Of a DNA stretch of 64,000 bases, positions 1 through 64,000 are shown one piece after another (the stretch's first letter is position 1; every line of letters begins with the position of its first letter). The notes beneath the pieces were generated by a model that was given only the letters and a program-made list of their open reading frames with translations, was not told the DNA's origin and did not search any database. Location of the stretch: positions 186,001-250,000 of the IMG/VR virus record IMGVR_UViG_3300027834_000005, one strand, 5' to 3'. This DNA is from a virus. A program made the position numbers and the translations under genes.

Positions 1-243
1 AAAATCAGAAGACTGAGGCTGATACGTTCCGCGCAATTCGTAAATTTCGTCAGAGTACTTTCTTGATCTGTTTTCTAAAAATAATAAATCATCGATAGTG
101 GTTTCGTCTCCGCCACTTGCGGGACCAATATATTTATGAACATACACGCCCGTTCCACTATGTAAGAAGTAATTTTTTACAATTCTATCTTGGTAGTAGT
201 AGTTATTTCCTTTCTGCGGTTTCCATGTGCTTATACGTGGCAT
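1..243 (-). CDS. virion-type protein, C-terminal part cut off by window edge
   Basis: N-terminal 81 codons of a gene that runs off the left edge. It starts MPRISTWKPQKGNNYYYQD and contains VHKYIGP and DDLLFLENRSRKY. From memory this layout resembles small conserved virion proteins of T4-like marine phages, but I cannot name the T4 counterpart. AAGGAAATATT precedes the ATG. It is the last visible gene of the minus-strand fibre cluster and lies 10 bp beyond the 534-aa gene, so it is probably co-transcribed with it. Confidence 0.6.
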   Translation of the reverse strand, partial: MPRISTWKPQKGNNYYYQDRIVKNYFLHSGTGVYVHKYIGPASGGDETTIDDLLFLENRSRKYSDEIYELRGTYQPQSSDF

Positions 244-252
244 AATATTTCC

Positions 253-1857
253 TTAAAATTGCGTTGTTATTAATCTAGGCGCATGGTTAATTGACTTTGA
301 TAACTCATACGTATCGTAATCGTATGAATCCCTGAAACCGTCGAGACTAGAAATGCATTTGAACGGATCACTTGAACCGTCCAAGAAAGAAGTCTCTTTG
401 AAGTCGTGGCTACTCGGAAACATGCGCTCTTCCATAATGGCTAGGCCGCTATTACTAACATAAAGTATGTCGGGTATGCCATGTGAAGTTGTTTCAGGTC
501 TCACCTTCTGTATAGTATAGTTTCCAGAATTTATAGGATTTGTGTCAGTGCTCGTAATAAGAAACCAACCGCCTACGTCACTGGAAACTTCCATTAATAT
601 TTTCTTATCGTCATCGAATACGTGTAAGCGTATATACTGTATGCTAAGAGGTACAGTGGTAAAAGTCACTTCGCTTGTCTCCATGTCGCCTAGGAAACCG
701 ATATAATCAGTCACGTCGTACTCCATTTCCCACTCCAAAACGTTATTAGTGGAAGTGTCTAAACGCGTCATATTAAGTGCGCTTTTATTAGTGTCACTGG
801 ACATCCTTAAACCGTAAATGTAATCCGTATTAGTTGCTTTTCTTCTCATGATGCTGTTAAGACTGAACCATGTCACTGAGTCGGAAGTGGTTGGGTGGTC
901 GTATTGCGTGTAAACCCCATAATCAGCAAACGGGGAACTGATATCTGCTAAGTCCATGTTCGCCCCTTCGTCCTTTCCAAAAGAATATATTGTGCTATTG
1001 CTGTAGTTGGATATCATGATCGTAGCCATGTTAGAAACATCAGCAATAACCACATTATTATCACGTGCTGTGAAAAGTCCAGTTGATGTGTAATTTGGAT
1101 AGAAAAAAGAGAACCCTTGGTGAGTTACACTAGACGCGACACCACCTGAATAATTAATATCGTATGAAGTTGAAATTATACCAGAAGATTCCAAGTCAAT
1201 AGCACCCACCTCGTCCGCCGAAAAAGTCACTGTTATTCCATCGGTGGTTGATCCTTCTAGAGATGTGAAACCCGTTAGTCGCTCAGGTCTTAAATTCGAA
1301 GGCACAGGGCTTCCGTGCCCAGCAAGATTAGTTGTGAAAGTTTTATTCCATGTAGCAGAAGAACCAGACCCACTTTTCTGAAACACGTTTAGTTGTGCTT
1401 GATAGTTGGCAACAGAATCCCCATATGTCTCGACCTTTGTTCCTATGCAAATCCCTGCTATTTCAAAACCTAAGCACGTAATGTCTATGTTCGGTACTAA
1501 GCTAAATGAAATGGTATATATAATAGAACCGTCATTGTTCATGGCTACTCTGGATGCCCTAGAATTAATATAACCGTACGTCCAGCTACCAGGCAAAATC
1601 ACATCATGCTTAGTGGCCCAATTGTCTTCTGTGAAAGTTATAAACAAATCAACTACGTTATTAGTCGCTGTATTATCAGTGTAGTGGGTAGCAAGTACAT
1701 TACCGTCCTTGCTTATGCCAGATTTACCTATATCTAAAGGGTATCTATATTCTGTCGGGCCTAAATTGTTCAAAACCGCAGTCCCATTAGGTGTGCCGGT
1801 GCCGTAATTACTGAGAGGTTGCTGTGAAAGCTCAGCTATGTGTTTAATCGTGCTCAT
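253..1857 (-). CDS. 534-aa tail-fibre/virion-type protein
   Basis: Protein rich in Ser, Thr, Asn and short beta-like stretches with no enzyme motif that I can see, typical of fibre or baseplate-associated proteins. Its start codon overlaps the stop of the upstream paralogue gene (TAATG), showing translational coupling in a fibre operon. It lacks the GQLWFD-type N-terminal module of its four upstream neighbours, so it is probably a different component of the same fibre assembly. Function is inferred from context only. Confidence 0.65.
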   Translation of the reverse strand: MSTIKHIAELSQQPLSNYGTGTPNGTAVLNNLGPTEYRYPLDIGKSGISKDGNVLATHYTDNTATNNVVDLFITFTEDNWATKHDVILPGSWTYGYINSRASRVAMNNDGSIIYTISFSLVPNIDITCLGFEIAGICIGTKVETYGDSVANYQAQLNVFQKSGSGSSATWNKTFTTNLAGHGSPVPSNLRPERLTGFTSLEGSTTDGITVTFSADEVGAIDLESSGIISTSYDINYSGGVASSVTHQGFSFFYPNYTSTGLFTARDNNVVIADVSNMATIMISNYSNSTIYSFGKDEGANMDLADISSPFADYGVYTQYDHPTTSDSVTWFSLNSIMRRKATNTDYIYGLRMSSDTNKSALNMTRLDTSTNNVLEWEMEYDVTDYIGFLGDMETSEVTFTTVPLSIQYIRLHVFDDDKKILMEVSSDVGGWFLITSTDTNPINSGNYTIQKVRPETTSHGIPDILYVSNSGLAIMEERMFPSSHDFKETSFLDGSSDPFKCISSLDGFRDSYDYDTYELSKSINHAPRLITTQF

Positions 1858-2768
1858 TAGTTAAAGTTCCCTATTGCTTGCCATTCTTCGCTGACTAAAT
1901 CTCTTGAACCTAAAGTGAAATATGCAAATCTAAAAGTAGAACCAACAATGTCACTATTTTTATTTACCGTTATTTCAACATCCGATGTGAGAGTTAGAAT
2001 TCCTAAGTCGGCCCCTACTATCTCAAAGTATTTAGTAGTGCTTGCCGCGTTATAATCTATATTTACCGTTATATCTGTACCGGAAGTGAATCTATATCTA
2101 GTATTGTCCACTGGGTCCAATTGGTAAGTTCCGCCATTCTGTGAAATAGACACTACAGTCACGTCGGAGATAGTAGATCTATTCGCTAGTAAGTCTATCG
2201 CATCCCCTACTGTGTCACCAGCAACACTGGAATTATTCACTATGTCGTATGGCGTAGTAGGTATCAAAGAGGATAACTCATATTGCGGAGTCTGTGACGT
2301 GCTGATTTCTGAACCTCGTGTAAGTACGGAAAACTTAACGTCTATATTGTCAGTGTACGTATCTCTCCATCTGTATATCGGGCTACCCAGATCATATGTG
2401 CTATTCTGTGAAGGAATTAAATCTTGTGAAATTCTAGCTAACGTCTGCGTTGAAACGGGTGCCCAATCATCCGAAACTGCCGAGTAATCTGCGCCAGTTA
2501 AAACCTTCATTGTGTTATCTGTTGTGTCAAACCATAACTGTCCGTTTACCGGATTGTGAGGCGGTAAATGATAAGCGTAGTTACCCATTCTCCAAATGAA
2601 AGGTTCAAAAATATCTTTGGAGTAATTAATGAAGTCCGTGCCCGTAAATAAAGGCGTAGTGGCACTGCCATTAGTTTCTCCGTCAATAACGTCAAATTCA
2701 CTGAATGTTATTTCTGGGGGCAAAACTTCCCCATTAACGAACGAAAATCTTTTTACTGTATAGCTCAT
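1857..2768 (-). CDS. tail-fibre-type protein, GQLWFD N-module (paralogue 1)
   Basis: 303 aa. Residues about 1-100 form the module shared with the next three genes: an initial MSY/MTF, an F/Y-rich start, an acidic VDGE segment, a PLFTGTDFINY segment, W-x-x-G/EN, then NPVNGQLWFDTTDNTMKV. The rest diverges into beta-rich sequence with an RNRSTISDVTVVSIS-like region (DLLANRS). Modules of this GQLWFD type occur in tail-fibre proteins of T4-like marine phages (recalled, not searched). Stop and start overlap both neighbours, so it is one operon. Confidence 0.7.
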   Translation of the reverse strand: MSYTVKRFSFVNGEVLPPEITFSEFDVIDGETNGSATTPLFTGTDFINYSKDIFEPFIWRMGNYAYHLPPHNPVNGQLWFDTTDNTMKVLTGADYSAVSDDWAPVSTQTLARISQDLIPSQNSTYDLGSPIYRWRDTYTDNIDVKFSVLTRGSEISTSQTPQYELSSLIPTTPYDIVNNSSVAGDTVGDAIDLLANRSTISDVTVVSISQNGGTYQLDPVDNTRYRFTSGTDITVNIDYNAASTTKYFEIVGADLGILTLTSDVEITVNKNSDIVGSTFRFAYFTLGSRDLVSEEWQAIGNFN

Positions 2769-3718
2769 ATCTCATAACCTCTAGACACTAGAACATCAAA
2801 AGTGTAAAGTTCATCTGTTTTTAAAATTGTCATTAATAATGGACCGTTATAGATGAGATTATTAAATCTATTAACGTTTCCGTTTATGTAGTTGTAATTA
2901 TACAGCGGAGGTAATACAATACTCATCCCGTATAATGCGGCGTCTTGTAAAATAACCATAAGTTGGGTATCGCCCTCAATGGTACGTTCTCTGAAGTCAA
3001 AAGTAACTTTTGTAATATTTACATCGGTATTTACATCAGTTAGGTTATAAATTAATGTCGTGTTCTTAACTAAATCTGCCTCTTCATATGTGGTTCTGTT
3101 TAACAGAGAGTCATTAATTACGGTTGTCGTCCACGGTGTATCCTGATTCACATTAGTGCCATCAACTAGATCGTCCAGATCTTTCATTAATGTTGTGTTG
3201 GCTGGGATTGCGCCAGACTCTTCATATAGATTGTCAGAGTACACTAAAGAGCTGTTACTATTGAAATCGATGACTATATCTTTTACACTACCGTAAGCAT
3301 TTTCATAATTAAATGTTTCCGTGTATAAACCTCCAGTGTATAAATTGTTATATCTTAAAAGGTCAGTGCCGACATCTGAAGAAATTCCGAAATCAGGATA
3401 CACGGGTGTGTCTACCGCTTCGGTATTTAATATTCCAGTAGTGAGTGGCTGCCAGATATTATCTGTGTTATATACCATAACTACATTATTAACGGAATCA
3501 AACCATGTTTGCCCAACAATAGGATTATCAGGAGATGTACTATTGTAGAAATTACTACTGATCCATATCGCATTCTCTGATAAAGTCTTCGCAAAGTCTT
3601 CGTAACCGTTACCTAAAATGGGTATAGAAAATGAACCTTCATTTAATGTGAAGTCTTGCATCTCCGACCCAGATTTACCATCACGAAATTCGTTATACTG
3701 CCTTATGCTAAAAGTCAT
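2765..3718 (-). CDS. tail-fibre-type protein, GQTWFD N-module (paralogue 2)
   Basis: 317 aa from the chosen start MTFSIRQYNEFRDG. An earlier in-frame ATG lies 24 bp upstream, but the internal ATG has a GGAG ribosome site and aligns with the N-termini of the paralogues. Module: IPILGNGYEDF, AIWISSNF, NPIVGQTWFDSVNNVVMVY. The C-terminal half is diverged and ends with a compact beta region. It overlaps both neighbours by a few bases. Likely a subunit or adaptor of the tail fibre. Confidence 0.7.
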   Translation of the reverse strand: MTFSIRQYNEFRDGKSGSEMQDFTLNEGSFSIPILGNGYEDFAKTLSENAIWISSNFYNSTSPDNPIVGQTWFDSVNNVVMVYNTDNIWQPLTTGILNTEAVDTPVYPDFGISSDVGTDLLRYNNLYTGGLYTETFNYENAYGSVKDIVIDFNSNSSLVYSDNLYEESGAIPANTTLMKDLDDLVDGTNVNQDTPWTTTVINDSLLNRTTYEEADLVKNTTLIYNLTDVNTDVNITKVTFDFRERTIEGDTQLMVILQDAALYGMSIVLPPLYNYNYINGNVNRFNNLIYNGPLLMTILKTDELYTFDVLVSRGYEI

Positions 3719-4587
3719 ACAATATCTCCAGTTACTAACCATGTATTATGTGTGCCTTGGTTAAATTTAGTAATGTAAGCCCCACCGTTTATAGTTAATG
3801 TTGTTAATGCCATATCAAAATTAAAATTATCACTTGAACCAACAGGGACATTCATAGTAAAATTCTGTGTACTAGAAACTACAGTAAATGATATAAGATC
3901 GTCGGTGTCTGTTTCTACTAACGGAACGTCAGCATCTAAAGCGCCAATAAAAACATATGATGCATTATTTATAGCCATTATTTCCGTTACGGAATCATCT
4001 AATCTAGTAACCGAGTTTGAGAATTCACTGTTATCATTCACATGATCTAAAACTTCAGTGACAGTTTGGTTCTGTAAGTTACTTCCGACATGTATTACTT
4101 CGTCAGACGTGACTATGAACGATTCCTCTAGTGTTTTAAAATTGCCTGTTACTGGGTCGGTGATGTAAATTATATTTGTACTGATATTATCAACGTATAT
4201 ATTCTCCCATGTGTTTGTACTAAGACCAAAATCGAAACTTACATCAAATTCTGGAATAATACTGGAATCGGACACATCAACTGTGTTAGGATTTAAAACT
4301 ATAGGATTAAATATGTCTTCAGTTTGACCAACTAATACTTTGAGGCTGTTGTTATATATTAACGTGCCAGCTAACATAGAATCTCCTAGATTTTGGGGGG
4401 TACTAGTATTAAAATTCTCCAGCATATACATATGTTGTTGAGCAAGAATAGGTCCATAATTAACGTAGTCCTTACCAATCAACGGCAAAGTTACGTCAGT
4501 GTTTACTGTGTTGTCATCCACGGTAATAGTCGTTCCTTCTGGAATACCAGATCTGTACTCTTTATATGTTAAAGGTTTAAAAGTCAT
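3715..4587 (-). CDS. tail-fibre-type protein, diverged N-module (paralogue 3)
   Basis: 290 aa. The N-terminal [26 protein letters not shown] and LENFNTSTPQN align with the other three module proteins, but the GQLWFD signature has decayed to AGTLIYNNSLKVL. It contains DFGLSTNTWENIYVDNI, like the region YDLGSPIYRWRDTYTDNI of paralogue 1, so the second domain is shared too. Part of the minus-strand fibre operon. Its stop overlaps the next start. Confidence 0.68.
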   Translation of the reverse strand: MTFKPLTYKEYRSGIPEGTTITVDDNTVNTDVTLPLIGKDYVNYGPILAQQHMYMLENFNTSTPQNLGDSMLAGTLIYNNSLKVLVGQTEDIFNPIVLNPNTVDVSDSSIIPEFDVSFDFGLSTNTWENIYVDNISTNIIYITDPVTGNFKTLEESFIVTSDEVIHVGSNLQNQTVTEVLDHVNDNSEFSNSVTRLDDSVTEIMAINNASYVFIGALDADVPLVETDTDDLISFTVVSSTQNFTMNVPVGSSDNFNFDMALTTLTINGGAYITKFNQGTHNTWLVTGDIV

Positions 4588-5177
4588 TATATTCTAACCC
4601 AAAGGTCTCCGTTATTTCCGCCCGTTGGGGCACTTGAAGACACGTTAATATTGTAACTTGACGCGCCAGTAGGTCCGGTAGCTCCGGTGGCACCAGTAGC
4701 TCCAGTTGGGCCAATAGGACCAGTAGGCCCATCAGCACCTATAGGTCCAGCAGGACCAGGTACTAAGCTGTCGTCCCCTGTTAAACCTTGTATGCCTTGA
4801 GGTCCAGTAGGACCATCAACACCTTGAATACCTTGAGGCCCAGTGTCACCTTGAACACCTTGCGGTCCTTGTTCACCAGAACTAGAAACTTGTATCCAAT
4901 CCGCAACACCGTTAGACGGAGCAATATTAACCATTAGTGTTGCGTTAATATTATCAAACCATAACTGTCCTTGCACCGGATTAGAAGGTTCAGCGCCACC
5001 AGCAAAATTTTCTAATTGCCATGTTAGTGCTTCCGCTATACTTTCAGGATACGCAACTACCCCTATACCTGTGAGAGGTATATCGGTTTTATCATATGTG
5101 ACTGCGCCGTCATCTACTGTGATGGAACCTGAGTTTCCGTTTAGGTACTCTCTGTAAAATCTTATCTTATAAGACAT
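4587..5177 (-). CDS. collagen-like tail-fibre protein with GQLWFD module (paralogue 4)
   Basis: 196 aa. Residues 1-95 are the shared module ([44 protein letters not shown]). Residues about 98-172 are Gly-X-Y collagen-like repeats rich in GPTGP, GPQGIQG and GATGATG, followed by a short tip ending in GDLWVRI. Collagen-like triple helices are a known rigid-shaft element of phage fibres. The short tip suggests that it is a shaft or adaptor rather than the receptor-binding end. First gene after the 173-aa fibre-like gene. Confidence 0.8.
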
Positions 5178-5205
5178 GCTTTAGCCTCGCTTAAATATTT
5201 TTATA

Positions 5206-5727
5206 TTATGTAAATGTTACGGTGTAGGTTTCATATGACGTGAAGAACTGAGTCAAACCAGTAATATGCCAACTGGAAGATCCTCCAGAACTTCCGTATA
5301 CCATACTGGACCTGTCATATGATATGTTTATACCTGGTCCAGTAACTGTCACTGTGTTCCAGTCACTATTACCAGTGCCGCTCATGCTCACCCTGAAATT
5401 GGCAGGGTTATAAGAGGTAGTGGTTAGCCATGTTATTTGTCTACCCGTAGAACCTAGAGCGCTTGGGGTTATTGAACCAGAAAATGCGTTATTAGGTAGG
5501 CCTCTAAAGCCCTTTTCTCCTGGCCCTAAAGGCGTCGGTTCCGCGTACAGCGTATGTACAGAGATAACTCCTTCGTCCCAGAACTGAACTGTGGACCCAT
5601 TGTCTCTAGTCCATGCGTCTTTGACTTCCTGCCAGCCAGATGCCGACTTTCTGTATATATTCTTTACTATTTTCCATGTACCTGAGTCATTTACGTGAAC
5701 CGAGGTAACATTATCTGACTTTGGCAT
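5206..5727 (-). CDS. 173-aa fibre/tail-tip-like protein
   Basis: Starts MPKSDNVTSVHVNDSGTWKI and continues IYRKSASGWQEVKDAW: two copies of the x-x-x-GxWxxVKxxx mini-repeat often seen at N-termini of phage tail-tip and fibre proteins. The rest is Gly/Ser/Thr-rich beta sequence. I chose the second ATG because GGAG lies 6 nt upstream; the first ATG overlaps that ribosome site. A T4-type late promoter core sits just upstream on the same strand, so this is probably the promoter-proximal gene of the fibre operon. Confidence 0.7.
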   Translation of the reverse strand: MPKSDNVTSVHVNDSGTWKIVKNIYRKSASGWQEVKDAWTRDNGSTVQFWDEGVISVHTLYAEPTPLGPGEKGFRGLPNNAFSGSITPSALGSTGRQITWLTTTSYNPANFRVSMSGTGNSDWNTVTVTGPGINISYDRSSMVYGSSGGSSSWHITGLTQFFTSYETYTVTFT

Positions 5728-5749
5728 TATGCTCTCCATTAGTTACTAC

Positions 5750-5757
5750 TATTTATC
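5750..5757 (-). promoter_or_regulatory. late promoter core GATAAATA
   Basis: T4-type late promoter octamer reading leftward, 23 bp before the fibre operon start. One of a dozen such octamers in the window placed before virion-type genes. Confidence 0.6.
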
Positions 5758-5767
5758 AAACTTTTAC

Positions 5768-5796
5768 TTGACTAATGTTCGAGTTTGAAGTACAAT
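5768..5796 (+). promoter_or_regulatory. early sigma70 promoter
   Basis: TTGACT, 17-bp spacer, TACAAT, placed 22 bp before the ATG of the 154-aa gene. It diverges from the leftward late promoter, marking the border between virion and early regions. Confidence 0.65.
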
Positions 5797-5818
5797 TTGT
5801 GAAAATTTGGAGATAAAC

Positions 5819-6283
5819 ATGGATAAAATATACGAAATCGGCGTTGACTTCAGCTGTCCAGACCAGAAAGACTATTTTTCTGTCGTCGAGTCAGTGAATG
5901 ATGCTGAGTTTTTAGGCGGAACCTACGCTACTGACGAATCTGCCTTAGACAGAGGGACTCTTTACGTTCATCGCAAGGCTAGTTCATTGGATGAGGCTTT
6001 TAAAGTCGTTCGCGGAGCATTTACTGGTAATGGTAAAGTAATCAATATGAGAGATATGCGTGTTGAGTCATTTACTTTAGATCGTGTTCAAGCTGGATAT
6101 CTTCCAGATGGATATGTGCATGTATCAGATAGAAACCCGAATGCAACTGGTTTTTATTGGTGTTTATGTAGAACAGGTAGTATTAGTGCTAAGTTATCTT
6201 TTCAGAAAGTCCATTTCAAGAAAGAACATAACTCACGTTGGGTTGCCGGTGATTGGACTACTGTCCTAGCATGGGCAACATAA
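5819..6283 (+). CDS. hypothetical protein, 154 aa
   Basis: MDKIYEIGVDFSCPDQKDYF start chosen because GGAG lies 7 nt upstream. No family recognised. Mixed alpha/beta composition with no membrane segment. First gene of a rightward early unit, under the promoter just upstream. The next gene starts inside its stop codon (TAATG). Confidence 0.7.
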   Translation: MDKIYEIGVDFSCPDQKDYFSVVESVNDAEFLGGTYATDESALDRGTLYVHRKASSLDEAFKVVRGAFTGNGKVINMRDMRVESFTLDRVQAGYLPDGYVHVSDRNPNATGFYWCLCRTGSISAKLSFQKVHFKKEHNSRWVAGDWTTVLAWAT

Positions 6284-6459
6284 TGTACGAATGGTTATGT
6301 AAGTTGTTTGTTGGGCACTTACATAAGTGGGATACGGTAAAAGAAGTTAGAGTGTATAATGAAACGTGGGACGGGAAGACATGTGCGGACGTCATTCATT
6401 TACAGTGTGAAATATGTGGTAAAGTGAAACATACGAAAATTAATTACGGTAATGTTTGA
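6283..6459 (+). CDS. small CxxC protein, 58 aa
   Basis: Starts at the ATG overlapping the upstream stop (TAATG). Contains C-x-x-C (LQCEICGKVKHTK) with an upstream GHLHKW, so it could bind one zinc. No named family. Translationally coupled to the 154-aa gene. Confidence 0.6.
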   Translation: MYEWLCKLFVGHLHKWDTVKEVRVYNETWDGKTCADVIHLQCEICGKVKHTKINYGNV

Positions 6460-6484
6460 CACGAACTTGAAAATCATATATAAT
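6456..6484 (+). promoter_or_regulatory. early sigma70 promoter
   Basis: Perfect TTGACA, 17-bp spacer, TATAAT, overlapping the end of the preceding gene. It drives a mini-transcript that could encode only a 16-codon peptide before a terminator-like hairpin. Confidence 0.75.
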
Positions 6485-6491
6485 GCACAGC

Positions 6492-6542
6492 ATGAAGACT
6501 ATGAGTCGTAGCCACATAAGAGGGTTACGGTTATCAGGTTAG
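6492..6542 (+). CDS. possible 16-aa micropeptide (MKT type)
   Basis: ATG lies 8 bp after the -10 box, so the leader would be nearly absent. The peptide MKTMSRSHIRGLRLSG is basic. Two other mini-units in the window (at 11.4 and 17.1 kb) have the same plan: strong promoter, short frame starting MKT, terminator. Whether it is translated is open; the transcript itself may be the product. Confidence 0.3.
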   Translation: MKTMSRSHIRGLRLSG

Positions 6543-6551
6543 ATTCAAGTG

Positions 6552-6612
6552 GGGAGGAATATGTTCTTTCTAGAAGATCAGAACAATCTCCACGTTTTAT
6601 TTTAAATAAAAC
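6552..6612 (+). terminator. hairpin followed by T-rich stretch
   Basis: GTGG/CCAC, GAG/CTC and TGTTCT/AGAACA arms form an extended hairpin followed by GTTTTATTTT. It ends the mini-transcript started at the 6456 promoter. Confidence 0.55.
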
Positions 6613-6623
6613 AAAAAGAATGG

Positions 6624-6652
6624 TTGACAAGAGTAGCAAGTTGTTATATAAT
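6624..6652 (+). promoter_or_regulatory. early sigma70 promoter
   Basis: TTGACA, 17-bp spacer, TATAAT in the intergenic stretch. It starts a short leader that runs into the next promoter 57 bp on. Confidence 0.7.
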
Positions 6653-6708
6653 GTGCACCTCAAGTCGAGACAGTAAATAAACGTTTTAAAATAAATATTT
6701 ATTTAGTG

Positions 6709-6737
6709 TTGACAACCAGTTTAAAGCGTGATATAAT
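6709..6737 (+). promoter_or_regulatory. early sigma70 promoter of the long structured RNA
   Basis: TTGACA, 17-bp spacer containing GTTTAAAGC, TATAAT. The same GTTTAAAGC spacer word occurs in promoters at 11382 and 15032. No good coding frame follows for over 1.1 kb. Confidence 0.75.
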
Positions 6738-7277
6738 ATGCGCCCTCAGAGACTAAATCAATACGATCTTCGGATCTTAATGATTTGATCTTTGATCAAC
6801 AAGTTTAAGGATGTATAATCCTACAGCCGTAGTAATGCGGGGAAGGGCGGATCTACTAACAGACCGTCACCAGTTAACCTTTGGTTTTCGGGTAAATTAT
6901 GCAAGCCGAGTTACCTGTGACTTCGTACAAACGGAGAACATGGTGTAAGCATCAGGGGTAAAATGAGATCAGGGCAACGCTGAGATCTTAGTCGGAGATG
7001 AGAATTTCCTTCACTCATACGCCTTATCGGGCAGATGTGATACCAGCAGTGACAAAGGGTAGGGTAATTGTTTGAGTCAGTGATGACAAGAGCTTTTATT
7101 CATTCTAGAGTGATCCTTCGGGTGACCTTGTTAGATGAACAGGTGTTAAAACTTGGGAGTCTTGAAAGAACGTACGGATTAGCCTCATCGGGTGAAAGTA
7201 CATAGAGATGTTGTGTATTCTGTCGCTAGAAATAGTTATGGAGCATTGTCAGCACACGTCTTGGTTAGATACAACTT

Positions 7278-7350
7278 AACGGTTTAGCTCAGTTGGTAGA
7301 GCGCTTGATTCAGACTCAAGAGGTCGGTGGTTCAAATCCATTACTCGTTT
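7278..7350 (+). tRNA. tRNA-like, anticodon CAG (Leu?), no CCA
   Basis: D-arm TAGCTCAGTTGGTAGAGC, anticodon loop TTCAGAC on a 5-bp stem, T-loop TTCAAAT and a 7-position acceptor with one mismatch. The 3' end is not CCA, and the variable loop is short, which is wrong for a leucine tRNA. It sits inside the long structured RNA, so it may be a domain of that RNA and not a free tRNA. Confidence 0.5.
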
Positions 7351-7724
7351 ACTTAATTAAAGTAAAAAAAACGCAAAGTTGTTGACGGCATAGAAGAGAA
7401 AATATCGTAATCCCGTGCATCCTCGGATGAACACGTGGTCAAAGAGAACCTGCAAAGTGATCTTTGGTTTGAAGGATTCTGCACTTTGGGCTGCAACCCT
7501 TAACTGCCTGCGAAGGTAGAAGGAAAGAAGAATTCAGAGTATCTCTATGTGACAGTGGAACCGCCTTTCCACTTAAAATAAGGCCGATATGGTAAGATAC
7601 TGGGATGGACCTACGGGTTGTCTCAGTGGATAAGTTCTTAACCGTGCATGAGCAATGTACGAGGTACGGGAACGTAAAGACTTACCGATTGTACGTATAA
7701 TCTCAACGTATTTTTATTTTAAAG

Positions 7725-7863
7725 TTCTTAGTGGTTGGTATTTGAAGAGAAAGGGGATAGGTTAGCTGTCGCAGTGATATGCGGTCCTCAATAAATATCA
7801 TAAACGTCCTACATCTGCTAGGATTTGGCCAACACTGATAGTATCAACCCCTAAGAATTTTTT
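7725..7863 (+). terminator. 3' closing helix plus T-run of the long RNA
   Basis: Strands 7725-7741 and 7841-7857 pair at 16 of 17 positions, followed at once by six Ts (7858-7863). The 99-nt loop holds a smaller TCCTA/TAGGA hairpin. Confidence 0.5.
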
Positions 7864-7882
7864 ACTTTATGTGGATATCGTT

Positions 7883-8074
7883 ATGATAATTACAGCTAGA
7901 GATTTAATGCCGAAGTACGGTGATGACGAAGATGATCTGTCATTATCAGACGTAGGACGTATAGAATCTCAGATAGAGAGTAACTTAGCGCAGTCTAAGC
8001 AAATACTTGAAGATTTGGACACCGTTAAAGAGGAATTAAACTTCCTTCGACGTATAGTTCGCTTCTTACGTTAG
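7883..8074 (+). CDS. small coiled-coil protein, 63 aa
   Basis: MIITARDLMPKYGDDEDD followed by a heptad-like helix to the C-terminus (residues about 25-63, QIESNLAQSKQILEDLDTV). The start is uncertain: a GTG 12 bp upstream is in frame, and the ribosome site is weak for both. No family recognised. Directly before the tRNA-Thr gene. Confidence 0.5.
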   Translation: MIITARDLMPKYGDDEDDLSLSDVGRIESQIESNLAQSKQILEDLDTVKEELNFLRRIVRFLR

Positions 8075-8081
8075 ATAATAT

Positions 8082-8157
8082 GCTTGCGTAGCTCAGTTGG
8101 TAGAGCAGCTCACTTGTAATGAGCAGGTCACAGGTTCGACTCCTGCCGCAAGCTCCA
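8082..8157 (+). tRNA. tRNA-Thr(TGT)
   Basis: Complete cloverleaf: acceptor GCTTGCG/CGCAAGC, loop CTTGTAA, T-loop TTCGACT, encoded CCA. First clean tRNA of the array. Confidence 0.95.
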
Positions 8158-8162
8158 TTTTT

Positions 8163-8250
8163 ACGGTGCCCATCTGGGGAAAGGCTTGAGTTGAAACATA
8201 CTCGGTAGGATACTTCGGTATCTGAAGTGGGGATCAGGTCCCGCCACCAT
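8163..8250 (+). tRNA. class II tRNA-like element, identity unclear
   Basis: Begins near GGTGCCC and ends CCACCA. It has a variable-arm-like UUCG hairpin (GATAC/GTATC) as in Ser/Leu/Tyr tRNAs, but the acceptor has mismatches and the T-arm and anticodon arm do not fold cleanly. GAGT-TGAAACAT-ACTC could be the anticodon arm (8-nt loop). Degenerate or highly diverged tRNA. Confidence 0.4.
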
Positions 8251-8258
8251 TTTTTAAT

Positions 8259-8333
8259 TCCACAATAGCTCAGCGGTAGAGTAGGTGACTGTTAATCACT
8301 TGGTCCTTGGTTCGATCCCAAGTTGTGGAGCCA
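8259..8333 (+). tRNA. tRNA-Asn(GTT)
   Basis: Acceptor TCCACAA/TTGTGGA, loop CTGTTAA, T-loop TTCGATC, encoded GCCA end. A second Asn(GTT) gene lies at 19429. Confidence 0.95.
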
Positions 8334-8350
8334 TTTTTAGAAGGTGTTAT

Positions 8351-8587
8351 ATGACAAGTTATAGCGAACTTAGCGATGTAGCACTTAGTGCCAAAATAAT
8401 GGAACTTGAGTATGACTTACGTAGAGCAAAAGCTGTGCAGAATCGCAGAGTTGGTAGTGCAACGTGGGAATGTGAAGAGTGCGGGTATAGACATACGGAT
8501 GCGGACATAGTAATATCTCATCTTGAGACGGTCCATAAATATCCACGTGAAGATGCGAACTTAAGTACTATTAGGGTACATTCATAA
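8351..8587 (+). CDS. small C2H2 zinc-finger-like protein, 78 aa
   Basis: Starts MTSYSELSDVAL with AAGGTG ribosome site 9 nt upstream. Residues about 38-62 read C-x-x-C-x12-H-x4-H (CEECGY...ISHLETVH), a classical C2H2 finger layout, preceded by a basic helix (DLRRAKAVQNRRVG). A single finger plus basic helix suggests nucleic-acid binding; the target is unknown. Lies between two tRNA genes. Confidence 0.7.
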   Translation: MTSYSELSDVALSAKIMELEYDLRRAKAVQNRRVGSATWECEECGYRHTDADIVISHLETVHKYPREDANLSTIRVHS

Positions 8588-8610
8588 AAGAATTAGTAGA
8601 AAATAAATAT

Positions 8611-8685
8611 GCGGGTGTAACTCAGCGGTAGAGTGTGTGGTTTCCAACCATTTCGTCGCAGGTTCGATCCCTGTCACCCGCTCCA
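8611..8685 (+). tRNA. tRNA-Gly(TCC)
   Basis: Acceptor GCGGGTG/CACCCGC, loop TTTCCAA, T-loop TTCGATC, encoded CCA. Confidence 0.95.
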
Positions 8686-8694
8686 AATTAAGTA

Positions 8695-8730
8695 TGGGCA
8701 GAGAGAGTTCGAACCTCTCCACCCGCTCCA
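8695..8730 (+). pseudogene. 3' tRNA fragment (T-arm plus acceptor strand)
   Basis: GAGAG-TTCGAAC-CTCTC T-arm followed by CACCCGCTCCA, identical in its acceptor strand and CCA to the tRNA-Gly just upstream. No D-arm or anticodon arm precedes it. It looks like a partial tRNA duplication and is not a working tRNA. Confidence 0.6.
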
Positions 8731-8752
8731 AATTAAAATACACGGATGTATC

Positions 8753-9100
8753 ATGGACACAGTTAATATTAATCGTTTAGAACTACTAGAAATCGTTAAA
8801 GCGAATCTAGAAACCCACAAGACAGATATTTTATCTGCTAAAACCGCACGTTTAGCACAGTACAAAGCTGATGTGGCTAAGGCGTTAGATGATCCAGAAG
8901 GATTACGGGAAATAACTGTTCCTAAAGTGCCAGATAACACTACTGAGTATGAGAGTACAGTTCGTAAATTAGAATTATCGGTAGATGACGTGATTGCATT
9001 AGAATCACATGAGTTTGACAACTATGTGATGGATAAATGGCACAGTACGCGTTTGTTAAAAGGTATGTTGAACACCTATAGTGCTTCGGGTATGCTTTAA
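8753..9100 (+). CDS. hypothetical helical protein, 115 aa
   Basis: Start MDTVNINRLELLEIV chosen because it follows the tRNA fragment. Mostly helical with charged repeats (KTARLAQYKADVAKAL). No family recognised. Ends 4 bp before the nuclease gene. Confidence 0.65.
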   Translation: MDTVNINRLELLEIVKANLETHKTDILSAKTARLAQYKADVAKALDDPEGLREITVPKVPDNTTEYESTVRKLELSVDDVIALESHEFDNYVMDKWHSTRLLKGMLNTYSASGML

Positions 9101-9104
9101 TAGC

Positions 9105-9566
9105 ATGAAGAGTTTATTATTTGTCTTACTGCTGACATTTAGTGGCATAACAAATGCATCGTATCTGCTTATGCCAATCGATGGTGTGTATGATGGAGAT
9201 ACGATATATACTCACTTTCATGAGAAGAGAATACCTCCACCACTTAATGTATTGCGTGTTAGGGTTCAACACATAGATACACCTGAAATGCCTGCGGCGT
9301 CTTATGTTGAGACTGGCAAGCTTAATAAGGCTAAGTGTGACGCAGAAGCATTACTTGCAACACAAGCTAAGTTTGCATTAGTTAAGATGATTGGTGATTC
9401 AACTACCATGAAGTTAACTAATTTTGACTGGGGTTCATACCCTAGGAGAATTGTAGCCGACGTCAAGATTAATGGTCAAGACGTAGGACAGTTTCTGATA
9501 AATAACGGATATGCCGTCTACGATGATGGCAAAACATCAGTTGATAATAAAGACTGGTGTAAATGA
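9105..9566 (+). CDS. secreted staphylococcal-nuclease-like (SNase) nuclease
   Basis: 153 aa. Residues 1-18 are a signal peptide (MKSLLFVLLLTFSGITNA). The mature part has the SNase core: VYDGDTIY, VRVQHIDTPEMP and YPRRIVADV, matching the Ca-binding Asp, the R-x-x-x-x-DTPE segment and the second catalytic Arg of thermonucleases. The family cuts DNA and RNA. A signal peptide means that it would act in the periplasm or outside, for example degrading incoming competitor DNA or host DNA after lysis. The start at MKSLL keeps the signal peptide at the N-terminus; an upstream in-frame ATG overlaps the previous gene. Confidence 0.85.
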   Translation: MKSLLFVLLLTFSGITNASYLLMPIDGVYDGDTIYTHFHEKRIPPPLNVLRVRVQHIDTPEMPAASYVETGKLNKAKCDAEALLATQAKFALVKMIGDSTTMKLTNFDWGSYPRRIVADVKINGQDVGQFLINNGYAVYDDGKTSVDNKDWCK

Positions 9567-9572
9567 TTTAAT

Positions 9573-9650
9573 TGCGCGGTAGTGAAGCTTGGTCATCACG
9601 CAAGGCTCATAACCTTGAGATCGGCGGTTCGAATCCGTCCTGCGCTACCA
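9573..9650 (+). tRNA. tRNA-Met(CAT), 1:72 mismatch
   Basis: Loop CTCATAA on CAAGG/CCTTG, T-loop TTCGAAT, encoded CCA. Position 1:72 is T-T, unpaired. A 1:72 mismatch is a hallmark of initiator tRNA, so this may be an initiator-like tRNA, although the anticodon stem lacks the three G-C pairs typical of bacterial initiators. Confidence 0.85.
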
Positions 9651-9671
9651 AATTCTATTAGGTCTTAAGAC

Positions 9672-10175
9672 ATGAAAATAGATATTATTGACTTCGAGGC
9701 GTCCGCCTTGCAGTATCCAAGTTTCCCAATACAAGTTGCTATTATAAAAGAAGACGGTTCTACCTTTGATAGGTATATTCGTCCGTCTGATAAATGGATA
9801 GAGACGTATAATTGGGACCCTGCCTCACAAGACATACATAATATACCACTTAATACGTTACTGGACATTGGTAAGCCTTTAAAAGAAGTCGCTGAAGACC
9901 TTAATGAATTCGTCGGTGATGGTACTGTATATTGTGACGGTGGATTGTACGATATTGGCTGGTGTAACGAACTCTATGAAGCGGCTAAAATTAAAAGAAC
10001 ATTTAGGCTAGGTAGTGTCACTGAATTGTATGAGTATCATGCCGGTGATAAACAGTTATGGGAAGTAAAACAGATAGCTGCTGATAAACTAAAACTAAAA
10101 GAGCATGATGCTCTTAATGACGTCAAGATCATACAATTGGCTGTTAATTGGAAGAGAAATAACTACATACCATGA
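9672..10175 (+). CDS. DnaQ-like DEDDh 3'-5' exonuclease
   Basis: 167 aa, single RNase H-fold exonuclease domain. Exo I motif IIDFEAS (D, E), Exo II around YCDGGLYDIGW, Exo III EHDALNDV (H and D). Closest in layout to small phage exonucleases and oligoribonuclease/DnaQ proteins. Two metal ions held by the DEDD residues would catalyse 3'-5' removal of nucleotides from DNA or RNA. Its place inside the tRNA array hints at RNA processing or repair, but this is inference. Overlaps the next gene by 4 bp. Confidence 0.8.
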   Translation: MKIDIIDFEASALQYPSFPIQVAIIKEDGSTFDRYIRPSDKWIETYNWDPASQDIHNIPLNTLLDIGKPLKEVAEDLNEFVGDGTVYCDGGLYDIGWCNELYEAAKIKRTFRLGSVTELYEYHAGDKQLWEVKQIAADKLKLKEHDALNDVKIIQLAVNWKRNNYIP

Positions 10176-10390
10176 AGCAGATATTGACAGTGGAGAATAT
10201 ACAGACATTGACGGTTTCTGAGGACGAAATTCTCATAGTTACCGTTGATTGTACTGATATGCCTAGGAGTAAACAAGCGGCATATATGGAAGACGTATTG
10301 AAGTTCGTTAAAGAACAAGTTGATTGTAAGGTAATAGTATTTCCGTCAACCATTAAGGTATCAAAAATAAGTACTGATGCCGATAACTAA
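10172..10390 (+). CDS. hypothetical protein, 72 aa
   Basis: Start codon overlaps the exonuclease stop (ATGA). Compact alpha/beta sequence (LTVSEDEILIVTVDCTDM), no recognised family. Followed by a T4-type late promoter. Confidence 0.65.
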   Translation: MKQILTVENIQTLTVSEDEILIVTVDCTDMPRSKQAAYMEDVLKFVKEQVDCKVIVFPSTIKVSKISTDADN

Positions 10391-10401
10391 TGACTTTTAT
10401 T

Positions 10402-10409
10402 GATAAATA
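10402..10409 (+). promoter_or_regulatory. late promoter core GATAAATA
   Basis: T4-type late octamer 27 bp before the 280-aa gene. The leader after it can fold (TAGAAC/GTTCTA) close to the start codon. Confidence 0.65.
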
Positions 10410-10436
10410 GAACTAAAATATAGGTTCTATTTTATA

Positions 10437-11279
10437 ATGAAACTACAACATATCATTGAAAGCCTTAACGAAGCTCCAATTGGAGATTTCGAAACATCAG
10501 GCGACTTTTCTAAAAATTCATCCTTTAGAAAACCTAAAGATCGTAAGATCATAAACAATCCTAAATCTCAAGAAGTATTCAGAAAGAAATTCAGTAATAC
10601 TGACCACGACTTTAATTTTTATTTCGTAAATAGCCCTGCTGCCAACCGTCATACTGAAGTTGGTATGGTTGATATGAATTGGGTACAAGAAAATTTAGGC
10701 GAAGAAGTTGCCAATATGGTAAATCATGACGGCGATGCAATTAGTATTATCTTTACTAACAATAAAGGTGAAAAAGGTGTTACTATGACACCATGGATTG
10801 TAGCACATAGAATAGCGCATGTACTTACACGTCCAAATGTTAATCCACCGAAGATTTTAGAAGCCTACAGCGACTTCATTAAGCAAATGTCTTTGGAAGT
10901 GTTCCCTTTGTACGGGATTAATGACTTCCCTAGAAATTGGCGCGGATTCATAAGTGATCAACGAGCCATGAAGATTATGCAGTTGTTTATGTATGCAGCG
11001 GGAGACTTTAGATCCGCAAGAGATAAGAACCTGAATAACGGCGCAGAAGCATTCCATGAGATGTTCGCTCAATACCTAACGACTGGTAAAGTGAAGCTTA
11101 AAGAAATACCAAAACAATTCGGAAATAGAAATTTTAGTGCGTCGTTACAAGGTAACGGACAAATACAAGATTTCGAAATGGTAGAATACAACCACGCTCT
11201 ACAGTCAGCAGCTGACACGTTAGAGTGGGGATTAGAAGGTGGGCTAGGTGCCTATTATAATAAAGTATTCGTAATGTAA
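10437..11279 (+). CDS. late protein with metallopeptidase-like pattern, 280 aa
   Basis: Begins MKLQHIIESLNEAPIGDF, a short amphipathic leader with a Glu-containing site after it, as in T4-type capsid-targeting/propeptide sequences (inference). Centre has TPWIVAHRIAHVL: the H-x-x-x-H spacing of a zinc peptidase, but with Arg where HExxH has Glu, and later EAFHEMFAQYLTTG. It may be a degenerate metallopeptidase-like protein packaged in the head. Late promoter just upstream. No other late gene is adjacent, so it forms its own unit between early genes. Confidence 0.6.
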   Translation: MKLQHIIESLNEAPIGDFETSGDFSKNSSFRKPKDRKIINNPKSQEVFRKKFSNTDHDFNFYFVNSPAANRHTEVGMVDMNWVQENLGEEVANMVNHDGDAISIIFTNNKGEKGVTMTPWIVAHRIAHVLTRPNVNPPKILEAYSDFIKQMSLEVFPLYGINDFPRNWRGFISDQRAMKIMQLFMYAAGDFRSARDKNLNNGAEAFHEMFAQYLTTGKVKLKEIPKQFGNRNFSASLQGNGQIQDFEMVEYNHALQSAADTLEWGLEGGLGAYYNKVFVM

Positions 11280-11289
11280 GATATATGGC

Positions 11290-11318
11290 TTGACAGGGAC
11301 GTGATATAGTGATATAAT
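11290..11318 (+). promoter_or_regulatory. early sigma70 promoter
   Basis: TTGACA, 17-bp spacer, TATAAT directly after the 280-aa gene. First of two promoters before the 52-aa gene. Confidence 0.7.
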
Positions 11319-11367
11319 TCGTCCCATATTAAGAAATACTCATTTTGAGATAAAAACTTCTGAAAAT

Positions 11368-11410
11368 GATAAATAAAAGTATTGACAAAGTGTTTAAAGC
11401 ACTGTATAAT
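11368..11410 (+). promoter_or_regulatory. composite late plus early promoter
   Basis: GATAAATA (11368-11375) and, 6 bp on, TTGACA-17-TATAAT (11382-11410) with TACTCAG after the -10. A near copy of this whole block occurs at 17055-17097, so the 52-aa gene could be expressed both early and late. Confidence 0.65.
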
Positions 11411-11448
11411 ACTCAGTATAAATTAAATGACTAATAAGGTCTAGTAAA

Positions 11449-11607
11449 ATGAAAACAATTATCGCAACTACAATCGCTTCCAGTATGCTCTTATCTGCAT
11501 CACAGCGCCAAGTTGTGTCTGAACAATTGTTATCATCTCAGTCGGTTGAACGCCAACTGGAAAGACAGCCTTACGGGTTAATGAGTATCGAAGAGGATTT
11601 TATCTAA
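11449..11607 (+). CDS. small exported peptide, 52 aa
   Basis: MKTIIATTIASSMLLSASQ resembles a short signal sequence (basic start, hydrophobic core, A-S-Q border), followed by a Gln/Ser-rich tail. Single-gene unit with its own promoters and terminator, organised exactly like the 58-aa unit at 17141. No family recognised. Confidence 0.6.
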   Translation: MKTIIATTIASSMLLSASQRQVVSEQLLSSQSVERQLERQPYGLMSIEEDFI

Positions 11608-11635
11608 GTATAGATTAAAATCACAGAGAATTCAG

Positions 11636-11669
11636 AAACCCGATCTAGGCAACTAAATCGGGTTTTTTT
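11636..11669 (+). terminator. intrinsic terminator
   Basis: AACCCGAT/ATCGGGTT stem with the loop CTAGGCAACTA, then a T-run. Nearly the same hairpin ends the sister unit at 17340. Confidence 0.85.
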
Positions 11670-11697
11670 ATGCTCGAAGAAAAAGAAAAGAATTAAA

Positions 11698-11772
11698 GCA
11701 CCATTCGACTAGTGGCTAGGTCAACAGGTTTTCAACCTGCAGAAGGGGGATCGAAACCCCCATGGTGTACCA
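11698..11772 (+). tRNA. tRNA-Glu(TTC)
   Basis: Acceptor GCACCAT/ATGGTGT, loop TTTTCAA, T-loop ATCGAAA (A at 54), encoded CCA. Confidence 0.92.
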
Positions 11773-11777
11773 ACAAA

Positions 11778-11852
11778 TGGGGTGTGGCCAATAGGATAAG
11801 GCAACGGGCTTTGAACTCGTGATAGTGGGATCGTTACCCACCACCCTAGCCA
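11778..11852 (+). tRNA. tRNA-Gln(TTG) copy 1
   Basis: Acceptor TGGGGTG/CACCCTA, loop CTTTGAA, T-loop ATCGTTA (A54), encoded GCCA. Confidence 0.92.
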
Positions 11853-11876
11853 ATAAGGTAATAAAAGGTGAAAGAT

Positions 11877-11951
11877 ATGAACATGAATAAAGAGGTAAAT
11901 TTGGGGACGATTGTTCCCATAGCTATCCAGACAGCGACTACGACATTGTAA
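11877..11951 (+). CDS. possible 24-aa peptide
   Basis: MNMNKEVNLGTIVPIAIQTATTTTL with AAAGGTGAAAG ribosome site 7-10 nt upstream, squeezed between two tRNA-Gln genes. Ends 2 bp before the next tRNA. The good ribosome site is the only support. Confidence 0.35.
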   Translation: MNMNKEVNLGTIVPIAIQTATTTL

Positions 11952-11952
11952 T

Positions 11953-12026
11953 CGCGGATTAGCTAAGTGGTATAGCCTCGCACTTTGACTGCGATGTCGA
12001 GGGTTCGATTCCCTCATCCGCTGCCA
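11953..12026 (+). tRNA. tRNA-Gln(TTG) copy 2
   Basis: Loop CTTTGAC, T-loop TTCGATT, GCGGAT/ATCCGC acceptor with an unpaired 1:72 (C-T), encoded GCCA. Differs from copy 1 throughout, so it is not a recent duplicate. Confidence 0.9.
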
Positions 12027-12178
12027 CGAAAGAAGTAGAAATAAAAGTTGTAAAGAAGTAGAAAACGTGAGAAAATATAGAAGAACAGAGAAGCGGGAAG
12101 GAAATATAGGGCTGGCCTAAGAATCAGATTTGTGCAGTATTGATTGCCTCTCATTAATAAAATAATGAGGACAATATA

Positions 12179-12427
12179 ATGAAAAGTTTATTAAAGAGAC
12201 ATAGAGTAAGAGCGACATTTTATCACGTAGTAGCGATACTATTTGTTTTAAGTGCAGTATGCGCAGAGTCAGGTATTATAAGTATAACGGCTGGTTTCTG
12301 GATAGGAATAGTATTATTCTTTGCAGATTATATCGCAGAGATGTATGACCCGAATCCTGAGAATCCAGGTCCATGGTTTGAATCGCACTTTCATAGATTT
12401 TATGATGGTGACGAAGATGAAGAATAG
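12179..12427 (+). CDS. small two-helix membrane protein, 82 aa
   Basis: Two hydrophobic segments, residues about 15-33 (FYHVVAILFVLSAVCAES) and 36-54 (ISITAGFWIGIVLFFADYI), with a basic N-terminus and an acidic tail ending DGDEDEE. Likely inner-membrane hairpin. No family recognised. Lies between tRNA genes. Confidence 0.65.
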   Translation: MKSLLKRHRVRATFYHVVAILFVLSAVCAESGIISITAGFWIGIVLFFADYIAEMYDPNPENPGPWFESHFHRFYDGDEDEE

Positions 12428-12430
12428 AAT

Positions 12431-12507
12431 GCGACGGTGATCCAATTGGTAGAGGTGCTAGGTTCAAGTTCTAGTTGTTGAGGGTTCGACTCCCTCTCGT
12501 CGTACCA
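12431..12507 (+). tRNA. tRNA-Leu(CAA), short variable loop
   Basis: Acceptor GCGACGG with CTCGTCG strand, loop TTCAAGT, T-loop TTCGACT, encoded CCA. Leucine tRNAs normally have a long variable arm; here it is only a few bases. Assignment follows the anticodon. Confidence 0.8.
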
Positions 12508-12521
12508 TATTAGGTGAGTAT

Positions 12522-12686
12522 ATGAAGAACAGAAACAAATGGCTACGTATACCAGAACATATTGAGAAAGAAAGAGTATACAGAGAGGCCGTAGCTCTAT
12601 TTGATCAGTTAGAAAAGAAGAACGGCGTGCTATCTACATCAGTAGCCACGTTAAGAGATAGATTGAAGAAAAGTTTTAAAGGTTAA
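12522..12686 (+). CDS. small basic protein, 54 aa
   Basis: MKNRNKWLRIPEHIEKERVY start with TTAGGTGAG upstream. Highly charged and helical, net basic, ending LRDRLKKSFKG; could bind nucleic acid. No family recognised. Fills the gap between two tRNA-Leu genes. Confidence 0.6.
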   Translation: MKNRNKWLRIPEHIEKERVYREAVALFDQLEKKNGVLSTSVATLRDRLKKSFKG

Positions 12687-12688
12687 AT

Positions 12689-12775
12689 GCGGGTGTGGCG
12701 AAGTTGGTATATGCAGCGGTTTTAGAAACCGTAGATCGGAAGATCGTGAGGGTTCGACTCCCTCCACCCGTACCA
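12689..12775 (+). tRNA. tRNA-Leu(TAG)
   Basis: Class II tRNA with long variable arm (AGATCGGAAGATC), acceptor GCGGGTG/CCACCCGT side, loop TTTAGAA, encoded CCA. Confidence 0.93.
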
Positions 12776-12790
12776 TATTGGAGAAAGAAG

Positions 12791-13126
12791 ATGGCACATT
12801 ATAGAAAGTTAGAAGTTGGTGGTATTAATTACCAATTTAATATCGGTAAACGTTATGTCGCCATCAAAGGTCCGAACGGAACAGAGCACGTAGAAAAAAG
12901 TGTTGTTGGGTTTGAAGTGCATGCCAGTGCTGCCGTTACGCCCAAGATGATCGCTGATCATATAAAGGGATGTAAAAAAGATGTCAGTGAGTACTTCCCG
13001 TCGTGCGGATGTGAAGGAGTAGAGAAGACACTAGTGGTTAATCCGTACGAAAGTGAAATTCGTGAAAAAACATATTATAACTATTGGTGTAAAAGTTGTT
13101 ATGAAAGTGTAGCGGATGATATTTAA
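12791..13126 (+). CDS. hypothetical Cys-rich protein, 111 aa
   Basis: Start MAHYRKLEVGGINYQFN with GGAGAAAG upstream. Has a C-x-C pair (PSCGCEG) and C-x-x-C (WCKSCYES), with a preceding GCKK, so a zinc site is likely. Family not recognised. Between two tRNA-Leu genes. Confidence 0.65.
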   Translation: MAHYRKLEVGGINYQFNIGKRYVAIKGPNGTEHVEKSVVGFEVHASAAVTPKMIADHIKGCKKDVSEYFPSCGCEGVEKTLVVNPYESEIREKTYYNYWCKSCYESVADDI

Positions 13127-13136
13127 AAGTTTTGAA

Positions 13137-13223
13137 GCCATGGTGGCGAAGCAGGAATATGCACCAGACTTAAAATCTGGCGGTCGAAAGATCATGCGGG
13201 TTCGATTCCCGCCCATGGCACCA
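13137..13223 (+). tRNA. tRNA-Leu(TAA)
   Basis: Class II: acceptor GCCATGG/CCATGGC, loop CTTAAAA, variable arm CGGTCGAAAGATCATG, encoded CCA. Confidence 0.94.
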
Positions 13224-13311
13224 AATACGTATAGCTGAGGATATAGCATGTTGTCTTCCAAGGCCTGAAAAGGTAGCGCAGCCAGAAGGTTAGGCATGCT
13301 GAGATTTTAAT

Positions 13312-13382
13312 ACGTCGGGCAGCGGATGCAAGAGAGATTACGAATCTTTCTGTCGGTGGTTCGAATCCACCTCGGCGTACCA
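13312..13382 (+). tRNA. tRNA-Arg(ACG) with reduced D-arm
   Basis: Acceptor ACGTCGG/TCGGCGT, anticodon arm with loop TTACGAA, T-arm GGTGG-TTCGAAT-CCACC, encoded CCA. The D-arm is cut down to GCAGCGGATGC. Could be a degraded gene or a D-arm-reduced tRNA. Confidence 0.7.
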
Positions 13383-13400
13383 ATTTTTACGGAGAGTTCC

Positions 13401-13535
13401 ATGGGAACAGTTATAGACCTAGAATCTTATAGAACATCAAGAATGAGTAAGATGGAATCTCTCAAATACACGGCAGAAAAAGCCAAAAGGCTAGCCGAAA
13501 GGATTGATAGGAAAATCGAGAAAATGAAGAAGTAA
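13401..13535 (+). CDS. small helical basic protein, 44 aa
   Basis: MGTVIDLESYRTSRMSKMES with GGAGAG ribosome site. Predicted to be one long basic helix ending KIEKMKK. No family recognised. Confidence 0.6.
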   Translation: MGTVIDLESYRTSRMSKMESLKYTAEKAKRLAERIDRKIEKMKK

Positions 13536-13542
13536 GTTTAAT

Positions 13543-13620
13543 GCACTTGTCGTCTAACTGGAATAGGATACCTGACTTTCAATCAGGGGAATGCGGGATC
13601 GAGGCCCGTCAAGTGTACCA
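13543..13620 (+). tRNA. tRNA-Glu(TTC) copy 2
   Basis: Acceptor GCACTTG/CAAGTGT, loop CTTTCAA, T-loop ATCGAGG (A54), encoded CCA. Confidence 0.9.
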
Positions 13621-13626
13621 TTTTAT

Positions 13627-13760
13627 GGGACTGGCTGAAGGCAGCTAAGGTAGAGGTTCGATTCCTCTTTTAAGTCTGGACAGACGGAGGTTCGATTCCT
13701 CATTACGTCTACTGGTATACTTGCGAGTGTAGATGGGTTCGACTCCCGACAGTTCCAACA
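13627..13760 (+). ncRNA. long tRNA-like RNA with three T-arm-like hairpins
   Basis: Perfect 7-bp acceptor GGGACTG/CAGTTCC encloses 134 nt that contain three successive hairpins with T-loops (AGAGG-TTCGATT-CCTCT, GGAGG-TTCGATT-CCTCA, TGGG-TTCGACT-CCCG). It ends ACA, not CCA. No standard D-arm or anticodon arm. Either fused tRNA remnants or a real tRNA-like RNA. Confidence 0.5.
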
Positions 13761-13761
13761 T

Positions 13762-13864
13762 TTTAAGGTAGCAAATACCAAACGCTACCTTGGTGAAAAG
13801 GTTGGCCTAGTAGTAAGAGGTGGTACTCTTGTGAAAAGCTGGCCTTAGTAACCTAAATTTTAAT
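13762..13864 (+). other. non-coding spacer with strong hairpin
   Basis: AAGGTAGC/GCTACCTT forms an 8-bp stem and AAGAG/CTCTT a second. AGGTT/AACCT could close the rest. No gene and no T-run seen. Confidence 0.35.
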
Positions 13865-13941
13865 GCGTCCTTGGCCAAATTGGATAAGGCACCGGATTTC
13901 TACTCCGACGATTCCAGATTCGAATTCTGGAGGGCGCACCA
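13865..13941 (+). tRNA. tRNA-Arg(TCT)
   Basis: Acceptor GCGTCCT/AGGGCGC, loop TTTCTAC, T-loop TTCGAAT, encoded CCA. Confidence 0.94.
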
Positions 13942-14122
13942 AACATACTGTTAATGGGAAATACTAGTTTCAACCATTGACAGGCAGGGCTGAACTCGCA
14001 AGGTTCTTTCCTTTACTTGCTTAGGCATCAGACAGCGAATCGTGGATGGGTCTGAAGGGTGGCTACGCGGAGTAGTAGTGAGATAAATGATTTCTAAATT
14101 CTCACGGCAGGTAAAAAACACT
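13942..14122 (+). other. 181-bp gap in tRNA array, no gene seen
   Basis: No supported frame or tRNA. GCAAGG...CTTGC and CTCAC/GTGAG pairs suggest some RNA structure, but I cannot assign it. Confidence 0.3.
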
Positions 14123-14212
14123 AGCAGATAATCCATGATGGTGATTGGGTGCGCTTGGAAAGCGTTGCGAGGGCTGATACCCCTTTCGGATCGATACCGA
14201 TGTCTGCTACCA
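14123..14212 (+). tRNA. tRNA-Ser(GGA)
   Basis: Class II: acceptor AGCAGAT/GTCTGCT, loop TTGGAAA, variable arm, T-arm TCGG-ATCGATA-CCGA (A54), encoded CCA. Confidence 0.9.
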
Positions 14213-14220
14213 AATTTAAT

Positions 14221-14295
14221 GCTCCTGTCGTCTAATGGCTAGGATATCGCGTTCTCAGCGCGGGGAAGACGGATCGATACCGTCCAGGAGTACCA
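14221..14295 (+). tRNA. tRNA-Glu(CTC)
   Basis: Acceptor GCTCCTG/CAGGAGT, loop TTCTCAG, T-loop ATCGATA (A54), encoded CCA. Confidence 0.92.
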
Positions 14296-14301
14296 ATTTA
14301 T

Positions 14302-14390
14302 AGTAGGTTAATTCGTCGGGGACGGACACGGCTTTGAATACCGTTGGAGGGTTAATAGCCCTTGGGGATCGATACCTCAATCTACTGCCA
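14302..14390 (+). tRNA. tRNA-Ser(TGA)
   Basis: Class II: acceptor AGTAGGT/ATCTACT, loop TTTGAAT, variable arm GGAGGGTTAATAGCCCTT, T-loop ATCGATA (A54), GCCA end. Confidence 0.88.
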
Positions 14391-14404
14391 ATTAAGGAAA
14401 TATT

Positions 14405-14584
14405 ATGTTTGCCAGATTACAACGTAAATATTTTAAGTATAGGGCCAGACTAGCTCAAGATGATATGTATATGACTATGGGCATGTTCAATGTAAAAGAA
14501 GAGCAGTTGTATGGAAACTATTCATATAATATAAGTAAGGCTAAACGTGATTACTATCTCACTAGGGCCAAGTGGGCTATCTAA
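14405..14584 (+). CDS. small basic protein, 59 aa
   Basis: MFARLQRKYFKYRARLAQDD, preceded by AAGGAAATATT. Rich in Tyr, Arg and Lys. No family recognised. Its 3' end overlaps by 8 bp with the end of the leftward ParB-like gene, so the two genes converge. Confidence 0.6.
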   Translation: MFARLQRKYFKYRARLAQDDMYMTMGMFNVKEEQLYGNYSYNISKAKRDYYLTRAKWAI

Positions 14585-14915
14585 GTTCGATTGACTTGGA
14601 TTGTTCTTGATCTAAAACATAACCTTGTAGATTGTCTACTTTGTTCTGTACTGCTTGATGTACGCGATGGTAACCGTCTATTAACATAAGACCTTTTTCC
14701 AACTCTACGATAAGCACAGGAGAGTTCTTCTCAGACCCCATGGCGTGGTCGTGATCGACTCTTACAAAACCTAGCATACTAGCTAGGTCTGAGGTGTTAA
14801 ATGTCTCTACGGGAACTCCGTGAGCCTTTACAAGGTCATATCCCTTGTCTACGTCCCATGTCTTTCCGAGCATGGTAAACGTTTCACCTTTGTTGTTAAA
14901 TTCTAATAGTCTCAT
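14577..14915 (-). CDS. ParB/Srx-fold-like protein with MRLLEF leader
   Basis: 112 aa, on the minus strand inside an otherwise plus-strand region. Residues about 78-88 LMLIDGYHRVHQA match the ParB-N/sulfiredoxin-like signature (hydrophobic-DGxHR). The N-terminus MRLLEFNNKG is nearly the same as that of the 118-aa late gene at 45499 (MRLLEFNTTD), which suggests a shared targeting leader. A late promoter core lies only 5 bp upstream of the ATG. ParB-fold phage proteins include DNA-binding and nucleotide-using enzymes; the exact role is unknown. Confidence 0.65.
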   Translation of the reverse strand: MRLLEFNNKGETFTMLGKTWDVDKGYDLVKAHGVPVETFNTSDLASMLGFVRVDHDHAMGSEKNSPVLIVELEKGLMLIDGYHRVHQAVQNKVDNLQGYVLDQEQSKSIELR

Positions 14916-14920
14916 GACTA

Positions 14921-14928
14921 TATTTATC
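14921..14928 (-). promoter_or_regulatory. late promoter core GATAAATA
   Basis: Leftward T4-type late octamer, 5 bp before the ATG of the ParB-like gene, implying an almost leaderless mRNA. Confidence 0.6.
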
Positions 14929-14934
14929 AGTTAC

Positions 14935-15023
14935 GGTAGATAATCCTGACAGGGTCAGGCACTGTTTCGAAAACAGTAGGAGGACTTGCGTGCCTTGGGG
15001 ATCGTTACCTCTATCTACCTCCA
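14935..15023 (+). tRNA. tRNA-Ser(CGA)
   Basis: Class II: acceptor GGTAGAT/ATCTACC, loop TTCGAAA on CTGT/ACAG, T-arm with ATCGTTA loop (A54), encoded CCA. Fourth member of a near-full serine set. Confidence 0.88.
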
Positions 15024-15031
15024 TTCAAGCG

Positions 15032-15060
15032 TTGACATTAAGTTTAAAGCGGCATAGTAT
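15032..15060 (+). promoter_or_regulatory. early sigma70 promoter
   Basis: TTGACA, 17-bp spacer with AGTTTAAAGC, TAGTAT. Drives the three-gene unit starting at 15085. Confidence 0.7.
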
Positions 15061-15084
15061 ACATTTTTCACTGAGGTCACAGCC

Positions 15085-15417
15085 ATGTTTGAAGTAAGAA
15101 AAGAGTTGATTGATTATAAGGATGGTGATAAGCTCATCTGTGTCATTGGTGAAACGCTAAAGGCCGGAGAGTTGAGATTTCCAACTTATAAGGCTGGTGA
15201 CGTCGCGGTAGCTTACGGAGAACCGTATATTAATGCTGATGGTGCCGAATTCATTAAAGTGGTAGAATCTAGTATTATGACAGGTGACCCAATGGAACCG
15301 AGTTCTAGGTTCCTCGCAAACTTTAACGGTAAGTCTGGTAATTATCTTTTTGTGATTGAGAATAAATTAACAGACGAAGATCGATTCCATGGTAAACTGA
15401 TTGGGTGGAAAGTATGA
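15085..15417 (+). CDS. small early protein with C-terminal F-x-x-x-L-x-G motif, 110 aa
   Basis: Beta-rich body (LICVIGETLKAG, YKAGDVAVAYGEP) followed at the end by LTDEDRFHGKLIGWKV, an instance of the acidic-F-x-x-x-L-x-G tail shared by about 28 proteins of this window. First gene of a short early operon under its own promoter; stop overlaps the next start. No family recognised. Confidence 0.7.
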   Translation: MFEVRKELIDYKDGDKLICVIGETLKAGELRFPTYKAGDVAVAYGEPYINADGAEFIKVVESSIMTGDPMEPSSRFLANFNGKSGNYLFVIENKLTDEDRFHGKLIGWKV

Positions 15418-15707
15418 ACGAGCTAAACGCGATAAAGATCAAAAAAGATTTTAATATGGGTAGCCTAAGTCCATCATGTATACCTTGGAAAATACACGTA
15501 GGAAGCACGTACCATATAGAGCGTAGAGACGTAGGTAAGTATGTGTTGAGTAGTTATCGTTTTGATAATACAGATCGACGGGAAGCGGTGACCTATCTTT
15601 TAGAACGAGACTTAAACGTATTGTTTGAAGAAGAAGATGTTTTTATGTCAATGATAATGATGGATAATCGCAAAGACGAAGGTAAATTTGCGACTAGGGG
15701 CGTATAA
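15414..15707 (+). CDS. small early protein, variant C-terminal motif, 97 aa
   Basis: Starts at ATGA overlapping the previous stop; GGTGGAAAG upstream. Contains FEEEDVFMSMIMMDN, a variant of the shared acidic-F-x-x-x-L/I tail, followed by a basic end. Function unknown. TAATG overlap with the next gene. Confidence 0.65.
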   Translation: MNELNAIKIKKDFNMGSLSPSCIPWKIHVGSTYHIERRDVGKYVLSSYRFDNTDRREAVTYLLERDLNVLFEEEDVFMSMIMMDNRKDEGKFATRGV

Positions 15708-15901
15708 TGAGTTTTGCAGGCATTGGCCAGTTCAGAAAAAATCTTGACGCTCTTATGGATTCAGACGCATTTAAGAATGCTAATGAAGGTGAACGTTTGA
15801 GAATGGGCGGCATGCTAGTGAGATCTACCGGCGCTAAGTTAGACAAAAAGAAAACGAGTACCTTGCATCCTATGCACCCAAATAATATTATAAAGAAATA
15901 A
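15707..15901 (+). CDS. small basic protein, 64 aa
   Basis: MSFAGIGQFRKNLDALMDSD. Helical N-half, Lys-rich C-half (KLDKKKTSTLHPMHP). Third gene of the 15.1-15.9 kb early unit. No family recognised and no shared tail. Confidence 0.6.
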   Translation: MSFAGIGQFRKNLDALMDSDAFKNANEGERLRMGGMLVRSTGAKLDKKKTSTLHPMHPNNIIKK

Positions 15902-15961
15902 CTGGAAAAATAGTTGAATGAATGTGTGAGAGAAAAAATTAGTCCGTGTGACAACCTAGTT

Positions 15962-15969
15962 TATAAATA
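15962..15969 (+). promoter_or_regulatory. late promoter core TATAAATA
   Basis: Exact T4 late consensus octamer, 29 bp before the 318-aa gene. Confidence 0.7.
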
Positions 15970-15998
15970 GTATAAACGCATTAAAAGGGCATACACAC

Positions 15999-16955
15999 AT
16001 GGATATTCAATATTTGAAAGGACTTATCCTAGCATTAGAAGAAACGTACAGCACTACTCAAACTGTAGATAGAGATCAATTATGCTATGACGTTGTCATG
16101 TTAGACGCTATGACAAAAGCTAATAGAGGTCTGAAGGATGTTATTAAAAAGTATAGTAGTATGCTTATCGTATTAGAGAATCGTGAAAGAACAAAAACGT
16201 ACAAAAATAGACTAGAGCAATTATATGATGGTGTTGGCGTGTACGAAGCCAGTGTTATTACGGCGAGAGCTAAAGTGTTATGTGAAGAATATAAGCAGGA
16301 TAGTGAATTAGGTTTGTTAGCCACAGATAAGACTCTAGACGTGTCTATGCGAGACATAGTGCTTACTACCCAAGAAAAAATAATGAGAAATTTAGAACCT
16401 AAAGATTTCTTAGACGACACTGATATTGCGATAATTACTGACCCAGCTGTAGCCTCAAAAAATGAGAGCTTTAAGCAGAAGTCAGAAGAGCATGCTGCAG
16501 ACGTTAATAGTCAAGTGTGTAAAAACGCACAAGTATATTCTGAGAAGTTAGCCAGTGATATGTCGGTACAAGGTATTGACGTGGTAATTGAGGAAAGTGA
16601 ATTCAGTGTTATCAATCCAAGATACGACAGAGATATGTCTTCTCTACGTGGCAAAATAACTACCGCATCGGACGAAGATAGGATGGATCTAGAGAACGAA
16701 AGACAGCGCTATATGAATAGTACAGATAGAAGCTTGACTCTTAACGAGATATATAATAAGCTTCTTAACTTACGAGAAATACTTATTAGTCCTTCTGATT
16801 TTTCAGGGGTAGATGTCGATATGAAAGCAATTGACGCAATGAGGATTACATTTAGTAGTGGAGTTATGACTCCAGAAGAAACGGTTAGTATGAACGAAGA
16901 AGCATTAGAGATATTGGTGCGATACGGGATTTACGCTGATCGGTATGCCACTTAA
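15999..16955 (+). CDS. late helical protein, 318 aa
   Basis: Long, mainly alpha-helical and charged, with no catalytic motif. A perfect late promoter upstream suggests a virion or assembly role. It stands alone between two early units. No family recognised. A helical packaged protein or a scaffold-like factor are both possible. Confidence 0.65.
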   Translation: MDIQYLKGLILALEETYSTTQTVDRDQLCYDVVMLDAMTKANRGLKDVIKKYSSMLIVLENRERTKTYKNRLEQLYDGVGVYEASVITARAKVLCEEYKQDSELGLLATDKTLDVSMRDIVLTTQEKIMRNLEPKDFLDDTDIAIITDPAVASKNESFKQKSEEHAADVNSQVCKNAQVYSEKLASDMSVQGIDVVIEESEFSVINPRYDRDMSSLRGKITTASDEDRMDLENERQRYMNSTDRSLTLNEIYNKLLNLREILISPSDFSGVDVDMKAIDAMRITFSSGVMTPEETVSMNEEALEILVRYGIYADRYAT

Positions 16956-16973
16956 ATTAAAGTGATAAAGGTG

Positions 16974-17002
16974 TTGACAACTACTACATAACGTTGTATA
17001 AT
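16974..17002 (+). promoter_or_regulatory. early sigma70 promoter
   Basis: TTGACA, 17-bp spacer, TATAAT. First of two in front of the 58-aa gene. Confidence 0.7.
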
Positions 17003-17054
17003 AGTCGGCATCAAATGAACGAAAACTTGTTTTAGACAAAAAAAGTTCAAAAAT

Positions 17055-17097
17055 GATAAATAAAAGTATTGACAACGATTGTAATACGTTGTATAAT
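17055..17097 (+). promoter_or_regulatory. composite late plus early promoter (copy of 11368 block)
   Basis: GATAAATA (17055-17062), then AAAGTA and TTGACA-17-TATAAT (17069-17097) with TACTCAG after the -10. Matches the block at 11368-11410 almost word for word outside the spacer. Confidence 0.65.
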
Positions 17098-17140
17098 ACT
17101 CAGCATAACTTAACTAGATAATATTTCAAGGTGAAATAAC

Positions 17141-17317
17141 ATGAAAACATTGACTGCAAACATCAATACAACAACAAAGCATATTGCTATTAATAGCACG
17201 GCTGCGTGGTGTGTGATTGCGCCTATGTTTAGTGTGATAGCGGATGATAGTAATTTTAATGGCTATCCGAAGCATCAGAATCGGGTTAGAATGAAAGGTG
17301 AGACGAGAGGAATGTAA
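17141..17317 (+). CDS. small peptide of MKT mini-unit, 58 aa
   Basis: MKTLTANINTTTKHIAINS with AAGGTGAAATAAC ribosome site. Short hydrophobic stretch (WCVIAPMFSVIA) in the middle, basic tail. Sister unit of the 52-aa gene at 11449: same composite promoter, same hairpin terminator, unrelated coding part. Confidence 0.6.
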   Translation: MKTLTANINTTTKHIAINSTAAWCVIAPMFSVIADDSNFNGYPKHQNRVRMKGETRGM

Positions 17318-17339
17318 ATTCCAAAACTCATAAAGAATT

Positions 17340-17376
17340 CGAAACCCGACCTAGGAAACTACGTCGGGTTTTTTCG
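17340..17376 (+). terminator. intrinsic terminator
   Basis: AACCCGAC/GTCGGGTT stem with loop CTAGGAAACTAC and a T-run; close copy of the 11636 terminator. Confidence 0.85.
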
Positions 17377-17496
17377 TTTCAGGGGTTCGTAAAATCCCAG
17401 ACTACTTTACTCCAGCAGTAAAGCGTTATTTGAAAATTAGATTAGTAAATTGGAAAGCGGGGCATACCATGCCTCGCTATATAAACAAAAGAATTT

Positions 17497-17570
17497 GGGG
17501 CCATAGTATAATGGGATTATGCCTGCCTTGCACGTAGATGATCGGGGTTCGACTCCCCGTGGCTCCACCA
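17497..17570 (+). tRNA. tRNA-Ala(TGC)
   Basis: Acceptor GGGGCCA/TGGCTCC with G3-T70, the alanine identity pair; loop CTTGCAC, T-loop TTCGACT, encoded CCA. Confidence 0.92.
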
Positions 17571-17577
17571 AATTTGT

Positions 17578-17653
17578 GGTCATGTAGCTCAGAGGCAGAG
17601 CACTCCCTTCATACGGGACGAGGTCGGGATCTCAGAATTCCCCATGACTACCA
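17578..17653 (+). tRNA. tRNA with anticodon CAT (Met, or Ile2 if modified)
   Basis: Acceptor GGTCATG/CATGACT, loop TTCATAC on CTCCC/GGGAC, encoded CCA. T-loop CTCAGAA is aberrant. CAT anticodons may be elongator Met or the lysidine-modified Ile tRNA. Confidence 0.85.
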
Positions 17654-17659
17654 AATTTA

Positions 17660-17700
17660 GCCTCCATAGTGTAGCGGTAGCACAGCTTTAATAGTGTATG
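17660..17700 (+). pseudogene. 5' tRNA fragment cut by the HNH insertion
   Basis: GCCTCCA acceptor strand, TAGTGTAGCGGTAGCACA D-arm and the start of an anticodon arm, then sequence leads into the HNH gene. No matching TGGAGGC 3' half follows. Probably a tRNA interrupted by a homing endonuclease. Confidence 0.6.
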
Positions 17701-17711
17701 AGTAGGAAAAT

Positions 17712-17719
17712 GATAAATA
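17712..17719 (+). promoter_or_regulatory. late promoter core GATAAATA
   Basis: Late octamer 22 bp before the HNH start. T4 homing endonuclease genes also carry late promoters. Confidence 0.6.
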
Positions 17720-17741
17720 CTTATAAACTATGGTGAGCAAT

Positions 17742-18230
17742 ATGAAAAAAGAGTATTTGAAAAATCTAGTGGGTGAGGGTAAAACTCTGAAAGAGTTGTC
17801 GGAGGCCACTGGTAAAGGACAGACTACGGTAGTCTATTGGATGAAGAAGTACGATCTTAAGACTTCAAATGCGGAAAAAGGCCATGCCACTACTGCTTTT
17901 GTATGTTTATGTGGGGAAGATGATGAGGCTAAATTCTATAAGTCTACTCCGTCTATGTGTAAGCAGTGTCACGGCGAATATTGTGTTGAAAGATATGCCA
18001 AAGTAAAGAAGAAGGCGGTGGAATATAAGGGTGGTTCTTGTGAGAATTGCGGCTATGATAGACATAATGGCTGTTTAGAATTTCATCACCTTGACCCTAC
18101 GCAGAAAGATCCTAATTTTGCTTACTCTAGGGGTTGGGCGTGGGAACGTTTAGCTAAGGAACTAGATAAGTGCGTAATGTTATGCGCAAATTGCCATCGT
18201 GAAGTTCACGGCGGCGTGTTAAAACTTTAA
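17742..18230 (+). CDS. HNH homing-type endonuclease
   Basis: 162 aa. N-terminal helix-turn-helix (residues about 10-35, LKELSEATGKGQTTVVYWMKK) for DNA recognition. Two C-x-x-C knuckles. C-terminal HNH core: CENCGYDRHNGCLEFHHLDP, then MLCANCHREVH. The catalytic His pair HH and the final N-CH-H are present. The family makes site-specific breaks that copy the gene into cognate alleles. GGTGAG favours this start over the ATG 12 bp upstream. It follows a broken tRNA, so a tRNA gene was probably its target. Confidence 0.88.
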   Translation: MKKEYLKNLVGEGKTLKELSEATGKGQTTVVYWMKKYDLKTSNAEKGHATTAFVCLCGEDDEAKFYKSTPSMCKQCHGEYCVERYAKVKKKAVEYKGGSCENCGYDRHNGCLEFHHLDPTQKDPNFAYSRGWAWERLAKELDKCVMLCANCHREVHGGVLKL

Positions 18231-18232
18231 AT

Positions 18233-18324
18233 GCTTCGATAGCTCAATTGGTAGAGCGACGGATTTATATCCCGTGCAGTAGATAACTGGTCGGTTGGGG
18301 GTTCGAATCCCCCTCGAAGTACCA
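18233..18324 (+). tRNA. tRNA, anticodon TAT (Ile) with long variable arm
   Basis: Acceptor GCTTCGA/TCGAAGT, loop TTTATAT, T-arm GGGGG-TTCGAAT-CCCCC, encoded CCA. A CAGTAGATAACTG hairpin makes the variable arm about 21 nt, unusual for Ile. Confidence 0.75.
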
Positions 18325-18328
18325 ATTT

Positions 18329-18400
18329 ACGCCAATGGATTTATACCTCGTAACCACAGATAATGGGCTGTCGCAGGTTCGAATCCTGCTAGGTGTACCA
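18329..18400 (+). tRNA. degenerate tRNA-like element
   Basis: ACGCC...GGTGT acceptor with a mismatch, T-arm GCAGG-TTCGAAT-CCTGC and CCA, but no clear D-arm and only an ACAG/CTGT stem with 8-nt loop in the anticodon place. Confidence 0.45.
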
Positions 18401-18415
18401 TTTTAGCTCTTGAAA

Positions 18416-18482
18416 CATTTATATGGATGATGTCCCGTTTTGTAATCGGGGGAACGCGGATCGTTACCGTGCTGGAGCACCA
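18416..18482 (+). tRNA. tRNA-Thr(TGT)-like, compact
   Basis: Acceptor GCTCTTG/CTGGAGC with one mismatch, loop TTTGTAA, T-loop ATCGTTA (A54), encoded CCA. The D-arm is poor and the length is 67 nt. Confidence 0.6.
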
Positions 18483-18633
18483 AATAGAAAAAGTTGTAAA
18501 AAAAAGATTGACTCCTTATGAAATAGATGATATAATGATAAGGCGCTTACAACAACAGTTAGACATCTGCATTAGGTCTGTATCCCTAATCGAAGAAGCA
18601 GCAGTGAAGGTCTGAAGATACAGTGATTTTTTA

Positions 18634-18721
18634 GGTAGATTGGCAGAGTGGTGAATGCAGCGGGTTGCTAACTCGTGATCCTTAACGGGGTCCATAGGTT
18701 CGAATCCTATATCTACCGCCA
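18634..18721 (+). tRNA. tRNA-Ser(GCT)
   Basis: Class II: acceptor GGTAGAT/ATCTACC, loop TTGCTAA, variable arm GATCCTTAACGGGGTC, T-loop TTCGAAT, GCCA end. Confidence 0.94.
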
Positions 18722-18727
18722 TGTTTT

Positions 18728-18802
18728 ACACGGGTAGCTCAGAGGCAGAGCGGTGGTGTTACATACCATAGGTCGAGATTTCGAAATTCTCTCCGTGTAC
18801 CA
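18728..18802 (+). tRNA. tRNA-Val(TAC)
   Basis: Acceptor ACACGGG/TCCGTGT, anticodon arm GTGGT-GTTACAT-ACCAT, T-loop TTCGAAA, encoded CCA. Confidence 0.85.
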
Positions 18803-18809
18803 ATTTTTT

Positions 18810-18884
18810 GCACTTGTAGCTGAGATGGATTAGCGACGGATTGAAGTCCCGTATAGAAAGGATCGTTACCTTTCAAGTGCACCA
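18810..18884 (+). tRNA. tRNA-Phe(GAA)
   Basis: Acceptor GCACTTG/CAAGTGC, loop TTGAAGT, T-loop ATCGTTA (A54), encoded CCA. Confidence 0.92.
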
Positions 18885-18889
18885 AATTT

Positions 18890-18940
18890 CGCTAGTACTG
18901 GGTTCTGCCCAAGGATCGCAACCTTGGCTTAGTATTAGCG
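18890..18940 (+). ncRNA. compact three-way-junction RNA, tRNA-minihelix-like
   Basis: A 10-position closing helix (CGCTAGTACT with AGTATTAGCG, all pairable) holds GGG-TTCTG-CCC and a T-arm-like AAGG-ATCGCAA-CCTT. No CCA. It looks like the acceptor/T half of a tRNA with the rest removed. Confidence 0.45.
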
Positions 18941-18945
18941 CAATA

Positions 18946-19015
18946 TTTTGACACTACTGTCCCATGGGGGATATCCTCGAAAGAGGCAGCATGCTCTAAG
19001 TGTGCGGTGTCAAAA
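18946..19015 (+). ncRNA. structured RNA before the first hammerhead
   Basis: TTTTGACAC/GTGTCAAAA (9 bp) closes three hairpins, including CCTC-GAAA-GAGG and GCATG-CTCTAAG-TGTGC. Cloverleaf-like but lacks CCA. Abuts the hammerhead at 19016. Confidence 0.45.
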
Positions 19016-19071
19016 ACTAATCAGCTGGCCTGATGAGTCCTAACAGGGACGAAACGAGAGTAAATCTCGTC
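19016..19071 (+). ncRNA. type I hammerhead ribozyme 1, cuts at tRNA base 1
   Basis: All core elements present. CTGATGA at 19030-19036; stem II GTCC/GGAC (19037-19040, 19047-19050); GAAA at 19051-19054; stem III ACGAGA/TCTCGT (19054-19059, 19065-19070) with loop GTAAA; cleavage triplet GTC ending at 19071. Open stem I pairs CTGGC (19025-19029) with GCCAG (19072-19076), which are the first five bases of the following tRNA. Predicted cut: between 19071 and 19072, exactly the mature tRNA 5' end. Confidence 0.88.
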
Positions 19072-19154
19072 GCCAGAGTAGCAGCGTAATTGGTAGCGCC
19101 CCGCACTGTAAATGCGCATTCCCGTTGTTGGTTCGAATCCAACCTTTGGCACCA
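19072..19154 (+). tRNA. tRNA-Tyr(GTA) copy 1, hammerhead-fused
   Basis: Acceptor GCCAGAG/CTTTGGC, anticodon arm CGCA-CTGTAAA-TGCG, variable region CATTCCCGTTG, T-loop TTCGAAT, encoded CCA. Its 5' strand doubles as stem I of the ribozyme upstream. Confidence 0.85.
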
Positions 19155-19164
19155 AATTAAAAAA

Positions 19165-19220
19165 AACTAATCAGTCCGCCTGATGAGTCTTATTAGAGAC
19201 GAAACATCTTACGAGATGTC
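19165..19220 (+). ncRNA. type I hammerhead ribozyme 2, cuts at tRNA base 1
   Basis: CTGATGA at 19180-19186; stem II GTCT/AGAC (19187-19190, 19197-19200); GAAA 19201-19204; stem III ACATCT/AGATGT (19204-19209, 19214-19219) with TACG loop; C17 at 19220. Stem I TCCGC (19175-19179) pairs with GCGGG (19221-19225) of the next tRNA. Stem II, III and I sequences all differ from ribozyme 1 while pairing is kept, which is compensatory change. Confidence 0.88.
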
Positions 19221-19303
19221 GCGGGAGACGTACCACTGGAAGGTATATCGGGCTGTAACCCCGACGCGAAAGCATATAGGTTCGAGTCCTATCTCCCGTA
19301 CCA
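19221..19303 (+). tRNA. tRNA-Tyr(GTA) copy 2, hammerhead-fused
   Basis: Acceptor GCGGGAG/CTCCCGT with G1-T72, loop CTGTAAC, class II variable arm CGCGAAAGC, T-loop TTCGAGT, encoded CCA. G1 is the first base after the predicted ribozyme cut. Confidence 0.92.
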
Positions 19304-19345
19304 AATTACATAGGTAAGTAATAGCCTGACATATTACAAAGTTTT

Positions 19346-19421
19346 GGACCCTTAGCTCAATCGGGAGAGCACCGAGCCGATAACTCGGAGGTAGTTGGAT
19401 CGAAACCAACAGGGTCTACCA
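19346..19421 (+). tRNA. tRNA-Ile(GAT)
   Basis: Acceptor GGACCCT/AGGGTCT, loop CCGATAA, T-loop ATCGAAA (A54), encoded CCA. Confidence 0.93.
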
Positions 19422-19428
19422 ATTTAAT

Positions 19429-19505
19429 TCCGTGGTGGAGCAGAGAGGTAATGCGCTTGGCTGTTAACCAAGATTTCGCTGGTTCGATCCCAGCCCACGG
19501 AGCCA
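19429..19505 (+). tRNA. tRNA-Asn(GTT) copy 2
   Basis: Acceptor TCCGTGG/CCACGGA, loop CTGTTAA, T-loop TTCGATC, GCCA end. Confidence 0.93.
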
Positions 19506-19546
19506 ACATGAGGAATGTTCACCTCTATAAAAACGAGTGAAGTTTA

Positions 19547-19621
19547 GGTGCTATAGCTCAGAGGCAGAGCAAACCGTTGTCTGCGGTAAGGTCGGGATTT
19601 CGAAATTCCCTAGCATCGCCA
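19547..19621 (+). tRNA. tRNA-Asp(GTC) copy 1
   Basis: Acceptor GGTGCTA/TAGCATC, loop TTGTCTG, T-arm GGGAT-TTCGAAA-TTCCC, GCCA end. Confidence 0.92.
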
Positions 19622-19627
19622 ATTTTT

Positions 19628-19703
19628 ACCAGCGTAGCTCAATCGGGAGAGCGGGTCCCTGTCAAGGATCAGGTAGCGAGATCGAAACTCGTCGTTGGTG
19701 CCA
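19628..19703 (+). tRNA. tRNA-Asp(GTC) copy 2
   Basis: Acceptor ACCAGCG/CGTTGGT, loop CTGTCAA, T-loop ATCGAAA (A54), GCCA end. Very different from copy 1. Confidence 0.9.
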
Positions 19704-19709
19704 ATTTAT

Positions 19710-19801
19710 GTATCAGAGCAAGTATGGACGTCCATACACTGTGCTGTCTCAAGTCGTCAAGTCATGGGATCGGGTGGTTCAATACCACTGGTGATGCGCC
19801 A
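19710..19801 (+). ncRNA. tRNA-like RNA with palindromic D-arm replacement
   Basis: Acceptor GTATCA/TGATGC, T-arm GTGG-TTCAATA-CCAC and GCCA end are present. In place of the D-arm is a 16-bp perfect palindrome GTATGGACGTCCATAC. No convincing anticodon arm. 92 nt. Confidence 0.5.
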
Positions 19802-19807
19802 ATTTAT

Positions 19808-19886
19808 CGGGATATAGCTCAGTCTGGTGTAGAGCGCATGCTTTGGAAGCTTGAGGCCGTAGGTTCGAATCCTACTATCCCGACCA
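19808..19886 (+). tRNA. tRNA-Pro(TGG) copy 1
   Basis: Acceptor CGGGATA/TATCCCG, loop TTTGGAA, T-loop TTCGAAT, encoded CCA. Confidence 0.93.
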
Positions 19887-19892
19887 ATTTAA

Positions 19893-19971
19893 CGGAATGT
19901 AACTCAGTCTGGTTTAGAGTGACGGTCTTGGATACCGTTGGCCACTGGTTCGAATCCAGTCATTCCGACCA
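19893..19971 (+). tRNA. tRNA-Pro(TGG) copy 2
   Basis: Acceptor CGGAATG/CATTCCG, loop CTTGGAT, T-loop TTCGAAT, encoded CCA. Related in D-arm (CAGTCTGGT) to copy 1; probably an old tandem duplication. Confidence 0.93.
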
Positions 19972-19979
19972 ATTAGTTG

Positions 19980-20008
19980 TTGACGTCAACATTAAAAAGC
20001 GTTAGAAT
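19980..20008 (+). promoter_or_regulatory. early sigma70 promoter
   Basis: TTGACG, 17-bp spacer, TAGAAT; starts the five-gene run of paralogues. Confidence 0.6.
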
Positions 20009-20030
20009 ACGTCCCTTAGAGGATATTAAT

Positions 20031-20273
20031 ATGGATTGTAAGCAGATATGTCATAACATCAGATATAACCACATATATGAGGATGAAGATGGTAATCCCG
20101 TGGATGGTTATGCAAAAGGACATAGGATCGTATCTAGTGAGCCGTATTGTACTGTTTACCAAAACGAGAAAATGAAGCGTAACGGCGATGAAGTTGTTCC
20201 GTTAGCAAAATGTAAAGCCGATGATTATGCTGAGACAATCGTGTTTTATTATGACGGTAAGATGATGGTATGA
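20031..20273 (+). CDS. hypothetical protein, 80 aa
   Basis: MDCKQICHNIRYNHIYEDED with GAGGATAT upstream. No family recognised. First gene after the promoter; its stop overlaps the start of the first of four tandem paralogues. Confidence 0.65.
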   Translation: MDCKQICHNIRYNHIYEDEDGNPVDGYAKGHRIVSSEPYCTVYQNEKMKRNGDEVVPLAKCKADDYAETIVFYYDGKMMV

Positions 20274-20686
20274 GATTTGAAGATTTAGCCAGACAGCCAA
20301 TGCGCCACGGTGATGAAAGCGTAAATTATATGTTAGTATATCATGGAGATGAAACATGGGTTCCTAGATTTAAAAGTGGTGCTATAATGACCATTGAGGC
20401 AAATCACGTTGATTATTGGAGTTCTAGTGTAACTCTCTTTAAGTATGAATGTAACGGCGTACCTGCCGATATAAGATGTGCGTCTACGGAAGATCGGTTT
20501 GTAGTTACGACTAAAATGAAAAAAGATATAGTAAGTAGCGTATACGTAAAGTGTTTTTACCCGTTAGATGTAGGCAGTCCGTTTTATAGTGATGAAGATT
20601 TATTTGAAGCCAAGTTATCTGGCGACTATGAAGCGATAAGAAAGACTTTGAGAAAAGAATTTAATGCTTGGAAAAAGGTGAACTAA
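20270..20686 (+). CDS. tandem paralogue 1, shared DEDLFEAKLSG motif, 138 aa
   Basis: Starts MRFEDLARQPM. Beta-rich N-half, conserved VVTTKMKKD, then CFYPLDVGSPFYSDEDLFEAKLSGDY and a basic helical end (RKTLRKEFNAWKKVN). The four genes 20270-22021 share the start FEDLA, T-x-K-M/I-K, YPLV-x-x-SPYY and the tail. The acidic-LF-x-x-K-L-x-G segment is the same motif seen at the C-terminus of many unrelated genes here. Function unknown. Confidence 0.75.
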   Translation: MRFEDLARQPMRHGDESVNYMLVYHGDETWVPRFKSGAIMTIEANHVDYWSSSVTLFKYECNGVPADIRCASTEDRFVVTTKMKKDIVSSVYVKCFYPLDVGSPFYSDEDLFEAKLSGDYEAIRKTLRKEFNAWKKVN

Positions 20687-21103
20687 GTGAAATTTGAAGA
20701 CTTAGCTAATATTAAAATGTGTGACGTCGATACTAATGTGCAGTACCTTTGTGCATACAACTCTAGTTACACTATGTCAAGTAAGCCATGTACATTAAAT
20801 CCCATGGCCATAGATGATTTTTGGTCTCAATATGTATTTGAAAAGGCGCATAAAAATGGCAGTAACTACTCACTTGGCCAAAACGGAAGATTAGTAATAA
20901 CTACTAAGATGAAAACTGAAAACCTTAATGAGCATGGTTATACCTTTTTAAATGGACACTATGTAACGTGTTTTTATCCAATAGTTGCTGATAGTCCTTA
21001 CTATAGTAATGAAGAATTATTCGAAGCTAAATTAACAGATAACTTTGTGCCGTTAATTAAGAAATTACGTAAAGCTTTTTATCATTGGAAAAAGGTGAAC
21101 TAA
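20687..21103 (+). CDS. tandem paralogue 2, 138 aa
   Basis: GTG start directly abutting the previous stop (GGTGAACTAAGTGAAATTTG). KFEDLANIKM start, TTKMKTE, CFYPIVADSPYYSNEELFEAKLTDN, then KKLRKAFYHWKKVN. The motif Gly is replaced by Asp (KLTDN). Tandem duplication is visible even in DNA: both junctions read AAAAAGGTGAACTAAGTGAAATTTGAAG. Confidence 0.75.
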   Translation: MKFEDLANIKMCDVDTNVQYLCAYNSSYTMSSKPCTLNPMAIDDFWSQYVFEKAHKNGSNYSLGQNGRLVITTKMKTENLNEHGYTFLNGHYVTCFYPIVADSPYYSNEELFEAKLTDNFVPLIKKLRKAFYHWKKVN

Positions 21104-21544
21104 GTGAAATTTGAAGTATTAGCAAAGACGGAAATGGTACGTGCCGATGAGAGTGTTGATTATATCCTCGTGTACCATTCAAGTGATAAATGGTATCCGA
21201 CCACATATAAAAGAGGGACGATAGTAAAACTATCAACTACTACTGATATATATGCATCGCCATATACGTTTACTCACGTAGTTGAGCCAGACATTATCCA
21301 TACTATATCTGGTCGTAGCCACTCAGATAGATTGATAGTGACTACTAAGATGAAGCGTAGAGTTAGAAATAATATTGGGTGGAGGACATTAGATGAAGAA
21401 TCGGTTAAATGTTTTTATCCTTTAGTTGCTGATAGTCCTTATTATACTGATGAAGATTTGTTTGCCGCTAAGATCAGTAATGATTATGATGTAGTGTTTA
21501 AGAAGTTAAGAAAAGCGTTCAATGATTGGAAAAAAATTAATTGA
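21104..21544 (+). CDS. tandem paralogue 3, 146 aa
   Basis: GTG start. KFEVLAKTEM, TTKMKRRV, CFYPLVADSPYYTDEDLFAAKISND, KKLRKAFNDWKKIN. Its end carries a new promoter for paralogue 4 that overlaps the stop codon, so expression of the fourth copy is independent. Confidence 0.75.
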   Translation: MKFEVLAKTEMVRADESVDYILVYHSSDKWYPTTYKRGTIVKLSTTTDIYASPYTFTHVVEPDIIHTISGRSHSDRLIVTTKMKRRVRNNIGWRTLDEESVKCFYPLVADSPYYTDEDLFAAKISNDYDVVFKKLRKAFNDWKKIN

Positions 21545-21569
21545 CAACGACCTTAAACTCTTATATTAT
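21541..21569 (+). promoter_or_regulatory. early sigma70 promoter
   Basis: TTGACA, 17-bp spacer, TATTAT overlapping the stop codon of paralogue 3. Confidence 0.65.
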
Positions 21570-21595
21570 ATTATCTCTTTCAAGAGGTGCACGTT

Positions 21596-22021
21596 ATGGA
21601 CTTTGCAGAATTAGCGGATATAAGAATCAGAAACGCTGACACTATATTGAAGTATATGGTAGTGTATGATTCAGTATGGCAAGAAGGCCGAGACAAGAAT
21701 ATGCCTGATGGTGACGTCGGCACAATCACTAGAACTATAGCCAAGCATACCAACTCGGAAATGTTGACTATTAGTGCCAAGGGATTGAAACATAGCATGC
21801 TTATACCCTCCGTCGTAGACTCATTGGTCGTAACGGCCAAGATTAAAAAAGAACGTAGGGGTGAATATCTGGATGTATCTGCCAAGTGCATATATCCATT
21901 AGTAGAAGGAAGTCCTTACTACGAGGATGAAGAGCTATTTGAGGCCAAGTTGTCCGGTGACTATCGTAAGTTGTACAAGAAGTTAAGAAAAGCATTTAAT
22001 GCTTGGAAGAAAGAAAACTAA
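21596..22021 (+). CDS. tandem paralogue 4, 141 aa
   Basis: Start MDFAELADIRIRNAD chosen over GTG 9 bp upstream because GAGGTG lies at proper spacing. VVTAKIKKE, CIYPLVEGSPYYEDEELFEAKLSGDY, KKLRKAFNAWKKEN. Its motif segment (ELFEAKLSGDY) matches that of paralogue 1 most closely. It has its own promoter. Confidence 0.75.
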   Translation: MDFAELADIRIRNADTILKYMVVYDSVWQEGRDKNMPDGDVGTITRTIAKHTNSEMLTISAKGLKHSMLIPSVVDSLVVTAKIKKERRGEYLDVSAKCIYPLVEGSPYYEDEELFEAKLSGDYRKLYKKLRKAFNAWKKEN

Positions 22022-22022
22022 T

Positions 22023-22268
22023 ATGATTAATGTATACAGTAGAAGGCATATTAGATCTGACGCAACGCCACATGAAGTTATTGATGCGTACGTTAGTAAG
22101 ATTACCGGATACAAGTGTCTTCTGCTTAAACCACGTGATGGACCTAAATGTGGTATGTACCTTGAGACTCTGTATCAGTTTAACAAGAAAGAAGATATAG
22201 ATGGTATATATGATGCTATAGTAGAACAAGATGAAGAAGCGTTGATGTTCTATGAGTTATCAACGTAG
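22023..22268 (+). CDS. hypothetical protein, 81 aa
   Basis: MINVYSRRHIRSDATPHEVI; starts right after the paralogue 4 stop. Alpha/beta with a Gly-Pro-Lys-Cys-Gly turn. No shared tail, no family. Confidence 0.6.
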   Translation: MINVYSRRHIRSDATPHEVIDAYVSKITGYKCLLLKPRDGPKCGMYLETLYQFNKKEDIDGIYDAIVEQDEEALMFYELST

Positions 22269-22348
22269 TATAGAATTCTAACGCTGACGTTGTGTTGAGT
22301 GTTACATAGAAAAATTTGTCCTCTATGTGTAAAAGGAAAAGGTTCCAA

Positions 22349-22424
22349 GGGTCTCGACGCATATTGGTACGCGGACGGATTGTGATTCCGTTGGAACTCG
22401 GTTCGAAACCGAGGTGACCCTCCA
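22349..22424 (+). tRNA. tRNA-His(GTG)
   Basis: Acceptor GGGTCTC/GTGACCC (one mismatch), loop TTGTGAT, T-loop TTCGAAA, encoded TCCA. Base -1 is A and base 73 is T, so the usual bacterial G(-1):C73 pair of tRNA-His would be A(-1):T73 here. Confidence 0.9.
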
Positions 22425-22449
22425 AATTTAAAGAGTATAGGTGATTAAA

Positions 22450-22827
22450 ATGTTTTATGGAGAATTCGATACGTGGGATAATGTATTGTCCCAGTTTGGC
22501 GTAGAAAAGTCGGAAGTTTCCAATGCGGTGCCTATATTTGCAGCATATGATATAGACGGGTATGAAGGAACTGCTTCGGTTGTTTATGTTGAAGATGGAA
22601 AGTTCTGGTTAGTTGACGGATCACATTGTTCTTGCTACGGCTTAGAAGATCAGTGGGAACCTGAAGAGACTCCTTATGAAGTATTGGAGCACTTGGCAGA
22701 AAAAGGAAACTACATGTTCTCTGTGTACAAAAAAGAGTTCATGGCGACGATTAATTTTATTAAGGAAAGCGGTTTCGACAACGTTGACCCTAAAGAATTA
22801 GAATTTGTATTAAAATTATCATTGTGA
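22450..22827 (+). CDS. conserved small protein (DGSHCSCYGLEDQW type), 125 aa
   Basis: Start MFYGEFDTWDNVLSQF chosen for AGGTG 6 nt upstream. Contains DGSHCSCYGLEDQWEPEET, a combination seen in a family of small phage and bacterial proteins of unknown role (recalled). The Cys pair and acidic Trp segment are the most conserved-looking part. Stands alone between tRNA genes. Confidence 0.65.
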   Translation: MFYGEFDTWDNVLSQFGVEKSEVSNAVPIFAAYDIDGYEGTASVVYVEDGKFWLVDGSHCSCYGLEDQWEPEETPYEVLEHLAEKGNYMFSVYKKEFMATINFIKESGFDNVDPKELEFVLKLSL

Positions 22828-22856
22828 TAAAAAATTAAAAATAGGAAGGTAAGATA

Positions 22857-22886
22857 TGAAATCAGGCAAACTTATCGTCTTATAGG
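22857..22886 (+). CDS. possible 9-codon leader peptide
   Basis: ATG with very strong AGGAAGGTAAGAT ribosome site encodes MKSGKLIVL then TAG, followed by GTAAGACG...CTTAC pairs before three tRNA-Lys genes. May be only a chance frame. Confidence 0.25.
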
Positions 22887-22931
22887 ATACCCTAATGTGT
22901 TGGTGATCCCGTAAGACGTAAAACAACTTAC

Positions 22932-23007
22932 GGGGTGGTAGCTCAGCGGCCAGAGCAGTTGGCTTTTAACCAATTCGTCGAGGGTTCGAATCCCTCTCGC
23001 CCCACCA
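22932..23007 (+). tRNA. tRNA-Lys(TTT) copy 1
   Basis: Acceptor GGGGTGG/TCGCCCC, loop CTTTTAA, T-loop TTCGAAT, encoded CCA. Confidence 0.93.
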
Positions 23008-23018
23008 AACACACATTA

Positions 23019-23094
23019 GGGATATTAGCTCATCAGGTAGAGCAACTGGCTTTTAACCAGTAGGTGCTCGGTTCGAGACCGAGATATCCCACCA
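23019..23094 (+). tRNA. tRNA-Lys(TTT) copy 2
   Basis: Acceptor GGGATAT/ATATCCC, loop CTTTTAA, T-loop TTCGAGA, encoded CCA. One base of spacer (G overlap context AAG) before copy 3. Confidence 0.94.
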
Positions 23095-23095
23095 A

Positions 23096-23172
23096 GGGAC
23101 GTTAGCTCACGTTGGTAGAGCAGGGAGCTTTTAACTCTCTGGTAGTCGGATCGTCACCGACACGTCCCACCA
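23096..23172 (+). tRNA. tRNA-Lys(TTT) copy 3
   Basis: Acceptor GGGACGT/ACGTCCC, loop CTTTTAA, T-loop ATCGTCA (A54), encoded CCA. Third lysine tRNA in a row; the bodies differ, only the anticodon loop is kept. Confidence 0.92.
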
Positions 23173-23180
23173 AATTTTAT

Positions 23181-23209
23181 TTGACAGCGTCATTAATTCA
23201 TGAGATTAT
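23181..23209 (+). promoter_or_regulatory. probable early promoter
   Basis: TTGACA with GATTAT at 17 bp (or TTATAT at 19 bp). Confidence 0.45.
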
Positions 23210-23263
23210 ATAGACTCTAAAGATTGGGAGAAGATCATGAACGGATCGTACTGGTAAAATTGT

Positions 23264-23416
23264 ATGAGAAAGACTCAAGCAAATCCATGGGCAGCGTCTG
23301 CGTACAGAGAGCGTGTGGAGAACGGTAGACCTACTGGTGTCATTGTTAAGGATTTCGTAGCTTATCCTAATTGTGAAACCTTTGACTGGAAACATATTGA
23401 GGAGATCACCAAGTGA
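23264..23416 (+). CDS. small protein, 50 aa
   Basis: MRKTQANPWAASAYRERVEN, no clear ribosome site but its TGA overlaps the GTG start of the next gene, as in the rest of the region. No family. Confidence 0.5.
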   Translation: MRKTQANPWAASAYRERVENGRPTGVIVKDFVAYPNCETFDWKHIEEITK

Positions 23417-23646
23417 ACACTTTAGAAAACGTGATAGCATATCAAGAGAAAGTCCGCGATACGTTCGGTATAGAAAGCAATTGCGACGTAGGGCAATCGT
23501 ATAAAGAGTTGGGTGAGAAATACGCATATGTATTAGACGTCACCGAAGAAGAAAAGTTACAAGTAAACCATGCCGTATTTGTAGACGGAGTGGTAATAGA
23601 ATTTAAAGCACTTAACCCAAGTATCTGGGAAGAAGTGAATATTTAA
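23413..23646 (+). CDS. hypothetical protein, 77 aa
   Basis: GTG start overlapping the previous TGA. MNTLENVIAYQEKVRDTFG, acidic/alpha-helical N-half and a beta end. No family and no shared tail. Confidence 0.6.
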   Translation: MNTLENVIAYQEKVRDTFGIESNCDVGQSYKELGEKYAYVLDVTEEEKLQVNHAVFVDGVVIEFKALNPSIWEEVNI

Positions 23647-23655
23647 AAAGTTTAC

Positions 23656-23729
23656 AGCGCGTTGACAGAGAGGCTATGTGGTCGGCTGCAACCCTTCATA
23701 CGCCGGTTCGAATCCGGCACGCGCTTCCA
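23656..23729 (+). tRNA. tRNA-Cys(GCA)
   Basis: Acceptor AGCGCGT/ACGCGCT, loop CTGCAAC, D-arm GACAGAGAGGCTATGT close to bacterial tRNA-Cys, T-loop TTCGAAT, TCCA end (U73, the Cys discriminator). Anticodon stem is weak. Confidence 0.85.
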
Positions 23730-23737
23730 ATTTTAAT

Positions 23738-23816
23738 TGCGGTTTTAGTTAGGTCAGGTGACCTTCCGAGGCTCATAACCTCTGGGTGATGCGTTCGATA
23801 CGCGACTCCGCTACCA
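23738..23816 (+). tRNA. tRNA-Met(CAT) with mismatched acceptor
   Basis: Loop CTCATAA on GAGG/CCTC, T-loop TTCGATA, encoded CCA. Acceptor TGCGGTT/CTCCGCT is unpaired at 1:72 and weak at the inner end. Confidence 0.75.
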
Positions 23817-23821
23817 TTTTT

Positions 23822-23893
23822 ACCTCTGGGACATAGGATGTCAGACGGATTCCAAACCCGTCTTACTGGGATCGTTACCTAGCAGGGGTGCCA
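23822..23893 (+). tRNA. tRNA-Trp(CCA)
   Basis: Acceptor ACCTCTG/CAGGGGT, loop TTCCAAA, short D-arm, T-arm CTGGG-ATCGTTA-CCTAG (A54), GCCA end. Confidence 0.88.
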
Positions 23894-23911
23894 AACACTA
23901 AGGATATACCC

Positions 23912-24172
23912 ATGAACGTTTTAACTATGACAGCAGTTACTAGTCGTTCGTTCGGCACGCAAGACGGGAACCTTATCGAAGAAAAAGAAACGTACCACAT
24001 ACATCCTTACACTGAAAGAAAAGGATTTGATCAGATGTACGGTATACTCGATGAAGACTACGAACATGTAGTCACTGTGTTGTTTCGATCATTATGCGTT
24101 ATATTCGGCGAAGAAGAAATATTTACTAAAGTGCTACTCGGTGAATTGGAACCTAATGTAAATCATGCATAA
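23912..24172 (+). CDS. small early protein with GEEEIFTKVLLGEL tail, 86 aa
   Basis: Start MNVLTMTAVTSRSFG chosen for AGGATAT 7 nt upstream. Body of short beta strands, then FGEEEIFTKVLLGEL eight residues before the end: one of the cleanest copies of the shared tail. Overlaps the next gene by 8 bp. Confidence 0.7.
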   Translation: MNVLTMTAVTSRSFGTQDGNLIEEKETYHIHPYTERKGFDQMYGILDEDYEHVVTVLFRSLCVIFGEEEIFTKVLLGELEPNVNHA

Positions 24173-24491
24173 TTCATATAAAGCCGCTAGAGAAGTAGGC
24201 ATGAACTCATTCACGTGCGTATGCACTAAGCCTACTAGATTCTTTTCTTTGAGTCCGTTAAGGGTAATAAAAAAAGATTGTATTTATTTCATTAAGCCTA
24301 GTATTCCTTTTCAGATTGACCTACCAGAGCCGGTAGTGTACGCAGTAGGCGTATTAGAAAAGATACATGGTGACCCAGACAGAAAGTTTTTTAAAGTGTT
24401 ATGTGAAGTGGATTACCAAGGTTTATTAAAAGTGTTTGATGAAGAAGATATATTTCAGCAAGTACTACTCGGTAACGTAGTAGCGGAGTGA
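24165..24491 (+). CDS. small early protein with DEEDIFQQVLLGNV tail, 108 aa
   Basis: Begins MHNSYKAAREVGMNSF; an ATG at 24201 is an alternative start. Beta-barrel-like body (RVIKKDCIYFIKPS, RKFFKVLCEVDYQGL), then VFDEEDIFQQVLLGNVVAE at the end. Tail nearly the same as that of the gene before it, body different. Confidence 0.7.
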   Translation: MHNSYKAAREVGMNSFTCVCTKPTRFFSLSPLRVIKKDCIYFIKPSIPFQIDLPEPVVYAVGVLEKIHGDPDRKFFKVLCEVDYQGLLKVFDEEDIFQQVLLGNVVAE

Positions 24492-24494
24492 GAT

Positions 24495-24656
24495 ATGATT
24501 ACAAAAAGAAACGGTTTTTTCATTAAGCGTTGCGCTGATTGTAGTGAAGAGTTATCGCCTACTGAGTATTTTTTCTGTCATGACTGTGAAGAGTGGCATC
24601 GACGGGCGGAAGAGATGGCTATGGAAGCTGACTTCGGCGATGAAGATGATACGTAA
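24495..24656 (+). CDS. small zinc-ribbon protein, 53 aa
   Basis: MITKRNGFFIKRCADCSEEL; two C-x-x-C pairs (CADC, CHDC) followed by WHRR and an acidic end. A single zinc ribbon is likely. Starts 3 bp after the previous gene. No further family. Confidence 0.65.
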   Translation: MITKRNGFFIKRCADCSEELSPTEYFFCHDCEEWHRRAEEMAMEADFGDEDDT

Positions 24657-24657
24657 G

Positions 24658-24686
24658 TAGACTTTAATATAAATGTCTGGTATAAT
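24658..24686 (+). promoter_or_regulatory. early promoter
   Basis: TAGACT, 17-bp spacer, TATAAT, 34 bp before the 140-aa gene. Confidence 0.55.
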
Positions 24687-24720
24687 TAATGTGTAAAGTG
24701 ATAATCGGTAGGTAAAAAGT

Positions 24721-25143
24721 ATGTGTGATGTTTCTAGTACTATTGAGAGCACTGTTATTCAGTGTGGCGATATTTCATTACAGGACATGGTTGCGATTGT
24801 CGTGGCTGGTTATGTGAATGAAAAAGAAGAAACTTATAGAGGCAGTAATCGCGCCGACGAATATAAAAAAGACGAGTTCTATAGATGCTTATCTAGTCTA
24901 AGTGCCACAATCAGTGACGGGCCAGACTTCGGTGGGCTGGATCGAGTTGTGCATTATCGCGCAGTAGTTGATATTGGACCTCGATTCAGAAGCTTCTTAA
25001 AAATATGTGAAGACATGAACGTGATTGTGACTGTTGATCCACTACGTATGTTAGATCTTACAGTATTGGATCGTAAGATACAGAAGTTCAATGAGTGGGC
25101 AGGCAAGGCAATCCTGACACAAGTACAAGAAGACTATAAGTAA
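24721..25143 (+). CDS. hypothetical protein, 140 aa
   Basis: MCDVSSTIESTVIQCGDISL. Soluble alpha/beta protein with no recognised motif, single gene under its own promoter, ahead of three tRNA genes. Confidence 0.65.
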   Translation: MCDVSSTIESTVIQCGDISLQDMVAIVVAGYVNEKEETYRGSNRADEYKKDEFYRCLSSLSATISDGPDFGGLDRVVHYRAVVDIGPRFRSFLKICEDMNVIVTVDPLRMLDLTVLDRKIQKFNEWAGKAILTQVQEDYK

Positions 25144-25150
25144 GAACAAC

Positions 25151-25226
25151 GCTGTTGTAGCTCCAAAGGTAGAGCGCGTCTTTGGTAAAGACGAGGTTGC
25201 TGGTTCAAGCCCAGCCTTCAGCACCA
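25151..25226 (+). tRNA. tRNA-Thr(GGT)
   Basis: Loop TTGGTAA on GTCT/AGAC, T-loop TTCAAGC, encoded CCA. Acceptor GCTGTTG/CTTCAGC has two T-T mismatches. Confidence 0.85.
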
Positions 25227-25230
25227 AATT

Positions 25231-25304
25231 GCGGTATTAGCTCAGAGGCAGAGCGTTGGGCTTCCACCCCATGTGCAGGATTTCGAAATTCCTATACCGC
25301 TCCA
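25231..25304 (+). tRNA. tRNA-Gly(TCC) copy 2
   Basis: Acceptor GCGGTAT/ATACCGC, loop CTTCCAC, T-arm AGGAT-TTCGAAA-TTCCT, TCCA end. Confidence 0.92.
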
Positions 25305-25467
25305 AAATTACATTGGCATACTCTTAGCGTTAAAACTGGGCGGACAAATATACGCTTTGCCTAAAGAGACGATATGTAATATACTGTGCCTCGGACGGTT
25401 CCTAGAGGATAAAACACAAGGGTTATTAAGCGTAATTGCAGTCCCTAATTGGAGCCACCATTTTTAT
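25305..25467 (+). other. 163-bp gap between glycine tRNAs
   Basis: No supported gene. Ends ...GGAGCCACCA, which resembles a tRNA 3' tail without a matching body, so it may hold a tRNA remnant. Confidence 0.3.
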
Positions 25468-25544
25468 GCGGTATTAGCTCACGTTGGTAGAGCACCGGCT
25501 TGCCAAGTCGGAGGTAGTGGGATCGTCACCCACATACCGCTCCA
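25468..25544 (+). tRNA. tRNA-Gly(GCC)
   Basis: Same acceptor GCGGTAT/ATACCGC as the Gly(TCC) at 25231 but loop TTGCCAA; T-loop ATCGTCA (A54), TCCA end. Confidence 0.92.
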
Positions 25545-25564
25545 ATTTTAGAACAGGTCTACGC

Positions 25565-25747
25565 ATGATCAAGATCATTAAGAGTATAGATGGGTATCAT
25601 ACTGACTATGTTACTAGTATGGTGAATGAGTTGGAAACTAACGGATATAACGTCACCTCGATCATGCGCATTGAAAAAATGGTTCTGGGCATATTCGGGG
25701 AAGATATAACCCATATTACCTATGAACCTTCACGTGAGACGTGCTGA
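25565..25747 (+). CDS. small protein, 60 aa
   Basis: MIKIIKSIDGYHTDYVTSMV. Alpha/beta, no family recognised. Sits between tRNA-Gly and a broken tRNA. Confidence 0.55.
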   Translation: MIKIIKSIDGYHTDYVTSMVNELETNGYNVTSIMRIEKMVLGIFGEDITHITYEPSRETC

Positions 25748-25754
25748 AAATTAT

Positions 25755-25793
25755 GCGGGTATAGCTCCAATGGTAGAGCAGTAGGTTTCAGAT
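25755..25793 (+). pseudogene. 5' tRNA half
   Basis: GCGGGTA-TAGCTCCAATGGTAGAGC-AGTAGGTTTCAGATG: acceptor strand, full D-arm and the first half of an anticodon arm, with no 3' half (TACCCGC) downstream. Confidence 0.55.
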
Positions 25794-25894
25794 GAAGATT
25801 AAAAGTTTCGATCTATCATGTCTGTACGCGTCCTATCTAGGATGACTATACATGGTAAGATAAGAAAGGTAGATGCTCAGAGTCGGGTGTCTGT

Positions 25895-25967
25895 GAGAGT
25901 TAGCTTATGCTGGTAAAGCGGTCAACTTAAGTGGGGGCTGTGCGGCGGTTCGATTCCGGCCCTCTCT
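25895..25967 (+). pseudogene. degenerate tRNA-like element
   Basis: GAGAG/CTCTC acceptor, D-arm GCTTATGCTGGTAAAGC and T-arm GGCGG-TTCGATT-CCGGC, but the anticodon stem does not pair and CCA is absent. Confidence 0.5.
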
Positions 25968-25994
25968 AATTATTAAAATCCGGTAGGTATCAAC

Positions 25995-26237
25995 ATGATC
26001 ATAGAATGGAAACTTGAAGGTGGTGCAGTGGCACCCATGATGCACTATTCGTTGAATAGAGTGTACGATATGTTTTATCCTGTCGGCGAAAAGTTCACTA
26101 TCGAAAAGATAGGTGATGACCTATATAAGGTTACTGATCCAGATGGCAGATACGGCAAGTGGATGTTATGCCACCTAACCTCATTCTTCTCTAATGAAGA
26201 TTTATTCTTAGCTACGCTAGAAGGATTTGAATCATGA
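25995..26237 (+). CDS. small early protein with SNEDLFLATLEG tail, 80 aa
   Basis: MIIEWKLEGGAVAPMMHYSL. Short beta body (GEKFTIEKIGDDLYKVTD) resembling a small barrel, ending FFSNEDLFLATLEGFES, a C-terminal copy of the shared tail. Overlaps the next start. Confidence 0.7.
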   Translation: MIIEWKLEGGAVAPMMHYSLNRVYDMFYPVGEKFTIEKIGDDLYKVTDPDGRYGKWMLCHLTSFFSNEDLFLATLEGFES

Positions 26238-26413
26238 CACGTGAAGACCTATTAGTCCTACTAAGAGAAGAGCTGAGTATAGATATAACTATGCCGCCAT
26301 CGAGTGGGTTCTGTTCTCCCAATATACAAATAGAGTTGCGCCTAGGTGAAGATGTAATATCCGAAGTTCAGCTTTCCGGTGATGAAATAAGAGATGCTTT
26401 GGGAGATTACTAA
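26234..26413 (+). CDS. small acidic protein, 59 aa
   Basis: MTREDLLVLLREELSIDITM, coupled to both neighbours by ATGA and TAATG overlaps. Acidic, no family; contains QLSGDEIRDALGD, not the shared tail. Confidence 0.6.
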   Translation: MTREDLLVLLREELSIDITMPPSSGFCSPNIQIELRLGEDVISEVQLSGDEIRDALGDY

Positions 26414-26742
26414 TGTCACTAGCTGATGATTGGTTCGAAAAGGCCATGGACAGTAGTTTTGATGCGTTTAATGCTACCGCAGTAAATACTATAGGTGAGA
26501 TATTGAGTGGCGTAGATTATGTCATCAAAGCGCACTATAAGTTTAGGTTTCCGGCTGGAGTCACACCGGAATGTATAAGGTATCGAGTGTCTAGGATAGG
26601 TCCAGTGTCACATCATGTTAATAAGGGAAACCAGATTTATAATATTTGTGATATAGACTATACAGACCTGTGTTATTATTTCGGCGAAGAAGAAATATTC
26701 ACGCAGACACTGAAAGGGAACGTTATTCCCTTTTCAGAATAA
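26413..26742 (+). CDS. small early protein with GEEEIFTQTLKGNV tail, 109 aa
   Basis: MSLADDWFEKAMDSSFDAFN. Helical start, barrel-like middle (VDYVIKAHYKFRF), then YYFGEEEIFTQTLKGNVIPFSE at the end. The tail is nearly identical to that of the gene at 23912 although the bodies differ. Confidence 0.72.
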   Translation: MSLADDWFEKAMDSSFDAFNATAVNTIGEILSGVDYVIKAHYKFRFPAGVTPECIRYRVSRIGPVSHHVNKGNQIYNICDIDYTDLCYYFGEEEIFTQTLKGNVIPFSE

Positions 26743-26755
26743 ACCAAATTACTAA

Positions 26756-26784
26756 TTGACATTTTTCAAATAATGACATACTAT
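26756..26784 (+). promoter_or_regulatory. early promoter
   Basis: TTGACA, 17-bp spacer, TACTAT, before the membrane protein gene at 26810. Confidence 0.6.
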
Positions 26785-26809
26785 TCCTTTTCCAACAGAG
26801 GACATCAAC

Positions 26810-27265
26810 ATGTTAGATCTAATAGACCGCCACGCAGTTTTCTTCGCAGTGTTATATTTTTCAGTTAGGGATTATTTCTCAGCAGGTAGTTCCTTGGAAG
26901 TATACATGTGGATGTTTGCTATATGTGGGTCAGTATTCTATGCTGTCACTCTTCTTCTTACGTATGTGTCTGCCAACATGGACGACGTCGAAGTGGAAGC
27001 TGAAAATAAAGACTTCGCTCTCGAATATATAACCAAGATCTTTCTAAGGTCATCTTACCAAGTAAAAGAATTCCTATGGGCGTATACCGCCGTTATGTGT
27101 GGGGCTATATTTGTCTTAATCCATAATGAGTACGTCTTCCTTCCTATTATATTGGCCATGGTGTATTCGTTCGGGGTATCAGTTAAGCTTTACTTATGTA
27201 AGGTAGTGGTACATCTAGTGACGACTGGCGTCATCAAGGTAGAATCCGATAATCAAGAAACCTAA
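26810..27265 (+). CDS. integral membrane protein, 151 aa
   Basis: About four hydrophobic segments (residues about 8-24, 30-52, 86-104, 108-126) with an acidic loop in the middle. MLDLIDRHAVFFAVLYFSVR start. Own promoter, followed by the tRNA-like RNA promoter. Could be a superinfection-exclusion or host-membrane factor; no family recognised. Confidence 0.65.
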   Translation: MLDLIDRHAVFFAVLYFSVRDYFSAGSSLEVYMWMFAICGSVFYAVTLLLTYVSANMDDVEVEAENKDFALEYITKIFLRSSYQVKEFLWAYTAVMCGAIFVLIHNEYVFLPIILAMVYSFGVSVKLYLCKVVVHLVTTGVIKVESDNQET

Positions 27266-27294
27266 TTGACTTTAGGTTTAATTTCTCATATAAT
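27266..27294 (+). promoter_or_regulatory. early promoter of tRNA-like RNA
   Basis: TTGACT, 17-bp spacer, TATAAT; 15 bp after it begins the acceptor strand of the RNA at 27309. Confidence 0.7.
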
Positions 27295-27308
27295 TAAGTT
27301 CAATTTAC

Positions 27309-27434
27309 GTCCTGATGGGAGTAATAGTAAGTAAGGTCCAGCGTAATAATCTGCAGATAAAGGCAGGACTGAAAGCTAAGGTAACTCCACCCCACTGAAG
27401 GGGACATTGCGTTTCGAGAGCGCTCAGGGCACCA
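27309..27434 (+). ncRNA. 126-nt tRNA-like RNA with own promoter
   Basis: Perfect 7-bp acceptor GTCCTGA/TCAGGGC followed by ACCA, a T-arm GCG-TTTCGAGA-GCGC and a CCCC-ACTGAA-GGGG hairpin in the anticodon-arm place. In place of the D-arm is a domain of about 75 nt closed by GGAGT/ACTCC with an inner GTCC/GGAC helix. It starts only about 8 nt after the expected transcription start. No protein-coding frame. Confidence 0.6.
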
Positions 27435-27454
27435 TTATTCTAAGAGTGACAGTT

Positions 27455-27691
27455 ATGATACGTATGACCGCTAAAGTAGATATGTGCAAAGGCGATGTTA
27501 ATGGTTTTTGTACTGTTAGTAAAGGGTACGTATATAAGGTAACTAGTCGCAGAGCAAGCTCCAAGACCTCGCGTAAGGTTTATAGTATTCTCGCAAGTGG
27601 AAAATTCTTGGGAGAAGTATCTCATGTGCAACTGGCAATGCTGTTTGACGAGAAAGAAATATTCGAAGAGAAGTTAAAAGGGAATTTATAA
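27455..27691 (+). CDS. small early protein with DEKEIFEEKLKGNL tail, 78 aa
   Basis: MIRMTAKVDMCKGDVNGFCT start with GAGTGA upstream. Small barrel-like body (VSKGYVYKVTSR, RKVYSILASGKFLGEV), then MLFDEKEIFEEKLKGNL ending exactly at the C-terminus. A model example of body plus shared tail. Confidence 0.72.
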   Translation: MIRMTAKVDMCKGDVNGFCTVSKGYVYKVTSRRASSKTSRKVYSILASGKFLGEVSHVQLAMLFDEKEIFEEKLKGNL

Positions 27692-27693
27692 TC

Positions 27694-28041
27694 GTGCATT
27701 CATATGATAGTGGAAATATAGATAACGCTGAATCTGAAATGGGAAATATTGTCCATAGTGTAGTAATAGACATTCTAGAGACGTATGGTCCTAGAAACCT
27801 TACTGATGAAGAAATAGCTGAATTGGCTAAAAAAGTCAAGAATGATTACTCCGGTGACATCCAAGAATCCATGCATACGATCACACAGATGTGTGAGAAG
27901 ATGGAAACTGATTTTGAAGATGTAGAAACACAAAAAGAAGAATGGGAAGAGCAATGCACTTCTCAAGAAGAAGAAATAACAGCGCTACAGAATGAAAACG
28001 AAGAGTTATTATTGGTGGCTAGCGTACTGAGTAGGGAATAG
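27694..28041 (+). CDS. coiled-coil protein, 115 aa
   Basis: GTG start with AAGGGA upstream. Residues about 60-112 form a long coiled coil (TDFEDVETQKEEWEEQCTSQ). No shared tail. Stop overlaps the next possible start. Confidence 0.65.
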   Translation: MHSYDSGNIDNAESEMGNIVHSVVIDILETYGPRNLTDEEIAELAKKVKNDYSGDIQESMHTITQMCEKMETDFEDVETQKEEWEEQCTSQEEEITALQNENEELLLVASVLSRE

Positions 28042-28082
28042 TGTACAGTAGACACTCATTTCCATTAGCAGGGCACGTAGCG

Positions 28083-28376
28083 ATGAATATGGCTGAAACA
28101 AGATCAAAAACGGCATTTAAAATCTATAAGTTTATTTGTAAGGACGTAGACGGTGAATGGCATTTCTTTAAGGAAATTTTTTGCGTTGAGAAATGCACTA
28201 CCGCCATGAGAGATCATTCTTGGCGTGAACTTGTAGTCGTTAGTCGTGCGTATATGGTAGAGGAAGAAGTGTTCAGAAGAAAATTATTAGGTACTATTGA
28301 CGAGGTATATTATGACGGATATAACAGACCCAGCAGATGCAGAACAAGGCCCAAAAGGCCCATCGGACAGCAGTAG
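28083..28376 (+). CDS. small early protein with VEEEVFRRKLLGTI motif, 97 aa
   Basis: MNMAETRSKTAFKIYKFICK; an upstream GTG at 28041 is an alternative start. Motif VEEEVFRRKLLGTIDE lies about 30 residues before the end, followed by a basic Arg/Pro-rich extension that overlaps the next gene in another frame. The extension may be recent. Confidence 0.62.
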   Translation: MNMAETRSKTAFKIYKFICKDVDGEWHFFKEIFCVEKCTTAMRDHSWRELVVVSRAYMVEEEVFRRKLLGTIDEVYYDGYNRPSRCRTRPKRPIGQQ

Positions 28377-28494
28377 ACCTTTCCGTAATCGCAGAAAAGA
28401 AGAATTCTTCAAAAAGTTTGAAGAGATGGTTTTCTATGATATGTTGTGTGGTAACGAATGGTGGCTTGAGGGTGACGAAGATGGCGAAAGTTAG
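28312..28494 (+). CDS. small acidic/basic protein, 60 aa
   Basis: MTDITDPADAEQGPKGPSDS; contains RNRRKEEFFKKFEEMVFYDML, a weak relative of the shared motif. Overlaps both neighbours in different frames. Confidence 0.5.
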   Translation: MTDITDPADAEQGPKGPSDSSRPFRNRRKEEFFKKFEEMVFYDMLCGNEWWLEGDEDGES

Positions 28495-28765
28495 TTTTGA
28501 TGGATACGATGATGGCACTACGCCATTCGGGAGACCATTGATGAGCAGTAAACCCGTCATGCCCAAACCAGCCAAGGTCCCTAATATGTGGATTAAAGAC
28601 CATATGTTAATTGGTAAAGTAAACGGTAAGTGGGTTTTCAATGCTACGGTGTATAAGAAAATCGTAGGTATCATTGAGAGAGACTATCCTATGGAGGCTG
28701 TAGAACCTCTTGAAGTTATTATCGAAGAAGAATATTTCTTAAGAAAGCTACAGGGAACTTTATGA
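28481..28765 (+). CDS. small early protein with EEEYFLRKLQGTL tail, 94 aa
   Basis: MAKVSFDGYDDGTTPFGRPL start with GAGGGTGACGA upstream. Pro-rich N-part, KDHMLIGKVNGKWVFNA strand pair, then VIIEEEYFLRKLQGTL at the very C-terminus. ATGA overlap with next gene. Confidence 0.7.
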   Translation: MAKVSFDGYDDGTTPFGRPLMSSKPVMPKPAKVPNMWIKDHMLIGKVNGKWVFNATVYKKIVGIIERDYPMEAVEPLEVIIEEEYFLRKLQGTL

Positions 28766-29046
28766 CAACTACATTCGCGGATCTTAGAAATAAACAATCA
28801 AAAGAACGATTCCTTGCTGAGAGAAAAAGACTAGATGGAATGTATATTAGAAAATATGTCAAATGGACATATACTGATAACTGTGGCTTAGTTAAGGAGC
28901 AATACGTTTATATACGTTATGATTGTATAGCGTTCTCTGATCCTCCAGTCTTCGGCACTGCTAACAGTGTACTGACTGAAGAAGAATTCTTTATTAAGAA
29001 ATTGGCTGATGAAGTATATGAATACATAGAAGGCGGAGAAAAATAA
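28762..29046 (+). CDS. small early protein with TEEEFFIKKLADEV motif, 94 aa
   Basis: MTTTFADLRNKQSKERFLAE. Basic body, motif VLTEEEFFIKKLADEVYEYIE near the end, with Ala-Asp in place of x-Gly. Coupled to both neighbours. Confidence 0.68.
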   Translation: MTTTFADLRNKQSKERFLAERKRLDGMYIRKYVKWTYTDNCGLVKEQYVYIRYDCIAFSDPPVFGTANSVLTEEEFFIKKLADEVYEYIEGGEK

Positions 29047-29393
29047 TGCTATTGCAAAAAAAAGATGCACATGTTGGCGCAGTGTTGATATGCGTGAAGG
29101 CTAGGGTTTTAGAGGACACCGACGATGAGGTGTATTATAGTCTAGGCAAAGAATATAATATCCTAGATATTAATACTAATGCAGTCACGGAAGAGCAGAT
29201 GTTACTCGATGATGATACCGGAGAAGGATTCCATTGTTGGGGCGTGAAGGAATTAACTAACCCAAATTACTCTACCTTATTCGTATTGAAGCAAGATATG
29301 TGTGAAAAAACTTTATTTCATTATAGCATTGCTAAAGACGTAAGCATCATGGAAAAATATGTGGACGACTTAAAGTCCAAGAGTAAAAAGTAA
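29046..29393 (+). CDS. hypothetical protein, 115 aa
   Basis: MLLQKKDAHVGAVLICVKAR; contains SLGKEYNILDI, a small-barrel-like strand pair as in the tail-bearing proteins, and a basic C-end, but no clear shared tail (CEKTLFHYSIAK is a distant match). TAATG coupling on both sides. Confidence 0.65.
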   Translation: MLLQKKDAHVGAVLICVKARVLEDTDDEVYYSLGKEYNILDINTNAVTEEQMLLDDDTGEGFHCWGVKELTNPNYSTLFVLKQDMCEKTLFHYSIAKDVSIMEKYVDDLKSKSKK

Positions 29394-29545
29394 TGCAAGT
29401 AATAAACAAGACTACGGTCATCATCAAAATAAAAGAATTGACTGAGTTGTTAAAGGTGTGTAAGATACCACAACACAGAGATAGGATTGAAGTTGACCTA
29501 AGATCGTATAGAGCAATAAGAAAGTTGTTCGAGGAATCAGAATGA
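29393..29545 (+). CDS. small basic protein, 50 aa
   Basis: MQVINKTTVIIKIKELTELL, starting inside the previous stop (TAATG) and ending inside the next start (ATGA). Basic, helical, no family. Confidence 0.6.
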   Translation: MQVINKTTVIIKIKELTELLKVCKIPQHRDRIEVDLRSYRAIRKLFEESE

Positions 29546-29928
29546 CATACACTATTGAAGTTGAATACCAAACTGGTGATAGCTTTAGTTCTGAGGTATG
29601 TACTGAGACGATTGGTCATGTATGGGAAGACAAAACACTCGCACGTAAAGCGTTACAATGCCTAAAAGAGCATTACGAATTGTTTATTGAGCACGAAGAG
29701 CATAACAGGCCTAGACGGCATATGCGTTCATACTTAGACGTCCGTATAGATGCTAAGTCCAGAGAATGGCATAATGGCGATAAAGACATGTATAGATGCT
29801 GCGACGTGGAGATGGACGATGGTAGTAAAAGAACATTACCGACCTGTATGTGGTGCGGATACTTTGAAAAACTTCATCATGCCAAAATCGTATGTGAGCA
29901 AGATGACGAAGACTATGTGAGTTTCTGA
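29542..29928 (+). CDS. zinc-site-containing protein, 128 aa
   Basis: MTYTIEVEYQTGDSFSSEVC. Has RCCDVEMDDG, CMWCGYFEKLHH and a last Cys, consistent with a zinc knuckle in the C-terminal half. N-half alpha/beta with His-rich helix. No named family. Confidence 0.65.
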   Translation: MTYTIEVEYQTGDSFSSEVCTETIGHVWEDKTLARKALQCLKEHYELFIEHEEHNRPRRHMRSYLDVRIDAKSREWHNGDKDMYRCCDVEMDDGSKRTLPTCMWCGYFEKLHHAKIVCEQDDEDYVSF

Positions 29929-29960
29929 TGGGGAATGAATATAATAACCAAACTTTCTTC

Positions 29961-29989
29961 TTGACCTTAAAACGAAAAACTAGTACTAT
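29961..29989 (+). promoter_or_regulatory. early promoter
   Basis: TTGACC, 17-bp spacer, TACTAT, 27 bp before the next gene. Confidence 0.55.
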
Positions 29990-30016
29990 ATACGTAATGT
30001 AAATGAGACCACGAAC

Positions 30017-30244
30017 ATGAAAGAATGGACACGGCTAATTGGTGCTAATGGGTATAACTCTAGTAATGAGCCTACTGAAGCAGGCACCTATGAAGTTCGT
30101 TTAGAGTGGTATGCCGACGAAAGTAATTTTCAAAATGTCCTTTGTGTTCTTTCGTACGATGAAGAAGGCGCTGAATGGCGACTTGCGGACGGAATGGGCG
30201 AAATTAGTTATAGTTGGAATATAGCCGCATGGCGAAAGGTGTAG
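30017..30244 (+). CDS. hypothetical protein, 75 aa
   Basis: MKEWTRLIGANGYNSSNEPT; reads like the small DUF551-type fold (E-P-T-E-A-G-T-Y-E-V-R, later WNIAAWRKV), found in many phages; assignment tentative. Promoter-proximal gene. Confidence 0.55.
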   Translation: MKEWTRLIGANGYNSSNEPTEAGTYEVRLEWYADESNFQNVLCVLSYDEEGAEWRLADGMGEISYSWNIAAWRKV

Positions 30245-30246
30245 AT

Positions 30247-30588
30247 ATGTCTGATAAAAAAGAGGGTTACGAATTATCTTTTAAGGAACAGATGGAAGGT
30301 CTGATCGAAGGTAATATGCAGAACTTCCCAGACGCTATGGCGTGGGTAAGAAAGCAATTAGATAGAACTGATGTTACAAAAATCTACACTGAGCTTGAAT
30401 TATTCCAGCAAGCTTTGGACGGTACTAGTGAATGGGCCGGTCATCCAGACCCTAATGAATTTGGTAAGGTTGAACTTATCAAATGGTACAGAAATAAGCA
30501 CGGAGTAGGTTTGAAACAGGCAAAGGATAAATGTGATCAATACATGATTATCCATTACCCAGTATACACCTTCTCTTACAGATCGTAA
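30247..30588 (+). CDS. ribosomal L7/L12-CTD-like protein with ELELFQQALDG motif, 113 aa
   Basis: MSDKKEGYELSFKEQMEGLI start (AAAGGTG). Centre: YTELELFQQALDGT, a copy of the motif shared by many proteins here. C-terminal residues about 78-104 KVELIKWYRNKHGVGLKQAK match the L7/L12 C-terminal signature (K-x-x-x-I-K-x-x-R-x-x-x-x-x-G-L-K-x-A-K), a domain that contacts translation factors on the ribosome. A phage protein with this domain could engage elongation or rescue factors; this is inference. Confidence 0.65.
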   Translation: MSDKKEGYELSFKEQMEGLIEGNMQNFPDAMAWVRKQLDRTDVTKIYTELELFQQALDGTSEWAGHPDPNEFGKVELIKWYRNKHGVGLKQAKDKCDQYMIIHYPVYTFSYRS

Positions 30589-30593
30589 TTGAT

Positions 30594-30962
30594 ATGAAAA
30601 ATTTTATTTTAGTTGCTATTAAATCAAGTTGGTGGGATGGTACAAACTTCACACTCGAAGTTATCGATACCGCAACAGCAATGCCAAGCGAAAATGGTGG
30701 CGAGCACTGGACACGTATTGATAGGGAAGGGGGGTTCATAATCCCTTATAAAACTTCAGATGCTCAATATCCTTTTTGGATAGAAGATTCTGATGAAGGT
30801 AGATCATTAGCCACTGTGTTAATTTTAGAATCGTGGGAAAAAAGAGTGGCAGAAAAAGAAGATGGTCTAGTGAAAGAAAGAGAATCTTTGGATGAGCAGA
30901 TAGAACGTATTGAAGTATTAAGGAATTCTGTTTGTGATGTGATACCTTTACCTGACGAATAA
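30594..30962 (+). CDS. hypothetical protein, 122 aa
   Basis: MKNFILVAIKSSWWDGTNFT. Beta N-half, coiled-coil C-third (EKRVAEKEDGLVKERESLDE). No family. Followed by a 120-bp spacer with no gene. Confidence 0.6.
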   Translation: MKNFILVAIKSSWWDGTNFTLEVIDTATAMPSENGGEHWTRIDREGGFIIPYKTSDAQYPFWIEDSDEGRSLATVLILESWEKRVAEKEDGLVKERESLDEQIERIEVLRNSVCDVIPLPDE

Positions 30963-31083
30963 AACTTTTTACGGGCATACCATATGGGATGGCAAGCTGA
31001 GGGGAAACCTAACACGCGTCTGGCTCGATACCAGATATGTCCACTTATTTTTTGACTTAACCTTAACCATACGGAGAAAAAGT

Positions 31084-31224
31084 ATGAAAAAAAGTCGTGA
31101 AGAACGTCGCATTGAAGCGGCAGGTCGTGCCAAGTCTTATACTTGGGCAAACTCTAAGGCTAAACGCCTTGGCACATCAACTGAGAAGGAGTGGAGTGAG
31201 AGAAACTCACAAATCTCTGCGTAA
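31084..31224 (+). CDS. small basic protein, 46 aa
   Basis: MKKSREERRIEAAGRAKSYT with GGAGAAAAAGT ribosome site. Very Arg/Lys-rich and helical; nucleic-acid binding is likely. No family. Confidence 0.6.
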   Translation: MKKSREERRIEAAGRAKSYTWANSKAKRLGTSTEKEWSERNSQISA

Positions 31225-31284
31225 CAGTTACAAATGGGGTATCTTAGGGTGCCCCTGAAATTTTCTATAATGTTGGTGACGGCA

Positions 31285-31500
31285 ATGAGCACAGAAACAA
31301 TTTTTAAAACCTACAGAGGTGTAAAATATACGTTAGATAAGTCTGACAGAGGATTTATGCTTTCTACATGGTATTCATTGACCTCAGAGTACATTTTCGA
31401 ACGTACTATCACAGATATTTCTAAGTCTGATGAAAACATTGAACAGCTAATACGTGATGGTTTTGTATTGCCTGTTGGTGAAGAAAGCGAACCCGAATAA
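31285..31500 (+). CDS. hypothetical protein, 71 aa
   Basis: Start MSTETIFKTYRGVKYTLDKS; ATG at 31270 is an alternative. Small beta body with acidic end EESEPE. TAATG coupling to the next gene. Confidence 0.55.
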   Translation: MSTETIFKTYRGVKYTLDKSDRGFMLSTWYSLTSEYIFERTITDISKSDENIEQLIRDGFVLPVGEESEPE

Positions 31501-31844
31501 TGGCCAGATATCCAAGAAAAGAAGACATTGTGATAGGTGGAAAATCCGTCAATATAAATCCTAAAGATATTTATTTTGGTAAAGGTGCATCTCAACAATA
31601 TGGTGCTGAATATCTCATTGAAGAGATGAGTAGTGATAAGCCCTTCTCCGGTAACGTAAAAGTTCGCAGAGTTGATGATATTGCCAAGGGATATTGGTTA
31701 AGTAAGACATTTTATTGCCTAACACATCTAATCCTCGAAGAGGAAGAAAGATTCATGATAGAACTCATGGGCGGCGACACTAACAACATTAAGATAGACA
31801 ACATCCCTCTAACCGAAGAAGAGATGAGAAATGAAAACAAATAG
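31500..31844 (+). CDS. small early protein with EEEERFMIELMGGD motif, 114 aa
   Basis: MARYPRKEDIVIGGKSVNIN. Barrel-like body, motif LILEEEERFMIELMGGD, then a short acidic extension that overlaps the start of the pyrophosphokinase-like gene by 14 bp. First gene of the NAD-related block by coupling. Confidence 0.68.
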   Translation: MARYPRKEDIVIGGKSVNINPKDIYFGKGASQQYGAEYLIEEMSSDKPFSGNVKVRRVDDIAKGYWLSKTFYCLTHLILEEEERFMIELMGGDTNNIKIDNIPLTEEEMRNENK

Positions 31845-32703
31845 CATACGAGTACGTTTAGATCAAGATCACGTCCATGTCACCAGTAAGGTGTTTAGTG
31901 GCGGCGAGATTCATGTCGATATCGATAGTCTTCCGGCTAAATGTCATGATTATACGATCAAAGCGCGTTTACAAAGCAGCGAAGACATTATGCACTTCCT
32001 TACTCTCTGTGATGCTATGTGGCGTCGTTATCCAGAGGCCCATGGAAAGGTAACCATTCCGTATTTGCCATATGCAAGACAAGATCGCATGTGTTCTAAA
32101 GGACAGCATTTCGGTTTACATGTCATGTCCCAATTATTATCTACTATACCACAAAAAACAATCACTACCTATGACCTTCATAGTAAAGTGGCGTCATCTT
32201 TGTTAGCGGAAGACGGTTTTGGTGTAATAGACATCCAGCAATATGATATCTTAATGAAGCATAGCTTAGGCGAAGACCTTGCAGACGGACGATTACGTCT
32301 AGTGTCACCGGATAAGGGCGCTAAGGATAAAACTGCACAGGTAAGTTCATTTTGTAACAGTAAAATGTCTACCATCGTGGGCGGTAAGACCAGAGATCCT
32401 AAGACTGGTAAGATTACCGAGTTCACAGTTGATGAAGATGACCTATGCGGTCAAGATTTACTCATTGTTGACGATATTTGTGATGGTGGCGGCACATTCA
32501 TTGGTCTTGCTGATGAATTGAAGAAACGTGGAGCTGGAGAAATCAGCTTATTCGTAACACACGGAATCTTCTCTAGAGGGTTCGACGGATTCTCTGGGCT
32601 TATTGATCATATCTATACGACTGACTCGTTCCGACGTAGTTCAGATTTACCATTTAATGGCGTAGTGGCGGAGAATGTAACTCTGACCACTATTAAGGTG
32701 TAG
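31831..32703 (+). CDS. ribose-phosphate pyrophosphokinase-like enzyme (Prs/Adps type)
   Basis: 290 aa, near the usual length of phage Prs proteins. ATP-site segment PYLPYARQDRMCSKGQ (Prs: R-Q-D-R) and PRPP-type loop LIVDDICDGGGTFIGLADEL (Prs family: DD-x-x-D-x-GGT). Prs transfers pyrophosphate from ATP to ribose-5-phosphate. Its partner two genes on is a NAMPT homologue. In the NARP1 anti-defence pathway a Prs-like enzyme (Adps) instead charges ADP-ribose, and a NAMPT-like enzyme (Namat) joins it to nicotinamide to rebuild NAD+ after host NADases act. Whether this protein uses ribose-5-phosphate or ADP-ribose cannot be told by eye. Confidence 0.88.
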   Translation: MKTNSIRVRLDQDHVHVTSKVFSGGEIHVDIDSLPAKCHDYTIKARLQSSEDIMHFLTLCDAMWRRYPEAHGKVTIPYLPYARQDRMCSKGQHFGLHVMSQLLSTIPQKTITTYDLHSKVASSLLAEDGFGVIDIQQYDILMKHSLGEDLADGRLRLVSPDKGAKDKTAQVSSFCNSKMSTIVGGKTRDPKTGKITEFTVDEDDLCGQDLLIVDDICDGGGTFIGLADELKKRGAGEISLFVTHGIFSRGFDGFSGLIDHIYTTDSFRRSSDLPFNGVVAENVTLTTIKV

Positions 32704-32705
32704 TT

Positions 32706-32816
32706 ATGGCTATGTTACGACGGGTTAAAGTGTTTATGGCGTCATATTGTGGTTGGGGTTGTGCCAGTTACAATCCTTTATGTGATGCTTGTGATGCTAC
32801 TAGAAACGATAATTAA
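32706..32816 (+). CDS. tiny Cys-rich protein, 36 aa
   Basis: MAMLRRVKVFMASYCGWGCA, with C-x-x-x-C and C-x-x-C later. Lies between the Prs-like and NAMPT-like genes, 12 bp before the latter, and could bind metal. Too small to classify. Confidence 0.45.
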   Translation: MAMLRRVKVFMASYCGWGCASYNPLCDACDATRNDN

Positions 32817-32827
32817 AGGAGACTACC

Positions 32828-34495
32828 ATGACGGTACGATTACTAACAAAACCAGCATTTGAAGAAAAAGAGATTATCCAAGCACCCGCTTTATTGGATT
32901 TTTATAAAGCATTCCATCATCTTGCCTATCAAGACGGTGTGGAAGAGGTTGTTATCAACTTCACGGGTCGCAGCGGTAACCACAGTAACATCAAAGGCGG
33001 ATCTACGTACATGTGGGCCGGTCTTCAATCATTTATCAATGAAATCATTGTAGGTGAATGGAATAAGTTCTTTGCGGCAACTAAAGAACAGGCAGTAGCT
33101 GATTATAAGCGTGTTAATGAAGCCGGTTTAGGCGTAGTATGCGATACTAGCCATCTTGAAGCACTACATGACCTTGGATATATGCCTTTAGAGTTTAGAG
33201 GTCTATTGGAAGGGGTAGAAGTGCCATACGGCGTGGCAGCAATGACTTGCCGCAACACAATTGCCGAGTTTTACTTCCTACCGAACATGATTGAGACTAT
33301 CATGTCTGATGAAATCTGGCCAGTTCAGACTTCATTGACTACTGCGACTGAGTACATGCGTACTTTGAGTGAATTTGCCGCAATCGATGGTACTCCAGAA
33401 GGGTTACTTGGGTTCCTTATCCATGATTTCTCTATGCGCGGCATGATGGGTGGCAGAATGACAGGTGGTGCTGCATTATCTGGCATGGGACACTTGATGT
33501 CTGGCTTTGTAGGAAGCGACACAGTGCCTGCTGCATTGGCTCTGGAGAAGAACTACGGCGCTTACCTAGGCTTAGATCGTCCTTACGAAACAATCGCCTC
33601 AGTGAACGCTACGGAGCACAGTGTGCAGTGTTCTTTCAATAACAATGACTTGGCTTACTACCGTCACTGTATGAAAGTATCGCCTACTGGCATCCTTAGC
33701 TTAGTATCTGACGGTTATGACTTCTGGAAGCTTATTGCTGAAGTATTACCGGCACTTAAAAACGAGATTATGTCTCGTGACGGTAAAATCGTTATCCGTC
33801 CAGATAGCGGTGACCCAGCAGACGTGATTTGTGGTCTTCGTGAGAATATTGACTACCGTCGTACCAAAGATGGTAAGGCATACGCGATGAAATACTGGAA
33901 AGGTAGCGCCTTTATGGGTGCTGAGCAGACCGAATACGGTAAAGTAGTTAAAGAAGCAGCTCCTACTATCCCTGATATGGAAGTGAAAGGTTTAATTCAA
34001 GTATTATGGGAAATGTTTGGTGGTACTGAGTCTGGTGTTGTTGGCGGTAAGGTCTATAAGTTCTTAGACTCTCATATCGGCGCGATTTACGGCGATTCTA
34101 TCACTCTTGAGCGTCAACGTGACATTTATACACGTTTACACGCAAAAGGCTTCGCGGTAGGTAACATTGTATTGGGTGTTGGTTCTTTTACTTACCAATA
34201 TGTTACTCGTGATACTCATGGGTCTGCTGTTAAAGCGACTAATATGATTTTGAAAGGCGTAGATACTCCTATCAGCAAAGAAGTTAAGGGTGATGCGGTT
34301 AAAAAGTCTGCGAAAGGTCGTTTAGTTGTTAAGCGTATCGATAATAAGTACGTTCAATTCGATGAAGCTACTCCTGCGGGTGTTGAGGCTGACGATAATC
34401 AGCACCAACGAGTATGGATGGACGGTGAATGGATCAGAATCCAAACACTTAAGGACGTTCGTACTAATGTTAAGGAAACTTTAGAACCAGCTTGA
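32828..34495 (+). CDS. nicotinamide phosphoribosyltransferase-like enzyme (NAMPT/Namat type)
   Basis: 555 aa; cellular NAMPT is about 490. Landmarks: SVNATEHSVQCSF with the His that is phosphorylated in NAMPT, IVIRPDSGDP with the substrate-binding Arg and Asp, and LGVGSFTYQYVTRDTHG near the end, aligning with the GSGG...TRD segment. Reaction: nicotinamide plus PRPP gives NMN, or with ADPR-PP gives NAD+ in NARP1. GGAG ribosome site. Tight linkage to the Prs-like gene supplies the activated sugar. Codon use is more host-like than that of neighbouring small genes, suggesting high expression or transfer. Confidence 0.92.
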   Translation: MTVRLLTKPAFEEKEIIQAPALLDFYKAFHHLAYQDGVEEVVINFTGRSGNHSNIKGGSTYMWAGLQSFINEIIVGEWNKFFAATKEQAVADYKRVNEAGLGVVCDTSHLEALHDLGYMPLEFRGLLEGVEVPYGVAAMTCRNTIAEFYFLPNMIETIMSDEIWPVQTSLTTATEYMRTLSEFAAIDGTPEGLLGFLIHDFSMRGMMGGRMTGGAALSGMGHLMSGFVGSDTVPAALALEKNYGAYLGLDRPYETIASVNATEHSVQCSFNNNDLAYYRHCMKVSPTGILSLVSDGYDFWKLIAEVLPALKNEIMSRDGKIVIRPDSGDPADVICGLRENIDYRRTKDGKAYAMKYWKGSAFMGAEQTEYGKVVKEAAPTIPDMEVKGLIQVLWEMFGGTESGVVGGKVYKFLDSHIGAIYGDSITLERQRDIYTRLHAKGFAVGNIVLGVGSFTYQYVTRDTHGSAVKATNMILKGVDTPISKEVKGDAVKKSAKGRLVVKRIDNKYVQFDEATPAGVEADDNQHQRVWMDGEWIRIQTLKDVRTNVKETLEPA

Positions 34496-34550
34496 TGTTA
34501 AGTTGAAGATTAGGTATAGTTATCCCACTTAAACAAGCGGGGTAACTATT

Positions 34551-34955
34551 ATGAGAGACAAACCTAATCATTACACAGAAGCTTGGTTTAGAGATTACAA
34601 TATTTCGAATGGCACAGAAAGTAAGTTCTATACGTGCCATTTAGAATACTGTAAATTGAACAAAATACCGCCCTCTCGTTGGGTTAAACAGAACAACCAC
34701 ATTAATAGTGAGTGTATTGACATGTCAGAAGATAAACAAGAAACAACTGGTGAACTCGTAACACGTATGATGGACTTAGCCCAGTCCGACATTAACATTA
34801 GTATTGCCGGTAGTGTGGGCCGCTCGCGTGTTAGCACTAGTGAAGAGGTATTCGCCGCGCATGCAGCTGTCAAGTCGGGTATTGAACGCTCTACAACTGA
34901 ATTCGTTAATGAATGTGAACGTATTAGCTCTACTCTGGTTCCATTTGTAAACTAG
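34551..34955 (+). CDS. hypothetical protein, 134 aa
   Basis: MRDKPNHYTEAWFRDYNISN. N-half with YTCHLEYCKLNKIPPSRW, C-half helical. No family recognised. Last gene before the tRNA-like RNA. Confidence 0.6.
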   Translation: MRDKPNHYTEAWFRDYNISNGTESKFYTCHLEYCKLNKIPPSRWVKQNNHINSECIDMSEDKQETTGELVTRMMDLAQSDINISIAGSVGRSRVSTSEEVFAAHAAVKSGIERSTTEFVNECERISSTLVPFVN

Positions 34956-34977
34956 AGATAGATAAAAGTTTTTTATT

Positions 34978-35097
34978 GGGGCAAAGTCATGGTTTGACGT
35001 TATTGACTGGATCGGGTGAAGTGGAAGCATTGCGCACACTGCCCCACCTGTACCGTACCAGAGAGCTTAAGGGTTCGATTCCCGTGCCGCCCCGCCA
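34978..35097 (+). ncRNA. 120-nt tRNA-like RNA with CCA end
   Basis: GGGGC/GCCCC acceptor (inner two positions unpaired), T-arm AAGGG-TTCGATT-CCCGT, GCCA end, but 120 nt long with no standard D- or anticodon arm. The centre has GGGTGAAGTGG...CCACCTG and GTACCGTAC pairs. Followed 10 bp later by an intrinsic terminator. Confidence 0.55.
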
Positions 35098-35106
35098 AAT
35101 TCACGA

Positions 35107-35130
35107 AACCAGTTGACGCTGGTTTTTTTA
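35107..35130 (+). terminator. intrinsic terminator
   Basis: AACCAG/CTGGTT hairpin with TTGACG loop and seven Ts, just after the tRNA-like RNA. Confidence 0.85.
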
Positions 35131-35145
35131 TGTCTGTTATTTACG

Positions 35146-35174
35146 TTGACTTAACGTCGAAATGGGAGTATACT
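35146..35174 (+). promoter_or_regulatory. early sigma70 promoter
   Basis: TTGACT, 17-bp spacer, TATACT; starts the long run of small genes from 35195. Confidence 0.7.
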
Positions 35175-35194
35175 CATGGGAAAGGAGAATATGA

Positions 35195-35479
35195 ATGTTT
35201 GAAATAATGGATCATAGCTGGTCGAAAAGAAGAATCCCTGATCAGGCAGAAACTGTCGAATCTGTTGAGGTTACCGACTTCATAAAAGAAAATGGTCATA
35301 TATGTGAGATGTCTGCGACTGTTGATGGCGTGGAGTTAGTGCTTAGAGCGAGAGTGTACGCCATAGAGACGTATGAATTCACTGAGGACGGCGGGTACGC
35401 CACGGTACATCATGGGTGGGGCGTTCAAGGAACAGACTCTAACGGAAATTCAGTAGTATTGAGATGTAAAGAGGATTAA
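35195..35479 (+). CDS. hypothetical protein, 94 aa
   Basis: MFEIMDHSWSKRRIPDQAET with AAAGGAG. A 3-codon frame (ATG AAT GTT TGA) overlaps the start in another frame. Beta-rich body, no shared tail, no family. Confidence 0.65.
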   Translation: MFEIMDHSWSKRRIPDQAETVESVEVTDFIKENGHICEMSATVDGVELVLRARVYAIETYEFTEDGGYATVHHGWGVQGTDSNGNSVVLRCKED

Positions 35480-35480
35480 T

Positions 35481-35876
35481 ATGAAACCTGTAGCACGGAG
35501 AGCGTGGCGTTCTGACTACGACAACAAAACCACGTATGAAGTTTTAGTTGATGGGTCTGAAACGGGTCTATGGGCTTTCCAGACTAATCAACGAATATTG
35601 GATGCCACCACTTCTGACTCACTTCCGTATTCGGAAGGAGATCATTCTGGATTCCCGTGTCTGTATAGAGTAGTCACTGATGAAGTGGGTATGTTCAGAC
35701 TTCACGGTATTGGCTCCGGTAATTTAAGCCCAAGTGCTATGCGTAGCTTAGCTAGGAAAATATTTCCTAATATTACAAAAAGTTCTTGGAGAACGAACAA
35801 AAATACAGTAAGATTAATGGAAGAAGAAGATAAAATGTTATATCAACTAACTTATGGCGGTGCGCATGTTACATAG
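35481..35876 (+). CDS. small early protein with EEEDKMLYQLTYG tail, 131 aa
   Basis: MKPVARRAWRSDYDNKTTYE. Body with ALRKIFP-type helix (SLARKIFPNITKSSWRT), then RLMEEEDKMLYQLTYGGAHVT. Met in place of Phe in the motif. The helix-plus-tail arrangement is repeated in the next genes (36386, 36711, 37079), so these are distant paralogues. Confidence 0.7.
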   Translation: MKPVARRAWRSDYDNKTTYEVLVDGSETGLWAFQTNQRILDATTSDSLPYSEGDHSGFPCLYRVVTDEVGMFRLHGIGSGNLSPSAMRSLARKIFPNITKSSWRTNKNTVRLMEEEDKMLYQLTYGGAHVT

Positions 35877-36153
35877 AACTAAGAATATAATTTTTGTTAA
35901 AGCAAGTGAAGCATGGGATGGCAAACCGTCAGACTATAAAGAGACTGGTCCGTATAAAATGATTCTGGGTGAGAGAGATAATGGCCACTTCTTCGTTGTC
36001 GCCAATATCAGTAAAGAATCACCTATTGAATTGATCTCGGAAGACATCCCTTCGTTCCCTCCTGAACTATGGGACTACCAAGCTGAGTATGGCGTAAGAA
36101 TCTTAAAGTTAAAAACAGAAGAAGATAGATTCCTCTTTAAGTTGGTGCAGTAA
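35866..36153 (+). CDS. small early protein with EEDRFLFKLV tail, 95 aa
   Basis: MLHRTKNIIFVKASEAWDGK; an ATG 12 bp upstream is possible. Ends LKTEEDRFLFKLVQ at the C-terminus, the shared motif cut off before the Gly. TAATG link to the next gene. Confidence 0.65.
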   Translation: MLHRTKNIIFVKASEAWDGKPSDYKETGPYKMILGERDNGHFFVVANISKESPIELISEDIPSFPPELWDYQAEYGVRILKLKTEEDRFLFKLVQ

Positions 36154-36383
36154 TGGAAGGCGGTACGTACGCGGAATGCGTTAAAGCAGGCTTCACATCG
36201 GATCAAGCAGGTATTATTGCTAGATTCGGTGGTGAAATTAAAGATGAAGCTGAAGAAAGAATACTGAAAACTATCGCTGAAAGAAAAATAATTCCTGACC
36301 ACTTTGCATTACCAGTATCATACGTTATCAATTGTCTTTTCATGATAGCAGGCGCAACAGTTATGTATTTTTGCATGGTGTAG
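36153..36383 (+). CDS. small tail-anchored membrane protein, 76 aa
   Basis: MEGGTYAECVKAGFTSDQAG; soluble helical part, then one hydrophobic segment at residues about 56-76 (VSYVINCLFMIAGATVMYFC) to the end. The UBA-like start (AGFTSDQAGIIARFG) is notable but unproved. Confidence 0.6.
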   Translation: MEGGTYAECVKAGFTSDQAGIIARFGGEIKDEAEERILKTIAERKIIPDHFALPVSYVINCLFMIAGATVMYFCMV

Positions 36384-36385
36384 CC

Positions 36386-36709
36386 ATGAGTGATTATAAT
36401 GTTCTCAGTGTCGTGAGTACTGATGATTTGTCGGCAGTATGTGTCCACTTGGAATCAGACGCTGCAGTATCATTGGCAAAAGTGTACATGATAATCGGGT
36501 TTCAATTTGAATATGTATTCACTACGTACTCAAAAAGACCAAACGTGTTTAATGCAGTGAGTAAGCCCACAGAAGCCAAAATACCTGACATAAAAAAATC
36601 AATTGTGTCTTTGTATCCGAACTTCGGTGATGATGCGTGGAGAGTATTTCCTAAATTCGCAGTTCTTAAAGATCCTAGAGATGTAATGTTGATGAGGCTA
36701 AGTTATTGA
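36386..36709 (+). CDS. small early protein, weak motif, 107 aa
   Basis: MSDYNVLSVVSTDDLSAVCV. Same layout as the next two genes (beta body, IVSLYPNFGDDAWRVFPK), ending KDPRDVMLMRLSY, a decayed version of the shared tail. Confidence 0.65.
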   Translation: MSDYNVLSVVSTDDLSAVCVHLESDAAVSLAKVYMIIGFQFEYVFTTYSKRPNVFNAVSKPTEAKIPDIKKSIVSLYPNFGDDAWRVFPKFAVLKDPRDVMLMRLSY

Positions 36710-36710
36710 T

Positions 36711-37076
36711 ATGGGCATGTTAAAATTTAGAATATTTAAAGAAGAGATAGACCATCCTAAGTGCGTATACTCAAGTGACGACGGTAAATTCGTCATAATT
36801 GAGAATCAACTGGAAAAGTCTGGGTACGAGAACTTCTATGTCGGAGGCCTAACGAAGGTAATCCAGAATGCCGATTTCGTAGTGATAAGAAATGCGAAAA
36901 ATAACGCCTTCACCTTTAAGGTGACAAAGAATAGATGTGAGTGGCCATCCAGAGCAGCACGTGTATTACATAAGTACATGGGCGATGACGTGGTCATTCG
37001 AGTTCATGATGTAGATTTTTTATCTGTGGATGACGAACAAGATCAGATGTATCTTAAGTTGGCATTGGGAATATAA
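36711..37076 (+). CDS. small early protein with DEQDQMYLKLALG tail, 121 aa
   Basis: MGMLKFRIFKEEIDHPKCVY. Beta body, RVLHKYMGDDVVIRVHDVDF, then VDDEQDQMYLKLALGI at the C-terminus. Confidence 0.7.
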   Translation: MGMLKFRIFKEEIDHPKCVYSSDDGKFVIIENQLEKSGYENFYVGGLTKVIQNADFVVIRNAKNNAFTFKVTKNRCEWPSRAARVLHKYMGDDVVIRVHDVDFLSVDDEQDQMYLKLALGI

Positions 37077-37078
37077 AC

Positions 37079-37420
37079 ATGGCAAATTACCGTATGCCTA
37101 TAAAAGCTACTTTATTAGCGAGTGTCGGAAAAACAAACGTTATTGGCGTTGAATCCGACCATGTAGTCGATGTCCTAAACATTAAAACTGATTGGTCTAC
37201 GAGGGTACTTTATGGTAGTGAGCTATTATTTGTTAAATACCATAATAGCGACGTCTTTTTCGTAAAAAAAGATAGATATCAATCAGAAGAATTTACCCGT
37301 GGAGAGATGGGAAAATTATTTCCACTTATCCCCGTGTCTGCATGGGAAATACGTGGTGGTATGGTCTCGCTACTTGAAGATGAAGATAAAATGCTATTGA
37401 AATTGGCATATAACATATAA
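37079..37420 (+). CDS. small early protein with EDEDKMLLKLAYN tail, 113 aa
   Basis: MANYRMPIKATLLASVGKTN. GEMGKLFPLIPVSAWEIRGG parallels the ...LFP/YP...AW-R segment of the genes at 35481 and 36386; ends LLEDEDKMLLKLAYNI. Supports a paralogous series. Confidence 0.7.
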   Translation: MANYRMPIKATLLASVGKTNVIGVESDHVVDVLNIKTDWSTRVLYGSELLFVKYHNSDVFFVKKDRYQSEEFTRGEMGKLFPLIPVSAWEIRGGMVSLLEDEDKMLLKLAYNI

Positions 37421-37440
37421 AAAAATAATAAGGAAGGATA

Positions 37441-37716
37441 ATGGAAGTTGCAATTTATATAATGTTAGGTATGATTGGGTGGGTGTTCTGCGGAATGTTG
37501 GCTTTGCTGTTGGGTATGTGCTATGAGCACGTATATCTAAGCGGTAGATATCCTCTGACCGTAGATGCGGATAGAGATAGGTTCATAAGTAATAACGCGC
37601 CAGCGTTTTTAATACTTGGAATGACGGTGTTGGTAGTTATGTTGTGCGCGTGGGTGGTTACTCCGGTGGTGGATGCCTATGTGTGGATCGTTAAAAAAAT
37701 ATTTAGGGTAGAGTAA
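37441..37716 (+). CDS. two-helix membrane protein, 91 aa
   Basis: Hydrophobic segments at residues about 3-26 and 56-78, separated by a charged loop; preceded by AAGGAAGGATA. No family. TAATG link to the next gene. Confidence 0.65.
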   Translation: MEVAIYIMLGMIGWVFCGMLALLLGMCYEHVYLSGRYPLTVDADRDRFISNNAPAFLILGMTVLVVMLCAWVVTPVVDAYVWIVKKIFRVE

Positions 37717-38048
37717 TGAGTAAAAAAATATTTATCAGTTTGCCCTATACCCATGACGACAAAGAAGTTATGTATTGGCGAGCTAATCACGCAAGAGATA
37801 TGATGGTGCAGATTACTAGAGATGGTAATTCGCCTGTGTGTCCTGTGGTGATCGGCCTAGATATTTTAAGACATGACCCTCAGATAACGATGAGTTATGA
37901 CGAATGGTTAGATTTCTCCTTGACATATATGCAAGGATGTGATGAAATGTGGTTATTGTGCATTGATGGCCATGAAAAATCAGTTGGTGTTAGTGAAGAG
38001 ATAAAACTAGCTATTTCCATGGGTATTAATATTGTAAAAGTAATGTAG
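37716..38048 (+). CDS. DUF4406/nucleoside-deoxyribosyltransferase-like protein, 110 aa
   Basis: IFISLPYTHDD at the N-terminus, a central D-x-x-x-Y-x-x-W-x-x-x-S-L-T-Y-M-x-x-C-D-E-M-W pattern, then EKSVGVSEEIKLAISMGINI. This is the layout of DUF4406 and the nucleoside 2-deoxyribosyltransferase fold, whose members cut N-glycosidic bonds of nucleosides. Given the nearby NAD genes it could act on a nucleoside or NAD-related compound, but the substrate is not evident. Confidence 0.68.
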   Translation: MSKKIFISLPYTHDDKEVMYWRANHARDMMVQITRDGNSPVCPVVIGLDILRHDPQITMSYDEWLDFSLTYMQGCDEMWLLCIDGHEKSVGVSEEIKLAISMGINIVKVM

Positions 38049-38057
38049 GAGAGTAAA

Positions 38058-38516
38058 ATGTCAATAGCAACTAAGCAAGTTGTAGTGGTGAGAACCGATG
38101 TGTTCTCTAAAAAAAATGAACAAGGAAAGATGGAATTAGATCCATCTCTCATTGGTAAAATTGGCATTCAAATGACACATGCTTCCAAGGCAGTCATACT
38201 CAATCAATTGAGGGATTCCAAATGGGTCCTCGTTAATAACATCCCCCGCACACTCGAACTTGCTGGTAAACCTGAAGAAGATCCAGTGTACCAATGGTGC
38301 ACGGGACCATTCACAGGCATAGCTCTTAAATGTAAAAGTGAAGTTAAACTCCAAAAACTTTACGACGAAGCTATAGCTGCCGGTCTACCATGTTCATACA
38401 TTGTGGATAGAGGGCTAACAGTATTCAATGGTGTGCCAACTGCTACGTGCATGGCTATTGGCCCAGCGAAATCCGAAGACATCGATAAAATTACTGGTAA
38501 GTTGAGATTGCTATGA
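38058..38516 (+). CDS. pth2: peptidyl-tRNA hydrolase, archaeal/eukaryotic type (Pth2)
   Basis: 152 aa. Pth2 signatures in order: VVVVRTDVF start strand, GKIGIQMTHASKAV (K-x-x-x-Q-x-x-H-A), a lysine in ALKCKSEVKLQKL, IVDRGLTVF (D-x-G-x-T) and TATCMAIGPAKSEDIDKITG near the end. The enzyme splits peptidyl-tRNA that has dropped off the ribosome, freeing tRNA. Bacteria normally use the unrelated Pth1, so this is an added enzyme of archaeal type. It fits a phage with its own tRNA set and tmRNA. Confidence 0.9.
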   Translation: MSIATKQVVVVRTDVFSKKNEQGKMELDPSLIGKIGIQMTHASKAVILNQLRDSKWVLVNNIPRTLELAGKPEEDPVYQWCTGPFTGIALKCKSEVKLQKLYDEAIAAGLPCSYIVDRGLTVFNGVPTATCMAIGPAKSEDIDKITGKLRLL

Positions 38517-38872
38517 TTTCTATTTTTGGCAAAGATCCTTACCGTTATGTTGATAACTTTGAGCTAGCTAGTACTGCGTGCGCTAAATTACTCGCAACGA
38601 CCTCTCGCAACCATGGGTGGGTTATTGATTTCAATAAAAGCGTTACTGACTGCCTTAATGAAGATTGTTCAGTTAATGATTTATTAGTTGAAGGGTATGC
38701 TGTGCCAGTAGATAGCATTATGAATCTTATGCACAAGCACAACATAGGCATCCATCCTTTAGGCAATAACAAATGGAAAGCTGTGCACGAATCTACCCAT
38801 GTCGAATACAAAGATAGAGATCCTGACAGAGCAGTTCTAATTGTTTTTGCAGAGATAACTGGCGGTGTATAA
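38513..38872 (+). CDS. hypothetical protein, 119 aa
   Basis: MISIFGKDPYRYVDNFELAS. Alpha/beta, with a His-rich stretch (NLMHKHNIGIHP). No family recognised. Coupled to Pth2 and to the next gene by overlaps. Confidence 0.6.
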   Translation: MISIFGKDPYRYVDNFELASTACAKLLATTSRNHGWVIDFNKSVTDCLNEDCSVNDLLVEGYAVPVDSIMNLMHKHNIGIHPLGNNKWKAVHESTHVEYKDRDPDRAVLIVFAEITGGV

Positions 38873-39177
38873 TGATTAAAATAGGCATGGTATTCAAAAA
38901 TACTACGTATTCACCAATGCTTGATGTGGACGAAAATGCGCACCTCTTTATTTCTGACATCTATCATAGTGATGTTCATGGTGAGAAAGTAATTTGGTTC
39001 ACTAATGAGCACGGAAAGAGACTTGGTTATTTTAGATACGAAGCTCTTGTCATTGCCCTTGATGATGACGGTAACTTGGATAGTTTATCCTCGGATTTCT
39101 ACGCGTTCAAATACATAGGTACATTAACAGATGAAGACATGTTCCAATATCATTTATCTGGTAAAATATGCATTTAG
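38872..39177 (+). CDS. small early protein with TDEDMFQYHLSGKI tail, 101 aa
   Basis: MIKIGMVFKNTTYSPMLDVD. Barrel-like body (AHLFISDIYHSDV, EKVIWFTNEHGKRLGYFRYE), ends TLTDEDMFQYHLSGKICI. Confidence 0.7.
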   Translation: MIKIGMVFKNTTYSPMLDVDENAHLFISDIYHSDVHGEKVIWFTNEHGKRLGYFRYEALVIALDDDGNLDSLSSDFYAFKYIGTLTDEDMFQYHLSGKICI

Positions 39178-39185
39178 GATATTAG

Positions 39186-39214
39186 TGGACAACAAGTTAA
39201 ACTTCACATATACT
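39186..39214 (+). promoter_or_regulatory. early promoter
   Basis: TGGACA, 17-bp spacer, TATACT, 30 bp before the aminopeptidase gene. Confidence 0.6.
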
Positions 39215-39244
39215 ATATCACTTACATAAATCAACGGAGTAAAC

Positions 39245-40669
39245 ATGAATATTAATTCAATTCATAATTCTAACGAAAAAACAGACACTATCGTCATTCT
39301 GGTAGATTCATCATACGTCGGCGACAAGATCATTGCGGCTCTTATTGAGAGCAAAGATTTCAAAGTGGAAACGGCAGGAACTACACATTTAACTGTAGAA
39401 ACTTCCGAAGACGATGTTTTACAGAAAACATTATACGTGGCTACTGGTTCGTTAGATGAATTCAATGAATCCACAGGTAATATCGACGTAGTGGCTAAAT
39501 CTATTGTCGCGTATCTTAAAGGTTCACCATCTGACATATTAACAGTGGCTGCAGAAAACAATGCAGTACGCGATTGTGGCCTTGAAGCTTTATGTTCATC
39601 ATTGGTCATTGCTGACTATAACTTTTCCCTAGAAGATAAGCCATCGCCGCTTACTATCAATATTTTGTTTGATGACGAAGCAAGCGCTACTCAGGCAGGC
39701 CCTTCAGTGAGTGATGGGGTAGATGCCGGTAATGCAATCAATTATACGCGTCGTTTAGGTGACCTACCAAGTAATGTCTGTACACCTACATACATGGCGC
39801 GTCAGGCGGTGTCCCAATTCAAGCAAGATAATGTGCGTGTTAGTGTCATTGGCGAAAGTGAAGCAAAAGAGCTTAACATGGGCGGTTTCATGAGTGTTAC
39901 TCAGGGTTCCGATGAAGAAGGCAAAATCATCATCTTCGAATATACCGGCGATGCGAATAACTCAGATACGGTTGCGTTAGTTGGTAAAGCGGTTACATTT
40001 GACAGCGGTGGTATCAGTATTAAGCCAAGTGCATCAATGGAAGAAATGAAATATGACATGTGTGGCGGTGCTACGGTATTTGGTGTGATTAAAGCTGCGG
40101 CTGATATGCAATTGCCTGTTAACCTTATTGGTGTCGTAGGCGCGGTAGAAAATATGCCATCTGGCAACGCTACTCGTCCAGGTGATATCATCAATATGAT
40201 GTCCGGTAAAACTGTTGAAGTTACTAATACGGATGCCGAAGGTCGTATGGTGCTGGCTGATCTTTTAACCTATGTTGGTGAAAATTATAAGCCTACTACG
40301 GTTCTAGATTTAGCAACGTTAACTGGTGCGTGCTGCGTAGCTTTAGGTGAACATGCCGCTGGTATCTTTACTGAAGATGATGCTCTGGCCACAAGCCTAT
40401 ACGATTCTGGTCAGAAAGTGAATGACCGTGTGTGGCGCTTACCAATGTGGGAAGACTACAACAAGCAAATGGATAGTGATTTTGCAGACATGGGTAACTC
40501 AGGTAAACGTGGTGCCGGTGCTAGTACAGCTGCGTGCTTCCTTAACCGTTTTGCTAGCGACTACGACTACAAATGGGCACATATTGACATTGCTGGCGTA
40601 GCGTGGAAAGGTAAAGCTACTGGTCGTCCTGTTAAGATGTTGCTTGACTACTTGACTACGGGTAAGTAA
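39245..40669 (+). CDS. M17 leucyl aminopeptidase (PepA-like)
   Basis: 474 aa, close to the family length of about 500. C-terminal catalytic domain with VGKAVTFDSGGISIKPSASM (Lys and Asp ligands), YDMCGGA, and NTDAEGRMVLAD, the M17 signature. Two metals remove N-terminal residues from peptides. Cellular PepA also binds DNA and regulates transcription or site-specific recombination, so the phage copy may have a role other than peptide turnover, for example recycling amino acids from tagged proteins. Codon use is host-like. Own promoter and GGAG ribosome site. Confidence 0.92.
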   Translation: MNINSIHNSNEKTDTIVILVDSSYVGDKIIAALIESKDFKVETAGTTHLTVETSEDDVLQKTLYVATGSLDEFNESTGNIDVVAKSIVAYLKGSPSDILTVAAENNAVRDCGLEALCSSLVIADYNFSLEDKPSPLTINILFDDEASATQAGPSVSDGVDAGNAINYTRRLGDLPSNVCTPTYMARQAVSQFKQDNVRVSVIGESEAKELNMGGFMSVTQGSDEEGKIIIFEYTGDANNSDTVALVGKAVTFDSGGISIKPSASMEEMKYDMCGGATVFGVIKAAADMQLPVNLIGVVGAVENMPSGNATRPGDIINMMSGKTVEVTNTDAEGRMVLADLLTYVGENYKPTTVLDLATLTGACCVALGEHAAGIFTEDDALATSLYDSGQKVNDRVWRLPMWEDYNKQMDSDFADMGNSGKRGAGASTAACFLNRFASDYDYKWAHIDIAGVAWKGKATGRPVKMLLDYLTTGK

Positions 40670-40670
40670 T

Positions 40671-41105
40671 ATGAGCCTCATGGATTTTACGAATTTCATG
40701 GGGCTAATAGAGACATATCTTATTGAGTATTTTGGGCATGCGTGGTGGGCATTTTTTCCCGCCATTCTGGTCATGATAGGAATGTTCTTTATTAGACTTC
40801 GATGTACGTATTTGTATTACGTAGAGACAGGCGAGTGGTTTCATGAGTCCAACTACAATAACAGTGAGACTTTTAATATATGGACTGCGAATCTGCCAAT
40901 AGGATTTATGCATATATTGTTCTCAGGGGTATTCACGGTCATAGCTCTTGTTTTTATAGCGATCATGTTACAGTTTCCTGTTGTGTTGGTTAGTATAATT
41001 ATTTTTGTTTTATCGACGTGGGGATTCTTTTATGTTTGCGCACGAGGAAGAAATAAAAAGTTGTTTCACGATAAATTGAGTGGTGAAGATGATGGAAATG
41101 ATTGA
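40671..41105 (+). CDS. membrane paralogue 1 with KLFHDKLSG tail, 144 aa
   Basis: Three hydrophobic segments (residues about 25-45, 82-103, 107-126). After the first comes YYVETGEWFHES. Cytosolic tail RGRNKKLFHDKLSGEDDGND. The four genes 40671-42261 share: first helix, F/Y-V-x-x-G-E-W-F/H, two more helices, then basic residues and L-F-x-x-x-L-x-G. Same end motif as the soluble small proteins. Possibly a membrane-anchored set such as exclusion proteins (inference). Confidence 0.72.
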   Translation: MSLMDFTNFMGLIETYLIEYFGHAWWAFFPAILVMIGMFFIRLRCTYLYYVETGEWFHESNYNNSETFNIWTANLPIGFMHILFSGVFTVIALVFIAIMLQFPVVLVSIIIFVLSTWGFFYVCARGRNKKLFHDKLSGEDDGND

Positions 41106-41481
41106 ACTGTTTTTAATAACTCACGTAGGTAAAGGGTGGGCGTTTTTAATCCCATGGTATATGTTTATAACGTGCATGGTAGTGTGGCGTTTCAAAATTA
41201 CTCATGATTACTATGTTAAGTGCGGTGAATGGCATGACGCTTGTGATTTATTGCACGAGTTTACCGATATTAGAACAGCTAACATCTTTACCGGAATACT
41301 ACATGTAATGTTAGGGAGTATAGCTTTCATTCTTACTGCTGCGTTCTTAAAAATGTTATATACTAACCCTCCTGTGTTTTTCACTATGGCGGTGACATTC
41401 ATAGTGTTGTCATTGTTCGCTATGCTTTGTAAGCGTAATAGAAATAAATTATTATTTGTTGAAAAATTAAGCGGGAGATAA
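41089..41481 (+). CDS. membrane paralogue 2 with LLFVEKLSG tail, 130 aa
   Basis: MMEMIELFLITHVGKGWAFL; start overlaps the previous gene by 17 bp. YYVKCGEWHDA after the first helix, two further helices, then KRNRNKLLFVEKLSGR at the C-terminus. Confidence 0.72.
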   Translation: MMEMIELFLITHVGKGWAFLIPWYMFITCMVVWRFKITHDYYVKCGEWHDACDLLHEFTDIRTANIFTGILHVMLGSIAFILTAAFLKMLYTNPPVFFTMAVTFIVLSLFAMLCKRNRNKLLFVEKLSGR

Positions 41482-41483
41482 CC

Positions 41484-41870
41484 ATGGACAATTTTACTCT
41501 TTATATGGTAGATGCGTTAGGAAAAGATTGGTACGCATTACTAGGTTTATGGTTTGGTTTTGCCATTGGTATTATTATTAGATTAGTAGTGACCTATCAT
41601 AATTTCGTAAAGGACGGTGAGTGGTTTAGTGGCGCGGACGACGGCACAAATCTGCGCACGAATAACCAATTTCTAGGGTTTGTGCATGTGATATGCGTAG
41701 GATTGGTATCTATGGCGCTAGTTTCCATAATCCACTCATTCATAATGTATCCAATGGCACTTTTAGTTACTGGCTCAGTTATACTGTTCATGGTGTTATA
41801 TGTGCTAATGTGTTTGCGCGAGAGGAAGAGGCAACTGTTTGAAGATTCTTTAAAAGGTAAGGTGGGCTAA
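41484..41870 (+). CDS. membrane paralogue 3 with QLFEDSLKG tail, 128 aa
   Basis: MDNFTLYMVDALGKDWYALL; NFVKDGEWFSG; three helices; tail RERKRQLFEDSLKGKVG. Starts 2 bp after paralogue 2. Confidence 0.72.
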   Translation: MDNFTLYMVDALGKDWYALLGLWFGFAIGIIIRLVVTYHNFVKDGEWFSGADDGTNLRTNNQFLGFVHVICVGLVSMALVSIIHSFIMYPMALLVTGSVILFMVLYVLMCLRERKRQLFEDSLKGKVG

Positions 41871-41871
41871 T

Positions 41872-42261
41872 ATGGAAATCTCACATGAAGTAGGAGTAAT
41901 GATAATAACAGTGCCAGCATCAATTGTGCTAGTTCTATTAATCATTAACAGAATACGTGTACATTTTAATAATTTCGTCAATGACGGTGAGTGGTTCATG
42001 AGTGAACATGACGATCTCGAAAATATTTATAATGTATTTAACAGTAGAGATACCTTCACTGGAACATTTTTTACTATAGTTATTCCTTTCGGTGTTTTTC
42101 TGATGGGCATAGCCGTGTTGTTACTATTGCGGTTTCCTATTGTCATGGGTTGCGTGTTAGGCGGAGGTGTCATAGTAGCGTTGTTTATGTGCGCATTAGT
42201 ATACTTTGGTAAACGAGAAAGAAACAAGAAGTTGTTCGAAGATAAATTGCGCGGCAAATAG
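41872..42261 (+). CDS. membrane paralogue 4 with KLFEDKLRG tail, 129 aa
   Basis: Three hydrophobic segments, NFVNDGEWFMS after the first, tail GKRERNKKLFEDKLRGK ending at the C-terminus. The last two residues after L-R are G-K, making this the most compact form of the motif. Confidence 0.72.
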   Translation: MEISHEVGVMIITVPASIVLVLLIINRIRVHFNNFVNDGEWFMSEHDDLENIYNVFNSRDTFTGTFFTIVIPFGVFLMGIAVLLLLRFPIVMGCVLGGGVIVALFMCALVYFGKRERNKKLFEDKLRGK

Positions 42262-42272
42262 GAAGGTATCTG

Positions 42273-42548
42273 ATGAAGGCGTATGATTGTTTTGGGTCTA
42301 AATGTAATGGGTGTGCAGAGTACGCCGAGTATTGCAACTGCGAGATAGATAGTAATGGCAATCTTATCGATCCACAACCTATCGTATGTCCGTTTTGCGG
42401 AATCAAACCCGACATGGGCGGCAGAATGCTATCTAGAGACCAAAAAAGTACAGCCCAGATAGTTAGTCACCAAGACACTGGGAAATGTTCTCTTGATATG
42501 CTCGTGTTTAGACTTCCAGAATGGAATACTAGGCATTCACATGATTGA
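42273..42548 (+). CDS. Lar-like zinc protein, 91 aa
   Basis: CFGSKCNGCAEYAEYCNC at the N-terminus, then VCPFCGIKPD, a later Cys (GKCSLD) and WNTRH near the end. CPFCG-x-x-P plus C-terminal W-N-T-R is the layout of the Lar/restriction-alleviation-like family. Role here unknown. Overlaps the Smr gene by 8 bp. Confidence 0.65.
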   Translation: MKAYDCFGSKCNGCAEYAEYCNCEIDSNGNLIDPQPIVCPFCGIKPDMGGRMLSRDQKSTAQIVSHQDTGKCSLDMLVFRLPEWNTRHSHD

Positions 42549-42762
42549 GATAGATTTTCATGGATGGCTTCCTGCTGCTGCCGAAGATAAGATCCATTCG
42601 ATGATAGGCGAAGCCAGACACGTAGGTGTCCCTACCCATATCAAGTTCATAACTGGGAATGGTAAAATAAAACAGATTGTTATTGATATAGCCAATACTT
42701 ATGGTGTTCACTGTCAAGAGCAACTAGGAAATAGAGGCGCTTTAATAGCGTTAATAGAATGA
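42541..42762 (+). CDS. stand-alone Smr-domain protein, 73 aa
   Basis: MIEIDFHGWLPAAAEDKIHS then THIKFITGNGKIKQIVIDIA: D-F-H-G and I-T-G-x-G are the Smr (small MutS-related) hallmarks. Smr domains are nucleases; in SmrB/MutS2-type proteins they act on collided ribosomes or mRNA. At 73 aa this is only the catalytic module. With tmRNA and Pth2 in the same genome, a ribosome-rescue role is attractive. Overlaps both neighbours. Confidence 0.78.
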   Translation: MIEIDFHGWLPAAAEDKIHSMIGEARHVGVPTHIKFITGNGKIKQIVIDIANTYGVHCQEQLGNRGALIALIE

Positions 42763-43325
42763 AAGAATCAGAAGAGATACCAAAGCACGACAATTATTTA
42801 GTATTTGATTTAGAAGCTACTTGTTGCAATAAAGACAGTTTGGATCGTGACTCTATGGAAATCATAGAGATAGGCGCGGTTATGGTTGACGGTAAAACTT
42901 TCGAAATAATAGATGAGTTCTGTACATTTATTAAGCCGGTGAGAAATCCAACTCTCACTCCGTTTTGCAAAAGGTTGACGACAATCACACAGATAGAAGT
43001 TGACACTGCGCCAGAATATAAAGAAGCATTAGAATTATTCAAAAACTGGTACGCTGGTTACGAAGATGTGCTAATATGTTCTTGGGGTAACTATGACAAG
43101 AAACAATTTTCGCAAGATTCTCGTTTCCATGGTGTTGAGTCCCCAACAGCGGATAACCACTGTAATATGAAAAGAATATTCTCATTAGTGAAAGGTGTAA
43201 AAAGACGCTTCGGCGTTAAGAATGCCCTTCTTGAACTGGGGATGGAATTTGACGGTACTGCCCATCGCGGAATAGATGACGCTAGAAATACAGCGAGGTT
43301 GGCAAAGTACACATTTGGTGACTAG
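42759..43325 (+). CDS. ERI1-like DEDDh 3'-5' exonuclease
   Basis: 188 aa. Exo I YLVFDLEATCCN, a typical M-E-I-I-E-I-G-A-V strand, Exo II CSWGNYDKKQF, Exo III HRGIDDARNTARL. The D-x-E-A-T-C start and CSWG-x-x-D are typical of ERI1/KapD-like exoribonucleases, which trim 3' ends of small structured RNAs. It is a second DEDDh enzyme besides that at 9672 and lies 0.4 kb before the tmRNA gene; a role in RNA 3' processing is possible. Confidence 0.85.
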   Translation: MKESEEIPKHDNYLVFDLEATCCNKDSLDRDSMEIIEIGAVMVDGKTFEIIDEFCTFIKPVRNPTLTPFCKRLTTITQIEVDTAPEYKEALELFKNWYAGYEDVLICSWGNYDKKQFSQDSRFHGVESPTADNHCNMKRIFSLVKGVKRRFGVKNALLELGMEFDGTAHRGIDDARNTARLAKYTFGD

Positions 43326-43327
43326 AT

Positions 43328-43720
43328 ATGTCGTACAAGAAAAACGAAATTCACCCGTGGACAGTGATAGGAATGACGCTCACTATGCCCATTATGCTAT
43401 CTGTTATCGTGACAGGAAGTAATATATTACTGCATTTATGGGCGGTACTTGGGATGGTCACCGTTCTGGCATACGGCGTGTGTAGTAGGAAGTATATAGG
43501 GAAAGAACCATATAACGCAGAAGCGGACATCACAGTGGCGTTTAGTGTTATTTTCGTATGTTATATGTGTGGGCCAGCTTTTGGGTGCCAATTTTTCTAT
43601 GATAACCGCATGGAATTTAAGTCATACGCCAGAATAGCTAACAGGGGATATATATTCCCTACCAAAAAGAATAAAGAAATACATTTCCTAAAAAGATTAA
43701 ATGGGGAATTAAAAGAATAA
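43328..43720 (+). CDS. membrane protein with HFLKRLNGEL tail, 130 aa
   Basis: Three or four hydrophobic segments (residues about 10-30, 33-50, 67-88). Ends KNKEIHFLKRLNGELKE, the shared F-x-x-x-L-x-G tail after basic residues as in the four paralogues at 40.7-42.3 kb. Confidence 0.68.
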   Translation: MSYKKNEIHPWTVIGMTLTMPIMLSVIVTGSNILLHLWAVLGMVTVLAYGVCSRKYIGKEPYNAEADITVAFSVIFVCYMCGPAFGCQFFYDNRMEFKSYARIANRGYIFPTKKNKEIHFLKRLNGELKE

Positions 43721-43724
43721 ACAT

Positions 43725-43754
43725 TTGCATGTGATATGAAATGTATGTTATAAT
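43725..43754 (+). promoter_or_regulatory. promoter of permuted tmRNA gene
   Basis: TTGCAT, 18-bp spacer, TATAAT, then GCTCAGCATG. Places the RNA start near 43761. Confidence 0.65.
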
Positions 43755-43760
43755 GCTCAG

Positions 43761-44116
43761 CATGAAAAGAATTTTTCTCTATAATAAGAGAAATGAAAGA
43801 ATAACTGTATGAAACTAGGATGAGCAAGGAGACACGCGGGTTCGACTCCCGCCGCTTCCACCAAAGTGATATTAAACGTGAAGTTTTTTGGATCTGTTAT
43901 GGGGGCGTTTTGGATTCGACCTTCTTGTGATTTGAGGTGGACAGTTCGGCAAATGTGAAAGTCGTTAAGAGAAACCCTTTTGGGTAAACTCTCATAGAAA
44001 CACTAAATATAATTGCTAATGAAGAATTATACGCTCAAGCTGCCTAATCGCGCTTGATGAGGTTAGAGTCACCTTATTATCCAACGACACACGAATGGGG
44101 ACTTAATGTCCCCATT
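43761..44116 (+). ncRNA. ssrA: circularly permuted (two-piece) tmRNA gene, tag ANEELYAQAA
   Basis: The acceptor piece comes first: T-arm GCGGG-TTCGACT-CCCGC (43836-43852), acceptor strand CGCTTCC, A, CCA ending 43863. After a 37-nt spacer comes the coding piece: GGGGGCG (43901-43907), D-loop TTTTGGATTCGACC, then the tag frame 44015-44047 (GCT start, TAA stop) giving ANEELYAQAA. Acceptor strands pair at all seven positions with G3-T70, the alanine identity pair. Helix P2 forms between 43921-43927 (CTTCTTG) and 43825-43831 (CAAGGAG). Order CCA-before-5'-end is diagnostic of permuted tmRNA, which is processed into two RNAs. Role: rescue of stalled ribosomes. The tag ends QAA, where ClpXP-type tags have LAA. 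A strong AATGGGGAC/GTCCCCATT hairpin marks the 3' end. Confidence 0.9.
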
Positions 44117-44136
44117 CACTTATCAGGGATTTGATA

Positions 44137-44481
44137 ATGGACAAGCACGGCCCAGTTTTAATTAATATGATACGTAGAACAGTACCGAAATTGATAGCGG
44201 AAGATCTAGTGGGTGTACAGCCTATGATATCACCTATTGCCCGATGGGAAAAATATCATGTAGTTTGGGTAATCACGACAAGCGGTGAGTTGGTATGTAA
44301 TGGCGATGTGTATATGCTAGCGAATTACGTCAACGACAAATTCACATGTAACCTAGGTGAAGTGCTAAGCGAAGAAGAGTATTTCCTAAGAGAGCTTGAT
44401 GGCTCCAATAAAGAATTAGATAATATTACTGACGTAGGTAAGGTTTTTTCCCTAAAGACTAGATATAACAGAAACATATAG
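44137..44481 (+). CDS. small protein with SEEEYFLRELDGS motif, 114 aa
   Basis: MDKHGPVLINMIRRTVPKLI start with AGGGAT upstream. Barrel-like body (KYHVVWVITTSGELVCNG), motif VLSEEEYFLRELDGSN, then 18 more residues. First gene after the tmRNA, only about 20 bp from its 3' hairpin. Confidence 0.68.
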   Translation: MDKHGPVLINMIRRTVPKLIAEDLVGVQPMISPIARWEKYHVVWVITTSGELVCNGDVYMLANYVNDKFTCNLGEVLSEEEYFLRELDGSNKELDNITDVGKVFSLKTRYNRNI

Positions 44482-44507
44482 TCACACATAATATGGCATC
44501 TCTGACT

Positions 44508-44515
44508 CATAAATA
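44508..44515 (+). promoter_or_regulatory. late promoter core CATAAATA
   Basis: Late-type octamer with C in first place, 19 bp before the peptidase gene. Confidence 0.55.
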
Positions 44516-44534
44516 GAGGACAAGGAGATGTAAT

Positions 44535-45413
44535 ATGAAAGATAGTTATATATTAAACTGTGGTCCTAGTGATAAGAACGGGACCGATTGGGTATATCCA
44601 GTAGGCGCTGCGCCTTCCGAGTTACCAGAGAATTTTTCTAGAAGAAAATTTACCAGAAACGTATCCAATCAAGGAACCGTAGGTTCGTGTGTAGGCCAAA
44701 CATTAAGCGTGGTATTTAATGATACTACCCAATGTGAGTCAGTTAGTCTTTCTCCTATGTGGATATATAAGAGAGCAAAAAGGCATGACTATTGGGCAGG
44801 CGAAGATTACTCCGGCACGTCCATCTCAGGGGCCTGTTTGGCGCTTAAGAAGGAAGGCGCGTGTAAGGAGGAGTTCTATCCTTATCATGGCTCTACGGAG
44901 GATTACGAGCCTCTGACGGGTGCTATAGCTGACGCAGATAGAAGAAAGGTAATAGCGTTTTATAATTTGGCTGTTCACAGAATAGACGAGATAAAGAATC
45001 TATTACTCAAAGAATCACTGGCTTGTTCCATTGCCGTACATTCTGGATTCTATGCCGCTAAAGATGATGGGATAGTTGTTGAAGCAGGGTACGAAGCGAG
45101 TAAGTATCAAGGCGGTCATGCAATGGCCATAGTCGGATGGAAAGTTATAGACGGTATACTACATTGGGAATTCCAGAATTCATGGGGTGATAATTGGGGA
45201 GACGATGGTTTCTGTTTCATTCCTCATACGTTATTAGAGAATATAAAATCGTCTAACGTGTATTATCTAGTGACTGAAAATGAAGACAATGTTAGAATTG
45301 AAAAAGAGAAAAGAAAACGTAGTAAGTTAATGAGTATAATCGCGTATGTGCCGGAGCTGTTAGTTGAAGGCATGAGGTACTGCATTACTTATATAAAGAA
45401 TAAGTTTTCATAA
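44535..45413 (+). CDS. papain-like C1 cysteine peptidase, 292 aa
   Basis: SNQGTVGSCVGQTLSVVF holds the Q-x-G-x-C-G/V active-site Cys (papain Q-G-x-C-G-S-C-W type), GGHAMAIVGW the catalytic His, and FQNSWGDNWGDDGF the Asn. No signal peptide or long propeptide. A C-terminal amphipathic/hydrophobic helix (SKLMSIIAYVPELLVEGMRY) may anchor it to a membrane. Late promoter suggests a role in virion maturation, packaging with the virion or lysis. C1 peptidases occur in several large phages. Confidence 0.88.
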   Translation: MKDSYILNCGPSDKNGTDWVYPVGAAPSELPENFSRRKFTRNVSNQGTVGSCVGQTLSVVFNDTTQCESVSLSPMWIYKRAKRHDYWAGEDYSGTSISGACLALKKEGACKEEFYPYHGSTEDYEPLTGAIADADRRKVIAFYNLAVHRIDEIKNLLLKESLACSIAVHSGFYAAKDDGIVVEAGYEASKYQGGHAMAIVGWKVIDGILHWEFQNSWGDNWGDDGFCFIPHTLLENIKSSNVYYLVTENEDNVRIEKEKRKRSKLMSIIAYVPELLVEGMRYCITYIKNKFS

Positions 45414-45462
45414 AGGTGCGGGGAGTCATGCTCCCCATAACATACCTTAATTATTTTATACC

Positions 45463-45470
45463 GATAAATA
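45463..45470 (+). promoter_or_regulatory. late promoter core GATAAATA
   Basis: 28 bp before the MRLLEF-leader gene at 45499. Confidence 0.65.
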
Positions 45471-45498
45471 CATATAACAAAACAAACATAAAGATATT

Positions 45499-45855
45499 AT
45501 GAGACTATTAGAATTTAACACAACAGATCCGCAAGGTCTGCTACAGAAAGTAGCCAATGACATCAAGACAGCTGAACGTAGAGATTGTCATGGTACGTGT
45601 GCGGCTGCGATTCGAACAGGTCAAGTGGAAGATGAAGATGTTGTGGTTATCGTTGGACCCAAAGGTAATGGCGGGAAGCACGGATTCCATTCAGTTATAA
45701 TTGATAGTACAGGCAACATAAAAGTAGATTCATATAGTGAACATATGACAAACTACGACAAAGAAAATGGCATATTTTATTACGACATAGGCGGGAAAGA
45801 AGTCCCAATGTCGTATAAATCGTTTGCCAAAGTAGGCAAGCTCAAAAACGCGTAA
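45499..45855 (+). CDS. late protein with MRLLEF leader, 118 aa
   Basis: Leader MRLLEFNTTD is shared with the ParB-like gene at 14577. Body contains RRDCHGTCAAAIRTG and KHGFHSVIIDSTG, a Cys followed by His and Asp-type layout reminiscent of papain/NlpC folds, but not assignable. Its own late promoter and bidirectional terminator make it a single-gene late unit. A head-packaged protein is a reasonable guess. Confidence 0.62.
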   Translation: MRLLEFNTTDPQGLLQKVANDIKTAERRDCHGTCAAAIRTGQVEDEDVVVIVGPKGNGGKHGFHSVIIDSTGNIKVDSYSEHMTNYDKENGIFYYDIGGKEVPMSYKSFAKVGKLKNA

Positions 45856-45879
45856 GCAAGTAAAAACTAGCAAACGTTA

Positions 45880-45907
45880 AAAAAGGAGACAATGTCTCCT
45901 TTTTTTA
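45880..45907. terminator. bidirectional intrinsic terminator
   Basis: AAAAAGGAGACA/TGTCTCCTTTTTTT symmetric hairpin flanked by A- and T-runs. Confidence 0.85.
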
Positions 45908-45946
45908 TACCCGTAATTATGGTATACTACACAGAAGAGGTTCATT

Positions 45947-46498
45947 ATGAAAAGGTTCAAAGAGAAAAAAATAGATTTTGAGGCATTGAAGCAATATATC
46001 AAAGACTCTAGTGAGAGTTCTGGTGTGTATATCGGTGGAGACTCAAAAACATTCAAGCATGACGGTGAGAGATACTGTGCATATTGCATTTCTGTAATTG
46101 TACATAAAGACTCTAAGCATGGCGGTAAAGGTTTCTATCATGAGATCATCGAAAGGGACTATGGCGACATTAAAGCCCCTAGAGCAAGACTTATGAATGA
46201 AGTGTATAAGGTAGTTGACGTTGCTAATGAGCTTGTAGAGTATATTGGCGATAGAAAGTTCGAAATACATTTGGACATCAATGCTTCTGAGAAGTATAAG
46301 TCTAATACAGCTATGAATGAGGCCTGTGGTCTTGTTAAAGGTGTATTTGGTGTTGAGCCAAAGATTAAGCCAGAGGCATGGGCTGCATCGACTATTTCTG
46401 ATAAATATGCTGTGAGAACTGCAAAAAGTTCAAAAAACACAGTTAAAAAGAAGAAGGCTACCAATCGTGAAAATAGAACAAGTGCTAAACGAAAATAG
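45947..46498 (+). CDS. DUF458-type RNase H-like nuclease, 183 aa
   Basis: VYIGGDSKTF, with Asp after the first strand, ICSVIV strand pair, HLDINASEKYKSN with the second Asp, and AWAASTISDKYA with the last Asp: the layout of YkuK/DUF458 RNase H-like proteins. The C-terminal 25 residues are strongly basic (SKNTVKKKKATNRENRTSAK). Predicted metal-dependent nuclease; substrate unknown. Its end overlaps the next gene by 32 bp. Confidence 0.72.
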   Translation: MKRFKEKKIDFEALKQYIKDSSESSGVYIGGDSKTFKHDGERYCAYCISVIVHKDSKHGGKGFYHEIIERDYGDIKAPRARLMNEVYKVVDVANELVEYIGDRKFEIHLDINASEKYKSNTAMNEACGLVKGVFGVEPKIKPEAWAASTISDKYAVRTAKSSKNTVKKKKATNRENRTSAKRK

Positions 46499-46913
46499 AC
46501 AGACCCTATTCCATGGGACAAACGCTAAGAGCGCGTATAATATTCTCAGTAGCGGAAAGATAGAACCGCGAACCGAACAAGTATTAGACGGCAGGAAAAT
46601 AAAAGGTGTGAGTACCAGTAGAAGTAAGAAGTTTTCTTCTGATTGGGGCGAAGTTATATTTGAATTTGATGCTGATCGTCTCAAGCACCATAACAAAGTG
46701 GTGCCTGTAGATTTCCTTCATAACTCCCCTCAGTACGATGTTGAAAAAAGGCATTGTAGTGAGGAATTTGTTATTGGAGAGTTGAACGACGTGAAAAGAT
46801 GCCTTAAAGCCATCTATCTTAAAAGCACCGTTAGGCAGAGTCCGTACTACGATGACTTGCTGGATTTGCTGTATAGTGAATATAGAGATGCCGAAATGGT
46901 GGAGATGTATTGA
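46467..46913 (+). CDS. ADP-ribosyltransferase-like protein, 148 aa
   Basis: Leader MKIEQVLNENRQ, then TLFHGTNAKSAYNIL, KGVSTSRSKKF and CSEEFVIGELND. Strand-1 H-G-T, a central S-T-S and an E-x-x-I-G-E at the end follow the ART fold used by phage and toxin mono-ADP-ribosyltransferases, which take NAD+. The short leader resembles those of head-packaged T4 ARTs (Alt-type), which act on host RNA polymerase at injection. Together with the NAD-synthesis genes this links to NAD use. Assignment by pattern only. Confidence 0.68.
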   Translation: MKIEQVLNENRQTLFHGTNAKSAYNILSSGKIEPRTEQVLDGRKIKGVSTSRSKKFSSDWGEVIFEFDADRLKHHNKVVPVDFLHNSPQYDVEKRHCSEEFVIGELNDVKRCLKAIYLKSTVRQSPYYDDLLDLLYSEYRDAEMVEMY

Positions 46914-46938
46914 CGTACTAATTTCTTTGTGCTATAAT
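46910..46938 (+). promoter_or_regulatory. early sigma70 promoter
   Basis: TTGACG, 17-bp spacer, TATAAT, overlapping the end of the ART-like gene; drives the M15 peptidase. Confidence 0.65.
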
Positions 46939-46962
46939 ACAGCTCGTTAAAAGGAATTAACT

Positions 46963-47550
46963 ATGAAACTAAGTGATAATTTTTACTTGAGTGAGTTTCT
47001 TGAATCAGAAACCGCCGTAGAACTAGGCGTGGAAGATGAGCAGAATAACCCACCACAAAATGTAATAGAAAATCTTACATATCTTGCAAAAACAACACTG
47101 CAGCCATTACGTAGCTATCTCAACTATGGGGTAGGCCTCAATAGTGGCTGGCGTTGTAAAGCTGTTAATGACGAAGTCGGTTCTTCCGATGTGTCTCAGC
47201 ACTTACACGGTGAAGCGAGCGATATTGATATCAGTGACGCTATGCTAACTGATACTGATGCTGTTGTCAAGCATGTTATTGAAGATTTAAACCGACGCAT
47301 AGAACGTATATGCGGGAAAAGACCAAGAGCGGACGTAAATTCTAATTACTACGCATGGGCTTACTACTGTATCCATCTGGATGAGCTTGATATCGATCAA
47401 GTGATTCATGAGTATGGAAGTGATGGTAAACCTAGTTGGATACACGTAGCCTCTTCAGGCTCAAAAGACAGACGCAGAATCACCATCAAACGATCAGGTG
47501 ATAGATATGTGGATATGACATTAGAGCACGCCTTATTGTTAGGCTGCTAA
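46963..47550 (+). CDS. M15 peptidase, endolysin-like, 195 aa
   Basis: NSGWRCKAVNDEVGSSDVSQHLHGEASDIDIS carries S-x-H-x-x-G-x-A-x-D (first His and Asp zinc ligands), and SWIHVASS the final His. This is the M15A/VanY-like D,D-carboxypeptidase or L-alanyl-D-glutamate endopeptidase fold, common in phage endolysins. The start MKLSDNFYLSEFLESETA is the typical N-terminus of these proteins. No signal peptide, so it would depend on a holin. No neighbouring holin is evident. Confidence 0.88.
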   Translation: MKLSDNFYLSEFLESETAVELGVEDEQNNPPQNVIENLTYLAKTTLQPLRSYLNYGVGLNSGWRCKAVNDEVGSSDVSQHLHGEASDIDISDAMLTDTDAVVKHVIEDLNRRIERICGKRPRADVNSNYYAWAYYCIHLDELDIDQVIHEYGSDGKPSWIHVASSGSKDRRRITIKRSGDRYVDMTLEHALLLGC

Positions 47551-47602
47551 GTCCCCGCACTATCTTATGGAATAAAAACTGGAAATACTAAAGGAAATTG
47601 TT

Positions 47603-48361
47603 ATGGAAGACAACAGGGAAATTGATGCGCTTGGCGAAATTGAAGCCTTGAGAACCAGTGGGAAATCGGTTATGGATATAGCCAAAGAGCTTGACATCCC
47701 AGTGGATATCGTAGCTAATAAACTTCACGAACAGGGCAGCATCAAAGTGAGCAATAAATATTTAGATAACGACGCTAATAAACTTAAAGTCATCGACATG
47801 AAAAGCGAAGGCATGAAATATCAAGACATCGCGGATATAGTGGGACTTAGTAAAAGTGCCGTATCTAGATTCTTGAGAAAAGCCACACATAAAGATTGGT
47901 GGGCAACTCAGGATGCAGTTAAGCCTGTGTTAACTGAAGGTCCTACTAGATCTGAAGTCAAAAGCCAGTCCACGACTTCGAAAAGACCATCTTCTCCGCC
48001 GTCTCCTAAAGCAACTGAAACACTAAACAGTGATTTAGTTAAAGAGACTGTAGCCGCCTTAAATGATGAAGGTAAGACGTATAACGAGATTAGTGATGTG
48101 ACCGGCGTGACCTATCATAACGTACGTAACTTCCTTTTGGGGAATACCTACAAAACGTGGTGGGATAAACGAGTGGTTGCTGAATCAAAAGTCGAAGACA
48201 TAATCGATGAATTGCTTGAAGAAGTTGAAAGTGAAGTGGAAGATGTGATAGAAGCAACACGTCACACTGATTTGAATGGTATGGCTAGAGGGTCTGCCAA
48301 GATTGTAATCGGTTTGGCATTGGGCGCACTAGCAATCACCGCAGCAATAATTTTGGTATAA
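47603..48361 (+). CDS. multi-HTH protein with C-terminal membrane helix, 252 aa
   Basis: Three helix-turn-helix units, residues about 8-45 (SVMDIAKELDIPVDIVANKL), 56-98 (KYQDIADIVGLSKSAVSRFL... WW) and 150-195 (TYNEISDVTGVTYHNVRNFL... WW). The last two end in T-x-K-x-W-W. Ends with one membrane helix (IVIGLALGALAITAAIILV). A DNA-binding protein tied to the membrane is unusual. Same HTH-WW unit as the next gene. Confidence 0.75.
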   Translation: MEDNREIDALGEIEALRTSGKSVMDIAKELDIPVDIVANKLHEQGSIKVSNKYLDNDANKLKVIDMKSEGMKYQDIADIVGLSKSAVSRFLRKATHKDWWATQDAVKPVLTEGPTRSEVKSQSTTSKRPSSPPSPKATETLNSDLVKETVAALNDEGKTYNEISDVTGVTYHNVRNFLLGNTYKTWWDKRVVAESKVEDIIDELLEEVESEVEDVIEATRHTDLNGMARGSAKIVIGLALGALAITAAIILV

Positions 48362-48371
48362 GGGAGTCATT

Positions 48372-50351
48372 ATGCGCAATAATAATGATTTCACAGACAC
48401 CAGAAAGGTAAGGGCGATTCAGCTAAGACAGGAAGGTTCAAGCTTTAGTGAGATATCTAGAGATTTGGGCATTCCGTCTACTACTGTGCGTTACTTTATC
48501 AACCGTAAAACCCACGTTGAGTGGTGGAAGAAGTACAATAAAGGTAGTTTTTCCAAGATTTGCAATACTATGGGCTTTGTGTCAACCGCTATACCACAGC
48601 CTATCCCTGCAGACGCTAACGACTATACCTTATGTAACGACAGCATAAAGAAATTAGCTGTTGATATGAAAGAAAATATGTATATGTCCAATGCTAAGAT
48701 AGCTAAAGAGCTTAATTTGGAAGAAACATGTGTCAGACGCTTCTTTTCCAAGATAACTTATCAGGAATGGTGGGAAAATCTAGGGGATGCGAGTGGAACA
48801 GGTTCATTAAGTGATGATGCGGTAGTTGATGACGGCGCTGAGATCCCAGAAGAGCCTGTATTTATGGGCGAAATGGACGAAATCCAGTATGACCATAACT
48901 ATCTTGACAAAAACACAGTTTTTGTGATAAGCTCAGCACAGAATAACACCCATGTTAATATTGAATTCATGGATGCGCTTGAATCTTACTGTTCTCATAA
49001 TGATGCGGAGCTGTTGATATCGCCATTCTACTACAATACCAGTGGTATGTTAGGTAATAAAACGGACGAAGCTGTATATGACGACAGAGTGGAACCTTAT
49101 TTAGTTAAGGAACCTATTAAATTGTGTGATTATTTAGGCGGATTGGTATTTTGTGCTGAATTGGATATTTTACCAACGGCAGTAAACCCATTTTCAGGCC
49201 TACATACGTATACTAAGCTGGCTAGTAGTATTATCCCTCATACTAGAATGCAGTTAGAGTCTGTGGTCACGCCTAAGTCAGATGTGTGTAGAATGTTGTA
49301 TTCTACGGGCACTACGACCATGCGTAACTATGTGCAGCGTAAAGCTGGGCAAAAGGCTAGTTTCCATCACGTGTTCGGAGCGTTAGTCGTTGAGATTGAC
49401 CATAAGAACCAGTGCTGGTACGTGAGACAGCTTAATTCAGATAAAGACGGGTCTATCCAAGACCTAGATACGGTTTATATGCCAGACGGATCTGTTAGAA
49501 GCGGAGAAATTGAAGCTATTAACTGGGGTGATCTTCATGCTGAGAAGTGTGAACAGGAACAGATGGATCTTTGTTTCGGTGAAAAGGGCATTCTTAACTC
49601 TTTACAGCCAAGATACCAATTTGCGCATGATTTAAGTGACTTCACACCACGTAATCATCACAATAGGAAAGATCCTCACTTCTTGTATAAGACATCTAAC
49701 AGTGCTATACGTACTGTAGAGGATGGTTTGGTTCAAGCAGCTGATGTTATCAAAGAAATGTCTCGTGATTGGTGTGAAACTGTAATAGTAAACTCAAATC
49801 ATGATAATGCTCTTGTTAAATGGTTAAAAGAAGCCGATTATAGAACAGATCCAGACAACGCCAAGTTCTTCTTGACCGCGCAGCTGGAATGTTACGACGC
49901 TATTGACAGAAATGACAATAACTTCAGTATATTCGAGAAGTCTTTGACTGAATTAATCAGAGATCCAGTGGATATGTCCGCAGCCAACGTTAAATTCTTG
50001 AGAGAGGATGAATCTTTCAAAATTTGCACGTCAAAGATGGATGATTCTATAGAATGTGGATTCCACGGGCACACAGGTAATAACGGAGCGCGTGGGTCAG
50101 TAATGTCCTACCAACGTCTTAGTAGCAGAGTGAATATAGGCCATTCTCACTCAGCAACGATCAAAGACGGTGTTTATCAAGCCGGTGTGACAGGTAACCT
50201 AGACATGGGTTATAATATTGGTGCTAGTAGCTGGAGCCACTCACATATCGTGACTTATGCTAACGGTAAACGTACTATTATAACTACGCACGGTGAAGGA
50301 TGGAGACTACAGGCAGATGATAGTCAAAATTCTTTACATGTGGGTACTTGA
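48372..50351 (+). CDS. HTH-WW protein fused to calcineurin-like phosphoesterase, T5 A1-like, 659 aa
   Basis: Residues 1-145 hold two HTH-WW units (SFSEISRDLGIPSTTVRYFI, then ...THVEWW; MSNAKIAKELNLEETCVRRF, then ...TYQEWW). The rest has INWGDLHAE, TVIVNSNHDNALVKWL and NIGHSHSATI, the D-x-H, N-H-D and G-H-x-H motifs of calcineurin-like metallophosphoesterases. Layout recalls phage T5 A1, which takes part in host DNA degradation and second-step DNA transfer. Likely a metal-dependent nuclease or phosphatase guided to DNA by HTH units. Confidence 0.72.
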   Translation: MRNNNDFTDTRKVRAIQLRQEGSSFSEISRDLGIPSTTVRYFINRKTHVEWWKKYNKGSFSKICNTMGFVSTAIPQPIPADANDYTLCNDSIKKLAVDMKENMYMSNAKIAKELNLEETCVRRFFSKITYQEWWENLGDASGTGSLSDDAVVDDGAEIPEEPVFMGEMDEIQYDHNYLDKNTVFVISSAQNNTHVNIEFMDALESYCSHNDAELLISPFYYNTSGMLGNKTDEAVYDDRVEPYLVKEPIKLCDYLGGLVFCAELDILPTAVNPFSGLHTYTKLASSIIPHTRMQLESVVTPKSDVCRMLYSTGTTTMRNYVQRKAGQKASFHHVFGALVVEIDHKNQCWYVRQLNSDKDGSIQDLDTVYMPDGSVRSGEIEAINWGDLHAEKCEQEQMDLCFGEKGILNSLQPRYQFAHDLSDFTPRNHHNRKDPHFLYKTSNSAIRTVEDGLVQAADVIKEMSRDWCETVIVNSNHDNALVKWLKEADYRTDPDNAKFFLTAQLECYDAIDRNDNNFSIFEKSLTELIRDPVDMSAANVKFLREDESFKICTSKMDDSIECGFHGHTGNNGARGSVMSYQRLSSRVNIGHSHSATIKDGVYQAGVTGNLDMGYNIGASSWSHSHIVTYANGKRTIITTHGEGWRLQADDSQNSLHVGT

Positions 50352-50376
50352 CATTAGGTTTACAATGTTATAATAT

Positions 50377-50401
50377 AAAAGGGCTGAAATGCCCTTTTTT
50401 T
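50377..50401 (+). terminator. intrinsic terminator
   Basis: AAAGGGC/GCCCTTT stem, loop TGAAAT, then Ts. A TTGACA...TATAAT pair with 15-bp spacing (50348-50374) lies right before it. Confidence 0.8.
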
Positions 50402-50411
50402 ATGGGTAGTC

Positions 50412-50419
50412 CATAAATA
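50412..50419 (+). promoter_or_regulatory. late promoter core CATAAATA
   Basis: 23 bp before the 71-aa gene. Confidence 0.5.
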
Positions 50420-50442
50420 AAGATATATGAAAGAGAGGCAGT

Positions 50443-50658
50443 ATGGATTTTTTCACTAAGGTTGACGGTGTTTGTGAGAAGTGTGAAGTAATACAGGTTG
50501 CATGGGAGGAAAAGGAAGCCAAAGTGCGCATTGAAGATAGCGATGAGAAGAGGACTACGTCCTTATATAACATGGCTATGCAAACTTCATTGCATAATAA
50601 GGTTCCTTTTGAAGAAGTCGTGGAATACCTCCACGACATAATGGGCGAAAGCCCTTAA
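50443..50658 (+). CDS. small acidic protein with CxxC, 71 aa
   Basis: MDFFTKVDGVCEKCEVIQVA; one C-x-x-C, charged helical rest. GAGAGG ribosome site. Ends 12 bp before the lipoprotein gene. No family. Confidence 0.6.
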   Translation: MDFFTKVDGVCEKCEVIQVAWEEKEAKVRIEDSDEKRTTSLYNMAMQTSLHNKVPFEEVVEYLHDIMGESP

Positions 50659-50670
50659 AAAGGAAATAAA

Positions 50671-52833
50671 ATGTTAAAAGTAATGAAGGGTATGATATTT
50701 GTAATATTCTGCTCTGTTATATTGTCAGGTTGTATATCAGGCATGGAGAATCCGTTCTCTAAATATTTAGTCGTTAGTCCTATCATGTTCGACATGATTA
50801 CGCAAGAAGATATAGACTCAGGATTTGAAGTAGTCATAAAGACTCCTGATGATACTGTCGTGCCTATATATTTTAATGGACAAAACGTAACGTCATGCTT
50901 TACGTGGAGCGGAGTTATTGCCTCCTCGGACATCACGTGTATGAGTGACTATATCAGGCAAGATAGAAATACTATCTCTGTTAATCCACAAAGTTTATTC
51001 GGTGGAACGACTCGTTATTTCACTATGGACACTGAAGGACCGTCAGTTAGTATTAAAACTGTGTGTTATTTGGCGTCAGGCGATTGTACGCTTTCTAATA
51101 CTGGTGACGTGGCGATAACTGTTCAGTATATTGATCCGTCTGAAGTATTATCGACTACGGTTAACGGAATTACCCCTCATGCGGAGAATGGCACCGTGAG
51201 AACCTACATTATTGGCGTGTCAGATAAGTACACGTTCGACTCTGTTGATTCTTTAGGTTACACTAGCACTCACTACTTTAAAAGTGAAGGTCAAAGGCTT
51301 GATGAGATCGTCAACGTACGTATTGATGAGACTATGCTTGGAGCTTTGATACCTCTAATAAACGAGGGAGCGTCCGCTAAAGAGTTTGGTGCATTAGATA
51401 AGAGTGATCCTATAATGGAAGGCGTAGAAGCTCAAATTCTCGGTCTTTCTAACATGCTAATCACTGTGCATTACATGAAGGTCGGATCTTTCAAGATTAA
51501 AGAGATATCTATAAACGACTCTAACGCTGATCTTGAAACTAGAATGACCATGGAGCCTTTAGGTACTAATTGGGTCAATAATAACGATATAGTTGAGACT
51601 CCCTCAGACGTCGGTGTCGAAGTGTTCATGACTATGCAAGATGTGTTGTGGTGTTATGATCCATTGGGATGGATACCAGCTTGTCAACCATGTGCTCATT
51701 CTGCGTTTGATATGTGTCAGAATGGTCTTATAAAAACGGACATGCACATGTTCATTGAGAAAATGAATGTTAATGCCCGTGTTAACGACGATATTGTCAC
51801 TAATGGCAACTTCCACATCAAATTGGAAAAACTAGCTAGTGGGCAAGACGTTCTGGTGATGAAAGATACTTGCGCTGATAACTGTGTTGCTGGTGAACCT
51901 GCTGACGAAGGTATCATGGGATGGTTAATTTCGTCTTCGATTCTTAGAGGAATGATTCTGACTATTGTTGAAGATACTGTCAATCGTAACTTGAATGAAA
52001 TCGAACTAGGTTCTAATTTCAAGTTTGATTCTGGATCGGAAGCTGAATTGAGTGTCCGTGTAGATACATTAACCACTGATATTGGTAGCGGAGATAACAT
52101 CGGTAATATGAATATTGGTTTGTCCGGTATATTTGATACAATCGTGCCTGATCCAACCATAGCACCTGCATTAGGCTCATATCATATTGAAGATGATCCG
52201 TTACCTAGTACAGAGGATGATGGTTCTGCAATGGCTGTCGTACTGAATAGTAACGCGGTAAACCAAGCGTTCTTGGCAATGTACAATACTGGAGCTACCC
52301 ATTTAACGTTGCTTAATGGTGAGGTCCATACTGGATTGGGAGTAACTGATGATCTTGGGAAAGCTGGAGATTTGAGAATAGAAATGAATCCCTCAAGTCC
52401 AGGTGGATTCCATTTGGCACAAGGCACTACTAATAACTTGGCATTCTTATCCTTTAGAGGCGCAGAGGCTATTGTGGCGGCTAAGCAGAGTGATGGCACG
52501 TGGTCTAAAGTTACAAGAATAGACATGGACATCAAAGCTGGTGTTATGATGGGTGTAGAGGGCGGTTATCTGAAGATGACTATAGCTAATACTCCTGAGT
52601 TCACAATAAACCACATGGATGATATAAACTATAAAGGGCAGAACTTAGCTTTCTTCCTAAATCACGGTTTTATTGAGAAGCTGTTGGAAGTTAGTCTTGA
52701 ATGGCTCATCCCGTATGTAGCGGATAGTCGTTTGACCATTGATGTTGGTAAGTTAGGCATAGATAAACTTTATACTGATAAAGTAGATACTAAGTCAGGA
52801 CATTTACATTTCCAAAACGGAATAAGTCAATAA
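50671..52833 (+). CDS. large lipoprotein, 720 aa
   Basis: Signal peptide MLKVMKGMIFVIFCSVILSGC with lipobox L-S-G-C, so the mature protein starts at Cys21 with a lipid. The next residues ISGM would favour the outer membrane. Long beta-rich body with disulphide-capable Cys clusters (CYDPLGWIPACQPCAHS; CADNC). Repeated long amphipathic helix/strand patterns recall lipid-binding TULIP-like folds, but that is weak. A phage lipoprotein of this size is rare; receptor masking, superinfection exclusion or a lysis role are possible. Confidence 0.8.
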   Translation: MLKVMKGMIFVIFCSVILSGCISGMENPFSKYLVVSPIMFDMITQEDIDSGFEVVIKTPDDTVVPIYFNGQNVTSCFTWSGVIASSDITCMSDYIRQDRNTISVNPQSLFGGTTRYFTMDTEGPSVSIKTVCYLASGDCTLSNTGDVAITVQYIDPSEVLSTTVNGITPHAENGTVRTYIIGVSDKYTFDSVDSLGYTSTHYFKSEGQRLDEIVNVRIDETMLGALIPLINEGASAKEFGALDKSDPIMEGVEAQILGLSNMLITVHYMKVGSFKIKEISINDSNADLETRMTMEPLGTNWVNNNDIVETPSDVGVEVFMTMQDVLWCYDPLGWIPACQPCAHSAFDMCQNGLIKTDMHMFIEKMNVNARVNDDIVTNGNFHIKLEKLASGQDVLVMKDTCADNCVAGEPADEGIMGWLISSSILRGMILTIVEDTVNRNLNEIELGSNFKFDSGSEAELSVRVDTLTTDIGSGDNIGNMNIGLSGIFDTIVPDPTIAPALGSYHIEDDPLPSTEDDGSAMAVVLNSNAVNQAFLAMYNTGATHLTLLNGEVHTGLGVTDDLGKAGDLRIEMNPSSPGGFHLAQGTTNNLAFLSFRGAEAIVAAKQSDGTWSKVTRIDMDIKAGVMMGVEGGYLKMTIANTPEFTINHMDDINYKGQNLAFFLNHGFIEKLLEVSLEWLIPYVADSRLTIDVGKLGIDKLYTDKVDTKSGHLHFQNGISQ

Positions 52834-52849
52834 ATAATAGGAAGACGTA

Positions 52850-53305
52850 ATGTCTGATAAAAAAGTTGTGTATATAGATTTAGATGATACAACGTGTGAT
52901 TATACATTAAGGAAGAATGAGTTCACTGAACTTTTCCCAGAGGTTACATACCCACAGTCAACGATAGGTTTCTTTGAAGATTTGGAACCTATCGACTATT
53001 CTCTATGCTGTATTGCCCAGATCATAGACTGTGGTAAATATGACGTATGGATAGCGACTGCTCCTAGTGTAAAAAATCTGCATTGTTATTCTGAAAAAGC
53101 CAAGTGGGTACTTGATTATCTTGGCGAAGAAATGCAAGAAAAAATGATCATCATAAATGACAAGAGTAAGCTTAAAGGCGACTTTCTTATCGATGATCTA
53201 GAAGCCGGTAAAGGACAAGAAAACTTTGAGGGTGAACTCATCGTGTACGGTTCTGATAAATGGCAGACATGGATAGACATAACTGTTTATTTGGTTAATT
53301 TATAA
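52850..53305 (+). CDS. 5'(3')-deoxyribonucleotidase-like HAD phosphatase, 151 aa
   Basis: Motif I VVYIDLDDTTCDY (D-L-D-D-T), motif II IATAPSV, motif III K-x-x-x-K-x-D-F-L-I-D-D (KLKGDFLIDD). This is the NT5C-type 5'-deoxyribonucleotidase pattern. Removes phosphate from dNMPs. With the dNMP kinase at 61905 it would help balance nucleotide pools. Confidence 0.85.
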   Translation: MSDKKVVYIDLDDTTCDYTLRKNEFTELFPEVTYPQSTIGFFEDLEPIDYSLCCIAQIIDCGKYDVWIATAPSVKNLHCYSEKAKWVLDYLGEEMQEKMIIINDKSKLKGDFLIDDLEAGKGQENFEGELIVYGSDKWQTWIDITVYLVNL

Positions 53306-53315
53306 GGAATGAAAT

Positions 53316-53690
53316 ATGATTCAATGTATAGAGTGTAACGATACTGGGTTCGTAATAGATATAACATATTGGGACACCGACATTGGAGAATATAAGCATG
53401 AAGAAAGGCCATGCGAGGATTGTGAAAAACACGCGGAGTTAAGAGAACAAGAAGGTAACAAAACATTAGTTTATTATGCTATCGTTCTAGAATTTCGTGG
53501 AATCACAAGATACTGGCAAGGTGATACTTGGCGTGATGTGTGCGGGATTCAATTCAGCACCTCAGTCAAGGCTCTAAATTATGCATCTGTGAACTTGCAG
53601 AGAATGCTAAAATGCAGTAACATGTGCAAAGACAATATTAAAGTAAGAGAATGTATTGTTAATACAACCGGAGTTGAGTTTTCTTTATGA
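53316..53690 (+). CDS. zinc-knuckle protein, 124 aa
   Basis: MIQCIECNDTGFVIDITYWD with C-x-x-C-x-x-x-G and a second RPCEDCEKH: two halves of a DnaJ-type zinc knuckle. C-half alpha/beta (YYAIVLEFRGITRYWQGD). Overlaps the Bfd-like gene by 4 bp. Confidence 0.65.
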   Translation: MIQCIECNDTGFVIDITYWDTDIGEYKHEERPCEDCEKHAELREQEGNKTLVYYAIVLEFRGITRYWQGDTWRDVCGIQFSTSVKALNYASVNLQRMLKCSNMCKDNIKVRECIVNTTGVEFSL

Positions 53691-53878
53691 TAGCATGTAT
53701 ATGTAACAACATAAAACAAAGTGACGTAGTGGAAGCCTTAGAGGGTTTAGATAACCCTGAAGATTTACACGAAGCATTGGGCACGAGTGTCCAGTGCGGG
53801 TCATGCCTTACACACATTAAAGAGGTCTTCGATGGCATTGCAGCAAACCGAGTGCAAAAAATTCGTATTGTACAATAA
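53687..53878 (+). CDS. Bfd-like [2Fe-2S] ferredoxin, 63 aa
   Basis: MIACICNNIKQSDVVEALEG and LGTSVQCGSCLTHIKEVFDG: C-x-C near the start and C-x-x-C about 31 residues later, the fer2_BFD layout, with the length of bacterioferritin-associated ferredoxin (about 64). Bfd passes electrons to bacterioferritin to release stored iron. A phage copy could free host iron or serve a phage redox enzyme. Confidence 0.85.
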   Translation: MIACICNNIKQSDVVEALEGLDNPEDLHEALGTSVQCGSCLTHIKEVFDGIAANRVQKIRIVQ

Positions 53879-54071
53879 CGATACAGGAAAATTTAGATCA
53901 AGTAAAACCAGTAAGCGTTCCTATGGTAAATTCTCCATGGCTAATGTTTACAAGTATGAACATCTAGCCAGAAAAGCTAAGAACAACGACGACGTTATAA
54001 TCCCTATCACTATAAAAATAGATGAAGCGGATATATTCATGACTGTTCTCGCAGGAGACAAGAAGTCATGA
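53832..54071 (+). CDS. small protein with DEADIFMTVLAGD tail, 79 aa
   Basis: MALQQTECKKFVLYNNDTGK start lies inside the Bfd gene in another frame (47 bp overlap). Basic barrel-like body, ends KIDEADIFMTVLAGDKKS. Last clear carrier of the shared tail in the window. Confidence 0.66.
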   Translation: MALQQTECKKFVLYNNDTGKFRSSKTSKRSYGKFSMANVYKYEHLARKAKNNDDVIIPITIKIDEADIFMTVLAGDKKS

Positions 54072-54556
54072 TGTGGTTAAAAATGTTAACCAGTAAGGCT
54101 GGTCTGTCCATCATCGCCATTACTATTTTGTCTCTGGCTGCGTATGGCGGATATAAGTATGTCACCCATCTCCAGTATACTGTCGCTGAACAATCTGAAG
54201 AGATTACGGGACTCAAGAAAGATCTCAAGGACAAGGAGACCATCATCGTTAAGATGAAGGCTGACTACACCGCACAGAACAAACTGAAGAAGAAGCTAAG
54301 TCGAGATAAGACGGCACTGAATAGTCAGTTGGTAGAGCTATCAAAGTCTTTTAATAAGGTAAGAGCGAACGGCACCAAGAGAGATCTTGGGGCTTTAGCG
54401 TTAGGCAAGCCAAAATTAGTGGAGAATATCATCAACGCTGCCACTAGAAATGTCATAAGGTGCGCAGAGATGGCATCAGGTTCTGTCCCCTTAGAGGGAG
54501 AGAAGAATAGTAAATGTCAGCATATAGTTGATTCATTTAAGGTGGCAGAACAGTGA
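54068..54556 (+). CDS. i-spanin-like inner-membrane protein, 162 aa
   Basis: One membrane helix near the N-terminus (residues about 11-29, GLSIIAITILSLAAYGGYKY) and a periplasmic coiled coil (EEITGLKKDLKDKETIIVKM), then a C-terminal region with Cys residues. The next gene is a small lipoprotein overlapping by 4 bp, the classical Rz/Rz1 arrangement. Spanins fuse inner and outer membranes in the last lysis step, so the host is Gram-negative. Confidence 0.78.
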   Translation: MMWLKMLTSKAGLSIIAITILSLAAYGGYKYVTHLQYTVAEQSEEITGLKKDLKDKETIIVKMKADYTAQNKLKKKLSRDKTALNSQLVELSKSFNKVRANGTKRDLGALALGKPKLVENIINAATRNVIRCAEMASGSVPLEGEKNSKCQHIVDSFKVAEQ

Positions 54557-54915
54557 AAAATATATTTATATGTATGATGTTGTCGGTATTTCTTAGTGGG
54601 TGTTTTTGGGTCCGTGACTGTGACGTGCCATATGAAAAGGCACCTATAGAGCTAGATGGCATACCTCCATTAGAACTTAGAGAATTAAGATTCACTGAGA
54701 TAACCGAGAGAAACCAAGCTGAAATTTTTAAGATGTTGAGAGATAAAGGTATAGACCCAGTACTTATGGGACTAACTGATGTTATGTACGAGAATTTGTC
54801 CTTCAATCATGCAGAAAAGGTAAATATCATCTTTATGCAGAGACGCCAGATAGAAACTCTTAAAGAGTACTATAAAAGCGATAAGAAACCAACGGAAGAC
54901 AAAGAAGATGAGTAG
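54553..54915 (+). CDS. o-spanin-like outer-membrane lipoprotein, 120 aa
   Basis: GTG start overlapping the i-spanin stop. MKNIFICMMLSVFLSGCFWV with lipobox L-S-G-C, so lipid on Cys17. Longer than lambda Rz1, with a helical body and charged C-end (KKPTEDKEDE). Overlaps the next gene by 8 bp. Confidence 0.74.
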   Translation: MKNIFICMMLSVFLSGCFWVRDCDVPYEKAPIELDGIPPLELRELRFTEITERNQAEIFKMLRDKGIDPVLMGLTDVMYENLSFNHAEKVNIIFMQRRQIETLKEYYKSDKKPTEDKEDE

Positions 54916-55456
54916 AGGTTCACTAAAGCATATGTTGCAAGTGGCAAGTAAGAAAGCCGCGTTAGGCACCATAGTAGATTCCATAGAAGAATATACTGAT
55001 GCGGACATAGACGCTATAGTTACTCAGCCGGTATGGGTCAGAAAAAGATTAAAAGAACATCGTGAAAATATATTGCGTGCGAAACGAATGAGTGCTATGA
55101 TCATTCCAGAAGTTACAGAAGAGTGCCATTTATTGTACCCAGTAAGAAGATACGTTGGTAACACGACGCAGACTCTTTCTAACGGTAAAGGGTTTTCTCT
55201 GGAAATAGACCCGATGGATATCATGACAATTATTGGTGATGATAAACTAAAGGTTAATAGTACTAACATTATAGTAACTTCCGATGAATACAATTTTTTG
55301 ATGGATAATTCAGAATTTGTTGACATCATGTCAATTACTGACTATAATGAGTACTTACAAAATGTACTTGAAGAGAAATTCGGCACATCAAGTAAGGAAA
55401 CTGATCAACGCGACACTGAGTATGGGTATATGTCTGCTATTAGATTTGATAAATAG
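54908..55456 (+). CDS. hypothetical protein, 182 aa
   Basis: MSRGSLKHMLQVASKKAALG. Helical N-half with basic patch (VRKRLKEHRENILRAKRM), beta C-half. Contains the late promoter of the next gene near its stop codon. No family. Confidence 0.6.
   Translation: MSRGSLKHMLQVASKKAALGTIVDSIEEYTDADIDAIVTQPVWVRKRLKEHRENILRAKRMSAMIIPEVTEECHLLYPVRRYVGNTTQTLSNGKGFSLEIDPMDIMTIIGDDKLKVNSTNIIVTSDEYNFLMDNSEFVDIMSITDYNEYLQNVLEEKFGTSSKETDQRDTEYGYMSAIRFDK
55448..55455 (+). promoter_or_regulatory. late promoter core GATAAATA
   Basis: Only 5 bp before the next ATG, spacing identical to that of the ParB-like gene (14921). Predicts a leaderless or very short-leader late mRNA. Confidence 0.55.
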
Positions 55457-55460
55457 CTGT

Positions 55461-55811
55461 ATGAATATATTCGAGATAGTAGACCGAGAAGATCCAGTTG
55501 ACGAGTTTGAAGCTGAAGAGCAGGAAGATGAAAACACTGACGGTGATGTGAGTCCCGTAAAGAAGGCATTTAGAAGCGCACTTAACAAGTACAAACAGTT
55601 GGCTAAGAAAAACACCAAGAACCCAGTTGCATCTACGTGGATTGCTGATCTTGACTATGACCATGCTGCGAAAGAATGCACCATGAGGTTGAGTGACGGT
55701 AAGAATTACCGCATACAAGGTATGCAACCAGACGTATATTATAGCTGGGTGAAAGCACCATCAAAAGGTAAGTTTTTCCACCAACATATTAAAGACAACT
55801 ATTACGTATAA
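55461..55811 (+). CDS. KTSC-domain late protein, 116 aa
   Basis: MNIFEIVDREDPVDEFEAEE start, acidic leader region, basic centre, then KNYRIQGMQPDVYYSWVKAP...SKGKFFHQHIKDNY: Y-x-I...V-Y-x-x-x-x-x-A-x-S-x-G-x-x-F-x-x-x-I-x-x-x-Y is the KTSC domain. The short acidic leader and late promoter suggest a head-packaged protein. In other phages KTSC is fused to enzymes or stands alone; molecular role unknown. Confidence 0.72.
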   Translation: MNIFEIVDREDPVDEFEAEEQEDENTDGDVSPVKKAFRSALNKYKQLAKKNTKNPVASTWIADLDYDHAAKECTMRLSDGKNYRIQGMQPDVYYSWVKAPSKGKFFHQHIKDNYYV

Positions 55812-55828
55812 AACCAAAGGTGATCACT

Positions 55829-56101
55829 ATGCAAGACACAATCATTGCGCAAATTTTAAGCTTCGACGATGAAATTAAAGATGGCGTTTCTCAAGAGAAA
55901 TTCCTTGAAGCCACTCGCCAGTTATCAGAGCAGATGCCAATCTCCGCTGAGATGGACGATCAGCAAAAGCGTGTGGTGTTAGCCAGTCGTATCAAGCATC
56001 TTACCGACAACAACATGTTGACGTATGATTTCACCATGACCTTAATGAAAACAGTCAGCGAAAAGCCGATTGAATATCTTGAAGAGTACATGTGCTTCTA
56101 A
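55829..56101 (+). CDS. hypothetical helical protein, 90 aa
   Basis: MQDTIIAQILSFDDEIKDGV start with AAAGGTG. Helical throughout, no motif. More host-like codons than its neighbours. Confidence 0.62.
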   Translation: MQDTIIAQILSFDDEIKDGVSQEKFLEATRQLSEQMPISAEMDDQQKRVVLASRIKHLTDNNMLTYDFTMTLMKTVSEKPIEYLEEYMCF

Positions 56102-56489
56102 GCACGTGTATAACAGGGATATTCCCGCTAAAATAACAATTTTGTTGGAACATGCTATGCAGCACGTTTATATTGTCACGGAAGATATGTATTTTTTAAA
56201 TTTAAGATCTTCGAATACTATCACGGATGTCCACACGAATCCTGACAGCGCAGATCAAGAAATACATACTTTCATGGTCAAGAACGACTTGATCGATGGG
56301 TATAAGATTCGAACTGATGAATGGAACGGGACCACTCACGAGATGGTCCTAGTTAAATGGTTCGGTATATTAAGACGTGTTATTTCAGTAAAAAAGATGA
56401 CTATGCATGAAAAAAAGGCTATAGTGGAATCTGACACTGACATAGACTCGGAGCTTACAGATGGATCTTACGGAAACATCGTACACTAG
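56070..56489 (+). CDS. hypothetical protein, 139 aa or shorter
   Basis: Start unclear: TTG at 56070, GTG at 56106 or ATG at 56157; the first would overlap the previous gene by 32 bp. Beta-rich, no family recognised. Its end overlaps the next gene by 29 bp. Confidence 0.5.
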   Translation: MNILKSTCASKHVYNRDIPAKITILLEHAMQHVYIVTEDMYFLNLRSSNTITDVHTNPDSADQEIHTFMVKNDLIDGYKIRTDEWNGTTHEMVLVKWFGILRRVISVKKMTMHEKKAIVESDTDIDSELTDGSYGNIVH

Positions 56490-56808
56490 CATGAAAGACA
56501 TCTCTATCGGTATGTTAGATGGAGATCCTGTTGCATTTGCACTAGCAAAGCGCATCTCTGATGAACAAAAAAGAAAATACATTACTGTGTATGATAAGGA
56601 CCATAGGCTTTTCTATGGTTTTTATTCTTTTAGTTATTCTGAATGTAAAGCTAAATCTGTAGCTTTTTTCAAGTACACCACTCATTGTCGAGCTAATAAC
56701 TACGCTTCTATGGATTATTGTGAATTTAAGAACATGGTTAAATTTGTTTCTAGATCAGAGTATATGGAAGCTGAAAAGACTATAGGTTCAAGATTCAAAG
56801 ATTTGTAG
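56461..56808 (+). CDS. hypothetical protein, 115 aa
   Basis: MDLTETSYTSMKDISIGMLD. Tyr/Phe-rich alpha/beta protein (HRLFYGFYSFSYSECKAK). A start at the internal MKDIS is possible. No family and no shared tail. Confidence 0.6.
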   Translation: MDLTETSYTSMKDISIGMLDGDPVAFALAKRISDEQKRKYITVYDKDHRLFYGFYSFSYSECKAKSVAFFKYTTHCRANNYASMDYCEFKNMVKFVSRSEYMEAEKTIGSRFKDL

Positions 56809-56820
56809 AAATACAGACGA

Positions 56821-56849
56821 AAAAAAAGGTGACCTAAGTCACCTTTTTT
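56821..56849. terminator. bidirectional terminator between convergent genes
   Basis: AAAAAAAGGTGAC/GTCACCTTTTTT with loop CTAA, between rightward and leftward genes; works for both. Confidence 0.88.
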
Positions 56850-56862
56850 AGTTGTGTTCCGA

Positions 56863-57669
56863 TTAAGGAGCTGCAACTGTTACTGTAGGATTAGCAACAT
56901 AACCTGCGCCAGCATTACCGACAGAGATTGTGTCAACTACGTCACCGATAAGGGCAGAAGTAGCTGTAGCTTGAGTCTTGGTAACTGCAGAAATAGTAAC
57001 TGTCTCATCACCAACATAGTCAGTGTTACCGCCAGAAGCAGTGATAGAAGTAACCACACCGTTAGTTAGAACAGCTGTGAATGTAGCGCCAGTACCAGTA
57101 CCGCCAGATTGAGTTACTGTAGGTGCAGATGCATAGCCAGAACCGCCGTTAGAGATAAGGGCAGATTGGTCAGCGTCAGGGTCAGCAGCAGTTTGTGCAA
57201 CGAAACCAGATACGGTAGCGTCAGTCGCGTCAGGCGCAGACAACGTAACTACTGGAGCACCAGCATATCCGCCGCCGCCATCAGTTACTGTGATAGCATC
57301 AACAGTGTACGATGCAGTAATAGATGCAGAAGCAGTAGCAGGACCGAATCCTTCAACAGTTAACGCAGGAACTAATGTACCAACTACGTTACCGGCACCA
57401 TCTCTCCACACGCCACTTTCAGTACCGTCGAAGTAATACATTCTGTATTGGGTGATTTTACTTACATTTTTACCGTTGTGAGTCAATTGACCTTCAGTGG
57501 CAGTTGCAGGAACGCCATCAGTAAGGGTAACTCTGCCAGATGCAACGTCATATTTGCGTGATCCAGTCTGTTTGATAATTGGCTCGTCGCCAGATGTAGT
57601 TGTTAGTGTTAGGTCACCTGTAGCGCCGTCTTTGGCAGTGAACCATTTTTTCTTAATTGGTCTTCCCAT
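56863..57669 (-). CDS. virion structural protein with Gly-rich repeats, 268 aa
   Basis: MGRPIKKKWFTAKDGATGDL start with AGGAG ribosome site. Residues about 120-268 contain repeats of the type GGxGYAxAPxVTxS (DGGGGYAGAPVVTLSAP, NGGSGYASAPTVTQSGG, NAGAGYVANPTVTVAAP). I recall similar N-terminal MGRPIKKKWF-type proteins as virion components of T4-like marine phages. Codon use is host-like and even, as expected for an abundant structural protein. Leftward single gene in a rightward region. Confidence 0.75.
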   Translation of the reverse strand: MGRPIKKKWFTAKDGATGDLTLTTTSGDEPIIKQTGSRKYDVASGRVTLTDGVPATATEGQLTHNGKNVSKITQYRMYYFDGTESGVWRDGAGNVVGTLVPALTVEGFGPATASASITASYTVDAITVTDGGGGYAGAPVVTLSAPDATDATVSGFVAQTAADPDADQSALISNGGSGYASAPTVTQSGGTGTGATFTAVLTNGVVTSITASGGNTDYVGDETVTISAVTKTQATATSALIGDVVDTISVGNAGAGYVANPTVTVAAP

Positions 57670-57730
57670 GGGGGATTCTCCTGTTTATTTAGTTACATGG
57701 AGAAACATGTGAATTTTGACTTCTCCAGTT

Positions 57731-58039
57731 ATGGATACGTGGTCGCAATATCGGAGATATGCTTACGTATATGCATCTATTTATCAGAATTGTAATATTG
57801 TGTTTTTTTATGAATATGATAAGTATAGGTATAGTTCCAAATATTTGACTGTCACCGGAAGAGATGTTATAATGAATAGAATATGTACTGCTACTAAGTT
57901 AGAGTTTAGCGAGTATAGTTATGCCAAAGTTTTATGGGAGAGAGATCCTGTGCGTATCTGTCCCCATTGCAGAATCGCAGTAAATGTCGGGTTCTTCAAT
58001 ACGCATCCAAACATGAATAGTGAAAAGAAGAATGAATGA
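57731..58039 (+). CDS. hypothetical Tyr-rich protein, 102 aa
   Basis: MDTWSQYRRYAYVYASIYQN. Very Tyr-rich N-half, C-x-x-C (CPHC) near the end. Start uncertain. Overlaps the lipase gene by 8 bp. Confidence 0.5.
   Translation: MDTWSQYRRYAYVYASIYQNCNIVFFYEYDKYRYSSKYLTVTGRDVIMNRICTATKLEFSEYSYAKVLWERDPVRICPHCRIAVNVGFFNTHPNMNSEKKNE
57778..57785 (-). promoter_or_regulatory. possible late promoter core GATAAATA
   Basis: Leftward octamer about 110 bp before the structural gene start, inside the next plus-strand gene. A closer CTAAATAA at about 57690 is an alternative. Confidence 0.4.
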
Positions 58040-58745
58040 TGTGAGAGTTACTAGAGTACTACATAGAAAAAGTAATACGCCTCGGTCTGCTGAGTCTAAG
58101 TCTTTTGTTGAGAGATCTGCCAAATATTCTAATATGGCTTATCTTCCTGAAGAGAACATCAGAAATAGACTGACATCTGAGGGCGCTACTAAGATCTTTA
58201 TATATTCATATGAGGGTATGTTGGCTTTCATGGCAGAACTCGAACACGATATAGTCGTATCCTTCAGGGGCGTAGATACGGCTGCAGAATTCAAGACTAT
58301 AATGAAATTCTGGAAACGCGATCAGTGCGGTGTCCAAGTTCATTCTGGATTTGCAGAGAGCGTAGATAAGTTCTCCAGATTCATAATCCACGATATAAAC
58401 GTCATGTCTAAGAACAAAAAAATACTTTATACCGGCCATTCTTTTGGCGGGGCAATGGCATTACTCTTGACATTAAACCATAAACCTGATATTATATGCA
58501 CATTCGGTGCCCCTAAAGCTGGGGGAGGAATAGGCTTTACTAAGCTATTCGAAGGCATAGAGGTCCATAGAGTACAGACTAAGTCTGATTTTGTTACCTT
58601 GTTGCCGCCTAGCATACCTATGTTGATGGAATATGATCATGTGGGTGACTTGGTACAGCTCGATGGCATTGTCCATCCGTATGAGACGCACAGGATGCGT
58701 ATCTACACAAAAGCGGTCATAAGGAAAGAAAGAAATGTCACGTAG
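58032..58745 (+). CDS. class 3 lipase (alpha/beta hydrolase), 237 aa
   Basis: VVSFRGVDTAAEF (oxyanion strand), VHSGF, then ILYTGHSFGGAMALLLTL with the G-H-S-x-G nucleophile, CTFGAPKAGGG, TKSDFVTLLPP with the likely catalytic Asp, and DGIVHPYETHRM with the His. This is the Lipase_3 family pattern, splitting acyl esters of glycerides or phospholipids. No signal peptide. A phage lipase could attack host membranes at lysis or entry. Lies among virion genes, so it may be a virion enzyme. Confidence 0.87.
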   Translation: MNDVRVTRVLHRKSNTPRSAESKSFVERSAKYSNMAYLPEENIRNRLTSEGATKIFIYSYEGMLAFMAELEHDIVVSFRGVDTAAEFKTIMKFWKRDQCGVQVHSGFAESVDKFSRFIIHDINVMSKNKKILYTGHSFGGAMALLLTLNHKPDIICTFGAPKAGGGIGFTKLFEGIEVHRVQTKSDFVTLLPPSIPMLMEYDHVGDLVQLDGIVHPYETHRMRIYTKAVIRKERNVT

Positions 58746-59121
58746 TGGATTTTTTGATGAGGACGATGGAATGAGAAAATATAGTAGTAAAGACGATTTC
58801 TTATATGAAATGTTAAAGAGTAATGTGAGCGGTCATACGATCAAGAGCGCAACAAAGAAGAGAACATCTCCGATGCAAGAAACTAGTAAAAGAAAACGTG
58901 ATACCCTCCAAGAGAGAAACTATTACATGATGCCCACCAAGATAGAGCAATACGCGGATCTGGCAGTTATCAAAGCTTTCTATACCGGACAGGCAACTGG
59001 CAAGGTCGTTCCTGTGGCCATTGGTGGTTACCTTACTATGGCCTTTGAGGTTGAAGCAGACGCCTTTTTGCATAAGGCTAGTGGCTGGGAAGGTATGATT
59101 ATGGAATTACTTGATTATTAA
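58735..59121 (+). CDS. hypothetical protein, 128 aa
   Basis: MSRSGFFDEDDGMRKYSSKD. Disordered-looking charged N-half, then PTKIEQYADLAVIKAFYTGQ and an alpha/beta end. Coupled to the lipase by an 11-bp overlap. No family. Confidence 0.6.
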   Translation: MSRSGFFDEDDGMRKYSSKDDFLYEMLKSNVSGHTIKSATKKRTSPMQETSKRKRDTLQERNYYMMPTKIEQYADLAVIKAFYTGQATGKVVPVAIGGYLTMAFEVEADAFLHKASGWEGMIMELLDY

Positions 59122-59137
59122 GACTGGGGAATAGAAC

Positions 59138-60253
59138 ATGGCTAGGACTAAGAAAAGATATGAAGAGCCGTTGCCTGAGTATAGTCTTATGGTGGTTGGC
59201 AGTAAAGATTATGCCCATCACTATCATAGTGCCATGGCGTATGCGAATTATGACGTAGACATTAAGAAATTAGTGAAAGCGACTAAGACGTGGACCGCCA
59301 AAAACACTGATCATGACCCTAAAATATTATTCAGTTTGCCTGATAATACGTTTGGGTCCATTGGTAAGTTCTGCTTTATTATGAATAAGGGTGGTCAATT
59401 TGACGAACGTCATATGGCATCTATAAGAGAACATATTAAGCATTTGTACAATAAGGCCGAATTAACATATTCTTCCAAAATTGATGCAGACAGCGAAGCA
59501 GAAAACAGTGCAAAGAAGAAGATAGGTGTTCAAGAACACATGAAAAATAGAGCTTGTGAAGTTGCAGGCGAGATTGAATATTTGATAGATTTGTTCATTG
59601 ATGATTCTAAAGCTAATAGTTTTAAAAAGTTTAACTTGGAAGCATTCTTTGAAAGACAAGAAATAAAAGGCGGTCATTACAGATACATAGCGAGTTTCTA
59701 CGAAGTGGATCTTGCTGAGTTTCAGATGGCCTTGGAAGGTAAAGACGCATACTCAGTAGAAGCATATAGCTTCCTGAAGAAATCAGAATTAAAAGAACTG
59801 GTGAGTTTCCTATCGTTGGTAGTAGAAACCGCAGATAAATTGAAAGGTAAAACGTCTTACAAACCAAGGAAGAAGAAAGCTATCAGTAAAGGTAGAAGAG
59901 TATCTAAACTTACGTACCTCGCTAAATGCGAGATGACTAAGTTGGAATCCGTGAGTCCTATACATATTCTAGGTGCTAGTGCGCTGTGGGTATATAATAC
60001 CAAGACGCGAAAACTGGGCCACTACACTTCTATAGATGGTGATGGGTTGGATATATCAGGGACATCTCTGAGGAACTATGAGTCCGGCAGTAGTGAATGT
60101 ATAATACTGCGGAGTAGTAAAATAGACTTGAGTAAGCTCAAGGCGCTGTCAGAAAAGGTCAGGACCAAGCGGTTTGATGACCTAACGTCAGTTAAAACAT
60201 CTTTGAAGGGAAGGATAAACGAACATGTTCTTCTCTTGTGTGTGGAGAAATAG
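59138..60253 (+). CDS. hypothetical protein, 371 aa
   Basis: MARTKKRYEEPLPEYSLMVV. Two regions: a His/Tyr-rich alpha/beta N-half and a basic linker (YKPRKKKAISKGRRVSKL) leading to a C-terminal beta domain (LWVYNTKTRKLGHYTSIDGD). Layout matches proteins often found next to T4-like structural clusters, but I cannot name it. Confidence 0.62.
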   Translation: MARTKKRYEEPLPEYSLMVVGSKDYAHHYHSAMAYANYDVDIKKLVKATKTWTAKNTDHDPKILFSLPDNTFGSIGKFCFIMNKGGQFDERHMASIREHIKHLYNKAELTYSSKIDADSEAENSAKKKIGVQEHMKNRACEVAGEIEYLIDLFIDDSKANSFKKFNLEAFFERQEIKGGHYRYIASFYEVDLAEFQMALEGKDAYSVEAYSFLKKSELKELVSFLSLVVETADKLKGKTSYKPRKKKAISKGRRVSKLTYLAKCEMTKLESVSPIHILGASALWVYNTKTRKLGHYTSIDGDGLDISGTSLRNYESGSSECIILRSSKIDLSKLKALSEKVRTKRFDDLTSVKTSLKGRINEHVLLLCVEK

Positions 60254-60254
60254 A

Positions 60255-60539
60255 ATGGGTGTAGACGCAGCAGATTATATCATGAGGACAAAGAGCCTCA
60301 TGTTACTGACTGAATGGTTACGTAGTGAAGACGACATCGATATTGAGATAGCGGTCATAGATGATATGAAATCCGTTGTAGGGGCTTTCTTGGCCGTTGT
60401 CGTGGCACCTCATGTCGAAGACATAGTTGATACATTCAACGCGTATGATATCAAGACCAGCGTAGATTTAAAGTTGGCCTTGGGTGACATTATAATGAAG
60501 GTTATAGCCGTAGATATGGCAGACCAACTAGGAGTGTGA
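60255..60539 (+). CDS. hypothetical protein, 94 aa
   Basis: MGVDAADYIMRTKSLMLLTE start with GGAG 8 nt upstream. Acidic helical. No family; 1 bp from the next gene. Confidence 0.6.
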   Translation: MGVDAADYIMRTKSLMLLTEWLRSEDDIDIEIAVIDDMKSVVGAFLAVVVAPHVEDIVDTFNAYDIKTSVDLKLALGDIIMKVIAVDMADQLGV

Positions 60540-60540
60540 T

Positions 60541-60876
60541 ATGGAACAGAATAAACCAGTAGGACGTCGAGATAGACATACCGTGCACGAAAATGTTGAA
60601 GATGACAAAGTGGTAGAGGAAGAGATCGAGATTACGCCAGAATCACTTAAGAATTTGGTGAGTATTTCAGGTGGATTTTTAAAAGATAATGTTAAGCCAG
60701 CTTCTCTAGTTGAGTTTTTGAAACATAAAGATTCAATTGATGAGATAGAGGACTTAGCGTTGTTAATAGGTAAGGCAGTCATCAACGACATCATCATTGA
60801 CGCACTTCAAGCTGCGATTAATGCTCACGATGCTCAAGATACGGCTGATAGCTCAGATAATGAACAAAATGGTTGA
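60541..60876 (+). CDS. acidic protein, 111 aa
   Basis: MEQNKPVGRRDRHTVHENVE; acidic, helical, ends DTADSSDNEQNG. Same helix pattern as the previous gene (LLIGKAVINDIIIDALQAAI); maybe a distant relative. Confidence 0.6.
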   Translation: MEQNKPVGRRDRHTVHENVEDDKVVEEEIEITPESLKNLVSISGGFLKDNVKPASLVEFLKHKDSIDEIEDLALLIGKAVINDIIIDALQAAINAHDAQDTADSSDNEQNG

Positions 60877-60883
60877 ATAATCT

Positions 60884-60891
60884 GATAAATA
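60884..60891 (+). promoter_or_regulatory. late promoter core GATAAATA
   Basis: 24 bp before the neck-protein gene. Confidence 0.65.
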
Positions 60892-60915
60892 GTGGTAAAA
60901 TAAAGAGACTTTATT

Positions 60916-61671
60916 ATGACTGCTACTGTTACGCCTAGAACTAAGCTTGTAAAGCAGCTAAGGCTGTTATTGGGTGACCAAATGGTCGATGTTGAATTAG
61001 ACATTGAGCATTATGAGCTGGCTGTGGATATGGCATTGGAAAGATTCAGACAACGTTCTGATTCATCCATGCAAGAAAAGGATATTTTCATAGATCTGCA
61101 ACCAGACCAAAATGTATATAAATTGCCTGAGAATATTCAGACTGTTTGGAAAGTTCATAGACGTGGCGTCGGTACATCTATTGGTGGTAGCGGTGTTAAC
61201 TTCGATCCGTTCGAAGCCAGCTTCGCTAATCAATATATGGTGCAAGGCGCACAGCAAGGTGGATTAGCTACATGGGAATTATTTGGTGAGTATAAAGAAA
61301 CTCTTGGAAGATTATTTGCATCTCAAATTAACTTTAATTGGAATGCGGATAATAAAGAGTTAACTATTCTTACTAGGGCAGAAGGGCAAGAAACGGTAAT
61401 GATCACGGCGTACGCCGAAAAGGATGAGCAAAGCATATTAACTAACGCTTACTCTGGTCCGTGGATGAGGGATTATTCGTTAGCTCAATGTAAGTTCATG
61501 CTCGGAGAGGCGAGATCAATGTTCACTTCTGGCTTTGCAGGACCTCAAGGTTCTATCATGTTAAATGGTGATCAGCTCAAGCAAGAAGCTATGCAGGAAA
61601 TGGAAAGGTTAGAAACTGAAATACAAAACTTTGTAACATCAGATAGCGGGTATCCTTTTATTATCGGGTAA
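60916..61671 (+). CDS. T4 gp13-like neck protein, 251 aa
   Basis: MTATVTPRTKLVKQLRLLLG; then VDMALERFRQRSDSSMQEKD, YKLPENIQTVWKVHRRGVG, and a C-terminal helical region (RDYSLAQCKFMLGEARSMF). I recall this layout from neck (gp13) proteins of T4-like phages, which close the head after packaging and join the tail. Late promoter, neighbours dNMP kinase and sheath support it. Assignment by pattern memory. Confidence 0.62.
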   Translation: MTATVTPRTKLVKQLRLLLGDQMVDVELDIEHYELAVDMALERFRQRSDSSMQEKDIFIDLQPDQNVYKLPENIQTVWKVHRRGVGTSIGGSGVNFDPFEASFANQYMVQGAQQGGLATWELFGEYKETLGRLFASQINFNWNADNKELTILTRAEGQETVMITAYAEKDEQSILTNAYSGPWMRDYSLAQCKFMLGEARSMFTSGFAGPQGSIMLNGDQLKQEAMQEMERLETEIQNFVTSDSGYPFIIG

Positions 61672-61698
61672 CCAATTGATGAATGGACTAAAATAAAA

Positions 61699-61845
61699 AT
61701 GGAATATAAAAAAGTGGACAAACAACAGAAAACTGCAGTATTCGCCATGTGCGGTACTTTAGTAGCTATGGTTGCCTCAGTTGAATACGTGCTGTATAAA
61801 GTATCTTCTGAAGTGATGTATGGTTTCGCCGTAGTACCTTACTAA
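61699..61845 (+). CDS. small membrane protein, 48 aa
   Basis: MEYKKVDKQQKTAVFAMCGT: basic N-end and one hydrophobic segment (residues about 13-38). Weak ribosome site. A holin-like or accessory role is possible but unproved. Confidence 0.5.
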   Translation: MEYKKVDKQQKTAVFAMCGTLVAMVASVEYVLYKVSSEVMYGFAVVPY

Positions 61846-61904
61846 TGCTCGTCGGGTTACTTAGGTGACCCACGTTCAAAAACAACACACATACAAGGAA
61901 CGTT

Positions 61905-62543
61905 ATGATAGTTGGTGTCATGGGTTTAATTGGTGCGGGAAAGGATACCGTATCTGACATCTTCGTCAGGGAACATGGCTTTGAAAAAATAAGCTTTGCT
62001 GACTCTGTGAAGGATGTCGTGTCCACAGTCTTTGACTGGGACAGAGAAATGATGGAAGGCGCAACGCCTGAGTCAAGAGAATTTAGGGATGCAGTCGATC
62101 AAGACTGGTCCGATATGTTAGGCGTAGAAATGTTTTCTCCTAGAAAAGCCATGCAGATGGTTGGCACGGATACGTTTAGAAATCACTTTAATAATAATAT
62201 CTGGGTTTATAATACGATGCGTCGTGCGTCAAAGTACGAAAATACAGTAATCAGTGACGTAAGATTCGTCAATGAAGCTAACGCAATATTAGATGCCGGT
62301 GGAGTTTTGATAAGAGTGTTTGGCAGCAAGACACCGTCGTGGTATGATGTGGCTCAAATGGCTGCTGAAGGCGACGAGATCTCTGAAATGTACATGGAGT
62401 CCCACTATCCACACGTGCACAGAAGTGAATGGGATTGCGCAGCAGTAGAGGCCAATTACGTGATTGAGAACACCGGCACCAAGGATGATCTTAATAGTGT
62501 AGTACTTGAAGTGCACGAAAGTGTGGAGGCTGTTAGACAATAA
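61905..62543 (+). CDS. deoxynucleoside monophosphate kinase (T4 gp1-like)
   Basis: 212 aa. P-loop MGLIGAGKDTVSD, KISFADSVKDVVSTVF lid/substrate start, RKAMQMVGTDTFRNH, and VISDVRFVNEANAILD: the motifs of phage dNMP kinases such as T4 gp1 (241 aa). Phosphorylates dNMPs with ATP to feed DNA synthesis. AAGGA ribosome site. Sits between neck and sheath genes. Confidence 0.9.
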   Translation: MIVGVMGLIGAGKDTVSDIFVREHGFEKISFADSVKDVVSTVFDWDREMMEGATPESREFRDAVDQDWSDMLGVEMFSPRKAMQMVGTDTFRNHFNNNIWVYNTMRRASKYENTVISDVRFVNEANAILDAGGVLIRVFGSKTPSWYDVAQMAAEGDEISEMYMESHYPHVHRSEWDCAAVEANYVIENTGTKDDLNSVVLEVHESVEAVRQ

Positions 62544-62578
62544 CCTATTCTGTTTGGGGTAGGTTTGAAGACCATTAT

Positions 62579-62586
62579 GATAAATA
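62579..62586 (+). promoter_or_regulatory. late promoter core GATAAATA
   Basis: 34 bp before the sheath gene. Confidence 0.65.
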
Positions 62587-62620
62587 CCTGTAGATTTTAT
62601 AAACTATTAGGAGATTATCA

Positions 62621-64000
62621 ATGGCAAATCTTGTGTCACCAGGTTCACTGGTAACAGTCACCGATGAAAGCTTTACGGTTGGTACAGGTCCAGGCACTGT
62701 TCCACTTATCTTTATGGCTACGGGCCAAGATAAATTGAACTCTGCTGGGGACGGTATCGCTGAAGGAACAACAAAGCAAAATGCCGGTAAATTATTCTTA
62801 ATTTCTTCTCAGAGGGAATTATTACAAACATACGGACTACCCGACTTCAATGAAGTAGGCGGTAATTCACTAAACGCATTCCCATTAAATGAATACGGTC
62901 TTTTGGCTGCGCATTCATATATGGGCATTGCAAACAGAGCTTATTGCTTAAGAGCAGACGTAGATCTAGACCAAATGGTGCCTTCTGATGTGCCACCTAC
63001 TTCATCGCCTACAAGCGGAACTTACTGGTTAGATGCTAATGGCGTCGATGCTGGAATGTTCGTTAGAGCTTCTGGAACATGGGTTAAAACTTCCGTTTAC
63101 ATGTACGATGGGATCGTTGACGAAAATACTGGTGCCCCTTTAGCTGCGCCTAACAACGAAGAATATGTAATGGTTGTCGGTAAAGTGGATATCACTACCG
63201 AAATTATTGAAAACCAAATCTGGAGACAGGTTGCTGGTGTTGGATACGTTAGAATGAACGACCAAACTATCTCTGAAGATCTTCAGTATAGTAAAGTTTG
63301 GCCTTCACTTCGTAGCAACGCAACTGCTCTTGTTGACGGTGACTACTGGATTAGCACGGACATTGCTGAGTACGACTTAAGCGTTTATAGCGCGACAAGT
63401 GGTAGTTTTGTAATTCAAACTGCTCCATTATTCGAAACAACTGCATTAGCTAATGACTTCTACGGAACTCCGGTAGCTGGCGATTTGTTCGTACAGTACA
63501 ACTCTGAAGATTTAGATCCAGCAACTTCTACAGTTTTCCAACATGCTATTCGTAGACATAACGGTAAAGCTACAGTTGAAGTTATTTCTACTCATCAGTT
63601 CTCTGTAACAAACCCAATGATCGCATCTGTTAGTTTTAACGGTGGCGCACCTATCGCTATCAACGAAATTACTGCACAAGCTGCGGCATTATATATTAAC
63701 CAAGCCTTAGTAACTCAAGGTAGCACAAACATCGAAGCTAGAGATGCAAACGGAACATTAGTTATTGCTGAACTGAATGGTGATGATTTAGATATTGACG
63801 TTACAAGCGGAAGCATGGGTATCCCATCAGACGTATATAGTAACTGGGAATCTTTATCTTATGAAGCTTCTTTATCTGCTCCTATTGGTGACCTTCCAGA
63901 AGGTACGCTTTGGTATAGCGCTGATTTTAAAGCTGATGTTATCATTGCTAACAATGGTGCTTGGGAAGAACTTCCATGGCCTGTACATGTACAGCCTGAC
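62621..64000 (+). CDS. contractile tail sheath protein (gp18-like), N-terminal 460 codons
   Basis: Open frame to the window end. MANLVSPGSLVTVTDESFTV start, GPGTVPLIFMATGQDK, ISSQRELLQTYGLPDF and GLLAAHSYMGIANRAYCLRA are the N-terminal features of T4-like tail sheaths (V-S-P-G-V start, x-L-x-x-x-F/Y-G-x-P, A-x-x-Y-L/M-x-x-x-x-x-A-Y-x-x-R). GGAGATTATCA ribosome site. Host-like codon use fits high expression. Its presence shows a contractile-tail (myovirus) phage. Confidence 0.8.
   Translation, partial: MANLVSPGSLVTVTDESFTVGTGPGTVPLIFMATGQDKLNSAGDGIAEGTTKQNAGKLFLISSQRELLQTYGLPDFNEVGGNSLNAFPLNEYGLLAAHSYMGIANRAYCLRADVDLDQMVPSDVPPTSSPTSGTYWLDANGVDAGMFVRASGTWVKTSVYMYDGIVDENTGAPLAAPNNEEYVMVVGKVDITTEIIENQIWRQVAGVGYVRMNDQTISEDLQYSKVWPSLRSNATALVDGDYWISTDIAEYDLSVYSATSGSFVIQTAPLFETTALANDFYGTPVAGDLFVQYNSEDLDPATSTVFQHAIRRHNGKATVEVISTHQFSVTNPMIASVSFNGGAPIAINEITAQAAALYINQALVTQGSTNIEARDANGTLVIAELNGDDLDIDVTSGSMGIPSDVYSNWESLSYEASLSAPIGDLPEGTLWYSADFKADVIIANNGAWEELPWPVHVQPD

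Follow-up and report, generated by a model that had tools for sequence, protein, structure and literature searches.

Hammerhead ribozymes directly upstream of phage tRNA-Tyr genes as a putative source of mature tRNA 5' ends

Two hammerhead-tRNA-Tyr units in a phage tRNA array

The window, i.e. the whole stretch of 64,000 nt that was analysed, corresponds to positions 186001-250000 of a virus record of 347,232 bases, which belongs to a giant phage. It contains a tRNA array with 35 genes called by ARAGORN and at least one missed by it, all located on the + strand. Within this array two type I hammerhead ribozymes were assigned on the same strand by sequence reading, folding, a chance test and comparison, HHR1 at 19025..19071 and HHR2 at 19175..19220. 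The initial annotation had described two complete type I cores each abutting a tRNA-Tyr(GUA), which direct reading and the folds confirm. The ribozymes are however not "back to back" as stated there, but belong to tandem hammerhead-tRNA units with the first tRNA and an A-rich linker of ~20 nt in between.

HHR1 starts with the 5' strand of stem I (CTGGC, 19025-19029), followed by the core CTGATGA (19030-19036), stem II (19037-19050), GAA (19051-19053), stem III with A15.1-U16.1 counted in (19054-19070) and C17 (19071). The 3' strand of stem I is GCCAG (19072..19076). These are bases 1-5 of tRNA-Tyr(GUA) no. 1 (19072..19154), so that this strand is common to ribozyme and acceptor stem and the predicted cut lies at 19071/19072. 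The tRNA has an encoded CCA and an unusual 5-nt linker between acceptor and D-stem. The A-rich linker (19155..19174) ends in CTAATCAG, which is also found directly 5' of HHR1 (19017-19024).

HHR2 is built in the same order: stem I 5' strand TCCGC (19175-19179), core (19180-19186), stem II (19187-19200), GAA (19201-19203), stem III (19204-19219) and C17 (19220), with the predicted cut at 19220/19221. Its stem I is closed, including one G.U pair, by GCGGG (19221..19225), again bases 1-5 of the tRNA, here tRNA-Tyr(GUA) no. 2 (19221..19303, encoded CCA). Closure of stem I by the first five tRNA bases with a predicted cut at tRNA +1, as annotated initially, is thus true of both copies. Both hammerheads have a stem II of 5 bp, the cleavage triplet GUC and helix I as the open end (type I topology); some relatives described below carry GUA or GUU, likewise in agreement with NUH. 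For HHR1 and HHR2 alike, the minimum-energy fold and the centroid are exactly the hammerhead.

The tRNA predictions agree with these borders. ARAGORN in default mode calls tRNA-Tyr no. 2 at exactly 19221-19303. It misses tRNA-Tyr no. 1, for which relaxed ARAGORN gives a start at exactly 19072 and Rfam a tRNA match at 19083-19143. For at least 33 other tRNA genes of the array no ribozyme was detected.

Two unannotated structured RNAs lie shortly before HHR1: a long hairpin at 18888-18946 (z -4.0) and, at 18949-19013 (z -3.1), a four-way junction that resembles a cloverleaf but has neither T-loop nor CCA.

Chance expectation and model scores

The pattern CTGATGA...CGAAA is present twice in the window at an expectation of 0.16. 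Full hammerheads, defined as three helices plus NUH, also number two, compared to 0.033 on average and never more than 1 when the window is dinucleotide-shuffled 150 times.

A covariance-model search had been proposed as a check in the initial annotation. The Rfam type I model (RF00163) matched HHR1 and HHR2 and no other place in the record of 347 kb. The scores, 20.8 and 16.7 bits, stay below the curated cut-off of 34, which is a score threshold and no biochemical criterion. Hence Rfam at curated cut-offs reports no hammerhead in the window, and both copies surface in E-value mode only. The remaining Rfam matches at the hammerhead sites are tRNA, the RAGATH-1 hammerhead and chance-level hits. 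Units of this kind are overlooked by default Rfam cut-offs and default ARAGORN.

Recurrence in other phage contigs

IMG/VR was scanned for hammerhead patterns, both alone and combined with a downstream tRNA T-loop or anticodon motif, and the matches were then screened for complete hammerheads and tRNA starts. As the relaxed ARAGORN table holds spurious tRNAs distant from the cuts, a pair was kept only if its acceptor, T-loop and 3' end could be read. Eight other contigs (L016, L107, L136, L140, L141, L228, L234 and L271) contain an exact junction of a hammerhead with a tRNA-Tyr. L228 and L230 are one sequence. Although the scans tolerated offsets of tens of bases, the offset is 0 at all ten tRNA-Tyr junctions. 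Deviations are few: helix I of L271 has one A.C mismatch, and in L228 the cleavage-site base is U, as a rule a less favourable one for hammerheads.

Two further junctions concern other tRNAs. In L132 the cut lies one base 5' of the ARAGORN start of a tRNA-His and thereby at G-1, the normal extra base that forms the correct mature 5' end of bacterial tRNA-His. In L134 it is one base 5' of a tRNA-Gly. About ten other hammerheads are situated 3-19 nt upstream of other tRNAs, with leaders of 3 nt for tRNA-Ala (L421), 6 nt for tRNA-Leu (L408), 7 nt for tRNA-Ile (L414), 8 nt each for tRNA-Gly (L411) and tRNA-Lys (L427), about 13 nt for tRNA-Glu (L405), 15 nt for tRNA-His (L446), 18 nt for tRNA-Pro (L629) and 19 nt for tRNA-Thr (L620). 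A loose hammerhead pattern occurs once per record and twice in two among the 12 junction records checked, hence the junction phages are not crowded with hammerheads.

The loop II subfamily CTGAYGAGTCYTANNRGRGACGAAAY was also scanned without requiring a tRNA. This gave nine stretches, of which seven have a tRNA-Tyr at the cut, representing six distinct units since L228 and L230 are identical. In L395 the hammerhead lies before a gene with no tRNA, and L396 lacks helix III. L107 shares a near-identical ribozyme and upstream sequence with L141 and L234 while the tRNA-Tyr bodies are quite unlike, which means that the ribozyme persists through a change of the tRNA body. Loop II is conserved across the tRNA-Tyr hammerhead subfamily, and by sequence reading NAR stands just 5' of stem I in the tRNA-Tyr relatives with the exception of L016. 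The conserved NAR and loop II suggest a putative tertiary contact between helix I and loop II, a feature associated with fast hammerhead cleavage.

At least three unlike ribozyme types are represented at the junctions (the CTGAYGAGTCYTANNRGRGACGAAAY subfamily, L016 and L132/L134), suggesting that hammerhead-tRNA junctions may have arisen more than once. The relatives are partly related by descent, therefore independent origins are fewer than ten.

Several neighbouring observations were made on the way. L421, L408, L592, L620, L629 and L414 represent a second class of phage hammerheads 5' of tRNAs, in which helix III is long; L421, L592, L620 and L629 share GAACA facing AGTAxC, a loop E-like arrangement. 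In L140 a hammerhead of the loop II subfamily (1441-1520) uses the 5' half of a hairpin lying downstream (GGGGAAGA...TCTTCCCC) as its helix I strand; the logic of strand exchange is as in the tRNA units, but no tRNA lies at the cut. A gene for a small basic DUF7230 protein runs into or near the hammerhead-tRNA-Tyr unit in L107 (8287-8460), L228 (6765-6959) and L140 (1998-2123); the phage of the window has one DUF7230 gene, elsewhere in the genome.

Among the matches listed for bacterial genomes, L315 (Microbacterium sp. oral taxon 186) was the one related case; its hammerheads at 4399 and 4564 lie 14-15 nt upstream of a tRNA-Ser and a tRNA-Leu. BLAST of the hammerhead-tRNA units of five relatives against named phage isolates returned tRNA similarity only, and a sixth such query no match. 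Related tRNA-Tyr loci of five isolates are without hammerhead, as seen from the sequence in Acj61, PA1C and Sixama and from the short gap before the tRNA in phage 133 and Acibel004.

Covariation of the shared strand

Nine tRNA-Tyr copies were aligned in fixed register with the helix III loops removed, since MAFFT misaligned helix III in the raw sequences. All 117 cells (13 pairs in nine copies) hold standard pairs and the core is invariant. Covariation in homologues, which the initial annotation had named as a test, is present: across the nine copies 8 of the 13 hammerhead pairs show double-sided changes. The covariation score is 0.66, against 0.24 in shuffles and at most 0.16 in slid controls; when the partners are shifted by 1-3 columns, 27-48% of cells are paired. 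These statistics are strong, yet not fully independent, since part of the copies' similarity reflects common descent.

In the same nine rows 62 of 63 acceptor stem cells are paired. Bases 2-4 of the tRNA are the most variable (base 3 occurs as C-G, G-C, U-A and A-U) and still pair with both partners. The acceptor 5' strand covaries with the ribozyme as well as with the acceptor 3' strand. When the ribozymes are swapped among the eleven junctions helix I breaks, and none of 100,000 permutations reaches the 55/55 pairs.

Folding during transcription and proposed mechanism

Based on this analysis, a cis-acting type I hammerhead quite probably makes the mature 5' end of phage tRNA-Tyr by cutting co-transcriptionally at +1. 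Since bases 1-5 of the tRNA form the 3' strand of helix I, transcription of the cluster would yield a complete ribozyme as soon as about 5-7 nt of the tRNA are made. A cut between -1 and +1 would then produce the ends that hammerhead cleavage generates as a class, with the 2',3'-cyclic phosphate on the RNA 5' of the cut and the 5'-OH on tRNA base G1. With emergence of the tRNA 3' half, the 7-bp acceptor stem would displace the 5-bp helix I and the tRNA would be freed.

Partition function calculations are largely in line with the last step. In the two window copies the probability of helix I falls from 0.98 and 0.74 with 7 nt of tRNA to 0.01 and 0.00 with the full tRNA. L107, L136, L140, L132 and L134 show such a drop too, and it is less clear in L141, L228, L234 and L016. 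Product release by tRNA folding, as put forward in the initial annotation, thus agrees with the calculations for seven of eleven junctions including both in the window, the last-mentioned four being less clear. For HHR2 the calculations predict a weaker helix I already at 20-60 nt of tRNA, so cleavage would have to be quick.

A role in tRNA 5'-end maturation, likewise part of that annotation, gains support from the eight offset-0 tRNA-Tyr junctions, the tRNA-His cut at G-1 and the acceptor-strand covariation. Cleavage probably takes place in infected cells and would be the main route to the tRNA-Tyr 5' end. The shared strand offers a simple model in which a ribozyme is switched off by the folding of its own product.

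Alternative functions

The hammerheads could also serve mainly to split a long transcript, with tRNA +1 merely being a convenient site, and an identical end could come from host RNase P. Prophage hammerheads flank genes and have been proposed to process long transcripts (PMC3088659). In our dataset small ORFs stop just 5' of the ribozyme or run into it in L107, L141, L228, L234 and L140, the about ten hammerheads at 3-19 nt indicate that an exact end is not always required, and the subfamily member in L395 exists without tRNA. However, the RNA upstream of HHR2 is another tRNA and no mRNA. Moreover, splitting alone demands neither +1 at ten of ten tRNA-Tyr junctions nor G-1 at tRNA-His, and the first five tRNA bases themselves belong to the ribozyme. 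We thus regard this explanation as unlikely, and generation of the tRNA 5' end remains our preferred reading.

A second possibility starts from the 149-nt RNA made of tRNA-Tyr and HHR2, which the tandem hammerheads bound and which might be excised and then circularised or repaired by a phage RtcB, in a retrozyme-like or tRNA-repair route. Its ends would suit RtcB, and the phage does encode an RtcB RNA ligase outside the window (G000:C1:28574-29701, E 5e-131). In relatives, though, there is one hammerhead per tRNA-Tyr and not the pair that marks retrozymes, no retrozyme features were seen, only 2 of the 12 other records examined have RtcB, and repair of cut tRNAs offers a simpler explanation for the phage enzyme. 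A role of RtcB in the hammerhead-tRNA units is unsupported by this co-occurrence, and the route as a whole is very improbable.

That the elements are inactive relics or resemble hammerheads by chance would fit the scores under the Rfam cut-off and the short helix I, but is hardly credible given that nine divergent copies keep the core unchanged and every helix paired and show double compensatory changes, as well as an expectation of 0.03 hammerheads per window.

Relation to RNase P

The 5' ends of tRNAs are usually made by RNase P. The initial annotation had spoken of the hammerheads as replacing this enzyme, which is too strong, since the at least 33 array tRNAs without ribozyme need the ordinary route. 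Together with the related tRNA-Tyr genes of the isolates, which have no ribozyme either, they indicate that RNase P evidently suffices for most phage tRNAs. Type A RNase P RNA (RF00010) gave no match in the 347 kb record, in a search with the model of this type. Without a type A RNA of the phage, the array tRNAs lacking a ribozyme presumably rely on the host enzyme.

For tRNA-Tyr, the offset-0 recurrence in eight other contigs suggests that phages may finish the 5' end without RNase P. In the wider sense we lean towards a natural, recurrent RNase P-independent 5'-end route that would concern mainly tRNA-Tyr, in which helix I is partly the tRNA acceptor strand, tRNA folding ends the reaction and the phage exploits the 5'-OH. 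An AAA_33-type kinase able to phosphorylate the 5'-OH was searched for and not found. If true, the route would be a natural exception to RNase P at the level of single genes, in a virus.

Absence of U8 was considered as a ribozyme-linked trait and dropped, because it is also common in phage tRNA-Tyr without hammerhead. Among the fetched phage loci U8 is missing in 18 of 33 tRNA-Tyr genes, hammerhead or not, versus 60 of 658 other tRNAs.

Comparison with known systems

By core, helices and topology the phage units are members of the hammerhead class, as judged from sequence. These features and the NUH triplet are like those of the type I hammerheads of phages and prophages (Perreault et al. 2011, PMC3088659). 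Those known examples flank protein genes, whereas here helix I is a tRNA acceptor strand and the predicted cut falls at tRNA +1. What hammerheads do in prokaryotes and phages has been described as one of the field's open questions (PMC6155905); the present units allow a specific function to be proposed, with a defined cut site and product.

The closest parallel is provided by theta ribozymes (Kienbeck et al. 2024, PMC10879173), which are likewise small, self-cleaving, found in phages and cut adjoining tRNAs. They have been proposed to act in tRNA maturation as an alternative to the tRNA 3'-end enzymes, in a paper without mention of hammerheads (PMC10879173). In contrast to their HDV fold at the tRNA 3' end, the fold here is that of a hammerhead at the 5' end, the side of RNase P. 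Rfam found none of the HDV-like families in the tRNA array. Considered together with theta ribozymes at 3' ends, phage tRNA arrays may recruit self-cleaving RNAs more broadly.

In the artificial transzyme a hammerhead is also placed directly 5' of a tRNA and its self-cleavage sets the tRNA 5' end. The transzyme is engineered, and the phage unit appears to be its natural counterpart. A T7 hammerhead-tRNA-Tyr construct has supplied tRNA-Tyr in vitro for a TyrRS study (PMC6310243).

RNase P itself shares the position of the predicted cut, -1/+1, and G-1 for tRNA-His. It is a trans-acting hydrolase that leaves a 5'-phosphate, in contrast to the cis-acting hammerhead and its expected 5'-OH. No earlier report of a hammerhead at tRNA +1 was found in the open-licence literature, although subscription journals may hold one; relative to the open-licence literature searched, the tRNA 5'-junction context of a hammerhead appears to be new.

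Other features of the phage

The window contains further RNA elements. A GOLLD-like large RNA is located at 7205-7709 (122 bits, E 2.8e-32, under the curated cut-off of 150), and a tRNA-Leu is nested inside it at 7278-7350. A phage tmRNA at 43760-44138 is indicated by Rfam RF04321 (permuted tmRNA) and by ARAGORN (tmRNA*, tag ANEELYAQAA). The region 31831-34495 carries NAD-related genes, i.e. a ribose-phosphate pyrophosphokinase and a nicotinamide phosphoribosyl transferase.
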